This document shows positions 1-64,000 of a stretch of DNA of 64,000 nucleotides, piece by piece (the first letter of the stretch is position 1; the number at the start of each line of letters is the position of its first letter). Origin of the DNA: Paramarasmius palmivorus (lineage: Eukaryota; Basidiomycota; Agaricomycetes; Agaricales; Marasmiaceae). The stretch spans positions 124,001 to 188,000 of the forward strand of contig JAYKXP010000086.1 in NCBI GenBank assembly GCA_037176845.1. Reading direction: 5' to 3'. The translations under genes and the position numbers were made by a program. The notes under the pieces were generated by a model. That model made no database searches. It was not told the DNA's origin and saw only the letters and a program-made list of their open reading frames with translations.

Positions 1-2079
1 GGAAAAGGTCGCAAACGAGCGATTGACAGATTCAAGTTAGGTTCACATCAAGATCAAGTCAAGCCATGTAACATTTAAGTGAATATGAGGGAAGTCCGAG
101 TCGACGGTCAGTCATAGTTGTCGCGGCGTAAATGGTAAGCCCGTCATTATTGGAGACCTCTTTGCCAAATATGGAATCATAGGCGCCGACTACAGTCTTT
201 GGAAGATGTCCCTCGGACTGTGATAGCGGGATCTCGATGGTGTTGAATATTCAGTAAATATGGCTACCTATGACTCAGAAGGTATGTCTGCTACTCCGGT
301 GACCTTATATGTCCAACCCTGAGGGTGCAGTCTCATTTTTCATGAAAGTCAGTCTGTTTCGTAAACGTGGGAAAGTAGGAAACGGTGTTGAGATTTCATA
401 CGGAAAGTTGCGCAGGACATGAAACACACGTTGAATAGATGGTGAAGACATTTCAGTCAGTTGTGACGTCGAAACCCTGTATATAGGCGGGATACTGGCA
501 GGCAAGGGAAAAATCTGCTCGGTGGACCATTCAAATATCATGCTCGGCAACGACGCAAGTGTGGTGCAGGGAATGCTCAGCCAAGCTTCGGAACATTGGG
601 AATTGGTTATTGACGACATTAGAACACTTGAGTACATTTGAGTACAATTGAGTACAATTCGAGTCAATAAGTAGACCTGAGTAGACCTTGACTTGACCTT
701 GACTTGAATTTACCGTGACCCGATTGACAGGCGAAGAGAGGGTGGCGAGGGAATGAGGAAATCGATGTTCTTGATTTGAGATTCATGGGTTATAACCGTA
801 TCCGCTGTTATCAAACCCGTTCCTTCAAAGCCCCCACTTCATAATCACCATTCCCTAGCCATGAAGGCAGCCTCTCAGGACCAACTAGACACGGTATAGC
901 TTCAGGGTGATGATGTATGGGGGGAGAAGAATATGCCAAGGCAAAGTTGTGAACGAAGTCGGCGGTCGAGGAACGGGGTCTAGTGCGAATGGAAGTGACG
1001 GAAAGTGGTGAATATTGACAGCTAGGTAGCGGTTAGCCTTTTATAAGATGACCTGAGGGCCGTAGAATGTCATACCGAACCCGGCATTGAGACTCTAGAC
1101 GCACATCTCTCGACACATCTTCTTTCACGATGATCACGTTCTGATCAGAGCCCTAACACGCTGGCGGGTGCAAGGAGCAAAACCCCGGTTCGTGATGACG
1201 TCGGAGGGCTGCAACGCGTTCCATTCTGGATGTAAAGGGTTCGAGATGAGGATTTTGGAGGATTCTGGGGACGGAGTCAAGTCACAGTAGCAGGCCTGAT
1301 GATTCGTTTGAGTTTTCCTTTTCGGGTCTGTAACTAGTTTCTCAAAATATTGTGAAAATCTTAGTTCGTTCGATGGGGACTTATTTCGAGCGCGCAATGC
1401 CATGTTTTTGGTCACGGTGCCTTCGGAAACTGCGACAAGTCTTTCTGCGAGTCTAACTCTCGCCACGCCATTTTGGTCGTGAACTGAAGATATAGGACCA
1501 TTCGGTGACTCCATTGGCATTTCTCAAACGTCGCCCATCTGACCAGCCAAAGATAGCTTTAGGAGTATCTAATCGTACGTGGAATATTCGATCCCAATCA
1601 CACCAACCACGCATCAAAATATCTCTTCTGAAGCATCGAATCCATCAAGAGGGACGATGGATGCGAACAAGATGGGATTAATCACCGTGTTCAACTGTTA
1701 AAAGGGAGTGCGTTATTAATCCATTCATCATAGAAACGAAATTATTATATTATCATCTCGCTATACCTAGATATTCACCGCAATGCCTAGATGTCTACGT
1801 AGATGAATCACAACTGGCTTTTAGTGAAACCAAGTATAATCGTCAGAAGATATCATCTATCACCTGGTTATATCACCGCTCGTTCGAAAATACCCACATC
1901 ACATGATGAACACGCCAGCCACATAAATACGAGACAAGAAATAGCACGGGTATTTCAAGATCCGATTCCCGTTGTTTCTGCCCTGGCGAGGACAGGTCTC
2001 GTCCTCCCTTCTTTTCTGCGTTTCTTCGACTCCCTTGGGTACCGCTGGACGGTCTATTTAACCATTCCCCTTCTAAAAC
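1..2079. other. No confident gene; short repeats at the left edge
   Basis: I find no gene model I trust here. The minus strand at about 63-240 and 305-667 reads open in two frames, but no splice joins them cleanly. Between 620 and 725 there are short tandem units of the type GAGTACAATT and CTTGACTTGA. Related CTTGACTTGA units occur in inverted orientation at 10-60, beside a shared GATTGACAG, so 10-730 could be a small decayed inverted-repeat element. The rest shows nothing I can name. Confidence 0.35.
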
Positions 2080-3282
2080 ATGTCAACGAGTCAGCAGGTC
2101 ACTCTGATTGTCGATGTCGACACTACCAGCGCGTTGCTTTCTCCTGCGGATGATTGGCAGAACTTCGAAGACTCAGTATGGTACGGTGGAAATGCCGTGC
2201 GCTCTAATTCAGCTTATTCGTTGGCGTCTTTTAACATGTCGTTTCACGGTACGTCGTACAACACTCACTGAAGTCTATATGTATGATTTACGAGCATATT
2301 ATTCCTTAGGAACATCGATCACACTGTACGGCTACACCGACTCAGGCAGCGTTAGTCTGGATACCGGTCGTTTGGCAAACCTATCCTTCCCGAATCCAAA
2401 AAATGCGGCTACGTATTGGTATCAACCACCCTCGCTCCCCGATCAAGAACACGAGCTTCACGCATGGGTCAGCAACAACACTTACATCGACTATGCACTT
2501 ATCGGCGCTGGAAGCACTACCAACTTGTCAGGAACCACCATTTTCGTTGATGACGCCAACGAGGACGAAGTATGGTATAGTGGAGAATGGACCGTGGAAA
2601 GAGATATCGCGTACCCTCATGGATCTTCAAACCCCAACCCCAATTCGCTGTCCTTGTATGATGCTGCAAACAGTACTGTCCATTACAGTGGCACGCCTGG
2701 AGATTCGTTTGAATTCCACTTTTCAGGTAAATCATTCATTGGCTACCATATTCTTGCTACAATCTCAAGTCATCCGACAGGGAGTAACATCTCCATTTAT
2801 GGAATATACCTCCCAGGGAACTCTACCGTGAATTTTACTATGGATGATATCACCAGACGCATCGATTATTCTCAGGATCTTTCCGGCCCGAGTTCAACGA
2901 TCAATCAATGAATCATATCCTCTACAACACCACACTCATTCCAGGGAACCATACTCTTACAGTAAACATCATCGACTCCCCAGACAACTCCTATTTTTCC
3001 CTCGACTATATCACATACACGCCATATTTCTCTTTCATTAAGGACAAGCCAACGTTCATCAGGAATTCTGATCAGCGCCCTCAGCCAGTAGTGCCGTCTT
3101 CATCTGATAGTGTTTCTTATACAGTTCCCATCGGCGTCTCCGGTATCGTGAATGCTGCCATCGCGATTTTCAAGTATTGTACGAGAGAGGGCAAAGAAGG
3201 TGAGTACGTAACGCTTTGAGTCCCTTCGCTAGATTCTGACAAACCTACGTGACAATTAGAAACGGATGATACTAAAGTATAG
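2080..3282 (+). pseudogene. Membrane-protein paralogue A, frameshifted and tail-less
   Basis: First member of a tandem family of four. Exons read 2080-2248, 2310-2726 and 2781 onward, with introns at the same places as in paralogues C and D. The two extracellular blocks are recognisable (QQVTLIVDVD at the start, YALIGAGSTT, IFVDDANEDE, GDSFEFHFSG, LDYITYTP). The frame shifts within a short ATCAATCA repeat near 2900: upstream the frame ends in a stop at 2911, downstream it resumes as HILYNTTLIPGNHT. The membrane segment is shortened, and after a third intron the last exon ends after about eight residues (ETDDTKV then stop), so the cytoplasmic tail of its sisters is missing. A sequencing error could explain the frameshift but not the lost tail. 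The start has no signal peptide, as in the sisters. Confidence 0.75.
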
Positions 3283-6200
3283 GCTCATACAAAGCGACCT
3301 CGAGAAATTCCGGTTCATGCGTAAATCCGTTCGCGAATAACGCACAGAAATGCCATCCGTGATCCTTCGGGTGTGTACGAACCGTAGAAAAGACCTGTAT
3401 AAACTTGAGCTATCGGTACTTCCCCATCGCACCTGCCTTACTCTTCATGATCCTCACGGCGTAAAACCACTCTTGCGAATTCTACTCCGGATCGATAGAA
3501 TGTTGTGGTTTCTTCGAACGTTTCCCGGAAGTCCTTACTCGCTGCACGCCCTAGTCACACCTATCCTCATAAATGCGATACCACAACCGACGAGAAAGAT
3601 AAGCAACATAGCCCTTTCGGACATAAAGTCACCTTAACGAGTTGTTGCACACATTCATTGATCCTGCTTATCCATGTCAAAGATACTAACGACGATGAAT
3701 TACATGTACACTACTCGCCAGTTCTTGACCTTGCCGTTGACTGTACTCAAGTATGCACGGCTGCCCTTGATATCAGAACCACCATAATGTTTTTCTAGTT
3801 AGGTCATAAGGGAACAGAAAGGAAGGGAAAGGAAGCGTCGAAGGCGAAATACCCAAAGGGTAATGAGGGAAAGGAGGTAGCAGGGCTTGTTGGGGATAAT
3901 GGCCTAAGATTCGCGATGACGATACGCAGAAAACCAAGAACTATAACCTCCTGGCTGGACGATGAACTCCCATAGGCGAAAGGGTCAACGAAAGAGGCGG
4001 AATGAGATGTAGAAAAGGAAATACAACCCACAGACCACCGTACAGAGTAGATAGCAGTCAGGGTGAAAAGAATGTTCGAGTATTGGAGCATCATCCACAC
4101 ACATCATCACACTGAAAGACATAGGCCTTCAGTGAAAGGCTGGGAGGTAGAAGGAGTGAAATATCCCATAACTACATTCCTAATGAAGAATGAAGATGCC
4201 GTTTCTGGATAGTGGGCACGTAACGCGGTGAAGGGGATAACCGATAGTTCACGAATGCGAATCGGGTACGGAGACCGTAGGTGCAAGGGTTGACCGTTTG
4301 TCCTGACATCAAGTAAGGGTTAGACTCGACACAAAAGAAGGACCGCTACACATGACATACCTCATAGGTATTCGTGAAATCTCTGGCATTCCATGCACGT
4401 GTATACGGACCGGAAGGACGAAAGGATGGCCATCATCCTCGAAAGAACAACGGAGGTCGTCTCCAGGACCTGACCAGGAATGTCGGTGGGGGTACGGAGT
4501 GTCTGGAGCGAAGAGCGAGAGTGAGCAGGGAGAACTGTAGGGCGGAATAGTTTTCTGGTGTTACAAGGACGAGGCAAGTCTCTTACATCCAAGTCGGCAT
4601 AACAAGCAGAAACGGTGCATGCTGCTGGGGAATTCGGAGAGTGGCAGAGGAGCGGGCTCATGAAGTTCATTTATGGATGAGCGCCATACTCTCCGGGATA
4701 GCGAGAGATGAGAGTTTGTGTATATTGCCGGAAGGGTGGTGGACGAGACCTGGCAAGGAACACGGCGTGGGAAAAGATGGGGTGAATGATCCTGGTAACA
4801 GTGGCCCAGGTCGAACGACAAGTAGGGAGGAAGGTACGCCAGGGAATGGATGTGAGGGGGAGTGAATATGAAGTCGAGTAGGAGGTTTGGGGATAGAGGC
4901 GAAGATAGAGTTGAGACCGTGAACGGTGAGGGTGTGGATGAGGCAGAGATAGTTATGGCATTCGGGTTCAGGGCAGCTGATAAGGGAAGTGGGAAGGGGA
5001 GCGTGTTAGGCGACGTTCACGTAGTCATCAAGGTGTAAGGGATCCACTTCTCGAAAAGAACACGCAACTTCTCCTTCGTACGAACACGAGCCTGAAATCG
5101 CTTTGGGAGGCAAAAACTATTTCCTGCGTAAAATTCGTCGGCTACGCTCGTAGGCCGAGTAGAGGGGGTTCACCAAGGGAAGAAGCGCCTACGTCGCAGG
5201 TAGCGTCCTATACCAAAGTAAACTTTAGCCAGTCGGGGATAAAAGCAAGGTAGACACACCTCATATCTAAAAACGTTGATGCTCCAATTCCGTGTACCAA
5301 GTCGTGTGTCGTGGTTGACGTTCAAGTTGATGAGAGAGAAGGATGGTGAAAAGGGCTGGGGTATCCTGCGCACGACAACGTCGACATAAGATACAAGAAA
5401 GGTAGGGCAAGATACGTACCTCATAATCCATTTGCCACTTTCATATCTCAACTTAAGCATGAGTGCATGAGTACTTACAACATGCCTTCGGATAATGAGA
5501 AACGGATATGGGATAGGGCCTCAGGACATACCTTTGTAAGTCGATAGCCGGCCTCGCTCCAGGTTATTACTCCAAGGAAATGTAGCGCACTCCTTGAGTT
5601 AGAATAACCGTTCCCTTGGTATTCAGAAAAGAAAAACAGTCAATGACAAGGAGCAGCGAAAGAGCAGAGAAAATTTTTGTGTCACATTCGTCACAGTGAC
5701 TTGAGGTTCTCCAATCGGCCGAATCGAACGTCCGAAAGCGCCGTTGGCATCGGATCTTCCATCTTGCTTCCATCACCTTCGAATCCTTCGATTCTTTCCC
5801 TTTCATCACCACTGGCATGGCAGTGATGGAATTCATCATGATTCAAAGAAGGTTAGCATCGTGTACCAAAGAGACGCTCGCACTTTCCTTAGTGACGCAG
5901 TTTCCTTCACGTCGCTGGAATCGAGTTCAAGTTGAAGCATAAAATCGTTGACCGCGGATCCCTGGACTGGCTCCAAGCTAAGTAGTTGATCCCTCAAAGT
6001 ACGGTATTCTCCAAAAATAGAATCTGTACGCATTTGATGCGGAGAACGGTTATCGAGTCGGAGATTGTATCCTGGGCAAGTACGAGCGCCGTCTTCTTGG
6101 CTCGATCGCATGCATATCCTCAATCTTGTTGCAGGTAGTATGCACCAAATCCCCCAAACAACGCTTTGATGTGCCGCTCGATCGATGATGTGGCAAATCA

Positions 6201-6715
6201 TAAGACTTCACGGCTCACACTAACGTAAAGTATATATCTGCGAACCATCAGAGAAGCTAGATGGGAGTACGACGGGAAGAAGATGGAACCCAACTTTTGC
6301 TGTTCAAACTCCCAATGTTTTTGAGTGCACCTATGCTCATTAAAACTAGTTGCCCTACCAGCTACTTCATGCAAAGCCTCGACAAGATACGAGCATCCTC
6401 ATCCTGTGTCCTTGCGGATCCTGGCATGCTTTCGAAACGGACAGGGAAAGCGACATCGTATGCAGGATCAATCATGAAATCAGATATCACCTGGGAGATC
6501 TGTCAAACTAACACTGGAATTGTTCAAGAATACCCGCGGGCGAATTCCTTGCCACATACTTAAGAATAATACACAGCTCTGGATCGCAGCTTCGATTCCC
6601 TTCCTTGTCTCTGCCAGGAGTACAACGTTTTGTGCCCTTTCCTCCCTTTCCCTTGCACAGGAGAGTCCGGATCGTATAGTGCAGAACGCTCTATCTGAAC
6701 TTTCTACAATCCAAC
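3283..6715. other. Unassigned 3.4 kb; weak exon-like stretches on the minus strand
   Basis: No gene is recognised. On the minus strand, 5176-5560 can be read as several short exons separated by GT-AG introns of about 50 bp (for example a block reading LRYESGKWIMR joined to PQPFSPSFSLINLN). Around 5836-6201 a 120-codon frame contains EYRTLRDQLLSLEPVQGSAV. I recognise no family, and no start or end is convincing. 4560-5000 is pyrimidine-rich on the minus strand and open in two frames. These may be remnants of decayed genes. Confidence 0.3.
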
Positions 6716-6740
6716 ATGTCACGGAGCCAAGAGGTTACTC

Positions 6741-7290
6741 TATGAGTGTTAAAGTGTTCAAAAAATAAATCAGGTCCCCGGTAATAACTTTTCAGTCCCC
6801 CGGTAATATTTTACCTACTTTTGTGACATTCCAGTACATTACGCCCCCCGTAAATAACATCGAAATCCCCCGGTAATAACCAAAAATCCCCCCGGTAATA
6901 ACAATCTTCGACGAAACACCGCCCGGTAATAATCGGCTATTTCGAAGTGCTTTCCCACGCACGTGGCCTATGTCGAATACATCTTGAATGCATCCTCAGT
7001 GCTCAGGCATCATGATCTAAGCTCAACTGAGTATTGGATCTGATTCAGGATATAATTAAGGACTTGAATATGCAATATTTAGTAGTCCCTGATGTGTAGA
7101 GTATAGGCCATAGCCACGTACTTTACTTTGACACGTATGAACAAGGTCTTCAGTGTCGTTCGGAAAGCCAGCTCGCCTCTTGAACGTGATTCACTGCTAA
7201 GAGCATCACGATTTGACTAGTCATTGTTGAGTATGTTGAATTGAACGTGGCACCTCATGCACACGAGTCGTAATGCACATTCGCTCTGCA
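6741..7290 (+). repeat. Left terminal inverted repeat of the fold-back element
   Basis: The left arm. Bases 6741-6944 are mirrored at 8493-8696 without a difference I could see. The next 350 bases match with gaps (shared blocks include CATGATCTAAGC, ACTTGAATATG, CATTCGGAAAGC in part, CTCGCCTCTTGA, TTGAACGTGGC). Six GGTAATAA-type motifs lie between 6774 and 6931. Confidence 0.88.
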
Positions 7291-8149
7291 TTCCGATGGG
7301 GCTATTCCCACGCTATCTGCACATCTTCAGCTACATTCGGATAGCTGCCCTGCCACTCAGATATAATTTGACAAGTTATGAGCAGTGTAGAGCTTGGTTT
7401 AGAGTATTTATGGACATCTTCATATGTGACTTAACTGAAGACAGTAGAAATGATGGAAGGAGATCTTGACATGTTGAGTGTAGACACAGTGTGGTTGGGC
7501 AAATGGGTATTATTCGACACTCAACGTCATCATCTAATTAGTCATTCAGTCCTATATTCAGCGTTGAATTCTTGTCGACAGGTTCCTCGAAAATAACATA
7601 GTATCACCTTTAGGCGCCCATATCAGCGCTCATAGCAATTTCAACCTTACATAGTGCATTACTTGTTTGTCACTTCACCACCATGCCGCCAGCATAGGCT
7701 TAATATTCTATATCTCTCAACTCTATTCTTCAAATAGTCGCAGGTTATATGGTAATGTTATTACCACTTTTTCATTGCTTTGATCCTCACTGATGTCTTG
7801 ATCACCAAAGTATACCTAGATAGTTGTACATGTTCGAGCTCTCATTAGTGAGAGTCCATCTGAGTGAGCTCCTTGGCCTCATTCAGGCTACAAGTGTAGC
7901 AATGATAAATTCAAGTTGTGTATCATTTCTGGACCCTTATTCAAATTGCTCAATTGCACTGATTCATATCTAGCTATGTATTTTGACATGAACTAATGAT
8001 ACTAAGGCATCTACTGACATCGTAATAGTCAGGATAATTGTACGGGAAGGGACTCCCCATACTCCTGCAAATTTCACGAAGGTACCAAGAGCACTTTGCC
8101 AACTTGCCACATTTGGCAACTCTGGTCAACACTGTTGAACGGTTAGCGC

Positions 8150-8696
8150 CCATCGTGACTCACGAGGCGCCACGTTCAATCCCATATAGTACTCAATGTA
8201 CTCAATGATGAAAATGCAATACTTTTACCATTGCATCATGGTCAAGAGGCGAGGCAGCTTTCCGAATGATGCTAAAGACTTGTTTATGTGTGGGAGTCTC
8301 TTTCAGTAAGTCACACAAAAGTACGTCGCTATGGGCCATGCTCTACTCCTCAGAAACACAAGATATTGCATATTTAGGTACTTGAATATGTCATAAATAA
8401 AATTAAATACTCAATGCAGCTTAGATCATGAAGCCTGAGGATGCGCTCAAGATGTGTTCGACGTAGGCCACGTGCGTGGGAAAGCACTTTGCCGAAATAG
8501 CCGATTATTACCGGGCGGTGTTTCGTCGAAGATTGTTATTACCGGGGGGATTTTTGGTTATTACCGGGGGATTTCGATGTTATTTACGGGGGGCGTAATG
8601 TACTGGAATGTCACAAAAGTAGGTAAAATATTACCGGGGGACTGAAAAGTTATTACCGGGGACCTGATTTATTTTTTGAACACTTTAACACTCATA
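8150..8696 (-). repeat. Right terminal inverted repeat of the fold-back element
   Basis: The right arm, the reverse complement of the left. Its outer part (8493-8696) is identical by eye and its inner part is diverged. It ends at 8696, immediately before TTACTC and the continuation of the interrupted reading frame. Confidence 0.88.
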
Positions 8697-8816
8697 TTAC
8701 TCTGATTGTAAATGCGGACAATAGCACCATGTCCTTTTCCCCGGGTGATTGGGGTTCAACGCCGCCGCGGCTTGGCGGACTCGGAGATATTGTCGACGGC
8801 CTATTTGCATCTATCG

Positions 8817-9010
8817 GTACGTCGCGTAATGATCACTTAAGACTTATTTCTAATTTACGAGGAATGCGCTCACTAAGGGTATGACGGAGATGTTGCATAT
8901 GCAAATGTAAATCCATCCGTATTCACAGTTTTTGATATGTCATTCCACGGTACGTCATGTAATGATCACTTGAGACTTATTTCTAATTTACAAAGGATGC
9001 TCTCTTCAAG
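8817..9010 (+). repeat. Tandemly duplicated intron within paralogue B
   Basis: 8817-8877 and 8950-9010 are both 61 bp, both begin GTACGTC and end AAG, and match at about 51 of 61 positions by eye. Both can be spliced in frame, flanking a 72-nt exon that reads YDGDVAYANVNPSVF and ends in MSFHG like exon 1 of C and D. Paralogues A, C and D have a single intron here. The repeat unit is 133 bp, so one tandem duplication created an extra intron. Confidence 0.75.
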
Positions 9011-10663
9011 GGACCTCAATCGCACTCTACGGATACGCTGAATCATATCAGGTGGACTTGGATAACAGAACTGGGTCACAATTATCCTCGCGAGGAGGGC
9101 CAGACTCATATTGGTATCAATCACCGCCGCTTTCCGATCAAGAACACATGCTTCGCGCATGGGTCACCGGCGGTGCTTACATCGACTATGCCCTTATTGA
9201 AGCTGGAAGCACCACTGATTTGTCGGCAACAACCATTTTTGTCGATGACGCCAATGAAGAAATTTGGTATACTGGACAATGGATGGAGGATGTAGGCTCC
9301 GGCTCCGGGTCAACCCTTACCGATTCGCTCGCAAACCGAACTGTTCATCGCAGTAACACGACTGGGGATTCCTTTGAGTTCCGCTTCGCAGGTAAATTAT
9401 ATACCAATATGTTAATATACTATAAAAATCTCAGTTCATGCACAGGGACTTCAATGTCTGTTTATGGACTATATAACAGGTCCGCCAATTATACCGTGGA
9501 CTTTATTATCGACGGCAGCAATGAGCACCGCAAATATCCTCAGGATAATCCTGTTGCCTCTGATGGGATACGTAATTATAACATCTATGGGAATACAACA
9601 CTCACTCCAGGGAATCATACTCTCATAGTAAACATCACAAGCGTCTCGAGCGATGCTTACTTCTACCTCGACTATATAACGTACACACCCTCATTCTCTT
9701 TCATTCACCAGAAGCCAACCTTCGTCAGGAAACCCGAGGATCAGCAATTACCCCCGTCCTCATCAGCCTCAGTGCCACCCTCACTACCTACTAATACCTC
9801 ACCACCGACAAAACCTTTGTTACTTTCCATGGGAGCGCTTGTCGGAATCGTGATTGCTGGCCTCTCGATGGTGATCTTTGCCGGACTTTTTAAGTGCTTT
9901 TGGAAAAAGAGATCTGCGTCAAGGAAAGAGGGTGAGAACGTCTCACAGCGATTCCTTTGCAGACATTTAATAAAACAATTGCATTTCATTAGCGAAAATC
10001 ACCTCTAGGATGGAGCCATTCGCAACACGTTTCGCATCTGATGTAAAGTCAAGACCGAACAAGTGGAGAGAACTCTTTCCATCCGAGGACATGGAATCCA
10101 ATGCCATTGAACCGAGGGGCGAAGGGAGTTCTCACCTTGCATCACTACGTGTACCGGAGGTTCAGTTCCGAATGGATTCGCTCACAGCTGAGATACAGAA
10201 CTCGGATGATCTCACTCGCAGGGAGCTGTTGGCCAGGAACAATATGCTCACGATGGAAGTAGAAAGACTCATACGCGAGAACGCCCCCCCAGAGTATGGA
10301 GGAAGTGTTGTTGGTTTGGAGAGGTCGAATTCGCACTCTGGGACATTGCCGTCCTACAACTACCGCGAAGGGTCAGAGAGGTCATGATCTTACTCTTTTG
10401 GGTCGATGGTAGTGATATGGCAGTTGAACGTAACAGTTTCCACGCGATACAACAAGACTTTTGGGTCACTTCCTTGGATATAATATTTCATTGCACGATA
10501 GATTTAGCTAACAGAGTATTCCATGCTACTGTACCATTGCGACCAAGTGTCCACGGGGTGTGACCTAGGCTGCACCCAAGTGTTCACAAGCTCACGGGCC
10601 GTACACTGTAAACTGTTCACGACCGGGTGTTTGAGTTACGTGAATTTACCAAGTATTTCAGCT

Positions 10664-11094
10664 CATCCAAACAAAGAGCTCCACCCGGCCAGGCACGCCG
10701 ACCCGGCGCTTGTCCAGCGCTTCAGCAGTTGAATGATGATTAGTTATTGTCAATGATTTCCCCACCAATTCCCATGTCGAAGTCTTCATCTCAACGCAGT
10801 CCTTCACACAGAAATTGAATCGTTATCTCTTGAAATCTATACCCTAGCTACCTACCGACCGGGCCATTGACCGACTCTGTCGCTGAGGCTCTGCCTTTTC
10901 TTATCGGTTTCTTTGACGAGAGCAGCGTCAATGACCTTCTAGATAGCATGACCATTTTATTGGATATCATAGCTTGTGACTGTGGTAGTGGTATATGGTC
11001 TATGTACGGTTGGCTACTGTGAATGCGACTGCTGCGAGCGCCAGACAAGCGTTGGGTCGGCACCCCTGGCCGGGTGGAGCTCTTTGTTTGGATG
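10664..11094. mobile_element. MITE-like inverted-repeat element (431 bp)
   Basis: CATCCAAACAAAGAGCTCC at 10664 reappears as its reverse complement ending at 11094. The arms match over roughly 75 bp with a few substitutions (shared CACCCGGCCAGG, CGCTTGTC and CAGCAGT blocks). No coding frame lies between them. Flanking target duplication is not clear. Weaker inverted similarity outside (TGTAAACTGTTCACG against CGTAAACAGCTGTTACAG) suggests the true ends may be further out, near 10590 and 11165. It lies between paralogues B and C. Confidence 0.7.
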
Positions 11095-11715
11095 TCAATA
11101 CCATCAGCAGGACTGATTTTCGCAAAAAACTGCTAGGGATTCGTAAACAGCTGTTACAGTAGAATATTCGAGATACTGGCGAGGGGCATGCGATTGCGAG
11201 GCAAAAGCCTTATTTTTACATACCTCAAAGTATTATGACTTACCGCGTGCTTCCCATGCGCACATGAATACTGCTGGGCTCGGGTGCTGAGCGAAGATGA
11301 CGTGGGTGGGCGGGGTAAGCTAGAAGTAAGCTATTCTTGAAGCCTTAGCAACAGATAAGAATCTGATGGCTATCATCGGGCTGCGTTCTCGATGATATTT
11401 GGCGTTGAAAATATCACAGCGCATATAGCCCTTTGAATCTAGTTCTATAAGTCTCAAAACAGTCGATCGATTATTGCATACAACTCGGATTTATAGGCCA
11501 CAAATAGAGTAGATATAATCATTCTCAATAGTGTACCCATGTGCGTTGACCACTACTCTGGATCAGCAGTTGCCTTGACTCCCATCTATCACCTCTGTTG
11601 ATGTTAAAAAGCAGAGTCCACATCACAGTCAACTTGACCCCTCCTCAGCCTTTCCACGTTCACTCGTCAACATTCAACCCTTTGTGGAGGACACGTTCGA
11701 TATTCGAAAATCCAA

Positions 11716-13292
11716 ATGACTAGCAGTCCGCAAGTATCCCTCATCCTCGATATGAACAATAGCAAATTTTCCTTTCACCCACCAAGTGATGGAACTCAGT
11801 GGGAGGATATTAGTAGCCCTACGTGGTATAACGGAACGGCTAAATCCAATACGAGTCCGTCTCTGGGATTATCAATGGAGACGAGATTTAACGGTGCGTT
11901 CCATAGCCTCTCAATGTTTTGAAGGGATTTACAGAAGTATGGATCTGAAGGGACATCAATCTCTCTTTATGGATACGTCGCGGAATTTCAGGTCAATTTA
12001 GATAGGTTTGACTATGGTACACTCAGCATGTCTCTACCGGGAGCTACATATTGGTACCAATCTTCACCGCTTCCAGACGGAGAACACACACTTTCGGCAC
12101 ATTTCACTAACGACACATTCCTTGATTACGTCCTCATCATGGCTGGACAGAACAATATCCTCTCCGAAGAAACCATTTTCGTGGACGACTCCAAGGAAGA
12201 CGAAATATGGTATTCTGGACAGTGGAATACAGAGCTGAATGTGTGGTACCCAGTTGAGAGCAAAGACGCGCCTTATGGCTACCAGGCTGCAGACCGTACT
12301 CTTCATCGAAGTAACACAACCGGTGATTCCTTTGAGTTTCGTTTCTCGGGTTCGTAACAGGCCCATATGCATGTACTACTGCCCTCACATGCTGTCTTAC
12401 AGGAACCTCAATATCAGTGCATGGGATCTATATTACAGGGAATTACACCTTGGACTTTAGCATGGATGGTAACATCCAACGCAAAACTTACCCTCAAGAC
12501 TATACACCTCCAGAAGGGTATTCAGGATATTTAATGCATCATGTTTTCTATGAAAACACAGTGCTCAGTCCCGGGAATCACGCCCTCGTTGTCAACGTCA
12601 CCAGCATCACACCAGGCGGCTTTGGGACTGACTTTAACCTTGACTACATCACATACAAACCCTCTTTTGCTTCCGTGAACGAGAAGCCTACGTTCATCAG
12701 GGGTTCCGATAGTCAACAAACACCACGAGGGGCACGCCTCCCCATTGGAGCGATTATAGGCATAGCAATTGGTGGCGTCTTATTACTACTCGTTCCTGGA
12801 CTCCTGTTCTTTTTTCGGAGAAGGAGAATGGCATCGAGGAAAGAGAGTGAGTCTTTCCTGAATTCTTTCTGACAACTCTTTGTATATTAACTTATGATAG
12901 GCGAAACGGCCTCGACTGTAGACCCATTTGCGACGCATCTGGGCGTCAGCTCAAAACCCAAGCCCAGCAAGTGGGCCGAAGCGTTCCCGTCGCAAAACGG
13001 CACTGACACGGCAGAGTTAGCGGACGAAGGAATTCCACATCTCCCACCTCCATGGAGTACAATGGAGGTTAGACGACGGAACGAGGAGATTACTGCTCTT
13101 TCCGTTCAAATGGAACATTCGGATAATCCCACTCGCGGAGAGCTATTTGCCAGAATTAACGTGCTCACGATGGAGGTTGAAAGACTAGTGCGAGAAAATG
13201 CACCGCCGGAGTATGGAGGGAGTGATGCAGGTCAGAGGCCAAATTCAGGTTCGGGAACACTTCCATCTTATGATCCCCGTGAAAGGTCATAA
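11716..13292 (+). CDS. Single-pass membrane protein, paralogue C (intact)
   Basis: Four exons: 11716-11893, 11951-12349, 12403-12846 and 12901-13292, giving 470 residues. The start MTSSPQVSLILDM aligns with the other family starts and has no hydrophobic signal peptide. Two extracellular beta-rich blocks follow (TWYNGTAKSN to LDYVLIMAG and IFVDDSKEDEIWYSGQW, then TSISVHGIYITGNYTLDFS to LDYITYKPSF) with several N-glycosylation sequons. A helix near residues 310-335 (LPIGAIIGIAIGGVLLLL) is followed by FFRRRRM, the expected cytoplasmic side. The tail has a heptad-like stretch (LFARINVLTMEVERLVREN), PPEY at 442-445 and LPSY nearer the end. Role is inferred: a surface receptor or adhesion-type protein. 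The intron positions match A and D exactly. Confidence 0.88.
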
Positions 13293-14296
13293 AGTTGTTG
13301 ATACGGTACGACACCTTTTGGTTCCTGAAAACTGCTTGCTTTACAGATTGATCATTACGGTCTTGAATCATGTATTATATTTGTATAGTCAACCTTCAGA
13401 CATTGGCCTTTGGATTTCATATACTCACATGTCAACAGTGGATGTAGCTTCAACATTTTCTATAGTGGTATCAAAATAACGACGCTTGTGAATGGTACGT
13501 GGCTTTCAATATTTTGAAGCTACATGGACTCCTCCAACACTCCCAATCACTAGTGCACAACTTATAAGCAATAGTTCTTAGCAATGTCATCGGTGTGGCG
13601 TAGTCATATACAGCCTATACCATAGTCTCGACTCATGTACGCTCAATGGACAGGTTGATTCATTATAAGCTAAGACTATACAACCTTTGACCTATTGCAA
13701 AAGCCTCTGCCGTCTGAACTTCACCAAAGATGGTATAGTCGCATTATCCTGCATTTCGACATGGCAGTGTGCAATCACGGAGATGAACGGTTATGATCAA
13801 GTTGTGATACCTTTCTTCAAGAACACGTCAACAACCGCCCTTACACGGTCACACTAATGTTAATAAGGGGAGTTTTGCGTGCAGAGTTGAAGGAAGGGAG
13901 CATATAGAGAGCATCTATATCCTGACCATTCAGTGTATACTTATGAGAGGAATAGGGCAAAACTCAGCTTGAATCTAGTATTGAAATGGTGTGTTCTGAA
14001 AGAACCGGGGGTTAGGAGTTAAACTCATAGACAATGAGCGGAAATGTAGAATGACATATCGAAGAGACATATTCTCCTTCCTGGCGGTCTTGATCTGATC
14101 AAATCCCAAATTTGGTACAGGTAACAAATCACCAACCGTGAACCATCATAACCATCAGCATATGCGGTACTAATTGATGGAAACAAGATAAGGACCACTG
14201 CCTTCTACTGTTAAAAATTGAGTGCGCTACCCACGGATACAAACATTGTGAGAAGATAGAGCCACAAACCAGATCGAGTGATGAAATTGCTCACCA
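13293..14296. other. Intergenic, nothing recognised
   Basis: AT-rich sequence between paralogues C and D. Short open frames only, no inverted repeats or RNA genes seen. Confidence 0.5.
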
Positions 14297-14303
14297 TATA
14301 AAA
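14297..14303 (+). promoter_or_regulatory. TATA box of paralogue D
   Basis: TATAAAA lies 142 bp upstream of the ATG at 14445, a normal distance for a fungal core promoter. No comparable box is so well placed before C. Confidence 0.55.
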
Positions 14304-14444
14304 GTACAAGCCACGGCTCCGGAGCTCAGACTTCGATTCCCATCATTGCCTCTACTCGGCCTGAGCAACCGTCTTGTCTGCCCTCCTAGTTTGCTTTTCC
14401 TCAACTATCTCGTAGATCGTGTGGCTCAATATTCACAATCCGAA

Positions 14445-16070
14445 ATGTCGAGCCTGGCCAGCCAGCAGGTCACATTGATTGTGGATGTGGACGATAGTAG
14501 TTCACCTTCCAAGGCGGACAACCTGCAGTACTCCGAAGATCCAGTATGGTATGGCGGAAATGCTGCATTGATAAATGCAAGTCAATCCGCATCCCCAACT
14601 TTTAACATGTCATTTAACGGTGCGTCGCCTAATAATCGCTGAAGGACTCTATTGATGGTTCACGAAAATAATCTCCTCAAGGAACATCAATTGCACTTTA
14701 TGGATATGCCCTGGGATCTACGGTGTACTTGGATGATGAAACCAGCGCACAATTAACTGCGTCGGCCAACGAAGCAACATACTGGTATGAATCACCGCCA
14801 CTTTCCGATCAAGGATACAAGATTCGCGCGTTGGTTGGGAGTGATAGTTACATGGACTATGCCTTGATCAAAGCTGGAAACACCACCGATTTGGAGAGGA
14901 AAACCATCTTTGTTGATGACGCCAATGAGGACGAACTGTGGTACACTGGAGAATGGATAGCGGACACGAATCTGGTATATCCTCATGGACTTCAAAACGC
15001 CAGGTTACCCCCTGTATATCATCCTGCAAACCACACTGTTCATCACAGTCGCACACTTGGTGATTCCTTTGAGCTCCGCTTTACAGGTAAATCATTTGTT
15101 GGCACGCTGTAAAAATCTCAATTCCTGCTACAGGAACTTCACTGTCTGTTTATGGAGTGCATGACCCTTCGGGAAATTACACCGTGGACTTTATTATGGA
15201 TGGTAGCATCAAACGCATTGTTTATCCTCAGGTTGATTTCGAGCTCAGCAACAGTAGCAGCAGATATCCTCAGGGTAATCTTACTTTCGGCAATGGTGAC
15301 ATTTCAGGTTGGATGATCAATTATAAAGTCTATGAGAATACGACGCTCAGTCCAGGCAATCACATTCTCGTAGTAAATGTCACAACCCTCATGGATGGCT
15401 CCAACTTCTATCTCGACTATATAACGTACACACCCTCCTTCTCATTCATTCACGAAAAGCCAACCTTTATCAGAGGTTCCTCATCAACAGTGTCGCCGGT
15501 AACACTTCCCATTGGAGTGATTGTTGGTATCGTAATTGCTAGCCTTTCGGTGATGGTTATTGCCGGGGGTCTCTGCTATTGTCGGAGAAAGAGATCCACA
15601 GTCAAGAAAGAAGGTGACTACATTTCATAGCCAAATTATCGCCAGGATCTTGATCAAACCACGGTACACTAGCAGAAATCGCCTCTAGCATTGAACCTTT
15701 CGTCACAGGTTTTGCAGCTGATTTGAAGCCGAAACCAACCAAATGGCGAGAACTCTTTCCACTCCAGGACACGGGCTCGCCAGAATCAACGGTCAACGAA
15801 CTACCACCCCTTGCACCGATGCGAATACCGACGAATATGACTGAGGTTCAACGAAGAAACGACGAGATAGCCTCACTCTCTGCCCAAATCGCAGGTTCAG
15901 ACCGCCCTTCACGTGGAGAGCTGTATGCCAGAATCAACACCTTGACAATGGAGGTTGACAGGCTCGTACGAGAGAATGCACCGCCGGAATACGGAGGAAG
16001 CGATGAAGGTCGGAGGCTGAGTTCACGCGAGGGAACGCTTCCGTCCTATGACCATCGTGAAAAATTGTAA
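14445..16070 (+). CDS. Single-pass membrane protein, paralogue D (intact)
   Basis: Four exons: 14445-14619, 14682-15086, 15134-15613 and 15676-16070, giving 484 residues. I chose the ATG at 14445 (MSSLASQQVTLIVDVDDSS) because it matches the starts of A-C. An in-frame ATG at 14346 would add 33 residues containing a hydrophobic run (SLLFLNYLV) that could act as a signal anchor. The extracellular part has the family blocks (YMDYALIKAGNTT, IFVDDANEDELWYTGEW, GNYTVDFIMDG, NFYLDYITYTPSFSFIHEKP). The membrane helix is near residues 320-345, followed by CRRKRST. The tail contains TMEVDRLVREN, PPEY at 456-459 and LPSY ten residues from the end. Family role is unproven; signalling or uptake at the cell surface is my inference. 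Confidence 0.88.
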
Positions 16071-16460
16071 CCTTCGGAACGGAATGGTAAGAGCAATGTT
16101 GAATCTAGCTAATCTGCCGCTGGTTTCTCATAATGTTTACAGTCGGTACGACATCGGGAACCATCAAAAGTGCTCCTGTTTGGATATACGCGACGAACAG
16201 TGTCTTGTATCTAAGTACATATTGGTGTATTGGGCAAGGAAACCACATTCATTAGAAGAAGCCCCAGCGCCACCGAGCCGGGTGAACGTCGCGCCATTTT
16301 GGCATCGCTGCGTGTGCTGCCAGTGTTTGCGGATAATCTGGTGAAGATGCAGGAATATGTGAACATGGTCTCGATACTTGGATAGTTCTTAATTGAGTAT
16401 AACGGTATAAAATGAGAGGAACTTCTCGCAGGAGATTAGAACATTCAGTCTTTCCCCAAG

Positions 16461-16550
16461 CTCCCCGGCTAGGAGTCGAGCCCAGCTGTCACTCGCATTT
16501 GCTCATCTGTGGAAGACAGGCGCGTGTGATGACCGATATACTACCAAGGA
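16461..16550 (-). tRNA. tRNA-Asp(GTC)-like gene, degenerate
   Basis: On the minus strand the sequence folds as a tRNA: acceptor TCCTTGG paired with CCGGGGA (two G-T pairs), a D arm with GG, anticodon GTC in a CTGTCT loop, an insert of about 16-20 nt after the anticodon, and a T arm CTGGG-CTCGACT-CCTAG. The T loop begins with C instead of T and the 3' half of the anticodon stem (GCGAG) does not fully pair with CGCGC. The base after the acceptor is G, as in Asp tRNAs. No oligo-T follows directly. Probably a pseudogene. Confidence 0.55.
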
Positions 16551-17004
16551 CTAGGCACCTATGTTGTGACGAGTTATCGAAGCAAAAGGATTGTCATGAA
16601 AGAAGCAAGAAGGATCTTATCGTGGAAGCATCTCGATTGGCACAGGATCAACCGAGATACCAATAGAATGCTAATCCCGCTCTACGCCCCTGTTCAATCG
16701 TACGCTTCCTTCTTCTGCATGCCTAACAAACAGGATCAAGGGATTGTGGATGCATCAGCTCAGGATTTCGTATCAAGAAACAAAATGACAAGCCAACTTA
16801 TTTTACGTTAAAAATGCAGAAGGACGGTGTCAGGAACCCACTGCGCTCGCTGTTCATCCCTTCGATACATCGTTGACAAGGAGTATGGGGAACGGAGTCG
16901 ACGTCGATACGTAGCTTGCTGTAGTGATCTCTTATCTGTCTCTACGATCCGGCACGGTATCTTCCACACAATGCTACGCAAAAACCGCGCTCTAATTAGC
17001 GAAC

Positions 17005-17098
17005 CTCCCTGGCCGGGAGTCGAACCTAGCTTTCGCGCAGCGATTGAACTCGCGTTCCACATGATAGGCGCGTGTAGTAACCGATATACTACCAGGGA
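17005..17098 (-). tRNA. tRNA-Asp-like gene with anticodon ATC, degenerate
   Basis: Acceptor TCCCTGG pairs perfectly with CCAGGGA. The D arm is GTATATCGGTTACTAC, the anticodon stem CGCGC/GCGCG pairs, and the loop reads CTATCA, so the anticodon is ATC where Asp tRNA has GTC. About 23 nt follow as an intron. The T stem CTAGG/CCCGG has one mismatch. The B box GGTTCGACTCC is intact, and TTTTT occurs about 20 bp downstream on this strand. It is the best preserved of the three apart from the altered anticodon. Confidence 0.55.
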
Positions 17099-17589
17099 GA
17101 TATCGTAGTATTACATGTCTGCACTATCACAGGTATGGAGTGTTTTTGGCAGACAGTACAAGCAAGGTACAGGGAAGAAGACGGGGAAGGCTACGATGTT
17201 ACATCCGATGTTGTCCCTCTCTGCTGTCAAAGAAGTACGTCAGAATCTGTTTTGAGACGAAGGAGACTATATATACCGAAGGGAGATTGAATAACTGCGG
17301 CGGAAGGTTGCCCAATTCCTGATCTTCCTAAGTCCTCTGATAATACCGGTACCAGGTTTATACAACAGGACAACGAGCCGAAGCAGTTGGTATGGGCGTG
17401 CGTGGGCGTGCGAATGGAGGAGTAGGTGTGGGTGAAAGATAGATTCTTCATTGAGAAGGGTTTAGGGACGTATCCTATCCTAAAAGACACATCAACGCTA
17501 GCCCGTTGAGGAGAAGCAGGTACACATACCTAATTCCCATTCTTATGCCCCAGTAGCCTAAACACAGATGACCCAGCCCCGTATATCTC

Positions 17590-18272
17590 ATGCTAAGTGG
17601 TAGAAGCAGAAGTCGAGATGGTGCTGGGAATTTTGACCTGTCGCTAGTATAGATGGAACGTGGACAAGCCGAAGCCGAAGCGGAGGGTGCGGGTATAGCT
17701 GAAAGCGAAATCGGTGGAGCGCATAGGTGGAACTCCTGGATTCTGGAACGACATGTTAGCACTGTCAATAAAGAAAGGGAGGTAAACATACTGAGATCCT
17801 CGTTGCTTCCATTTGTGTACCCAAACACCCTGACTCAACGCCTTGAAGGTATTATCTATACTCTTTTCACTCCGGATTCCAAGTAGAATGAATGATTGAA
17901 CGAGCTGTGCAGGTGTGGGTGTCGTTTCGGAGGACAAGTAAAGAGATGTAGTTTCTCGCAGAAGGCTGTTGTCGTTAATGAGGAGAGATGAAGAGAGATG
18001 TTCTGTCTTGGGCGACCAAAGTTGGCGAGGGAGGAGGTGACTATAGATATCCTGCTGCGTCAACGTCAGCACGAGAAGACTTTAGGCTAGAGTACGTACG
18101 TCGTGCAATGCTGAGGGTGATCGTGTCGGTGGAGTGACCTTTGGAAAATTGAGAAGTTGGTGGGTTGAAGCGAGCCTCGACGATAGAGGTATTGTGCTTG
18201 GGAGGTCATCGTGAGCATGAGAAACGAAGGGTTTAAAAAAACACGTACCTTGTTATGGATTTTGCTTTCCAT
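17590..18272 (-). CDS. Uncertain small multi-exon gene
   Basis: The minus strand can be read from an ATG at 18272 (MESKIHNK), a 52-bp GT-AG intron, then HNTSIVEARFNPPTSQF and on to about 18085, followed by a frame reading IYSHLLPRQLWSPKTEHLSS down to about 17790. No intron joins the last two in frame, so the model may be wrong or the gene broken. I recognise no family. It could be a decayed gene. Confidence 0.25.
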
Positions 18273-18493
18273 GGTAGGTCGGTCTCACGTTTCTGATCTG
18301 TAGCCCATCGAGATTCTGCGCCGACTCCAGGCAGAACAGAAGAAACTGTGTGGACGAGGCAGGTCGGGATGGATGGAGATGGAAAGCAAAGCGTAGCTGT
18401 CACATTGGTCACTGTCACGTGTTTCGTCCGAAAAGGAGGCCGCTCCGCTCCGATATTGATGACAAAAGGTACAACACTGGCGGAGATATATAA

Positions 18494-18576
18494 TTCCCTG
18501 GCTGGGAGTCGAACCCAGCTTCCGCGCGATCCCTGCAAATGACAGGCGCGTGTACTAGCAAATAGACTACCAGGGA
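18494..18576 (-). tRNA. tRNA-Asp(GTC)-like gene, degenerate D loop
   Basis: Acceptor TCCCTGG pairs with CCAGGGA, the anticodon stem CGCGC pairs with GCGCG, and the loop CTGTCA gives anticodon GTC, followed by an 11-12-nt insert. T arm CTGGG-TTCGACT-CCCAG is perfect. The D loop (ATTTGCT) lacks the usual GG, the A box is altered, and the discriminator base is A rather than G. No oligo-T terminator is adjacent. Likely transcription or folding defects. Confidence 0.55.
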
Positions 18577-19520
18577 ACGACGTACTGTAAGAGCATTGTA
18601 CAGTAACAGTAGACATAGTGGTTCAACGCGGCGCGGCGGAGCTTTCCGGATTCCGAACTCCGTTTTCTGTCCCGAATCGGTGCACAGCGGCCATCAAATG
18701 AAGCACTCTGTGGCCGATTTGAATCGCGATCCCCTTGCTCCGAACTTTGCATCTTGCTTCCGCTCCATCATCATGTTCGAGTTCGCTGGATTCGCGATAA
18801 ACCTCGTTTGACTCTCCCTCATTGCCTGTGTCCAGTAACTCAATATATTCTACTCTCTTGGCAATTAGCTTGCTCTACCCGGCAAACTCGAAGAAACCTT
18901 GGCAAACTCGATATCACGCTTATACACTCCACAACATTCGGGGTCTGCTCGCATTTGAAGCTACAACATCCTGATGGTTGTCATATCTTTTCCGAGGCAT
19001 TGCGTCAAACGCTTCTAAATTGCAAATTACTGCTATGCGTAAACGGGCATCTTTATGACTGTCGAGCTTTGTTCCATGGCATCTATTCTTTGGGAAGAGT
19101 GGCTATCGTCATTACAATCATGGCTTTGGAACGCAAAACAAGTGGAATCGGTCTATCTCGACATGGATAAACACCAGGGTGAGAGTTCCTTGCCATCATG
19201 TTCATACCAGCGTAGTTCTAACCTTGCCAAGACACCGTATACACCCTCATTCCTATGTATCACCCGCAACAAAGTGGAGCATCGCAGGGTTACACCACAT
19301 GTCGCTCGTACGACCAGTATTCACCATAATCTCATGACAACGAATTCGTCCTCTCAAATTTGTCTTCCCTCGACTCGGTTATTCATCAAACTGCATTTCT
19401 GTGGAGCATCAACGTGTAACCACACATGCTCACACTGCATGATTCCATCTCAATGGATACACGTCCGACGAGCTACTTTAACTTTCTCTCTTGCAAGCCC
19501 GAAGACCGATACCTCAGAAG

Positions 19521-19527
19521 TATAAAA
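19521..19527 (+). promoter_or_regulatory. TATA box of the deuterolysin gene
   Basis: TATAAAA, 46 bp upstream of the ATG at 19573, in a region without other strong signals. Confidence 0.55.
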
Positions 19528-19572
19528 GCTCATCTACCCACATCTTGTACCTCCAAGGCCTCCCTTCCCAAG

Positions 19573-21022
19573 ATGCGCTTCTCCACTACACTCGCCGCTT
19601 CACTCTTCAGCATCGCCTTAGCCTCCCCATCCCCAGATAAACGAGCCGATACCCTCTCCGTTACAGTCACAGGCCCATCCACCAACGCTGTCGATTCCGT
19701 CGATGGTCTAACGCTCACAGCAGAAGTGACCAACAACGGTGCTGAAGCTATCAAGCTTCTCAAATACGGAACGATTCTTGATGACTTACCTACGAGATCG
19801 TTTGCTGTATCGAAAAATGGAAGTACGGTGCCTTTTACTGGTGTCAAGGTGCGCTAGACATGCTTAATGAGAGTGTGTCACTGAGGGCGTTGATTTTGTC
19901 CAGCTCCAAGTAGCCGTGTCTAACGATAACGCATACAAGACTATTCAACCTGGCGAAACACTCTCTGTCACACACAACGGTACGTTCCTTTCCCTGTCCA
20001 TGACAATTCTATGTATGACCCCCATACTCGTAGTGGCATCCCTATTCGACTTTGCATCCTCCGGCCTCGGTGTATTCTCATTCCAGCCAAACACCAACTT
20101 CCATATCGTCGGCCAAGAACAAGACCAAGCATCTCTCGCGGATTTCACCGTTTCTACTCAACCCATCGAAGTAGAGATCACCAATAACCTCGTAGCGAGA
20201 AACAGTGCATTCAAACGCGCTACACCAACGTGCACGGATTCTGCACAGTTAGATTTTATCACCGCTAGGTGTGTTTTTTCCTTTCTCCTCTTTCACCCGA
20301 CTCTGACTCCGGAGGATAGTTACGAAGAAAGCAGAGAACTAGCCACCCTCGCATCCGAATACATCTCCGATAACGGCGCGAGTGATGACCTCTTCACTGC
20401 TTATTTCGGTAGCAACAGTGCCAGCGCAGTACTTGATGTTGTTAACGGTGTGAGGAATGAGAACGATAGTGGGAGAGTGTATGTTTCCTGGTCCAGTTCT
20501 TTGATTCTCTTTCTGAAAACGTGTCCTCAGGTTGAGCTGTGAAGACGAGTTGGACGTATGTGATGGAAACGTTATTGCTTATACTGTTATTGCTACCACT
20601 GATGTGAGTATCTCACCTTTCTGGCTCAGGATAGACGTGGTGGATAACTAACTGGGCATCGGTAGATCTACTACTGCAATATCTTCTTTGATGAAGTGGA
20701 TAACCAAGCGCTCTGTGGAGGGACTACAGTTAATAGCAGGAACATTCGTGGTGGGACTACTTTGCATGAGGTTCGTCCTCGTATTCGTGTTTTTGGGCCC
20801 AGTATTCATGTTCACCTTCACAGCTAACACACGCCGTATCGGACACTGATGATGTCAACTATGGATGTCCGACTAACCAACAGTTGTCGACGTCGCAGAA
20901 GTTGATTAATGCTGATAACTATAACGTGAGTGGTTGCCGCTTTGTGTGAAGAGGAATGTGCTGAAGTGGAATGTGATGTACAGTGCTTCGCGACTCAGGT
21001 GTATGCTGATACCCAGTGTTAA
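19573..21022 (+). CDS. Secreted deuterolysin-type zinc metalloprotease (M35)
   Basis: Eight exons: 19573-19848, 19904-19979, 20034-20268, 20320-20478, 20531-20603, 20666-20770, 20824-20925 and 20984-21022, giving 354 residues, the usual M35 precursor length. A hydrophobic signal peptide of about 17 residues is followed by a pro-region (TLSVTVTGPSTNAV, KLLKYGTILDDLPTRSF) ending near FKRATPTC, where KR fits processing. The mature enzyme has the aspzincin site HELTH at residues 307-311 and TDDVNYG, with Asp318 the expected third zinc ligand. Cysteines are placed as in deuterolysins and the protein ends TQC. It degrades extracellular protein, in some species at peptidyl-Lys bonds, but specificity cannot be read here. 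The HE of the active site ends exon 6. Confidence 0.92.
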
Positions 21023-22453
21023 TGATGGTGACGATAGTGTGATGATATAAGTATAAGTAGGGATGTGTTTAGTTTGTATAATGAGTGTTTAACGTGGTTT
21101 TTCCTGGATTCGTGGTTTCTCTCAGAATCTATGAGGTGGCGTGTCTTGCTCGGCACCCTTCGGCACTGAGGTCAACGTCACATCGTGACTAGACTCCTTT
21201 TCCTCAGACGACTATCTTGATTCTCGGGCTCATTGGATTCGTTGTTGGTAGTAAGCCATTCGAGTCTGTATGTTTCAACATTGGACGAAGAATATGTCGT
21301 ATTTGTGGGTCACGGTGCTTATCTGTATCCTACTCGTTAGAAACGAATCAATCTGAGGAGTCGTAGATTATGTACTCCGACTATATGGAATAACACCAGC
21401 TTTGCCATCGCTTGTCTACGGCTTAGCTTGTTTCAAGTTCCAGAGATAGACGATAGTCAATAATATATTTTCCGTTCTAGGGAACGGTAGACCGTTTCTT
21501 GCGATTTCTGCTTTCCGATTGAGATGATCGAACGAAATGAGTATAGCAGAGAGAGTTGTGTCTGCCTCGCACGCCCTAGTTTGGTTGCAGTCGGCAACAA
21601 GGATTGAAGAATCGAGCTTATAAGTGCCATACACTTCGGTATAGTGCCACCTCATCCACAATGCCGATTCTCAAGGACGGTCAGTGCATAGAGAATAACA
21701 GTTAGCTTGATGAAAACCTACATGTTGACAGTGGCACGGAAAACTAGTTAACGTTGTCTCGGAGCTTGCAGTAGCCAAGAACTAGAAGGAATCCACCTAT
21801 GAGGCTCCTATTTTTACTATGAGTGCAATAACATTATCCAAAGAGATAGAGCGATGCTACGAACGAAGAATATAGTTATTGCTCGAGATCATTTCAAGTA
21901 TCACCAGATCTGAATCTGGGCGCTAACCAGGCGCTTGTTGAAGCCTTCCCCTTACCCCTTGCTATATCATCGATACAGACCATTTATCTACAGGTAGAAT
22001 AATATTTCATGCGTAGATTTGTCTACATGTAACAAATCAGACTGTACCTAACCTCTAAAATGCTACGTAGTTCTAGTACTGCGCGCTCAATGGCAGTGGC
22101 CAATATTTATCGTTGGTGTAGTTGGTGTTCTCTTAGATTTGCTTCCGAAAGCACCGGTATCCAGACAGTGGCTCCAAAACATCGCTGTTTATGGCGTCAC
22201 CAAATCGGATCATGCCGCTCCACGGCAAGGCCTAAACCACATCTTGCTCATTGTCCCAGTCCCCGAATACAGTATTTTTTTTTTGCCAAATTTCCTAATT
22301 AAGTATACTCGTGTCAAAGCAGAAGGCGTTGGTTCTCAAGCTTATGAATGTTCCAAATGATACAAATGCGGCAGGGGCAGCCTACGGCTCTCCCTCACCC
22401 CACGACATTCACCTCCAGTTTCTTCTTCCTACGTCTCTGAAGTCTTGCCCAAA
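21023..22453. other. Intergenic, nothing recognised
   Basis: No supported gene. Short frames at 22060-22360 are open in two registers but show no family features. A T run (9-10 T) lies near 22275. Confidence 0.45.
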
Positions 22454-23833
22454 ATGAACGATTTCTCCAACGCGTTTGATACTGAGAACTTGTGAGTAAT
22501 CTGCCTCCGCTCTCGATCGACTTCTTGTCTACTGACCTGTTCCTCGATGTTTCAGAAACAACGTCGTGAATTCATCCCGCGCCCCTTCCACTCAACCAGT
22601 GAATAGCGGAGGACCCATCGAATCCTACGATTTTCGTGTTGAAGACGTCGCTTGGTCTACCGACGCTACCAGTACAGGAGCTCCACCACAACCTCAACTA
22701 CCTTCGAACGGCATCGCTCACTTCAATTTCAATCATCCTGAGCGCACGCACCTCGATGTTCCTGACTGGTTTAAACTAAGGTTGAGGCGAGTTTCATACA
22801 GCGCCGAAAGTTTTCAGTACGTCCTTGTGAGTTTTGACTCGCCGAAGCAGTGGCTGAATGCTTTTTATAGACAATACACCGCGACCAATCCCATTCCGGA
22901 CTGTCCCCCGCTTCATTCACTCCCGTATCCTTTCAGGCGCGCGCTGAATCCCATTGTACACCTCAAACCGCGCAAACTACTCAAAACAATACCTTTAGTC
23001 CATTCTCACATTTCGCCCAGTACGCCGATAACGTCGAGTATAATGCTCATCAACATCGCTATGTGCCTTATCCCCAAAGACACTACTCAAATTTCGAAAT
23101 AGGCTATCCAGCCTTTCCCTCGGCAGTTCAGCCTCAGCAGCCCGACCTCTATCACAATCGCACCACTCTCCCCCAATCGTCAGTGCCTGCCTGGAATCTC
23201 CAGAGTAATGCCACCTTTTCCTTATCGCCTTCTTCCTCTCCCCAAGACCATATGACAACGAATCGATGCGCTGCCGTGGTCACAACCAAGAGTAAAGGCA
23301 AAGCACGTGCTGAACCACTTCCATCTTCTGCACCATCGTTGCCTTTACCCGCTCCTCCCTGCGCTGCCAATAAGGACTCACAAACCGGCCCCATCCGCTC
23401 AAAAGGCAAAAAAGGCACCAGAAAATACATCACAATCGACGCCTTCACCCCCGTCGTCCTTGACATGGAAGCAGATCCCAGAGGAATGACTGGGATCTGT
23501 CAATGGCTCGTCGACGATAACCATATCTGTGGCGAGCATTACAACATGAACTTCGTCTGTGACCACGTCAGGATCTCTCACCTGAAGCCTACCGTCCCAG
23601 AATCAGAGTGGGACCCCGAGTCGCCAACGTTCAGGTTCAAGTGTAGATGGCATAGGTGCAAGCATGCGGGCAAGGAACTGAAACTATGTTCGCTCAAGAA
23701 TCATTTCTTGAAGCATAGGCCTCCCAAGCTTTGTCAGTGGTGCCTAAGGGTGTTTGATCGACAGCATTTGCTGAAAGATCACACGAAGGAATGTGAGCGC
23801 AACCCGAAGAATGTGGCGTCTGGGTCGAAGTAA
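22454..23833 (+). CDS. C2H2-type zinc-finger protein
   Basis: Three exons: 22454-22491, 22556-22826 and 22871-23833, giving 423 residues. The second intron (GTGAG...TATAG, 44 bp) is needed to join the N-terminal frame to the long C-terminal frame; without it the frame stops at 23102. The N-terminal two thirds are low-complexity, rich in Ser, Pro, Asn and Gln, with a basic KGKKGTRKY segment. From residue 313 there are three Cys/His clusters: CQWLVDDNHICGEHY with later C and H, CRWHRCKHAGKELKLC with HFLKH, and CQWCLRVFDRQHLLKDHTKEC. This suggests a sequence-specific nuclear regulator, target unknown. It resembles lineage-specific mushroom zinc-finger proteins. Start chosen as the first ATG with a proper donor. 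Confidence 0.82.
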
Positions 23834-24931
23834 TGATGATTGTTTTCTGTTTCCGTTTCTTTGCCTTTTCCCGTACCTTCCTTGTCTTCTCTATATTCTT
23901 TTTACGTTGATACTATCCCTTGTTGATACCTCTCGGTGTGATATCAGTACTCATGCCGCAGATCGAACGCTTCACGTAGATAGTATTCATCTCTTTGCAG
24001 AATCTCTTCCTATCCCTCCCCATTGTGCATAGTGTATCCATATCTGTACATAGAACACGAACGACTTTCACGATAATGAAAATCATGATAACAAAGTGTA
24101 CACACCTATTCAAATTGCCGCTTGCTATAGCCCAGGCTTTCGACACTAGTCCGTTTATGAATCACTTCTAAATCCTCGCCAGGTACGATCCCCGATGGTG
24201 TCATGGAACCTGTGTTGTTGATTGAATAGAAGGACAGTACTATTAAACCTGACACACGTAAGTCCCTCCAAAGTACAAAGTACGCACAAAAGAGCAACTT
24301 GGCCGACCAGCCCTGGTGTTTCTGATAATCTGCGTATCCTCATTCTCTATGGCCGAGAATCAAACACACGGGATCGAACGCAGGTGCTATGTGATAAAAG
24401 ATGGATTGGTTACTTTTAGATGTGAATGAACAAAACGTGTCGAACACCTGCTATGATAAGGAATCACCAGATGATGATAAGCATAATGGCCATTGGGTGG
24501 ATAGATGGTAAACGGACTCTGTGCGCCCTATTCCTTCGAGGGTAAAGAGATGATCATGGTGGAAGAGAAAGGAAAGAAAAGGTGTCATAAACAGGAGAAT
24601 CCCGGCATCACAAGTCTCGCGTTCCCACGCGGATCATCCCTCAAGGTCGCCGGACCATGCATCTCCCGAGAATCGACCCTAGCGTGCGCGGAAATTAGCA
24701 ACTGAAGGAAACTGGGGTGTGATAGCCGCTTGTTAAAGGTCTGCGTTCTTGACATCAAGATTTACATTCATAGTTTACAAACCGGTATTACTGGTAGATA
24801 TTGTACATCGTGGTCGTAGTCATGTTCATGTCTATAAATACAAGGAGACCGGCGCCGTAACCCATCCCAAAATCCTACGCCCTAAGCCCTATGTCCGCGT
24901 AACCCCACTCCTCGCTCTCTCCTGTATGAAC
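23834..24931. other. Intergenic between convergent genes
   Basis: Downstream ends of the zinc-finger gene (plus) and the small membrane protein gene (minus) meet here. No further gene or RNA is supported. Confidence 0.5.
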
Positions 24932-25735
24932 CTATCTCCTCGGACTACTCCTTCTCATTCCCCTTTCGAACCCAAACCAGCCCTTCTTATTCGCGCTCTC
25001 CGCCTCCGAGGGACATACTTCGTATACATGTGATTCTAATGCACCGATTGCCATCTCAGGGAAAGTATGTGGTGCTAGTTTCGATAGAGGTGTTTGGGTC
25101 GGTAAGAGGATGAGCGTTGAGAGTTGAAGCATTTGGGGAGACGTAGATGTAGGTATATGGGCATTGGGTTTTGGAGATGTAGGTGGTGGTGGAAAAGATA
25201 ATGTTCGTGTAATTTGAGATTGATCAAGAGTAATGTCAGAAGATGGCAGAGGCAGGGAAGAGGCGGAAAGTGGGATTATATTGGGGTTTTTGAGATCTAA
25301 GCGTTGCGTAGGGGTGAATCGTCTGGTCGTTTGCGTGTTCGTGACCTACGTCGAATGTTAGCCCACGTTTTCTCACCGACTCGCACTGTTCGTACCTTTG
25401 GACCAAAATCTACCCTAACCTCCCAGAAACTGGGTGGTTCTTTCGCTACACCGCCTCCTTTCTCCCCTGCCTCCCCTCGAGCTATCCGTGCCCTTTCTCG
25501 TCGTCTCTCGTGTAGGTTATCTTCTTCAGTCTCGATATGTCGCCGATTTCTGGAGTACACGCAATACAGCAGCATAAGCAGTGTCGTACCGCCGATAATA
25601 CATATGAGGCCGATAGTTCTGGAATCTTCGGGGGTGAGTATGGTGGGCCAAATACTAATGGGCGGAATGGGAAACTCACGTATGGCCTGTTAACATCAAG
25701 CTGTTTTGACCAGAGGAGTTGGAGGCGGGGTCCAT
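24932..25735 (-). CDS. Small single-pass membrane protein of unknown function
   Basis: Three exons on the minus strand: 25680-25735, 25396-25618 and 24932-25345, giving 230 residues. It starts MDPASNSSGQNS, then a hydrophobic helix at about residues 20-42 (IGLICIIGGTTLLMLLYC), followed by a basic and acidic juxtamembrane region (RNRRHIETEEDNLHERRRER), a PPSFWEVRVDFGPK segment, a Pro/Ser/Thr-rich part and a C-terminal part with a second hydrophobic-looking stretch (MLQLSTLILLPTQT). Topology is probably N-out, C-in. Similar short proteins with a PxFWEV segment occur in Agaricomycetes, but I know no function. Both introns are 50-61 bp with good sites. Confidence 0.78.
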
Positions 25736-26350
25736 GTCGTTGCTGTATAGTTCATTCCTTTACATTTACAGTATTTATAGACCCTTTGGGTTATTGAACG
25801 TGGTGAACAGCTGGTGCTTGTGGATCGGGGAAGAGTTTGAAAGGCCAGACGGCGAGTGGGGCTGATGACGAAGCCCTCGGACTCGGATCGGAGTTCGGAG
25901 TTGATCGGCCTTTACGGTGCAAGGGTTGTGGGTTCCTCGGACCGGTGTCTTTTCCATCTGTTCGGATCCAAGGGTGTAAACATAGCTGCTGCACCCGAAA
26001 GCTCGCCTCCACCTAGGAGCAAGTTATACGAGAGCTTGGTAACTGTATTACTTCCGGCGGAATACAACACCGCTCGTCGATGTCCTCGCTCCCAATCATC
26101 GTCATGGCAACGTCATGGATATGAACGTTTCTAATGAAGTAGTGAGGTCTTATCGCGCAGTACACACGAGGTGCATTGTCAGCAAAGTACCCCGATATAG
26201 GCTACGCATCATCCAATCTCACAGGTTTCTGTAGTCGATTGTACCCCTTCCACTCGTCAAACCAAGTCGTCAAACCAAGTCATTTTCACCGTGATCAACC
26301 TTATCTTATTCCATGTCGATAGAAATTAGCAATATCTCTAGCTTGATAGG
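25736..26350. other. Intergenic, nothing recognised
   Basis: Lies between two minus-strand genes: upstream of the small membrane protein and downstream of the 7TM-like gene. A short duplicated phrase (CAAACCAAGTCGT) occurs near 26260. Nothing else is seen. Confidence 0.45.
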
Positions 26351-27704
26351 TCAAACAGTCTGTATCACGGATTGATCTATGCTGCGTCCAAGTGCAATTC
26401 GAACAATAATGGTGGTTGACGCAATACCCTAGATATGCACATTAATGCCTCTCAAAACTTGAAGTGCCACAATATACAAACTCACCGCCACAGACGACCA
26501 ACAGCGGAGTAACGCAGATATCACAATCCTCCAGATGGTAAAATTGGTATAATCGTCTGGTTTAGACCTCGGCCAAGCAAATTTGATCTGGAAGATACAT
26601 GTCACCGCGAGGAATACCGAGTAGAGTACACCAGACTCCAGCCTAATAGAAGGCCTTTAGTACTGGCTCGGATTGAAATGGCGCTGTATAAGAGAAACGC
26701 ACGTCGCCGCTACTGCCGTATTATACATTCTTCGAGGCTTGGAATGAAAATGAGGTGCCACTTCACGGGTTGTGGCAAAGATGCGGAACCCTTGAAAGAA
26801 AGGTCAATATTGGGGATTCGTGGGACGTATGGGTGAATGGACTGCGTGACAGCGCACCGATCAGGGATGACATGAGGAGATTATTGAGTCCGATAACCAA
26901 GCCCGTCATACCGACAGCAACGTCCTTAAATCCATGTAGCTCAACTCCGGCGACAACTTCGACTGCATCAGGAATGCTCTCAAAGATTACGATGAATCCA
27001 GCAACTTGGCTTCAGCTGAGTTTTCGGAGTTGCACAGTTGCGATGAAACGAGCTTACTATGACTACCGAGATAGATGAGACCTGGAAGGACGATGGTTCT
27101 CCAGCGCCTTCCCAGTACAGCGTAATAGCGCAGCAACTAGAGAAAAAGGTGAAATAACGTGAATAAACACAGTTTGAAGGTGACTTACCAATATGCCATC
27201 TGCAACAGCACTGCATCCATTCAATCTCTGGTACAAAGGTAGACCTCGAAGCAACTCGCCGACATACCTTGATGCGAATCTAAAGTAGTACGCAAGATAG
27301 TATAGTCTCTCGACGTATTCAGACTTCGAATGACAGCTAGACAAATCGTCAACGAGTAGTTATTACTTGGTGATGAAATACGTACCTCTCACATGAGCCG
27401 TAGATATCGGCAGTAAAAGAGGAGGCTTTCTCCACGGTAGTAAATGTGAAAAGGAAGATTGCAGTGACGAGTTTCAATATTGTGGATTTCCTGTACAGAA
27501 TCGACGCGCAGAAGCCAAATGTCGTGGTGTATATTCCTACGGAAATCAGCAATAATTTCAGCCCAGGAAGATATTTACAACGAACCATAGATGAAGTGAT
27601 TGAGCTAGACGTCTCAAAATGAGTGCAGGGAGGACATAACGATAGTAACTCACCGCGGTTATTGTAATTTGGGCGAGGGTCTGGTAGTTGGGATCCAGCG
27701 CCAT
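26351..27704 (-). CDS. 7TM-like integral membrane protein, family copy 1
   Basis: Ten exons on the minus strand: 27654-27704, 27586-27604, 27386-27536, 27268-27336, 27189-27225, 27067-27136, 26858-27004, 26703-26790, 26486-26642 and 26351-26428, summing to 288 residues with no stop. Helices alternate with short loops: GIYTTTFGFCASILY; LKLVTAIFLFTFTTVE; SAVADGILLRYYAVLGRRW; IVLPGLIYLVAGFIVIFE; VAVGMTGLVIGL; LESGVLYSVFLAVTCIF; and a last segment ending TTIIVRIALGRS. The ADGILLRYY/GRRW and LESG blocks are hallmarks shared with the three other copies in this window. It belongs to a large unnamed agaricomycete membrane-protein family; function unknown, sensing or transport would be guesses. Intron density is very high. 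Confidence 0.85.
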
Positions 27705-28909
27705 AGTAGAAGAGCTTCTTGGCTAGTGGCTTAAGTGCCTTGGGAAGTCAATTCAGTCAGTGAATCATACAGAATAGAATTCCGAGTCATGGCAGGCAGA
27801 TCGTGGTATGAAGGAAAGAATGATCTCGACTGCTTCGGCTATTGCCGCCTTTGATAACTGCCGGCCAAGTGCCGCTATTCGCTGTCGACTTGTTACCACC
27901 ATGTCATATCCTCTATATGCTGCTCTTCGCAGCAAAACGACCTGGTCAGGCTCTCAGATATGTACTGTGGCTTTCACAATAGCCATAGAGTGCTGAAACA
28001 GATCAGATAACGACGCATCAACCATCAAATTGACATGTACCTATCAACATAACACCCTCTCGACTCTATAGCCTTCTCAACTCTATAACCTTGTCCGGCT
28101 CCATATCCATTCCTACCTTGTAGCCACAAATACACTTACGCGTTCCAGATATAGCTCAGGACAGCGAAGGATGTAATATTCCTTCTGATACACGGGGTCG
28201 ACATGGAGCTAGGAGCAGCTCATGTATTTGGTCCTAGGAACCAATGCAGTCGGAGGTGAGCTTTTCTTCAGTGTATACTGGTACTACAAGACTGGTTAAT
28301 GCAGCTATCTTGCGCTCCCAGTGAGCTTTAGCATCTTAGTTATTCCTTTCAAAGACTACGAGAGACTCCTTGTAATATGGTCGCGGTGGCCGAGTATGTC
28401 ATGGTGAGGAAGAAGTGGCTAGCGCCAGAAAATAACTAATCTTTGCTTTGACCATTCCATTACATTCCATCCTATATTCACGGAACGGACAGTTTCAATT
28501 TCATTCCTATTTTCAGGACATGCATCGTCACTCGCAATCTCATCCTTCTACAGCTTATTAGCCGTTTAAGCCAATGGTGGGAATATACGAGATTTGGCCT
28601 AAGAATTGTTTTCTAAAGCAGAAACAGGTAAATTCAATCAGTCGACTGACTCACCTCCTGTACGACTAATCTGACGAACTATGATTGACAGGAAAGGTGC
28701 ACATCACACTCCGCTCGTTATCCAGTTATTATCCTACTACGATGGCTCAGGACATTGTATGTCATTGCATGTCTCTGTTAATCTTGTTCAGTCTATTGTC
28801 CAAGCTAACTTTGCGTGGCAGGGTGCTTCAAGTACAGTCTGATAAGGATTAGAGGTCATCGGACCCATGCGGAATTGGTAAGAGATCACGACACGCGGGG
28901 TCGCAATAG
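27705..28909. other. Intergenic between divergent genes
   Basis: About 1.2 kb upstream of both the minus-strand 7TM-like gene and the plus-strand P450. Near 28060 the phrase CTCAACTCTATA/CTCGACTCTATA is repeated. No gene seen. Confidence 0.45.
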
Positions 28910-28916
28910 TATAAAA
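28910..28916 (+). promoter_or_regulatory. TATA box of the P450 gene
   Basis: TATAAAA, 134 bp upstream of the ATG at 29044. Confidence 0.5.
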
Positions 28917-29043
28917 GCTGCTTGTCGCCGTGATCATTGATAATTACGCCTGAAACCCGCCTGTAGGCCAACCGAGGTATGTCACCTGTCAGATGACTGA
29001 ACTGCTTTTTAGAAATTGATCCCTCATTTGACCTAAGCAGGAC

Positions 29044-31217
29044 ATGACCGTGACGTGGAATTTCTGCGTGCTAATCATTGTTATTTACATAGCCCAACGA
29101 ATTGCCAGACGAAGAAGACTACCGCTACCACCTGGACCGAGAGGATATCCTATTATAGGTAACATCACTCAGCTCGACACAGAGCGTCACTGGCACACAT
29201 TCGTGCAATGGAAGAAGGAGTACGGTAGGTTCGCCGTTCCACCTCTCCCGTTTACATACAATCGAGCGTGGAAACTTACCGTATCACCAGGTGATATCGT
29301 TCACTTCCGTTTATTCAATCAATCCGTTATCCTCCTGAACACCGCAAAGGCCACAGGCGACCTTCTCGATCGACGAGCCTCGAATTACTCTGAACGACCC
29401 CGCCTGCCTGTGTTGGAACACCTCACGGGTGGGATGGAAAACAATATCATCAGTGCGAATCATGGCCCAATGTACGTCGTACAAGCTCTGTCTTTCAAGT
29501 TATGCATGCCAATCCTAAGTCCAGGTGGCGCTCACAACGAAGAGCTGCACATAATGCCCTGAATATGCGTGTGATTAAAGGATATTACCCTATTCAGATG
29601 CGTGAAGCTGTTCAGCTTGCTTTGGATATGTTGGATAGTCCCAATAATTGGATGAAACATACTCATCGGTTTGTCTCCGCCAAATATACTGCTGCTTTTT
29701 GCTATCTTATATATCCTCATCCGCGGCAGCTTTGCATCAATCGAATCGGCCTCTGTCATCTACAATGACCCCTCTCATGGTCAAGCACTCTCCGTCCTCA
29801 CCGATTTCCTCGATACCATCGCAGAGGTTTCTGGACCAGGGAAATACCTAGCGAATCATATACATCTTTTTGAACACGTACCAGAGTGTTTTGCGAATTG
29901 GAAGAAGATGACAAGGGAGAAGTATGAGTTGTTTTCAGAGAAGTTTTTGTTTTGCTTTAAAGAGATCAAGGGTGCGGTGGTGAGGCTTCTATCGCCAACT
30001 TTCGCGAACTACAATACTAATGAATAATTGTGTAGCTCCGAAAAGAAGAAATCGGCCCAAGTTTCTGTGCTACTATGTCCGAGACTCATGACCAACACGG
30101 GTTAAATGAGACACAGGCTGCGTGGTTAGCTGCTGTGCTTTAGTGAGTAATCTGTGCTTTTTCCATCTTTTCTATCACTTTTGCACAGGTATCATTCTAA
30201 TCCCCTTCTGTCTCAGCTCTGCAGGTTACGAAACGGTGCGTCACGATATTGCTACTTACAGATGGCGCTCGGCATTCATACCGTTGCAGACAGCCAACGC
30301 TTTAGGCTGGCTACTACTGGCAATGGCATCTTTCCCCGAAGTACAGCAGAAAGTACAGGCGGAATTGGATAGTGTTATCGGCAGAACGAGGATTCCGACG
30401 TTGGATGATATGGTCAATTTGCCGTATTATAGGGCTGTGGTCAAGGAGGTGTGTGCGCCTAATGGGTGGCAAGGTGAAGTGCTGACTTGAGTCACAGGTA
30501 TTACGCTGGAGACCCCCTGTGCCTTTCGGTGTTTTCCATGGGTCAAAAGAGGTAAATTTCTTGAGGTATAGGAATTGAGAGTATTTGATCAAACACTTAT
30601 GATTGATAAGGATGATGTTTACGAGGGTTACTACATCCCAAAAGGAAGTGCCATTGTTGGAAACATCTTGTGGGTGCAATTTGTCTGCTTCCCGACGGTG
30701 ACAACGATAGTTAAGCGGAGTACAGAGCCATTGATCATGAAGAAATGCTATATGGGCCGAACCCCAATCACTTCATACCCGAGCGATTCTTGAATCCCGA
30801 TGGGACACATAAGCCATCACCTGCTGACACTAAGGAGGAAGGTCATTTCTCGTTCGGATTTGGGAGAAGGTGAGCATTTAATATCGATTCAAGGTTTGGA
30901 GGTCTCAGTCTCTCTTGTCTAGGATATGTCCCGGGCGTCATTTAGCGAACAACGCACTGCTGAGTTTTGCCGTTGTTCTTTGGGCTATGATTATAGAGCC
31001 TGGAAGTGATGCTGATGGCGGGAAGGTTGGTATTACCACGGATGATAGGGGACATGGGATTCTAAGGTGAGACACATTCCTGTTACTCGAAATGGACTTG
31101 CTTTTGGACACTCATGCGTGGGTATACAGTCGAGCAAATATTTTCGTGGTTTCGACTCGGAACCGCTTCCCCGAGGCTGCACAGATCCTTGTGACTGAAC
31201 AATCGGTATATGTTTAA
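29044..31217 (+). CDS. Cytochrome P450 monooxygenase (intact)
   Basis: Twelve exons: 29044-29224, 29291-29471, 29525-29668, 29730-29979, 30036-30142, 30217-30235, 30290-30448, 30498-30551, 30611-30669, 30726-30869, 30923-31066 and 31130-31217; 509 residues, normal for a microsomal P450. An N-terminal anchor (FCVLIIVIYIA) is followed by the proline-rich PLPPGPRGYPIIGN hinge. The I helix has AGYETT at 290-295, the K helix ExxR is E347-R350, and the haem loop is FGFGRRICPG with Cys435 as ligand. It would oxidise a small lipophilic substrate at the ER with electrons from P450 reductase. The sequence style resembles the large mushroom clans often annotated as O-methylsterigmatocystin oxidoreductase-like, but substrate cannot be inferred. 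One donor (GTGGGT at 30670) is non-ideal. Exon 6 is only 19 nt. No other biosynthetic gene is adjacent. Confidence 0.9.
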
Positions 31218-31976
31218 TTGGTAAAAGGGCCCAAGAATGAAGAGGACTATTAAGACTCGGAAAACAAACTAAGCATATCATCGACCCTGATCCGCTAGTC
31301 AGCACCGCTTAAACAAGGCTTGCTAGCGACCGTCGTACTGCCTATGTCACGGTAGACACGACAACCAAGGCCGGATGGTCAGCAAAGCCACGGCCGTTGC
31401 TTTTCCTCTGGTTGATCTCCGTGTGGCACAAGTTCGGCTTGAATTCGGTGCTTGGAATGCCGTCTCCTAGATCAGATCCGAGAGATCCGAGAGTATTCCC
31501 CACGGAGGATTTAACTCGCGTGGCAGTGTGCAAACTTCTTCACCCACAACGTCCTCGAACCGGGTTTCCATGACAACTTTGCTCATAACACCTTTAAATG
31601 CTCCGGTGCACCAGGTTCCGCCTCATCTGACCGTTTGCGTCCAAGTCGAGTGCTAATCACCTTACTGCACTGCCCGCTTGACCTAAGATGCCTGTGCCAG
31701 CACAACCATCATGAAACGTTGCCCTGTGCTCTCTTCATTCATCTGTCCATTCTATTTTTATTTCGCTAGAATCCATTCAACGTTATTGCTTCTTCCCCAA
31801 GTGACACACATGGATCCTTCTGATGGAAATCCACGGTGATATCTCACCAATGATCGACACCGCATCTCGCTTGATAAAACTGATGGTCGAGCACTCTTCT
31901 CCCCATCCCTTCCTTCCTTCCTCCTTTTCCTCTCTTTCTCCGAGTCTATCTTTTCCCTTCTACAAGCTCATTTGAC
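31218..31976. other. Intergenic; pyrimidine-rich promoter of the fungalysin gene
   Basis: No gene. The last 90 bp before 31977 are C/T-rich (CCTTCCTTCCTCC and similar), as is common upstream of fungal genes lacking a TATA box. Confidence 0.45.
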
Positions 31977-34209
31977 ATGAGTTTCAGCAACTTCTTTTTT
32001 GTGTCTGTATTCCTCGCTGTGCTGTGCACAACGAATGTCACCGCTGCACCTTCCCCTTCCTGGTCGAAACACGCTACGCATCGCCGACGAGTGGTGGCTC
32101 GAGGACAACAGGTTGAATACTACCAGCCACGGTCTCAGTTCAAAGTCAGTTTCATCACGTTCCAGGAGAATGTAACTAACCTGCTCCATTTCTAGGCCTA
32201 TGGCTCTGGTACTCCGTTAGCTCAGCCGCAATCGTTCACGGAACCGAGTGGATTGACAAGCAACACGTTGACATGGGTACAGAACCAGTTGAGCTTGGAT
32301 AATTCGAGTGTTGCTTGGCAATCAGGGTGGTCAATGGATGGGACGTCTTGTGGATATGTGAAGCAGGTCCATGTGAGTAATTAGTTGACTTCGTTCACGA
32401 CCCAGAAAATTAATTTTCTTGCAGGATGGAGTTCCATTTGTCAATGCCGTTGGGAATGTCATGTTCAAGGGGAATAACGTCGTCTCCTTCGGAAACTCGT
32501 TCATCGATACAGGTACGTGATGGATTCATTGTTCATGCTTAGCTTCTGCTGACGAACGAGTAGGAAAGGCCCAGATTGCATCCTCGAAGCCGAGCATCCA
32601 ATCTTCCGACGCCATTGCAGAAGCCGAGTCGGTGCTGAATGGGACTCATTCTGGAAAAGAACCAACCCTGCAGTATCTAGCTCAACCTGATGGTTCAGCA
32701 GCTCTCGTCCATGCGGTACAAGTTCAGAATGAGGATGCTGGAACTTTCTATGAAGCGTACGTTGATGCTCACAGCGGAGACGTCCTCTCGGTTTCTGATT
32801 TTGTCGCTGATGCTACCGTGAGTGCTCTTATTCTGGGAGATGAACTAAGGCCAAAGTATTGATGCCGCTGCTAGTTTGAGGCTCTTCCGATTCAAAAAGC
32901 GACGCTTGACGATGGACTGGAATCGATTGTAAATCCTGAAAACCTTGAAGCATCTCCTAACGGATGGAATTTCAATGGCACCGCCAACACTACCGATACG
33001 ACGTAAGTATATTTCATTGTCCAACCGTGACATTCGATCTTATGTTCGCAGTGGCAACAATGTCTTCGTCTTTTCTGGTGATAGCGAAGTGACTCAAGGA
33101 GCTGTCTCTGGCGGTGCCCTTACCTTCAATTTCAAATACGATCCTTCCAAGGACCCCACGGACCCCAACAACATTAATGCCGCACGTACAAATGCATTTG
33201 TTCTCGCAAACACTTTCCACGATTTCACGTACCTCTATGGATTCACTGAGAAGGCGTTCAACTTCCAACTGGATAACTTCGACAACGGTGGCGTAGCCGG
33301 CGATCCTGTTCTGATGTCTGTTCAGGATCCGTCGGGGCTGAACAACGCTAATTTCCTAACGCTTCCTGAGTATGTGTATGCGCATTCTTCCTAGAAATTT
33401 AACTGGACCATTGTTCTGTCAGTGGTCAACCTGGGCAATGCAGAATGTTCATTTTCGACCTCAGAAATGTAAGTACTGAAGTCCTGAATCTCAGCCACAA
33501 CGCTCACAATCTTTTGAATATAGCCGCGACAAGATGGCGCCATGGAGAATGGCATACCCATTCATGAGCTTACACACGGATTAACCAATCGAATGACTGG
33601 CGGGGGCACGGGCACTTGTCTCCAAACCCTAGAATCTTCGGGCCTTGGTGAAGGATGGTCCGATGCTGTTGCCGAGTACGTCGGTTTCTTTTCTTCAGTG
33701 ATCTCGTGCCGGCTAAGTCGTTCTTCTATAGTTGGACACAGCAAACCAGCGCCCAGACTGAAGACTTTGTCATTGGTCAATTCGTTTCCGGAAGGCCTCA
33801 AGGAATTCGGACTCAGCCATACTCCGTTGATCCAGCAGTCAACACCCTAAAATACTCCGATATCGGTCGACTGAACGAGCCTCACGCTATCGGTGAGGTC
33901 TGGGCAAATGTCTTGCACAACGTCTACGCCTCGCTCGTTGATGAGAAAGGATTTTCCGCTACCGCGATGACCGACCCCACTGGCACAGAGGGTAATGTCG
34001 TCTTCATGCATCTGTTGGTAGATGCACTCGCGATTCAACCATGCAACCCAACCACTTTGGATGCTCGGGATGCCATTGTTCAAGCAGATGTCAACAGGTT
34101 CAATGGCGAGAATGAATGCACGCTTAGGAAGGCCTTCGCGTCCAAGGGCTTGGGTTTGAATGCCACGCCTGACTTCCAGGATGACGATACTGTTCCGCCA
34201 AACTGCTAA
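31977..34209 (+). CDS. Secreted fungalysin zinc metalloprotease (M36)
   Basis: Nine exons: 31977-32144, 32196-32372, 32425-32512, 32564-32817, 32875-33002, 33052-33369, 33423-33468, 33524-33675 and 33732-34209; 602 residues, the usual M36 precursor length. A signal peptide of about 24 residues is followed by the inhibitory FTP-type propeptide ([20 protein letters not shown]) and the catalytic domain starting near [14 protein letters not shown]. Zinc site: HELTH at 407-411 (His407, Glu408, His411) and Glu436 in [10 protein letters not shown]-terminal landmarks [12 protein letters not shown] and [10 protein letters not shown] are typical. It cleaves extracellular protein after autoproteolytic removal of the propeptide. 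The gene converges with the 7TM-like gene 147 bp downstream. Confidence 0.94.
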
Positions 34210-34355
34210 TTGGAGATACTATGTAGAAGTTGTTTATTTGTGTTCGGGACAGTAGACTCGGATAAAACTCGGAATAGGAAGCACATTTGCAGGAAGTTGT
34301 GACCTAAGGACCTAATAACAAGTCAATCAGCATGAGAACCCTTCGAAGTTCGTCA

Positions 34356-35896
34356 TTACAGACTCTGACTCTCAATGTCCCCAGAGCTATCACCGGGTCT
34401 GAACCTCATTTGAGATAAAACTCCTATGGAGGTGCCGTCGGAGCCTTTAACAGGCGCACTGCCAAACTTGATGGTAGTTAACGCGTTTCGATTCTCGTTC
34501 TCCACTGCTTTGCCGAGCCCAGCACGGACAATGATCAAAGTTGGCGCGATACCCTAAAGTGAACTATATTCAGGAACAGTCTCGAGATATGCTTCTTTCG
34601 AGTCAGGACTAACCGCAGCCTGTAGGACAATAGGAAACAAATCTATTGGCGCAAGTCCCATCTTGTCCGGATCCATGACACGGTGGAGTACAATTCCAAT
34701 GATAAGGCACGTGGGATAAATGACTCCAGATTCCAAACTGCGCATACAGGGTAAATCTTAAGAGCGCCGGATGTCCAAAGGATGCATCGCTCACATTATT
34801 GCCACAATCGCCGTATATTTTTGGTCAACTTGCCGCCCCATTACTGCCCGAATTTGGCGAGTAATCAACCATATTCTCCCGGCTAGGAAGTTGATTATCA
34901 GCGGCTTCTGACACGATAGAGCGAAGAAGCTTACCAGTCATTAATGTAATCACACCGTTGATTGCAGCATTAGCGGCAAAGTAGCCGTCACTCAATTGAC
35001 TTGCTTTCTCTAACAGCTCAAAGCTCGAGGGTTTCGTCCTATTCACGAATGATATAGGGACCATAATAGCGCTGGCTAGCCCGATGGCTGTTGAAGGTAT
35101 TAAAGTTAGTAGGTCATCCGCTTCCTGAGAATGTCAACACACTGTGCAGAACGAAACATGCAATTCCTAGTGGGATTCCGATTCTTTTCTGAGACCCCCA
35201 GATTATGTAGCAACGGTGGATCTGGAAGTAGGGTGTGAGACACAGTACCCGAAAATAGTCTTCGTGGTGGGGGCACATACAAGCATGGAGTCTGCCGTTG
35301 CACTAAAGCTAGTCAACGGTATATTTTCCTAGTACCACCTGAGAACAACTTACTTGATGAAAACCGCGCCTATCCCGATGATCGAACTGGGACAAGTGTG
35401 GTAGTTTGATTGAACGATATATCAAAAGCGCCTCGGATAAACTTACGAGGATGCCGTCTTAAGCTCATCGTTCGCCAAATATCCGAGAAGTTCTCTGTAA
35501 TCCCCACTCTTCAATGTCCAAAACGCCATAAGTGACTGTCGAAGCAGCCCAACTGTCTCGAAAATAATGACAATAGTAGTCATTGTGAATAAGGATATTG
35601 TCCATCCGAGATATAATCTCCGGTTATTCTGCACCGTCTTTCGGCAAAGTATACTGATACATGTCGCGAATAACGCTACATATAAACCTGGGCAGGACGG
35701 TGAGCGTTTCTTCAATCAATTAAAAATTTAGGAGTCTTGCCGTAGACAAAGAACATCACCTAGGTTCGTTATGTCAAATAGAGCCTTGAGCTATAATAAA
35801 CGCGCATTAACTCACCGAAAAGGTGCTTAGTGGCTGTATCAGGATAGGTTTCGCAGACAAGAATGGTGACAGGCGCTCCTGAATACTAGCAGACAT
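34356..35896 (-). CDS. 7TM-like integral membrane protein, family copy 2
   Basis: Ten exons on the minus strand: 35816-35896, 35741-35759, 35447-35687, 35354-35386, 35281-35302, 35143-35221, 34935-35087, 34795-34882, 34614-34737 and 34356-34553, giving 345 residues. Family hallmarks: VYGLYVALFATCISIL, NATADSMLIHRCYIIWGSQKR, AGRIWLITRQIR, ILESGVIYPTCLIIG and IAPTLIIVRAG. The exon layout parallels copy 1, including a 19-nt second exon. The intron after that exon begins GCAAG and ends CCCAG, a GC-AG intron; any GT alternative leads to a stop. A polar C-terminal tail of about 50 residues follows the last helix. Function unknown. Confidence 0.86.
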
Positions 35897-36749
35897 GATG
35901 GATGGAAGGAAAGAGGAAACGAGTTTCGCCTGAGCATTATCAGGACGTAGTCCATTATATCGGCGGTCGGGGATTGTGGGCGCTCGACAAGTCTTGGCAC
36001 GATGGGTTAGCCGTGCTATTTCCACGTTCGTATTGCGGTTGATGAAATGAAATGTTTAAAGCCAAGATGTCCACTAGAGCACAGACGCCTCATGTCCCTC
36101 TTTCTATGCGTCGATAGAACGCCCAAGACTGGCTTACTATCGCTAGCAAATGAGGCTTAGTGTGTAACTTGTCGAGCACCCAGAGTTCAAAGCTCACACG
36201 ATGCACTGGCCCTGAGGCCGGGATAGTAGATAGTTACCAATGATGTATTTCTACACGCATCGCCGAGAAAGACTCACTCTGGTTTATAAGATGAACGTTG
36301 CAGTGCAGTTCCCCTTATAATAATACCATACGATATTACGAACGACTTCGATGGGATATACTTAACCGTGAAATGGAAGATGGCAAACCTCAAGTGCTGT
36401 TGCCGGCGAACTGAAATGGGCGGTGGGAGTCGAGTTGATGATAGCGAAGATGCATTCGGAGCATGTTCAGAGCTTATACCGTTGATTTACACACTATTAT
36501 ATCACGAATCGCTAATATACGGAATCAATAATCAGTACTCTACTGGTGGAACAAGAAATACAGGCTCCCTCGATACAGATACAACAAGAAAAACGATTGG
36601 CTGATAACATTGCGATGTGATGACAAGAAAGGATGCAGGCAAATCAAGTCCGGTAACATGATTCATGCAGCGCAATGGAAACACCGAGGTTAGACATGAT
36701 TCTAATCGGCTCGCTTTGACGCTTCTAGGCTGCAGTCAGCCACGTCACG
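35897..36749. other. Intergenic, nothing recognised
   Basis: Between the start of the 7TM-like gene and the end of the Myb-like gene, both minus strand. The open frame at 36368-36604 on the plus strand has no family features. Confidence 0.45.
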
Positions 36750-38480
36750 TCAAGATGTCACGAAGAACAAACCTGACAGGCGAATACGATCCTTCAGTGC
36801 CGGGATCCTGACTATCAAACGCACAGGAGAGGTTTCCGCCTTCGTGATGTCACCTTTGGACATTGATTTTGATTTTTTCGGCGAATGGGTAGATGGTAAC
36901 ATTAGATTATCGTTCTTGGACTCCGACCGCTTCCGCTTGGCGGTTGGCGATACGGAGTGAACGCGACGGATGAAAGTGTGATGTCGTCGATCCATCGAGG
37001 CTGGAGTCGGAATGTGCGTGATATCGGTCTTGGTTCTTTTCTGGTACTCCCTCACAAGTCGGTCAAAAACGACTCGGTTTGAGGTGTACCGCTGGCACCA
37101 AGCATCAGAAGCATGCGAATCCGCTCCCTAAAAACATGTCAGGTCCATCGTTTCGAGGTTGAAGGATTCATACTGCAATATCTTTCACGAACTTCACAAA
37201 CACGGAATCATCATTGGAGTTGGTGGCGATGTACTTGAGGAACAGGAGGTCTTCGTTCACCTTGAATACGAAGCCTGGACGAGGGAGTTCCTCGAGTTCT
37301 CGGAGGAAATAAAGGTCGGCAGCGGTGAAGTGATATTCTGTGACCGGCGTGGCTGTCGACTCTGTATCGGATCCGAGTTCAGGATCGAGTTCCTGGCCTG
37401 GGGGGTAGACCAGCTCATCATCTTCACTTTCGCTTTTCGATTCTAGATGAGGAGCTGAAGGGGTAACTCGGTTCATCTCTAGCATGTATTTGGAGATAAG
37501 TTCTTCTATCACAGTTCGGTGTTCGTAATATCGCGCTTTCCAGCTGGTTGGGTGACGGCGCTGAGCGATAGCCCCACCCTGCGAGAACATGTTCAGCTGA
37601 GGTTTGACATACGAAATGATGGTCGCGCACCTCTAAGACAAAGCCTTCGTATACACGTAGCGAGCCGTAGCCAAGTTCAGGGTTTAGTAATTTCTGTTGA
37701 GCCAGGTATCGAGCTAAAGCTTCGTCGCTGTCGGACAATCTTCTACTAGACAGGTTGCGAGCAGGATTGGGAGTAGGGTTGGGTATCAATGATACTCGAT
37801 CGCACGTTAGGGCCTGCACGGGCTCGACGGAAACAGAAAAACGCGTCGATATTTGTTCTTCAATCTCGGCCGCATTGTCTAGATAATAGTTTCTCCAGCT
37901 TGACATGTTTCTCCTAACTCCCCATGGAGAATACCCTCCAACCTTCGGGTTAAAAGAGTCAAAAGAGGACCAGGAGCAATCCGAACAAGACGCTACGCAC
38001 GTTAGCAACCAGGTCACGATAAACAGCCTGTCCGCGGCGAACTTGCATATCCTTCGTGTTTGTAGCGAGATATTTGATCAGAGCATCTCTATCCCCCGGC
38101 GATAGCTGAACATCTTTCTTTGGGCTAAGTGTTGGGACAAGTTGGGGTGTCGCAGGCGCGTTGAGTGGTGGAGTTGGTAGGGTGCCGTTAGCCAAGTGTA
38201 GTTGTATGAGCCGGTCAAACTCTTCTGAATGTCTACAGTATCGATTCCTCCACTGACTCCAGGTATGGCTATCCCCTTTCTATCGTCCATCTAAGTATCA
38301 AAGCGCGACCGTTGATTTTGATCAGCTCACCTCTTCGACCAGCCTTTTGTACAGACGTTCTCCCTTTCTTCCTACGATCTGAGGATTATTTTTTGCGATG
38401 AAAGACACGAGATAGCAGTCGTCTCGGGCCGAGAAAGACCTTGAGGGCGGTAGCTGGGGTATATGGGACGAGGAGGACAT
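36750..38480 (-). CDS. Protein with four Rap1/Myb-like modules
   Basis: Five exons on the minus strand: 38331-38480, 38001-38279, 37631-37942, 37174-37578 and 36750-37127, 507 residues. Four copies of one plan can be seen: an acidic/aromatic start, a helix with YL.. or FI.., then a Trp-centred motif. Module 1: FSARDDCYLVSFIAKNNP with HTWSQWRNRY (residues 15-70). Module 2: LSPGDRDALIKYLATN with SSWRNYYLDN. Module 3: SDSDEALARYLAQQ with HPTSWKARYYEHR. Module 4: FTAADLYFLRELEELP with DAWCQRYTSNR. This spacing resembles the Rap1-type Myb domain, whose members bind DNA or telomeric complexes. The C terminus is basic (KRKRSESK, PKKSKSMSK), fitting a nuclear protein. An intron separates each helix half from its Trp motif in all four modules, which argues for internal duplication. 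Modules 3 and 4 are the most degenerate. Confidence 0.72.
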
Positions 38481-39241
38481 TGAGGACAAAAGGTCAAGCC
38501 ACGTGTTTTCGGTCACGTCACACCTCTAGCCCTGTCGGCCTGTCTCGGCCTGTCTCGGCCTCACGGGCCATGAGTCATGGCTGTGCCGCCCGGCAAAAGC
38601 TCCTTCACAAAATACTTTGCACGAACCTACATATTTCATCAAGCTCTGTGTTATGCCGTGCACTCACGAACTGACTTTTTTTTTATCTTTGCAACTGTAT
38701 CAGTCGTTCTGACGATATTCAAAATTTGCGCAACTTTCCGTAGTACTTGAAAGTTACCACATCACTGGGGCCTCGCAGCCCGTGCAACGCGGCTCTGATC
38801 CTTTTCGATTGATTAATGATATAGTTAGTCGTTACGCATTGAATAGCACTTGTAAGACTAAGCCTCATCAAGGGACATTCATTGTTACCGATTCAAATGT
38901 TTGTGTCGATGGTCCGGTAGTCCCCTAATGATCAACTCTATTCAACACAGCGGCTACAATGTCTCATGATGCTATACTTTGGAGCGAATCGTACCATGTG
39001 TTTATACTATCAGAAACTCAGGCTATTGCTAGAAGCTAAACGCAGTAGGACTACGGCCGTCTACGGTCCGTTACTTCTCTATTACACACACTCATTACTA
39101 CTGTACGAAATCGCGGCAGTTCTGGTCTCCTAGTATGGGGACCTGTCAAAAGCTTGTTGGTGAATCGGAATTGCGCACGGTATGTGTGCACATGCTCACT
39201 TTATGTACGCGAGTAACAGCGTTAGGCCGTCCTCTGGACGC
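38481..39241. other. Intergenic with a short tandem repeat
   Basis: Near 38533-38563 the unit GTCTCGGCCT is repeated about three times. Otherwise AT-rich and without a supported gene. Confidence 0.45.
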
Positions 39242-40595
39242 CTACATCGGGTCTTTCTCCAGTAGGTTCGATCCGCTGCGTTGATACCGATGAATAAGGC
39301 TTACAGCCAGTCGATTCTGGTGGCCACATCGAGGAAAGATATGCAGCGCCCGTTGCGCATGAGCCAACCCCTCTGTCGAGTCACTGCCATATACAGGAAT
39401 ATAGACCTCCTTTTGGACAAGAGAAAGCTGCTCTGAAGAAAGTTCCTCGTCCAATCCGCTCCACGCCGACGTTGACAGAAGATTATTTTGTCCGATGACA
39501 AAATTTAGCTTCTTCAACCTGGCAGATGAAACAGATCGCAAGGGTCGTATCAGCCTTTGTAGAATCACTTCGAGCTGTGGAAGCGGTGCTGATGTGTTCA
39601 CCTTGGAATCAGGGATATGAATGCTGAGTGATTCGAGGCGCAAAAGATGCGATAGATTGAATTCATCTGCAAGAACTTCAGCCAATGAACGTCAAAGCGA
39701 CAATCGGAGCTTCCTCACACCCAGATGCATCTTCTTCGTCTTCTCCTAGGTAACTGAGCGGGTCTATCTCATCGCTAGGAATGCTGAGATATACCGAAGT
39801 CAGTTCACTGCTCAGCTGAAGGTATGTCGGTACTCTTTCTTCGGGGGATGATGCACTGTCGCAGTTCAGGATAGACAGTTCTCTAAGGTTTGGCATTGTC
39901 TGACCACGAAGCCATCCCCAAAACGTATCTCCGGCGAATCCGTGGAATAGAATAATGTTGAGTTGCAGAGTACGAAGGAGTGGTGGAAGAGTGAGATCAA
40001 TGCGAGGCTCGTTATGAAGATCATCTAGAAGAGCACCGCAGCTGATCCCCAGGATCTCCACGCGCGAAAAGGACGAAATAAAGAGAAACAAGGAATTAAA
40101 TGTCTCCATCCGGAGGTCCAAATCAAGGCGGACAATCTGTGAGAAGGGAGCGTGAAGAAAGTCACGGTACTCCTGGTGATTGAGAAGAGGTGACGCAAAG
40201 TCCATCGCGATTGCCAAAGTATTCACGTTAATCCTCCCATTCAGTTGCTCGATGGCCTGATTGGAGGACTGTAGATGCCGGTCAAATGCGGAAAGATCTT
40301 CGTCGTCTTCATCGGGGGCTGGTTGTATAAAAAGGGTGATATTGCGGATGGCGTGAAGAGGATAACGTGCGAGATTATTGTAGAAGAGGTCTGACTGTTG
40401 TCGAGAGACGAGGCGAAATTTTGCTCCTTGGCTGAGGTAGCGAGAACATATGGTTGACCATGACGGAGACACGAGGCTGCAGGGATGCAGAAGAGTGTTC
40501 CCATCGTTTGCTTCGGCATGAAGTCCCAGAATCGTGTCAATGATCTCGAGGGGAATGGATTCTCGAGATTTGACCTTTGGCTGGCTCTGAGGCAT
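39242..40595 (-). CDS. F-box-like protein, copy 1 (intact)
   Basis: Two exons on the minus strand, 39719-40595 and 39242-39666, giving 433 residues. The start at 40595 (MPQSQPKVKS) aligns with copy 3; an ATG ten codons upstream is also possible. Residues 14-60 have F-box character (IPLEIIDTILGLH, then LLHPCSLVSPSWSTICSRYL). The rest is leucine-rich without clear repeats (NITLFIQPAPDEDDED, LDLDLRMETFNSLF, LPPLLRTLQLNI, DPLSYLGEDEEDA). The donor GTGAGG gives TCTGGGT joined to ATGAATTC. F-box proteins recruit substrates to SCF ubiquitin ligases; whether this diverged type still binds Skp1 is not known. Mushroom genomes carry many such copies. Confidence 0.85.
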
Positions 40596-41847
40596 TGCCT
40601 TGAAATTGGGTGATAAAGGGTGCATTTCTCGGAGGTCTTATATGTCTTAACTGGCTCGGGAAAGGTTGGAGAAAGGCGGGTGTCAACCAATTCTACGTGT
40701 TTTGCCATTACACGAAGCGGCCGCATCAGCTCGATGCTGATCCAAATAACGTCAAGTGATTGAACCTTATTCGACATGGGACGGGGACTAACGTCAAAAA
40801 AGCTGGAATGCACTCCCCGTACTTTGAATAATCAATAATCCAGTTGCGAGATCAGTAAATAGTAAGTAGTAGCCAATTTCTAAGGTTCGCTGCAAACGCC
40901 CAAGAGTGTCTTGTCCAACATGTACAGTTGGGATCTCGGGAGATAGTGATCAAATCAGGATGAATTTTAGTTAGAAGCCCGGGAGATCTATATTTCAGGA
41001 ACACTAAATGCCTATTCAAACGGATTAATGGACACATTCGCACATAGCTTTGGCAACTTGCGACAAATTTGCGGTCACGATGGGAACTCCGTGACCAGAA
41101 AATTCCAAGAAAATTCCCAGCTTTGGCAGCATCTACTCGGGGTTAGGTTATTCATAACAACCCTGGGAATCGCCAACGTAGGCCACATGGGCTATTATAC
41201 CTTCATGCAAACGCTGGATGGTATCCTGAGTATAGAATCATTAAGAACACTCGGCAGCTGATCCAAATGAAAGCAAACGGAAGCATAATATCGCAATGAA
41301 CCATAAGGGCGCAGCGTTGCGATGTCATGACATTGAATGGGTAGATGCTATGTGGAGCGTCTTTTGTTAATGTATTGTACTATGACGGTGCGGCAGGCAT
41401 TTCGACGAGGGTTTGGGGTGTCATTGCAACCAACGACATACGATTTCGACTGAGGATCTTTGAAGATCTAAGCACGGCGTTTTCCGATCACGGGGATTCG
41501 GATGCGCTTGCTAATGGTAATGGCGCAATCGAGGGCTCGGGAATCAATATCAGGTGTCAGGACCCTACCCATCGCCATCAAGCCTATGGGGCGCCAATAA
41601 AGGGCGTTTTACACTTCATGCTGGTGGTTTCCGACCTCAGGTATAGGCTAATGCCTCAAGTCAACACGTAATGTGACGAGTTAGACCTTCTATAGCATAT
41701 TGTTTGCGATTCTATCGACAATCGTACTAAATTGAGTTCCGGAACGAAATTTTGCCATTCAAGCTTTCGCGTGAACCTGAACGTGTGACTAACGATATTC
41801 AAAGTTAGTGAGCTCGCATAGACCTAAGTGGAGACCAGTAGGAATAC
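40596..41847. other. Intergenic between F-box-like copies
   Basis: No supported gene. The frame at 41345-41671 (plus) is open but resembles nothing I know. Confidence 0.4.
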
Positions 41848-42999
41848 CTATAACGAATCTTTTTCCAACAGGTTTGTTCCGCTTCGCTGGTAGCCTTCGA
41901 GAAGCGTAATGGTCAGACGTCCTTGCTCTCCACATAGAGGAAATAGATGCAAAGCACGTTTTACATACGTCAGCCTCGTGGGGAAGGGACAGGAATGAAT
42001 ATCTCCTTTTGGACGAAGGAGAACTGGCCCGAACAAAGCACCCCATCCAATCTATCCCATGCTGGACTGGAAAGGATCACATCGAGCTGAGGGAGTGGTG
42101 CTGATGAGTCTACCTTGGAATCTGGGATATGGATGTTGGAGGATCCAAGGGAAGAAAGGTCCGCGAGATCATACTCATCTGCAAGAGAAATTAACAATTG
42201 AATACAGCGAAAATGAAATAGGCTCACATCCAGATGCTTCTTCAAGATACATGAGTGGACTCGTGTCATCACTCGGAAAACTGAGGTACAGGGAAGTCAA
42301 TGTATCGTTGAGTAGAAGGTATGTTGGTACCCTCTACTGAGGACCTGATGCACAATCGCAGCTGAAACACGGCAATATTGAGATGTAGGGTATGAAGGAG
42401 TGGCGGAAGATAGAGATCTACATGCAGCTCGACGTTGGGATCATCCTGGAGGGCGTCACAGGTTATACATAGGATCTCCACCTGGATGAAAGAAGAAATG
42501 AAGAGAAACAGATAGTTGAATGTCTCCGTTCGGAGGTCTAGTTGAACGATATTTGGGAAGTACAGTAACTTTGGTGAGTAAGGAGAGATGTTGAAAAGCC
42601 CATGGCCAGTGCCAGACTCTTCACGTTCGTCCTCCCGCTTATTTGTTCGGTGATATGAATGGATACCCGTAATTGGCTGTCGAGCTCGGAAAGGTCATCA
42701 TCATCATCATCATCTTCCTCGTTGGCAGGTTGCATGAAAATGGTGATATTATGGATGGAATGAAGAGGGTAATGAGCGAGGTAGCGGTAGAAGGGATCTG
42801 ATTCCTGAAGGTGAGTGGATTCGGACCTTTGCCCCCCTCCGCGAGATAGCGAGCAATATAGTTGACCATTACCGGGAAACGAGGCTACACGGATACAGGA
42901 GAGCATTGCCGTTGCTTTCACTGGCATGAACCCTAGAACCACGTCGATGAGCTCCATGGGAAGGGAGCACAGCGAAGATTTGGCCGGAGCTAGCGACAT
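41848..42999 (-). pseudogene. F-box-like protein, copy 2 (decayed)
   Basis: A shortened minus-strand relative of the copies at 39242-40595 and 54866-56247. Recognisable pieces occur in order but in different frames: LPMELIDVVLGF, then DPFYRYLAHYPLHSIHNITIFMQ with an expanded acidic run (GATGAT repeats near 42690-42715), VEILCITCDALQDD, LPPLLHTLHLNI, NIHIPDSKVDSSAPLPQLDVI, LVQ-like FSFVQKEIFIPV, and the end ALHLFPLCGEQGRL with GYQRSGTNLLEKDSL. At least three frameshifts and two internal deletions (around 42340 and 42050) separate these. No ATG-to-stop frame survives. Confidence 0.82.
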
Positions 43000-43516
43000 A
43001 GAGGGCCTGGGGACGAGGTACAAAATATAAGGGTACGAAATATAAGGGTTCTCCATAAGATCAGGTGTGATGATTGCGTACGTTGACTACATTCAGGGGG
43101 GCGCTCCATGCTGAAATGATTTTTTCGTGTTGTCACCCTACATTTCAGGTATTTCAATGAATCACTCAGCATTACACGTATCTACTCGAGTATAAAGCCT
43201 CTAAGCCGACATTGCACTGTAACTAGAGGATCCAGTACTCAGCGGCAAATATTCCTAAAATAAAGTCGAAGGGGAGAGTCACCAGGCTCCGAAATCCAGG
43301 ACGCTTGTATAAATGAACCACTCTGCACCGCTTTGGCTCCATCACCAAATGGCGGCGTATCGCGGTCTACAATGAATACTGAGTCGCCTGCTTTGACAAG
43401 CGTGTATCAACGCGAGATTGTCGGTAGTGGACGGACATGAGAAGATGAACATATGGAGAATAAGGTCATTGGTAAGCAGTGCTTTTGAAAGGGCCGGTCT
43501 AATATTTGCACAATGT

Positions 43517-43579
43517 TACAGCTATTCTAATAATCGTAGGCCGCATCGAAAAAACAGCTGGCTTACCAAGCGCTCCACC
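43517..43579 (+). repeat. Inverted repeat arm 1 (7TM exon fragment)
   Basis: This stretch is matched in reverse orientation at 43846-43910: shared blocks TACAGCTATTCTAATAAT, GTAGGCCGCATCGAAAAAA and GGCTTACCAAGCGC-like, with a few substitutions. Translated, it gives AILIIVGRIEKTAGLPSAP. Confidence 0.75.
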
Positions 43580-43845
43580 TTTGATGTCATTCCCTTACAA
43601 TGACACTCATAGTCACCCACAACGCGAACAATACGCGAACAATACGCGAACACGCTGCTGATTTCATAGCTCCACCACTGCTGTATACGTACAGAGTAAT
43701 AATTCTACTTTCTCAACTAAAAATTCACTATGCATCTCAGCCAACGTCGATCAAATCAGTACTTGCTTAGCACAAGTATAAGTGGTCAAAACTGTCGTCC
43801 CAACACGCAGAAAATTGGGGGAGGATACGTGAGAATGTGGAGTAG

Positions 43846-43910
43846 GTGGGGCGCTTGGTAAGCTAGCTTTTTTTTCGATGCGGCCTACAATTATTAGAAT
43901 AGCTGTAATA
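43846..43910 (-). repeat. Inverted repeat arm 2 (7TM exon fragment)
   Basis: Reverse-strand counterpart of 43517-43579, giving AILIIVGRIEKKASLPSAP on the minus strand. The two copies are 266 bp apart. Confidence 0.75.
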
Positions 43911-44528
43911 CAGTTAGATACTATTTGCCTCGTGGTCAGCACGCGATATTGATATTACTAGGACCAACAAGTCAGCCACCGCGGAAGTTATCCGCGTTTG
44001 ACGTTGACAGCGTGCACAAATATTTCGTTTGTCCGAGACCAACGTAACACCTCACTTCTTCTGAGATCATGTTCATCCAAAGAAGGCCAGTCAACATTAT
44101 GCTAATGTGAAGCTACCTCAAGGAACGTATATCAGATAGCCGATCGTTAGAAAGGCCGTATTCAAGCTGATCACATATATACATGCTACTAACTTCCTCA
44201 TGGCGATAACCACAGGTTGGGATCCTGTGATCTTCTATCGCGAGTACTGAGTGGTACAGTAACATAACTAAGAGGAAACACATCATCTCGGCAGTAAAAT
44301 ATGTCACTGACAATATATCTAAAAGTGAATAGTCAACAAGGGGCTGTGGAGGACACAATTCCGTAAACTATTTATGAGTTTTGCGACTGAGGGTCAAAGC
44401 TGAGACCAGAGAGTGAACCGCACTCAACGATAGTTCAAATAATACAGCCTAAGGACTCCGATCGTTAGTAGCGCTGGATCCCTCCAAGAGTCTACAGGCC
44501 GGCCAGACTGAGCTGATTCGGAGTATAC

Positions 44529-45213
44529 AATAGTGCCGCTCAAACCTGGTATTCTGAACGTATTCTGGACGTATTTCGATTTGTATTCTGATGTGTATTT
44601 TAGATGTAGAATACAACCCAAATTTGTCAACGAAAATACGATCTTTGAGAATACAGGTTTTTATTACTTCCGATTTTGGAACGTATTTTCGATCCACATT
44701 TCGCTCGTCTTCTTTGGGTTATGTTTTAAACTCAGCGTGCCGGCTCGGCGAGACAGACCTTCCATGAGTTCCAAACGAAGCCTTTCTACTTGAAGACTGT
44801 GGATAGAGCGATAGATATCATGAAGTTCATGTAAATAACCTATCACTTTGACTTCTTGCACATAGTAGAAGGGAACACAGGGGACAACGGAACCTGAACT
44901 CGGGAGGCGCGCAAGTTTGACTGAGTGATTGCCGTGATTCCACCCAGCAAGCAAAGCAGGTGACCTCGGCGAATTGCGGCGGAGTTTGACCACGCCATGT
45001 TGCCGCAAGGCTGTTGAGCAAGGTTTCAGTGTATTTTGAGCGTATTCTGGCTGAATTCCAGGTAGGGGGGTCTCAAAGTTGAGATTCTCAAGCAATTTTA
45101 CTTCGTATTCTTGTTAACAACTTAGAGCTATTTCAGGGCCAAAAGGGCCCAAAATACAATCAAAATGATGTTCCAAAATACGTCTGAAAATCGCAGGTTT
45201 GAACAGTACTATT
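44529..45213. mobile_element. MITE-like element with GTATTCTG subterminal repeats (685 bp)
   Basis: The left end AATAGTGCCGCTCAAACCTG is mirrored at the right end as AATAGTACTGTTCAAACCTG on the opposite strand. Inside each end are several copies of a CGTATTCTGG/CGTATTTTGG motif (44553-44620 and 45026-45185). No transposase-like frame lies between; an open minus-strand frame at 44664-45095 has no known features. A target-site duplication is not evident. Confidence 0.7.
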
Positions 45214-46057
45214 AAATGTGATCGCATTGACGCAGAACTGGCGCCACCGATGCGAAGCTGCCGATATGAGGTTTCCCGGCCTTTTCCTTCCGGCCGTGCA
45301 TGCGGCTACTTATTTTGCTGTGTTGACTTGCTCTGCGGAGAACTGGAGATGGAGCTTTTCATAAGCGTTAGTATTGGGAAATTCCGAAAGGTGTCACACT
45401 TTTTCATTATACAGTATGTATTTTAAAAAATTTCGCTGCGCCAAAATGCCTCGATAAGCTGACATACAGTATGACACGTTTTTCCTTATTGAGGTTGTAT
45501 TGAGGCAATCTCTGGACCAAACGTTGCCGAAATCTAGTTTAAATCGGCAAAACAGCCGGCCTGCGGGCAAGTTCTGATTCATACGTAAATGCAGAAGTTT
45601 TATGCACCTTTGATCCCGAGCGAAGAGGCCTCAGTATACACCTAGATTTCATTACGCGGCCCTAACATTAGCGCGTAGCTATTTCTCCCACCTTACATCA
45701 GTAAGGTTACATCAAATGGCACTTTGGGACGGGAATCATGAATGGCATAACGGCTGCATTTTGTCCCAAATCTCGAGTGCGGCATCCTTGCCGGACCCCC
45801 GGTTCTCCCGCCAAAATGCCGCTATACAGTGGTAGGTCTCTCTGGCCACTCTGGGCCCGCTTTTGAAACAGCAAGCGACCCACCATCCACATCGATCCAC
45901 ATCGACCTGTCATGGTGATTCTCATGCGCGCTCACTCAACATCTACCTGATAAATATTTTGGCAAGCAACGCTCTCGGCACTGAAGCAAAAGGAGGCGAG
46001 CTACGTCATTTCCCTAACCGGCACTGTCATTCTCACCAAGTGTTCATATCAGAATCA
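45214..46057. other. Intergenic, nothing recognised
   Basis: Contains a short palindromic pair around 45391-45480 (GTGTCACAC...ATACAGTATGT and ACATACAGTATGACAC). No gene. Confidence 0.4.
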
Positions 46058-46064
46058 TATAAAA
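46058..46064 (+). promoter_or_regulatory. TATA box of the small membrane protein gene
   Basis: TATAAAA, 60 bp upstream of the ATG at 46124. Confidence 0.5.
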
Positions 46065-46123
46065 GTGTTCATCAAAACTTGTCGATCTAAATACCCCCAT
46101 GACCTGACCTCCCACTTCCCCCA

Positions 46124-46657
46124 ATGTTCGCCGCTTCGAACCTCTAGTACGCACCTTACTCTCGACCCGCGGATCGGTACTCACACACTCGACCAGTCTC
46201 TACATCGTGGTCGCCCTCTTCTGCATTTCCGCGATTCTCATTATCTTTCGCATTCGAACTTGCAACAACCCCGCAACTAGAGCTCGTATAGCTCGGGGCG
46301 ACGGGATCGTATTCGCACAGGGTATCCCCCAGCTCGTTAGGCCTACGTGGAACGAATCATACATTGCACTGCCGATAGCCAAGAGATGGGAAGTCAAGGG
46401 AATGAGCGTGGTGAGCCGTTGCAACACCACTGGGAGCCTTACTAAGAGCTTACTCAGGTCTATTTTAGCCCTTGTCTCTTGTGAATCAAGCCGAGATCAA
46501 TCAGAAGGGGTCACAGGACGCGCCGCGATTACCCAAGCCCGGGGATGCTTTACAGCTGGCTGTTTTTGTTGCGATGCCATTCAGATCGCCTGGAAAGGAA
46601 GATTGTCATGAGATTCCGGTTGACCTTGGAGTAGTAGCATTGAGGCTTCAGGAGTAG
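46124..46657 (+). CDS. Small single-pass membrane protein, 141 residues
   Basis: Three exons: 46124-46146, 46197-46410 and 46469-46657. The first exon is only 23 nt and the first intron 50 bp, so the gene is easily missed. The protein begins MFAASNLYLYIVVALFCISA, a membrane helix at about residues 8-24, followed by basic RIRTCNNPATRARIARGDG, a central PTWNESYIALPIAKRWEVKG and the end KPGDALQLAVFVAMPF with LGVVALRLQE. The order helix, RxR, LQLAVFVAMP near the C terminus is shared by a group of short mushroom membrane proteins of unknown function. Confidence 0.75.
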
Positions 46658-48524
46658 GAATATGAGAATGAAGGAATCATACAAAGGAAAGGATACCCAA
46701 AACATGATCTCTTAGCTTCGCTCGTCGCAAGGTATGCATATAAATATACGAGGAAGATGCCAAGCTCTAATCTTGTTCTTCGTCAGATTCTGGGTCGTAA
46801 TGATTGCGATCGCGACTTTGTGAATTGCGACATATGAATGCAGAGCTGTTGATTTGCATACTACAGCATCAACGAACCCCCATGCCTCGTTCAAATTTGT
46901 AGATTTAGCTGGTAACCTCTGCCTGTATCTAAATATGCATCTAGATTCTACGTAAATGGGTGAGAAGTCTTGTAAAACATCGGCTACATAAAGTTACCGT
47001 CTGCGAACCTAGTATACCATTCCCCTAACGATCACGAGCGTTATTCATAACCTCAAATCTGAAATGGCGGTTAGAGCAAGGCCAAGAAACATGAACTGAT
47101 AACGCACTTCGGGCGCTGACGCTGAGTACGTATCAAAGGACCGCTCGACAGCTATGACCTTCTGCATCCCCCGTTCTACGAGCACCCTCCACCAAATTTG
47201 ATATACGGCATTGCATAACATCCAAGTGATCAAGCGTCTAACGTCACTGATTAATGAGGACTACACCGTACAGTGCTTATGCCAGATCATCCTCGAACGA
47301 TATTACGTAAATCACCAAAGTGATTCGATTAGTGCCTGACCAGGATGGAGGAAGAAGCATGGGAGAAAGGACTCGAGGAAGTAAGGCGGAGAGAAAAGAT
47401 TGTGAATCCAGGTGTGTACGTGTTGCGCCAGGTTTCACGAGGAGTAGATAGTTCCGTAGCATCAACAACCAGGACACCAATGGTTTGTGCAGTGTTCGCA
47501 GGGCATCAGTATGATGTATAGGATCCTATTCATGGAGAATGGAGGAGAGTGGTGGTAGGGCAAATGGGTGCCGCGGCAGGAGTTCTGGCTAATATCATCC
47601 CTGTGGCAGGGCCAACCAACAACGACGCCTTCAGCCGAGCAAAACAATGAGGGAGGAGGCAAACCGGCGGTCCTGGTGGATATGTGCATCCAAAGCTGTG
47701 GTGAGGCGATATGGACGCTGCGGTGGGGGATCGATTTGGAAGTGGTCTCGCATGCGGGTTTTATGGGCATGAGCTTCCGATAGAAAGCTGACGTGCTCTA
47801 AGACGAGATCTTGGTGGGCGTAGGAATACAACAAGGCCAACAACCGACTGCCATCTCCGCTCTTGCTCTACCCATTCGTTCCGACCTCCAATCGGTGGAG
47901 CACCCCGTGGTACCTCATGCAACATGTGGGATTTTCCACTGCGCAAAGCAGCTGTTCCGTTCCGACGAGATTTGGGAAATCGATAGAGATATTGTCCACA
48001 ACTGCATGTGCCGTGTTTCAGGCTGAACAAGTACGTATCGTAGGATATGTCGATGCCAGGTCATCACGAGGTTCGGATGTGAGTAAGGGCATAGCGACAA
48101 AGGATTAGGATGGACTTCGGAATTGCGCTTGTAGGAAGGAAACGTTGGTTGGTTGGTGCCATATGAATAGCATTGGGACTGTATCGAACACGAGATGACT
48201 GGAGCAACTATTTGACGCCTGCTTGACAAACACTGTTGTGATGTGATTCTTAGAGGGGTGGCATAAGTCAGAGCTCTATAACACGCACTTTATTTCTTTC
48301 ATAAGACACGATCGCTCCGTCGAGAATGTCCCAAGTCCCTAGAACGCAGAGAAAACCCGTTAGCATAAATGAACATGCATTGGACCAGAACTATTACTTT
48401 CAGGTTTGATGGTTGCGCAACTTTCGAGCTAAAACAGGCTCTTTCTAACCAGGTATCATTTCGATCCACATGAAAGGACAAGAAGGGGGGAAGGCTGGGG
48501 AAGGTCAAGGAAGGAAGGAAACTA
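46658..48524. other. Unassigned; weak minus-strand coding signal
   Basis: No model is convincing. Around 47930-48010 the minus strand can be read as VDNISIDFPNLVGTEQLL, followed by a possible donor GTACCACG, but no start or continuation fits. Confidence 0.3.
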
Positions 48525-49527
48525 GCCTGGCACCCAGGGCGGGGGGTTCGGTTAATTTCACAGTCCGACGCATGCCGGGACTTTGCCGCCTAGTGCAATG
48601 ACATCAACTCGCGTCGCGTTCTGTGTGTTGAATTTTCGTTTGGGTGCTGCGTGCATAAGTATGGCAGATTCTTAGGAAAGAAGTCCGCGAGGACGTTCCG
48701 ACTTGAACCCAGAGAATCTGGCCGCTGTACGTGAGCTCATTCGGCCTCGTTTTCCTCATATTCACGCTTACGCTCTGGAAGCTACTAGTATCTGCCAGGC
48801 AGCAGATGGTTTCCAAACCATTTCGGTTGCAAGACCACTTTCCTGACTAGATTCATGGCCCTTGTTCAGGATCTGGAGATGCTTCCCGATAACCCGAGAA
48901 TAGTTGTTCTCTCGATGAACTTTCAACAGACAGAAAAGGTTGCAACTTGGTTGCAACGCTCTTCATACGGGATACCCATCACATTCTTCATCCGATACTC
49001 GACGATATACGATGCTTTATGCTCTCCCCGACCCGTTAGAAGCCGCGCTAACGTTGCACTGTGCATGCGCGTACGGGTGACACTGTTCCCTTTTTCATCC
49101 CTCAACCCGAGACCAGTAATAGAGGGCGTAAGAGGACGTGACGGACGCGATGGTGTGGAGTAGTGATTTTGAAATCGACCCTTGTGTGGATAAAACGGGA
49201 GTCGGGAAAGATATACAGGATTTGGAGCGGGGAACGGAGCAGGATGTACAATGTAATGCTGGTAACGATGATGTGGAATGGGCATTATTATTTGTGCTCA
49301 TATCCTCATCCAATGGATCGTCGTCCGAGTCCATCATTTTGTTGGAATTCTGGCTTGGTGCGCACTGATATATAGCAAGGAAAACGCTACTCTTGTTGAG
49401 GTACGAAGACAAGTACACTGATAAGATCACAAAGTTTTTCTGTCGTAATCGACAACAAAGAGACCGTTTCCGGGCGGAGTTTGAATTTAACCGAGCACGA
49501 CGGTACCCCCCGCCCTGGGTACCAGGC
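48525..49527. mobile_element. Possible inverted-repeat DNA element (about 1.0 kb)
   Basis: GCCTGGCACCCAGGGCGGGG at 48525 is matched on the opposite strand by GCCTGGTACCCAGGGCGGGG ending at 49527. 22 of the first 23 bases agree, and similarity continues (GGTTAATTTCACAGTCCG against GGTTAAATTCAAACTCCG) after an 11-base insertion in one arm. CAGGGCGGGG-like ends are seen in fungal hAT elements, which makes hAT a candidate. No transposase is visible; the interior frames are short. No target duplication found. Confidence 0.55.
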
Positions 49528-50676
49528 TTTACTCGTCAGCACAGAACGACTTATCTTCTGTGCGAGTAAAGACGGCTTGCCAGGCTAGAAGGAAACAGTG
49601 GAATCCAAAGGAATCAGCTGACCGAACGTTTTAACGTTTAACCCTGACGTAATGGCCTTCTTGGATTTGAGCGGACGCTATGTAAATCAAGACAACGTGA
49701 CCCTCCGATTTTCGCTACCGATTGTGGTGAAAAAGAATACCGAAATTGTGTCCGGTTTATTTTCGAGTCGTATTACGGGTTGACCAGACCAGTATACAGG
49801 AATCCCATTGCGTTCAGAACCACTTTTGTACATCCGAAGTAAGTGGACTGTCTAAAGATGGATTCTACGCTGACCTTGGCACATCGTTGATGAATCAATG
49901 TCATCCTGAGTGGGCAACTCTATCGCCGTGCAGGCATCTCGGGCGCTCATTATATGCCATTCTATATCCAAATCAGTACGTGCTTTACCGCCCAGCACTA
50001 TTGTGGGTTCTTCGCGGCGTTTGGAGACGCTTGTTATTGAACGTTGCCGCGAGACAGTGAATACTACATTACTGTTTGATGGTATATTTATCAATTGGTC
50101 GAACTCACGAGTTATTTTCCATTTACGACCCATACGCCGTAGAGTTACCATATCTCGCTTTTCCTTCCCTACGTCCACCTTCAACGGATTCTCACAGTAC
50201 GCTATGAGGTACACTTGAACGATGAATCAGTTTTCCCGGAGCAATAGGCCCCTGGCTATTCTCATATTCAATGCAGAACCCATTCTTCACGATGTACGAT
50301 GTCATGTTGAACTGTGACATTGCCGAAGGATGCAGTAGTGCCTTTGAGAACGTGCGCTATACTCCTCTCACTGCTTCGGTTGGCTGGCGTACCATTCAAT
50401 TGTGTGGACTGGAATGTGTCAGTTCTTCATTCCAGGATCGACTTCGGTGCTCTCCTGTACCTGATAGTGAATTTGTGCCTACAAAAAGTATTGATTCATA
50501 ATATATATTCCTCGAGGCACCAAGAAAGAACAACAGTCCAACAAAATGATATGTTTCCACTATTTTTAGAACGACATATAGCGAACCCGGTACCTAAAGG
50601 TATCCCAAAACCCAGCAATAAACCAAATAATGTCCATCTGAAATATGATGTAGTCCCTAGGTTTGATACCCAAGCC
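49528..50676. other. Unassigned 1.1 kb
   Basis: The minus-strand frame at 49852-50214 contains KRDMVTLRRMGRKWKITREF and may be an exon of an unidentified gene, but I find no partner exons or start. Nothing else is supported. Confidence 0.3.
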
Positions 50677-51503
50677 TCAGGCTTTACAATACCCATCACT
50701 CTCAGTAATAAAGTTCACAGATCCATCTGGTTGAGTCTGTCCTCCGGTGTTGGTAGCCAATTCCGCGCCGTGACACGAAGCATACAAGGAACATGTCAAG
50801 AGTGGGCTACCATCTTTCCCATGCACGTCAAAATACGCTATAAGTATGTCGATCATGTCAGAAAAGGAGAAGAACGAGGAACCAACAAAACATATGAACG
50901 CACTGTTGACGAACGAACACTCCGGAACAGTGTCACACATTGCCTCGCAATCTGTCGTGTAAAAGTTTCCGTTAGATGGGTTCGAAGAAGGGAAAAAGTA
51001 TAACCTTGAATGGCATCAACCAAACCGAAAGTCAAATAGTCATCAGCCTGGATGGCCCCGGTAAGGTTAGTGAACGTCGGAGTGTACACCCCCGAAGGAG
51101 GAGGCGGGACTTGAGACGGCTGAGGAGTGGTATCTTGCGCTCTTCTAGTCGGCTTCAAGTATGTGAGGGGTACATTTGGGCAATGAAGCGACGCGGCATT
51201 GCTGTTGAGGGTCGTGCACAAGCTCTATGAAGTAAAAGAACGCGTATTAATATCGGTCATAGAAGGCGAAATGGAACGAGAACGCGTTACTTTGTCTTTA
51301 AGCCACGGTAGTCCAGGGGCAAGGTCCGGTGAATTTCCATAATACCAGCCTGGAATGAACGGTGCTGGCGACCCGTAATGGTTGGATTGGGTCAGAGCGA
51401 GCGCTGCACTACCAGTGTCTCGCCTGAGTTTTGGGAACCGAATGGAACCTGCGGACACAGAAGCGACAGCAAGAGCGGTAACGAAGGCAGAGAGGAGCTT
51501 CAT
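50677..51503 (-). CDS. Secreted fruit-body-specific-protein-like protein
   Basis: Four exons on the minus strand: 51291-51503, 51005-51224, 50904-50951 and 50677-50837, giving 213 residues. An N-terminal signal peptide (MKLLSAFVTALAVASVSAG) is followed by a proline-rich region with FIPGWYYGNSPDLAPGLPW. The C-terminal cysteine module reads DCEAMCDTVPECSFVN, then FDVHGKDGSPLLTCSLY, ATNTGGQTQPDGS and SDGYCKA. This cysteine and GGQTQPDGS pattern is that of basidiomycete proteins annotated as fruit-body-specific protein D-like, of unknown biochemical role, probably in the cell wall or matrix. The long plus-strand frame at 50314-51003 is antisense to it. Its first exon start is the only ATG that gives a signal peptide. 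Confidence 0.85.
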
Positions 51504-52463
51504 GAAGGTAGAATGGGGAATATCTGCACGCAGACAAAGGTGTAGCTGAGGAGTGGAAGTATTTATCCTCCTGTACGCGACGTCAGGCAACATTCGATGA
51601 TGATCAAGGTCGAGGTACAAGAACACCGCGGCGGCCAGGAGTTGAGCAGTTAGGAACGACAATCTCGTTGAAATCATTGTAGCTGCCTACAACGTGTTGT
51701 TCGAGATCATGCGTGAGAATTGAATATCGAAGGTGTTCAAGGGAACACCTTCCTTTGTGAATAAACCATGTCCTTGAAGAAGTAATGACCGAGGATCCCC
51801 TTGATTCAGGAAGCAGCCGAGAGAAGCATATACCAAAATCCAATCAGATCGCATGCCGAGGGCTGACTTTTGTGCCGAGTTTGATGTTGCGTAACCGAGT
51901 TGGAGATAGGCGGCGCCAGAGTTGCCAGTGCGATGGGCTGCAAAATCTGTCGGGAATTCGAGCCCGATAACGTCGCCTGTTAGAAAGAAAAAGAGAAAAA
52001 AACTGTTGGCCGTGATTCTACTCGACGAGTGATGGTATATCGCGAAGCTGCTAGCAGACCTCAAGGAGATTATTGCGTATTCGAGACGAACCTGATGGCT
52101 ATGAGGCGTTGTCGAGAGTGTTGTGATGGTAAGAGGAGAGGCCTGTTCGGATTCTCCCGGACCAGAGCACTGACGCCTGGGCACGTGTTCCGCTCTTTCA
52201 CCGGAACTACCATGGCTCACTACAAAGAAATCCGAAGACCGTCACCTACTCGCTTAGCTTATCAGCTCAATGTCGCGCCCAAACGCCACTTGTCCTCATG
52301 CTATCTTCGATTCTCCAGCGCCCAAGTCTATTTCTTTGGAGCTTCGTTCATCATGTGTCCGATGACAACGGTATATTTCGGTCTGCCTTGCTACCCAAGA
52401 CAGCTTGATTAGAGACTATAAATCCGCTCATGAACTGTTCTCTCGGTTCGCAATTTCTTCGCG
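51504..52463. other. Unassigned, possible minus-strand exons
   Basis: The minus strand at 51690-51980 reads GDVIGLEFPTDFAAHRTGNS and on to LVYASLGCFLNQGDP, which looks like coding sequence but joins no start that I trust. A T-rich acceptor precedes it near 51980-52000. Family not recognised. Confidence 0.35.
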
Positions 52464-53857
52464 ATGGATGATGATACCTGCGTTGCGCGCGATACGGCAA
52501 GCCTCATTTCAATTTTTGTGGAAAGTATACTATATGGTACGCAGCCAGTCATCCTTTCTGCATATCTTCTCATTGGACCTTTAGGGATCTTTGCATCCTT
52601 GTCGTTAGCCACGGTTATGATTCTTTTCCATCGACGGAATCATCGCATCTCTCTCTCATCTGGTAGTAGGAGATCTCCTAGTGGTGTGTTGATCATTGCT
52701 GGTTTGATGTTTCTGGTGGGGACGATCGTGAGTCTCAGCCAATGTTACCCCATCTCTCTCACAGGTTCGTTGTTAGCATGTTGGTGCAAGTTTTCACCGT
52801 GTTCTGCATGGAATGGACCAGCCTGTTGCATTGTCGAATAACTCTCTTTACTCGCTCCGAGACGCTATCTTCATTCTCAAGGCTGTCGCGTACTTTTCTC
52901 AGACCATGCTAGGAGATGGATTTTGGGTGAGCGACGCATCACGTGCTGATCATGTGTACTGATTGACTTAAAACACGTAGCTTTATCGTTTGCATGTCGT
53001 CTGGAATGGAGATAAGCGTGTTACCTTCCCATTCGCCATATTACTGGCAAGCAATATAGGTCAGGGATACCAGCACATATTGAGTGATTAATCTCAAGTA
53101 CTACTAGCTACGGGAATAAAAACCGTTCAAGCCCTGACCCGAGCCTCTGAAGCTGATCCGTTCTTCACTGAAATTGCAAGATGGATAATTTCTTTTATCT
53201 CAATGACGCTAGCCACTAGTATCGGATGCACAGGTATGAATTAATCTCTACACTCCTTTCGTCATTTAACATGAACCCTTCAGCTATGATTGCAATACGT
53301 ATATGGCACATCCACCGGCGCACTTTTCGCTGCCCGTTCACGATGCGACTGACGGGTTCTTCAATTCTCCCTACCTTTGCTGTTGTTGTGATTGAATCAG
53401 GAGCGATATATTGCACAGCCCTGGTGGTATGTCTATCGATATTCCTTTGTGATAAGAATCGATATGTCCGCTATGACACACCGCACGACTTGGTATATCA
53501 TTTTCTTCCCAAAAGACACCTCAGGCGCTGATACTCTGCATTCACTTAGCTGACCCAAGTTATTGTGAGTGGCCATTATTTCTCAGCTTCCTCCTTCTTG
53601 ATCATACCTGTCTCTAGGGGATAACATTTTCCATGGTAATCGTTCGTGTTTCGTCGGCTTCCCATGAATCTCAGCCTCTCTCTCCATTGGACACTTCCGC
53701 GATATCATGGCAACATTCCTCGAGGCGGAGTTCGAGGCTTACTGTTCGTCAGAGGCTATCAGTGCCTTCGGAGGTTCACCTCACTCGCCGGGACGTTTAC
53801 CATGCAAAGGATTCGTGGTCCCCAACTGAGGAATCTTCGGTCTCAACGAGTGTTTGA
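52464..53857 (+). CDS. 7TM-like integral membrane protein, family copy 3
   Basis: Eight exons: 52464-52536, 52585-52727, 52777-52926, 52981-53059, 53108-53233, 53284-53492, 53550-53564 and 53618-53857, giving 344 residues. Start MDDDTCVARDTASLISIFVE, then helices GIFASLSLATVMIL, GVLIIAGLMFLVGTI, the hallmark GDGFWLYRLHVVWNGDKR, FPFAILLASNIATGI, AMIAIRIWHIHRR, ILPTFAVVVIESGAIY and LTQVIGITFSMVIVRV. The cytoplasmic tail of about 65 residues is Ser-rich and basic (SSRRSSRLTVRQRL), suggesting phosphorylation. Exon 7 is only 15 nt, coding LTQVI. The acceptor chosen for exon 3 (TTAG at 52776) is the only one that keeps the frame. Function unknown. Confidence 0.86.
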
Positions 53858-54367
53858 GGTCGTTGGACTACCTGTTGAAGCGTTATAGATGGTTCAAGAA
53901 AGTTAAAGAATCCCGATGCTTCTCGTTTGGCTCATTCAGACCCTCAGGTGCGCCACTAGGCCGCTTCATTCGGCGATAGCGTACCACAGTGATCATGCAT
54001 GTGCGAGTGTACTTACAACCGAAACTCTTATATTCGGAAGATACGCTGGGAACATCACGGTTCAACGCTTTTAACGTGGATATGCGCCCGAAAGAATTGA
54101 AGCGCCAGAAGTGGGCGATTATATTCACTAGAGGTCTGCTCCAGAAGGCAACCGTATGGTTTTGTGTGTTATGTATCCTTGAATCCCTGGATGAGACAAC
54201 CGCAGTACAGAAAATTGCTGAAACGTCCTGAGACCAGTACAAATAATATTCGCTAATTTGTTCCGGCGTACATACTGGATTTCCGCAGGAGTCTCCGGGG
54301 TGGTGATTCTGGTCAGGTCGTTCGGTGTCCCAGCGATATGTATGCTTGTAGAGCCCAAGTCCGGCAT
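53858..54367. other. Intergenic, nothing recognised
   Basis: Separates the 7TM-like gene from tRNA-Leu. Open frames on both strands are short and featureless. Confidence 0.45.
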
Positions 54368-54468
54368 GGTAAGATGGCCGAGCGGTTAAGGCGTGTGACT
54401 CAAGCTTTGGTGAAAGCTTCCCTTCTCATGGGAGAAATCCCGCCTGGGTTCAAATCCCAGTCTTACCA
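54368..54468 (+). tRNA. tRNA-Leu(CAA) with intron
   Basis: Acceptor GGTAAGA pairs with TCTTACC, discriminator A. The D arm is GCC-GAGCGGTTAA-GGC (canonical A box). The anticodon loop is CTCAAG, giving anticodon CAA. About 19-20 nt of intron follow, then the 3' half of the anticodon stem (TCATG), a long variable arm (GGGAGAAATCCC) and the T arm CTGGG-TTCAAAT-CCCAG. Long variable arm and CAA anticodon identify Leu; eukaryotic tRNA-Leu(CAA) genes usually carry an intron here. The 3' CCA is not encoded. Confidence 0.93.
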
Positions 54469-54470
54469 TA

Positions 54471-54476
54471 TTTTTT
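54471..54476 (+). terminator. RNA polymerase III terminator of tRNA-Leu
   Basis: Six consecutive T start three bases after the tRNA end, the usual Pol III stop signal. Confidence 0.8.
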
Positions 54477-54865
54477 GCTTTTTCACGTCAGATATCTGTC
54501 TTATATGTAACGTCTTTATTACCTCCTCAAGCTGAGTTCCTAGCTAAAGGCTCCAACTTGAAGTAACACACCACATCGTAAATGTATTGAGTACAGAATA
54601 TGCAGAATAAGGTGTTTAATGACGACTTGAGTGGACTTTACTCGGTTCAGATTGGTCCAGTCGAAGATATAAAACGAGGAAAAGCAGACATAAAATAATC
54701 CTGAGCCTTCAGTCGTGAAATCTCTGGCCGGAGCCTTTCTTTATATTACTCGATAATCTGAAATAGTGCTTGCCATCGTTGCTAGGAGCGCGACTCGTAA
54801 GGCTGACACAATGTCAAAGTAATATACACTAGATACATAAATTTGAAACTTACACACCAGAATGT

Positions 54866-56247
54866 CTATAGTGGATCCATCATCAGCAAGTTTACTCCAC
54901 TACGCTGATACCGATTAATTAGGCTCACACTCAGCCTTCCTTGCTCGTTACATCGATAAAAGAGATGTAACACTCTCTGGACGTACTCCAGTCTCTCCTG
55001 CACATCGCATCCATGAACCGGAACGTAAATCTCCTTTTGAACGCAAGAAAATTGCTCCGAAAAAAGCAGCTCGTCGAACGCGTGCCATTCCAAGGTCGAT
55101 GACACCAAGTTGTGTCGCCCAATGACTAGATTGAGCTTTCTCAACCGATTTGGAAACGGAAGAGATTTTAGGGTGTGTTTAAGCCTTGACAGGATTACTT
55201 CAAGCTTGGGAAGCGGTGCGGGGCTCACTTTTGAATCGGGTATATGAACGCCGAGTGTGTCAAGGTGTGTAAGGTGTGATAGGTCGTATACATATTCGTC
55301 TACAAGGCAGTTGAAAGTTCAACACTGACTGCAAATAGACAATGGAAACAGAACTCACATTCATCATCCCCGAGATAACTGAGCGGATCGACGTCGTCAC
55401 TTGGGAAGCTTATGTAGAGCGAAGTGAGATTACTGCTCAGCTGGAGGTATGTTGGGACCCTTTCTCCAGGACCTGTTGCACAATCGCAGTTTAGAATGGA
55501 AAGGTATCGGAGGTTTCCCAATGGTATTTGGCTACGAAGCCAGTCACAAATGGTATCCCACGCAAATCCGTGAAAGATTGAGATATTGAGATGTAGGGTG
55601 TGAAGGAGTGGTGGAAGAGTGATCTGATCCATTTCATTGTGTAAGTCATCCGAGTCGAGGAGGACCTCGCAGCTGATACCTAGAAACTCCAAGCGCGTAA
55701 ACGAGGAAATGAATGTGAACAATGAATTGAATGTTTCCATTCGGAAATCCAAATCAAGTCTGGTGATATGTGATTGTGGGAAGCAAGTTACGAGGAGATC
55801 ATGGTAATCTCGGTGATTAAGGAGAGGTGACGCAAAGTCCATCACTAGCGCCAGGGTGTTCACGTTAATCCTTCCCATGAATTGAGAGATGATGTTGTGA
55901 GTTGATTGGAGGTGATGACTGAGTGCGGAGATGTCATTGTCATCTTCTCCACCGGCGGGCTGTATGAAAATGGTGATGTTGCGAATGGAATGAAGAGGAT
56001 AAAGGGCGAGATTGGTGTAGAAGGGGTCTGGGTGTCGTAGCTGGCAAGACACGAGGCGAACCTTTGCCCCTTTGCTGAGGTAGCACGAGCATATCGCTGA
56101 CCATGATGAAGATACGAGGCTACAGGGATACAGAAGAGTGTTCCCGTCGTTTGCCTTTGCGTGATATCCCAGAATCATGTCAACGATCTCGAGGGGAATG
56201 CATTCTCTAGAGTTGGGTTGCTTTGGCTGATTCTGACTCTGCGACAT
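54866..56247 (-). CDS. F-box-like protein, copy 3 (intact)
   Basis: Two exons on the minus strand, 55359-56247 and 54866-55299, with a 59-bp intron; 440 residues. Closely related to copy 1 throughout: MSQSQNQPKQPNSRECIPLE, F-box-like IPLEIVDMILGYH and LLYPCSLVSSSWSAICSCYL, NITIFIQPAGGEDDND, INVNTLALVMDFASPLLNH, LDLDFRMETFNSLFTFISSF, LPPLLHTLHLNISIFHGFA, RVPTYLQLSSNLTSLYISF, DPLSYLGDDE, and the end RYQRSGVNLLMMDPL. The intron position and phase are identical to copy 1. A substrate-recruiting role in an SCF ubiquitin ligase is inferred from the F-box-like start only. It lies 14 kb from copy 1 on the same strand. Confidence 0.86.
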
Positions 56248-57731
56248 AGTACTTTTTTGTAACTTGAAGTGGGTACATCGCTGGAGAAGTAATATATCAA
56301 AGCGCAGTCCGGAAAGGTCGGCCAAAAGTCAACGAAGACTACGTGGTGCGGGAGTATCGGCTGTATGCTGACTGTAACGACGTGAAGTTGTCAACTTTTA
56401 TCAGGATCTGACAAGGCAGGTTAACGTCAAACGCTGTACCTGGACATGCCGACGACCCCGACAGGGTCTAAGCAGTAAGTATCCCACAACGAGAGGACCA
56501 TAACGGCCATCTTACCCTTAACCTGCTATCGACCCTCTCGGCCAGCGCAAGGTTCACACTAGGCAGAAATGATTGCTGTCTGTGTTACCAGATTTGGCGC
56601 TCAAGTTTGACATCGCCACTTTTGAGTACTATCATTGGCTTCAGCCCCGGGCGCTACTTAGTTGACATTTGGGCGCTAGGATAATTCGGATAATCGGATA
56701 TTGATTACAGACGACCTTCTCGAGTCTGGGTGTCGACAACTAAGACGTGGGGCAGGTGTGGACCTGCCCAAAGTGCAAAATTTCTCTCTAATAGAGCAGT
56801 GGAGTAGAACCTCCTCCTTGCTCATGCTTTCGTTTGTGCGGTGCTGTTCATTCTCGTTTTCGATAGTAATGCTGTTTGCTTTCATCTACTACCAATGTGT
56901 CATTATCCATAGTTGCATATTATTCACATTGGTATGAACTGGTCCGAATATGTTTTGATAAATACTCACGAGGCTACGCCGGTTCACAACGCGCTCACTG
57001 GCAAGGAGTGTGGGCAACAAAGAACTCTATTTCTCTCCAGACGACCCTATGATTATTGATTTTGAAGAAATGATATTGGATATGCGGCTCTATTCCTGAT
57101 AGATCTCTGTGCTCATCTGGCGTACAATATAGGTGAGGGTTCTGCTCACTTCTTCATGGACGGCGCGGAACAACCTTGGGAATCTGAAAATAGCCGAGTT
57201 GAATTATCCAAGAGTTCACTGTCATTCCAATTGTAAAAAGGACATGCTTGACGGAGTTTTACTGCGCTTGAACGTCGGAGTTGATGAGGAACAAATTTAG
57301 TGCCATTTGGAGCTGATTTTGTAGTCACTTGGTAGTGAGCGCCAGCGATTGAAGGGTTTTAACGCTCGTTTTACCCAAGTCGCGTTGAACACATAGACTA
57401 ATTATTGTCATGCTATGATCAGCCTTTTGCTCTCACACTCGAGATCTTGGCATAGCATATACTATACAGTAAGTCGCTATGAATACACGGCTCAGATGCA
57501 ATTGATATAGCGGCCGCTGGGTCATGATTCTCCGGCTTGACAACGCAGTTTAGTTATTTTGCACAGGACGATGTTGACAAAGCTTTCAAATTGAAGCAAG
57601 CGGCTATGTTATCAGTGCTTCCCGCCGGGATAGTTCTTAACAACGGTGCCGCCGAGATATATCTGTGCTTCCCGAATCCCTTAAATGCTCGCTGAGAAAC
57701 CACGTACCGAATTCTAATCCAAGACCCTAGC
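56248..57731. other. Intergenic, nothing recognised
   Basis: About 1.5 kb. GGGCGCTA and GGCGCTCAAG phrases recur near 56590-56680. No gene model is supported; frames at 56676-56937 overlap on both strands. Confidence 0.4.
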
Positions 57732-59141
57732 ATGCTTTCCGTTGGTGAAGAAGTATTCCATATGGCGTTGGCTATTGTGAGTGCTCCAAATTCATTCACA
57801 ATTCTCTACGCTGATTAAAAGCTATCAAAAACGAGTGGGGCTCTGCGTTATACGGTGATGCCTTTTCTTCTTCGATTCGGATGTTTCTGAACTGTTGCTC
57901 AGGTGTCTATGCCGTGTTGTGCGGAACCTGCACATATATTCTAATGAAGCAGAAGCAGAACTTGTACAAGTTCAATCTATTTGCCAACACCCTCCTCTTC
58001 ATGCTCGTCACAGCATCCTTCGTTATCCATACAGTTGATGACGTATCCAACGTGATTAGGAAAAGGTACGAAAAATTCCTCGCTCAGCGCAATTAAAACC
58101 CTTGCCTTCATAGCCGTTCGAGTGATCGGGACAATAACTCGATGCAGCATGTATATATCCGGGATTTAACCGCATATAAACGAATCTCGATAGCCTGCAG
58201 GTGTGTATCTCTTTTCCGCGCTCATCAGCATGCCAACCTATGCACGAGCCAGTGCAATAGCCGATGCCCTTTTGGTAAATCAACAAAGCAAAACCCTTGG
58301 TGTCCTTCAATACCTAACACAAACACTTGCTAGCTGCTGCGCTGCTATACGGTCTGGAACCGACGATGGAGAGTTGTAATTATACCTCTGATATTACACA
58401 TTATTATGCATAGTAAGTCCACAACACTTTTCTTACCTCTGAGTTTATGTCATCCATACAGTCACAGCATTTGTAGCCAGCGGATTTGGAGTGAAAGCCA
58501 CTGTAATTGTGACTTCAATTTCTGCAGGACTCATAGCATTCAACACCATAGCCCTTTCGACCCTAATAGGTTTGTCGCCACACCACATTCGTCTAGAGAT
58601 TAACCGTTGATTGTACCTTCAGTCTACCAGATATTCCCCGTAGGACATCAAGTAGGACACTATATTGGTCCTCAGTCCCGTGGCTTATATTGCACCGTCA
58701 CTGCCGCAACGTAAGTCGCGTATACATCATGGATAATGTAGAATAACTTCTTCGTCAGGCTGGAATCCGGGATATTCTATGCGGTGTTCCTCATCATAAC
58801 TACGGCTCTCGAGATCAATCTTTTGCGTGATATGCCATTAAGTGATGGTCAATCTTTCACGTTAACTGGTTCGATGTTGGCACTCTCGGTTCTAGCTCGT
58901 GCTTGGCCCTTTGTCTCGGTAAGCTCCTTGCCTAGCCTTCACGGGTGAGGCCTTGACGCTGCATGTGAAGGGTACAACAACATCGATCATTATTGTTCGC
59001 GTGACCTTGGGCATCGCCTTGAACGATGTGGAGAGCGCTGTAACATCGCTTCGTGAGGCACAACCAGGCCAACCATCTGCTAGTACAAGTAGCTCGCAGG
59101 AACATACAATCATAGATTATGGACGCAGACTTGAAGGCTGA
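57732..59141 (+). CDS. 7TM-like integral membrane protein, family copy 4
   Basis: Ten exons: 57732-57776, 57836-57854, 57903-58065, 58114-58200, 58253-58274, 58334-58412, 58468-58569, 58644-58710, 58759-58918 and 58971-59141, giving 304 residues. Exon 2 is 19 nt as in copies 1 and 2. Helices and hallmarks: ALYGVYAVLCGTCTYILM, LFANTLLFMLVTASFVIH, SAIADALLLRCYTVWNRRW, VVIIPLILHIIMH, VIVTSISAGLIAFNTIAL, LESGIFYAVFLIITTALE, and TTSIIIVRVTLG before a polar tail. Exon layout and the ADALLLRCY/NRRW block make it a clear relative of copies 1 and 2. Function unknown. Confidence 0.86.
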
Positions 59142-59500
59142 GGCCAGGCACCACTCGATGTTGATCATCGATTAGCACCTATTTATTAATCTTACTAGAA
59201 TTCCCTTCATGTCGATTCTAGGATTTACGAGACCTCGGAGAGCTTGAGCGGATGCCCAAGATACTCAAATAAGTCCAAGATTTGTTTTTATTCTTATTCC
59301 CTAGTAGATGCGCATTTGTGGCGCAGGCGACAATGGATTTGGCAGCGCAGAATCTTGGCGCGGAATCTCAGGTAGAGAGCGAAAGTCGTGGGAGAACACT
59401 CCCACATATGATGAGCAACCCTGGGAAAAGAACGCGGCGGAGTTTTTTTCGGTGACGTGAGACACTTGTTAGTTTCTTCCTTCTTGACGTCCTTCATACT
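59142..59500. other. Intergenic, nothing recognised
   Basis: Short spacer between two plus-strand genes; no TATA box seen. Confidence 0.5.
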
Positions 59501-60788
59501 ATGCCAAAACGAACCAGCCATCGCACCAACGTCAGTTCGAATAACGAAGACTTGTCTTCTTTATGGCAAAGATGCCATAAGATACCGAGTTGTGTTATAC
59601 AAGGCACTCGCATCAAGGACACCGAATAGTAAGTCATCCAACAGTGCATGTTGTATGTATCTGTGAATCATACATTTCAACAGTATTTTCATTTCTACAC
59701 CCGAGCTAAAGGAGAGGGCGGCAAAATCGAAACCTCGAATAACCCCTTTTGAAATGGCCCAGAGATCCACGCGGCTAATGGGTAAAGCACGTATAACGGA
59801 GTTGAGGAGGTCACCCGATAAACGAATTTTGGCCCAGGTGTATCTTTTTAAGCCCTGGAAGCAAATTTCGAGGTCCGTTCTCATGTAAGCCAATCCCTTT
59901 CACGTGTTCTTTCAACCTTTGCTAAGGCTAATTGTTCATACATCGACAGGACACGTCAAAAGCTTGTAGAAGCTCTGCCAAGCAGAGTTTTTTCACAACT
60001 CATATCTGAGTTTGAGTATGACGAGAACACGCTCGTGCATACAGCAGTAGCGAAATGTGTGGGCGAGCAGGAACTGTTCGCAGATCCGGACGATTCGTTC
60101 GTTATCGATTTGTTGCAAGACATATTAGGTACGTTCATCTAGGTCATCAGTTTCGCTCACTAAGCCATATTTCAGACGAGGGATACGTGCATCCGTTTTC
60201 GGACGACGACGATCAGCTTTGGATATCCGCCAATGGCTGGTACACACGATCGGAGATCGCACGAAACGATGGTTGCATAGAGTTCACGGTGAGGTCTGTT
60301 TAGATTCAGTAGGCTATCTCACTCACTGTACGCATGTCTCCATAGGATCTTGCTAATATTGTCTTTTATAACCCCGATAAAGACAAGCAAGTGTACTGCT
60401 TTGATTGCGAAAGGTGGCTGACGATACGTCACTACCCAAACCATATGGTTGTCCCAAGCAAGCAGCGTACAATCCAGCGGTCTGAAGTCCGCGCTATGGT
60501 CGAGGGTCCGGTTATACGTGGGATGGGCTGGAAAAGTGATTTCCTGCTCTCAATGGATTCCAGCTGGACTGGTTGTATACCGGAACGAAGTCATTCCGTG
60601 TGAAGATGTTGACGGAGTGGACGGAAGAGCAGAGAGAGCAGAATGAATGGCCTAGGAAGGCGATGTGGGTTGCGGGAAAGTTGGAGAACGACGAGAGGAT
60701 TCAACAGACGGCGCTCAGGGCTTGCTTTCTCACGATTAAGAATATCAAGGAAGTTTGGCAATGTCCAGAGTGTAAGACGGAGATCTGA
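59501..60788 (+). CDS. Zinc-ribbon-like protein of unknown function
   Basis: Six exons: 59501-59628, 59684-59884, 59950-60128, 60176-60288, 60346-60510 and 60564-60788, giving 336 residues. The protein is hydrophilic. Near residue 215 is QVYCFDCERWL (CxxC) and at the extreme C terminus VWQCPECKTEI (CxxC), so the two halves could form one zinc site. Between them are LDWLYTGTKSFRVKMLTEWT and a basic stretch. The last intron (GTTATACG to TTCCAG) is the least certain: without it the frame stops at 60603 before the second CxxC. Similar mushroom proteins with CxxC, W-rich middle and terminal CPxC are known only as hypothetical. Confidence 0.7.
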
Positions 60789-61343
60789 TTGGTGAGCGGA
60801 GAAGCACTTTGAGCTCATGTTCTTGTTTTCTTAGCTATCTGTCTTGTTATCGTTGCTATTGGCTCAGATACCTGTACTCTATCTATGTAATCTATCTATG
60901 TAATACATCGACGACACTCCGTCGTGTCATTCCATCTTTGGTCACTACACCAGACAGGTGATTCCCCTTTGGAGTGTCTTGGTATTCTGATTCCGATGTT
61001 AGTAAAAGTCGACGATAGTGCCTTTTTGCTCTAAGGTCGGACATATTATTTCCAATTACACCGTCTGATGGATTTCCCGGTTTGCCAGTTACTTGTCGCG
61101 ATATCGAGAAAGTTACGTGTAAAGTCACCATTCCCAACGAACAGACAACATAAAGTATCAATTGATTATCGAAGTCGTTACTGTCTATTTCCCTCTACCT
61201 CTGTGCTTGATATGCACCACCGATGAGCGGTCGACCCTCAGCATATGAAAGTTGTTACAAAAAAATTGCTACGAAAAAAAAAACATAATAAGCCACTATG
61301 ATTATTCTTGGTGAATTTAGGGGAGTGTACTCACAATGAACTT
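60789..61343. other. Intergenic with short tandem repeat
   Basis: Near 60877-60905 the unit CTATCTATGTAAT occurs twice in tandem. At 61258-61286 there are A-rich runs. No gene. Confidence 0.45.
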
Positions 61344-62148
61344 TCATCCTTGAAAGCTCAACCACCTTTGCATCACTTCATTTGTGCCTTGAAAGAACGC
61401 TTGCCTGATCTGAGCTTCGCGTTCCGGGGTCATATTCAAAAAATCGTCGATATTGTCCATATTGACCGAAGGGATTAGCTTATCCATTTCCTCTGTCAAA
61501 TAACAAGTCGCCATCAGCTTGCGCAACTATTAGCTAGTGGAGATAATAAATACCTATCACCCACTCAGGAGATGGCATCCCCGGTGACGTTTCCTTCTCT
61601 TTGCCTTTACCCTTCCCTTCAGCGGCCTGAACCTGTTCCACTGAACTCGACTCCGACTGCTGGTCCATTTGAGCATCATTCGTGGCTGGGGGGTCATCGT
61701 TCGATGGAGTATTTGCCACGTTCACAAAGTCTGCCTGCCTGATTGTCCGGGAGCGAGTGCGCCTAGCATTTGCGTTGTTGGTCAGCCCAAAGGACGGGGT
61801 CTATTGTCATTGGCTCACCTAGCTGGCCCATCCGCTGACTGGACGGCATTCCACTTTCTCTTTGGGTTAGACATTGACGAGGGCTGAAGGAAAGAAGCGT
61901 GTTCAACCCTGGTTCGAAATCTGACATGACATAAAATCTCGGCGGGTCCGTCTTCTCGGCTTCAGATCCGGGCAAAGTTGTCCCAGAAAGCTTCCCAGTT
62001 GAGGAATTGAGTCTAGGGCATCCACAAGTTGCAAGCAATCATCTTATGCTCATTAAGAAAGGTTTAAGTTGTGCATCCCTTTGACATACCCTAGATTGGT
62101 AACTCCATCTACGCCGGAGTTCCGGAGACTCGCCGGGTGTGTCGTCAT
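61344..62148 (-). CDS. Uncertain acidic protein gene
   Basis: On the minus strand an ATG at 62148 starts MTTHPASLRNSGVDGVTN, then after a GT-AG intron LNSSTGKLSGTTLPGSEA and DPPRFYVMSDFEPGLNTLLS. Further down, RTRSRTIRQADFVNVANTPS, an acidic/Gln/Ser-rich part with GKGKGKEKE, an intron at about 61496-61556 and the end EEMDKLIPSVNMDNIDDFLN to QRWLSFQG. The 3' part joins well; the intron between the two halves (around 61780-61830) could not be placed in frame. Function unknown. Confidence 0.45.
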
Positions 62149-64000
62149 CCTGTTTGTGCCTGGCACAAGATTAGGGTTAGGATTCCGTTTTCTTTCTCTG
62201 CACGACAACTCCTGTTCAGTCGGCTAACCATTGTCGATACTTCCTTATCCTCGACACAAAATCCCACACAGATGCGGCACCCACTACTACCAAATGCCCC
62301 AGAGAGCATGATAGAAGGATGCACAACTCTAGCTCCTGATTTGTAACGCTGATTCTCTTCCGTTTTGATGGACGGATGCAAGCCTTCCTCTCCGTCATTG
62401 AGCTTCAAATATGATCCTGAAGGTGTGTATTCGCTTCTCATGTAACTTTGAACCCCAGCTCACGTCCAGTAAGACTTGTTATCTCATCCATATCCACTTC
62501 TGCCTTGTCACCCGCACTGCTCCAACTCTCGCCGATTGCATACACCATACCATTCTACGCCCTTTCCCTCCTTCACCTTCGACGCACAAGATACGTCTAT
62601 TGCCAAGGCTATCTGGCCCTTCTACCACCCATCCAGAGTGCCAGGGCGAGGATATGGGGAACGTTGGGTGTGATAAGAGCAGAGACGGTGGTGTAATAGG
62701 AAGATGGGAGACAAAGGGTACCCCGCGTGTCGGAAGATGTTCCCTTCACTTGATATGATTGCTCGCTTCCACTCCCGAGACGGTATCTCCTGGTAAACGA
62801 TGGTTAAGTGGCTAGGAAAGGGTATTCATAATCCGTTATCTCTCCTCGTTCAACGTTGGCTCGCATAGGAATACCTAGGTTATTACGCTTGAAGATGAAA
62901 CGAATTCTCCCTCTTACATTGCACAACAACCTCCTGCGACTCGTCTACACCCCCTTTGTCGATCCAGAGTTTAGCTACAACTGTCCCAACTTTTACATCT
63001 TCCCAGTGGGTTTCCTTTGTTCGTCGTGTGACGCTCCTCTAATGATTCACATAGGCGTTCGTTTCCAATCGCTGCGGGAACGGGAGAAAGGGAAATCGGT
63101 GTGGAATGGGAAGGCCTAAAGGGTTTTACTGGTACGTTTCGAGACCTTTTCCGTTCGTTGTGAGTTTTACTCATTCTATCATGTAGTTTCGTGCCTGGTT
63201 TCGTTAGGATCTACTGCGCCTTGATATAGAACTAGTTGGACGACTACACTTTAACTATCATAACACCCATGCACACCACGCACTCGTTTTTACTTCGTAC
63301 TCGTGGCAGCCTCGAAGGTGCATTTTGGGTGACATCGTGGTAGGCACTTGTAGTGTCCTCAACGGGATCGTTCCTGTTCCTGGGCCCGTATGACGCTGTT
63401 CTCGTTTTACTTTCGCATCGAAGGACATCCAACGGAGTATTGCTCGGTGTTTTTCGTTTGAAGTTTAGGATTGAAAGTACCCTTATTCGGGAGACGGTCA
63501 CCAAGTGGGTCAGAGCTAATCTGGTCAAGCGTACTAGGCTTTAGAACCAGCCCCTTTGGCATTTCAATCAGAAACGTTTCAACCGCTTCTTCGATCTGAT
63601 CCTCTTGGATGAATGGCTTCGAGGCCTGTTACGTATATGTAATCGTGCTTCCCTTCGCTTTACCGCTACCGATTGTTCCTCACCTACTTACTCGATGGTT
63701 TGAATAAAACAGTGAAACGCCATCCATCTCAAGCTATGTCCTCTGAACACGCGAAATTCTCTATGCAAACTCATCATCCAACCTCGGAGTTTATGCCCTA
63801 TTTTCAACTCTCAGTGCTCCGCAACTCAAGTCAGTGAAGTTTTTTGAAAGCTTTACACAATTCTTGAGGGTTTCACGGTGTGAAACGTCTTTGAACACGT
63901 TGGTTATCGAAAGGTTTCATATCCAAAATCCCCAATCATTCATGGACTTCTTCAAGACGATGTCTTGACTCCACATGTCCGTCGTCGTTTCGATGGCGAG
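62149..64000. other. Unassigned right edge
   Basis: Open frames occur on both strands (minus 62145-62441, plus 62411-62758, plus 63353-63544, minus 63244-63528) but none shows a family, a signal peptide or consistent splice sites. A gene running off the right end is possible. Confidence 0.3.

Follow-up and report, generated by a model that had tools for sequence, protein, structure and literature searches.

A run of related genes in Paramarasmius palmivorus (Agaricales, Marasmiaceae) raises the question of why a family of membrane proteins should hold on to one short motif, PPxY, near the end of an otherwise variable tail, and which partner might read it. The original prediction, made for a window of 64,000 nt (the whole stretch of DNA analysed here, C86:124001-188000), was of surface proteins with one membrane helix whose tails carry ligand motifs for WW domains of Nedd4/Rsp5 ubiquitin ligases, so that they could be ubiquitinated and internalised, possibly as a receptor or adhesion system. 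We followed it up in the window, in the 68.3 Mb genome and in homologues from other fungi.

Two members in the window, C and D, have open frames across four exons in spliced models built from the DNA, with GT/AG at all borders; they encode 470 and 485 aa, respectively, and are 51% identical to each other, and D is 98% identical to NCBI VNI00_014777 of the same species. Both lie on the plus strand. Exon 1 of gene D (14445..14619) carries the start codon and the first part of jelly-roll domain 1, with no signal peptide evident from a hydropathy scan alone; exon 2 (14682..15086) encodes the remainder of this domain (to ~14896) and the start of domain 2, and exon 3 (15134..15613) the remainder of domain 2 (to ~15453), a stalk, the membrane helix and a basic stretch, with the domain borders taken from a structure model of protein P0001. 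The helix lies approximately at 15504..15583, where P0001 has its single hydrophobic peak and the model a helix at residues 320-348. Exon 4 (15673..16070) encodes the predicted cytoplasmic tail, with a juxtamembrane EPF at 15693..15701 (P in 83% and F in 86% of 36 tails), PPEY at 15981..15992 and LPSY at 16038..16049. Gene C has its exons at 11716..11893, 11951..12349, 12403..12846 (with the membrane helix, read from the sequence, at ~12738-12815) and 12901..13292 (the tail), and its PPEY and LPSY at 13203..13214 and 13260..13271.

The range 9993..16070 had been put forward as the family. Genes C and D have open frames there, but only the tail of a third paralogue, B, falls inside it. Read in separate pieces on the plus strand, B begins with a 5' part of exon 1 (6715..6740), which runs up to an inverted-repeat element of ~1.95 kb (6741..8696, no strand assigned) inserted within that exon, and continues with the remainder of exon 1 through exon 3 (8697..9930). 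The tail exon (9993..10387) is complete, with PPEY at 10286..10297 and LPSY at 10346..10357. The arms of the element (6741-6944 and 8493-8696) are 204 nt each and 100% complementary, and TTACTC flanks it on both sides if its ends are moved two bases outward; it resembles a recent transposon insertion. B also has a tandem duplication (8815-9012) whose 65-nt copies lie 133 nt apart and match at 85%, and the NCBI model VNI00_014775 (P0012), of 290 aa, represents its 3' part and begins only in exon 3. Paralogue A (2080..~3219, plus strand) is degenerate, with a stop in exon 3 and a tail that cannot be read. Between B and C, at 10664-11094, lie 58-nt inverted repeats, 88% complementary and MITE-like.

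The family extends well beyond the window. A six-frame genome search returned at least 104 exon matches to D, which is a lower bound. Grouped by hand, they amount to 15 loci on C86, genes or remnants, every one of them on the plus strand between 4.8 and 140 kb, together with two minus-strand tail fragments on the same contig and loci on 17 other contigs; paralogues other than the window genes were judged by their tails only. Three places on C247, with scores identical to those of C86 places, possibly represent an assembly duplicate.

B, C and D all have PPEY and LPSY in their tails, as predicted. The coil directly before PPEY is there too and reads EVERLIREN in B, EVERLVREN in C and EVDRLVREN in D; the hydrophobic residues L425, I429, L432, V436 and L439 of D follow a 4-3-4-3 spacing (P0001 numbering), and the P0001 structure model places a helix at 419-442 and PPEY at 445-448. 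The variability claimed for the flanking tail was also borne out, mean identity among nine paralogues (36 pairs) being 79% across the coil and PPxY compared with 52% in the tail before and 61% in the tail after them. In 36 distinct tails from this genome (out of a list of 37 selected for carrying PPxY), the two prolines and the tyrosine are fully conserved (100%) and form the three best columns, against a median of 47% over 128 well-filled columns. Across these tails each of the two prolines is encoded by all four Pro codons, and the tyrosine by both Tyr codons, so the DNA changes while the protein motif is kept. Since these tails were chosen by PPxY, 36 out of 36 informs on codons and columns, and not on frequency.

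Frequency is given by a motif-blind genome search with a coil profile, built from the same tails without the motif columns, which yielded 40 distinct frames. PPxY is present in 35: it was scored within eight residues in 32, and is visible as PPEY in the printed sequence of L044, gene C and L051, where the profile had matched an earlier stretch. The five frames without it (L042, L057, L048, L058 and the second fragment in L045) are all in pieces. Read-through tail frames thus keep PPxY and the frames that lost it are broken; broken copies may nevertheless retain the motif, as in B and in L060, whose tail is interrupted by a stop. LPxY follows PPxY in 29 of the 40 frames by a scripted count and in 29 of the 36 distinct tails, and in three of them reads LPPY. 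The tails of L065, L069 and L071 and of P0013 from Moniliophthora roreri stop shortly after PPPSY, PPPAY or PPPDY, without LPxY.

Three protein searches (14, 35 and 77 rows, 123 distinct proteins) extended the comparison to other fungi; each scored only the ~8000 candidates sharing most words, and the homologue lists are partial. Proteins P0013-P0047 come mostly from Polyporales, plus Moniliophthora, Mycena, Coniophora and Ceratobasidium, and P0048-P0123 mostly from Mycena and Favolaschia; among the matches listed, family members are found in Agaricomycetes only, and their records are named hypothetical or transmembrane protein. The scan found no hydrophobic peak in 4 of the 123 (P0038, P0054, P0086 and P0110), which were left out of the membrane-segment counts; P0052, whose picked peak is probably not a true helix, and P0047, a weak and doubtful relative, were kept. 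PPxY occurs in the tails of 105 of the 119 proteins with a membrane segment, namely 12/12 from P. palmivorus, 33/34 from P0013-P0047 and 60/73 from P0048-P0123.

The pairing of PPxY with LPxY therefore has to be split. PPxY is general, being kept by 93 of the 107 other-source homologues with a membrane segment among the matches listed, whereas LPxY, found in 11/12 P. palmivorus tails, occurs in 0/34 and 0/73 of the other two groups, hence in the tail of none of these 107 listed homologues, and is no equal partner. Homologues lacking both motifs, named in the original prediction as evidence against it, do exist (14 of 107). Several of the 14 have the look of wrong or truncated gene models, but a single PPxY-less tail is common to three Favolaschia proteins, which makes a real loss possible. 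The observation is stronger than first stated for PPxY, and weaker for LPSY.

The position of PPxY is more than chance would give. Across 116 tails from P. palmivorus and its homologues, PPxY lies within the last 35 residues in 100, whereas 500 rounds of shuffling placed it there in 1.6 on average and in no more than 6 (the rows are related). Outside P. palmivorus it mostly sits at the very C terminus, with a median of two residues after it and at most 10 in 29/30 tails of the P0013-P0047 group and 58/59 of the P0048-P0123 group. Two alignments of 37 proteins have five and seven invariant columns, those of P, P and Y included; the invariance of PPxY there is not independent evidence, because the rows were picked knowing it to be present, and these alignments add only the scarcity of other invariant columns. 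The same data bear on the idea that PPxY, instead of binding WW domains, belongs to some other signal, for example a tyrosine sorting signal of YxxPhi type. The tyrosine never varies in the 36 PPxY-bearing tails, which speaks for such a signal, but both prolines are just as fixed, and with a median of two residues left after PPxY the hydrophobic Y+3 residue usually does not exist in the other-source homologues; we regard this reading as highly improbable. A weaker second feature is P-F within the first 75 tail residues (7/10, 24/34 and 55/72 in P. palmivorus, P0013-P0047 and P0048-P0123; shuffled means 2.6, 8.8 and 19.7), the reversed F-P being seen in 7, 8 and 15, so that in P. palmivorus the two orders are equally frequent at 7/10 each.

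The claims of a single membrane helix and of a tail inside the cell both held up. Among proteins having any hydrophobic peak, it is single in 12/12, 33/34 and 69/73 of the three groups; a second, early peak before residue 60 occurs in 3/119, and the N terminus is otherwise without a hydrophobic stretch in the hydropathy scan. The 15-residue stretch on the C-terminal side of the helix carries more positive charge than the one on its N-terminal side in 9/10, 27/31 and 68/71. The outer part, described earlier as rich in N-glycosylation sites, is indeed enriched in N-x-S/T sequons over shuffled sequence in P. palmivorus (63 vs 30.2, z 6.4; reversed motif 20), in P0013-P0047 (273 vs 122.0, z 17.4; reversed motif 150) and in P0048-P0123 (296 vs 214.1, z 6.2), where the contrast with the reversed motif (247) is weak. 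In the tails z is -1.5, 2.7 and -0.4, the P0013-P0047 tails having a mild excess (26 vs 16.1 shuffled); all these z values overstate independence because the rows are related. We conclude from these sequence features that the outer part lies outside and the tail inside; the outer part would be exported without a signal peptide. Translocation would proceed N terminus first, the membrane helix serving as a reverse signal-anchor.

In the predicted structures the outer part is a CE2-N/CBM35-like jelly roll present twice: each of the two models has a pair of beta-sandwich domains followed by the membrane helix, and neither contains a CE2 catalytic domain after the jelly roll. The Pfam profile CE2_N (PF17996) matches four P. 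palmivorus proteins at 15.2-23.1 bits and a fifth not at all; the Trametes protein P0014 reaches 26.6 bits, the curated cut-off being 27.9, and many Polyporales relatives carry CE2_N as a precomputed domain. The family thus resembles CE2 esterases and CBM35 modules in the fold of its outer domains and in these weak profile matches, but differs from them in having two jelly rolls in a row, a membrane anchor and no catalytic domain in the models. Sugar binding does not follow from the shared fold alone; the outer part probably makes contact with cell-wall or glycoprotein carbohydrate. Fungal cell-wall sensors of the Wsc/Mid2 kind were considered and rejected: no WSC match is among those listed for seven proteins, and the Mid2 profile appears in P0013 only, below its cut-off (15.1 vs 23.2 bits).

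As to what might read PPxY, the genome encodes the kind of ligase that had been named as the partner. A locus on C6 has a C2-like stretch (our own reading), three WW domains with HNT in the second half, and HECT, and C28 carries a second WW3-HECT locus. The reading we favour, which we believe has about an even chance of being right, is of a single-pass protein that faces carbohydrate, uses its tail to dock a WW protein (most likely a C2-WW3-HECT ligase of the Rsp5/Nedd4 type) and steers cargo. It is a best explanation drawn from the predicted architecture, the conservation and the presence of the ligase gene, from which we infer WW binding, ubiquitination, carbohydrate binding and sorting. The family would consist of single-pass surface or endomembrane glycoproteins with two tandem CE2-N/CBM35-like jelly rolls outside; the outer part would meet wall or glycoprotein carbohydrate, and the short helix of the tail would present PPxY to WW domains, the C2-WW3-HECT ligase being their most likely bearer, with LPxY as a putative second site on most P. 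palmivorus PPxY tails. By analogy with Commissureless, the protein could bring the ligase to itself and to cargo held by its outer part, and the recruited Rsp5 could steer protein and cargo together through endosomes. The core of the earlier interpretation is thus plausible, with binding, ubiquitination, internalisation, ligand and any receptor or adhesion role putative.

A simpler version would make these wall-facing proteins plain Rsp5 cargo, with PPxY setting their own turnover and no adaptor or sensing role. It is in keeping with the 3-7 lysines per tail counted in 10 P. palmivorus proteins; however, distant members have few lysines in their tails (none in 3/71, mostly 1-3), which may therefore not themselves be ubiquitinated, and the motif is better kept than the remaining tail. 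Because the tails in other species hold so few lysines we favour an adaptor, and consider plain cargo possible but rather doubtful.

A different WW partner is possible too, given the other WW proteins that the genome encodes. It contains 122 DUF6535 matches, 91 of them exceeding 100 bits. One open frame, L077, holds DUF6535 plus three WW domains; in the place lists, a further eight DUF6535 matches share their reported open-frame length with a same-strand WW match, and three more have WW matches nearby. The combination of DUF6535 and WW is an apparent one, and recurs at L077 and on C268, C44, C27, C381, C49, C261 and C362. With both WW3-HECT and DUF6535-WW proteins encoded, the possible WW partners fall into at least two kinds, and the PPxY tail might dock membrane-anchored DUF6535-type proteins instead of Rsp5, as a receptor/co-receptor pair working without ubiquitin. 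These matches lend that idea some substance, but PPxY is equally common in Polyporales and Rsp5 is, to our knowledge, present in all fungi; we hold it unlikely. More speculative, and improbable in our estimate, is a mushroom-specific class of wall-facing receptors in which tandem carbohydrate modules outside and PPxY inside would connect to Rsp5 as well as to an expanded DUF6535-WW set, the network having grown by tandem duplication.

Docking of an Rsp5-type ligase by a membrane protein, as in the reading we favour, has counterparts elsewhere. Among the literature matches listed we found no description of this family, and no paper containing both 'Agaricomycetes' and 'PPxY'. According to a passage of PMC5578492, Commissureless (Comm) of insects and the PRRG proteins of vertebrates are single-pass proteins with L/PPxY in the cytoplasmic tail, Comm and two of the PRRGs having no signal sequence, which is the plan of the mushroom family; in an excerpt of PMC12101832, PY motifs of Comm recruit Nedd4 into a complex with the cargo Robo1. 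PPxY precedes LPSY in P. palmivorus, which is the order of the PY motifs in Comm and not that in the PRRGs. No sequence relation to either is seen, however; tandem jelly rolls take the place of the Gla domain, and PPxY alone is the general motif.

Yeast Rcr1/Rcr2 and Sna3 are, like the mushroom proteins, fungal membrane proteins with PY motifs, and theirs bind Rsp5 (passages of PMC5578492 and PMC2171029); in Rcr1 the binding motif is VPEY (same part of PMC5578492). They differ from the mushroom family, which has a large sequon-rich outer part and many tandem copies. Among the Pfam matches listed for seven proteins there is no Rcr, Comm or PRRG family. Rcr1 acts on chitin deposition independently of Rsp5, as stated in that portion of PMC5578492, and ligase docking therefore need not be the main role of the mushroom proteins. 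The wtf meiotic drivers of fission yeast also form a gene family with PY motifs, which bind Rsp5/NEDD4 ligases and set endosomal sorting (as summarised in part of PMC10721834); wtf proteins are, however, multi-pass, and nothing in the mushroom family suggests a toxin-antidote pair. In the basidiomycete Cryptococcus, Rsp5 acts in the Rim pathway via a functional analogue of the Rim8 arrestin (a section of PMC12345238), so unusual Rsp5 partners have a basidiomycete precedent.

An Agaricomycetes-wide family keeps a putative WW-docking motif far better than the remaining tail, and its partner is directly testable. If the favoured reading is true, mushroom-forming fungi would have a non-arrestin route for aiming Rsp5 at the cell surface. 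A second question that can now be put to the test is how a sequon-rich outer part of ~300 residues would be exported with no evident signal peptide.

Elsewhere in the window, three related frames on the minus strand (39678-40637, 42538-43086 and 55300-56328) look by eye like F-box or leucine-rich-type sequences, and tRNA predictions run in a bacterial setting gave Asp (atc) at 17004-17099, Asp (gtc) at 18493-18577 and Glu (ctc) at 54395-54467.
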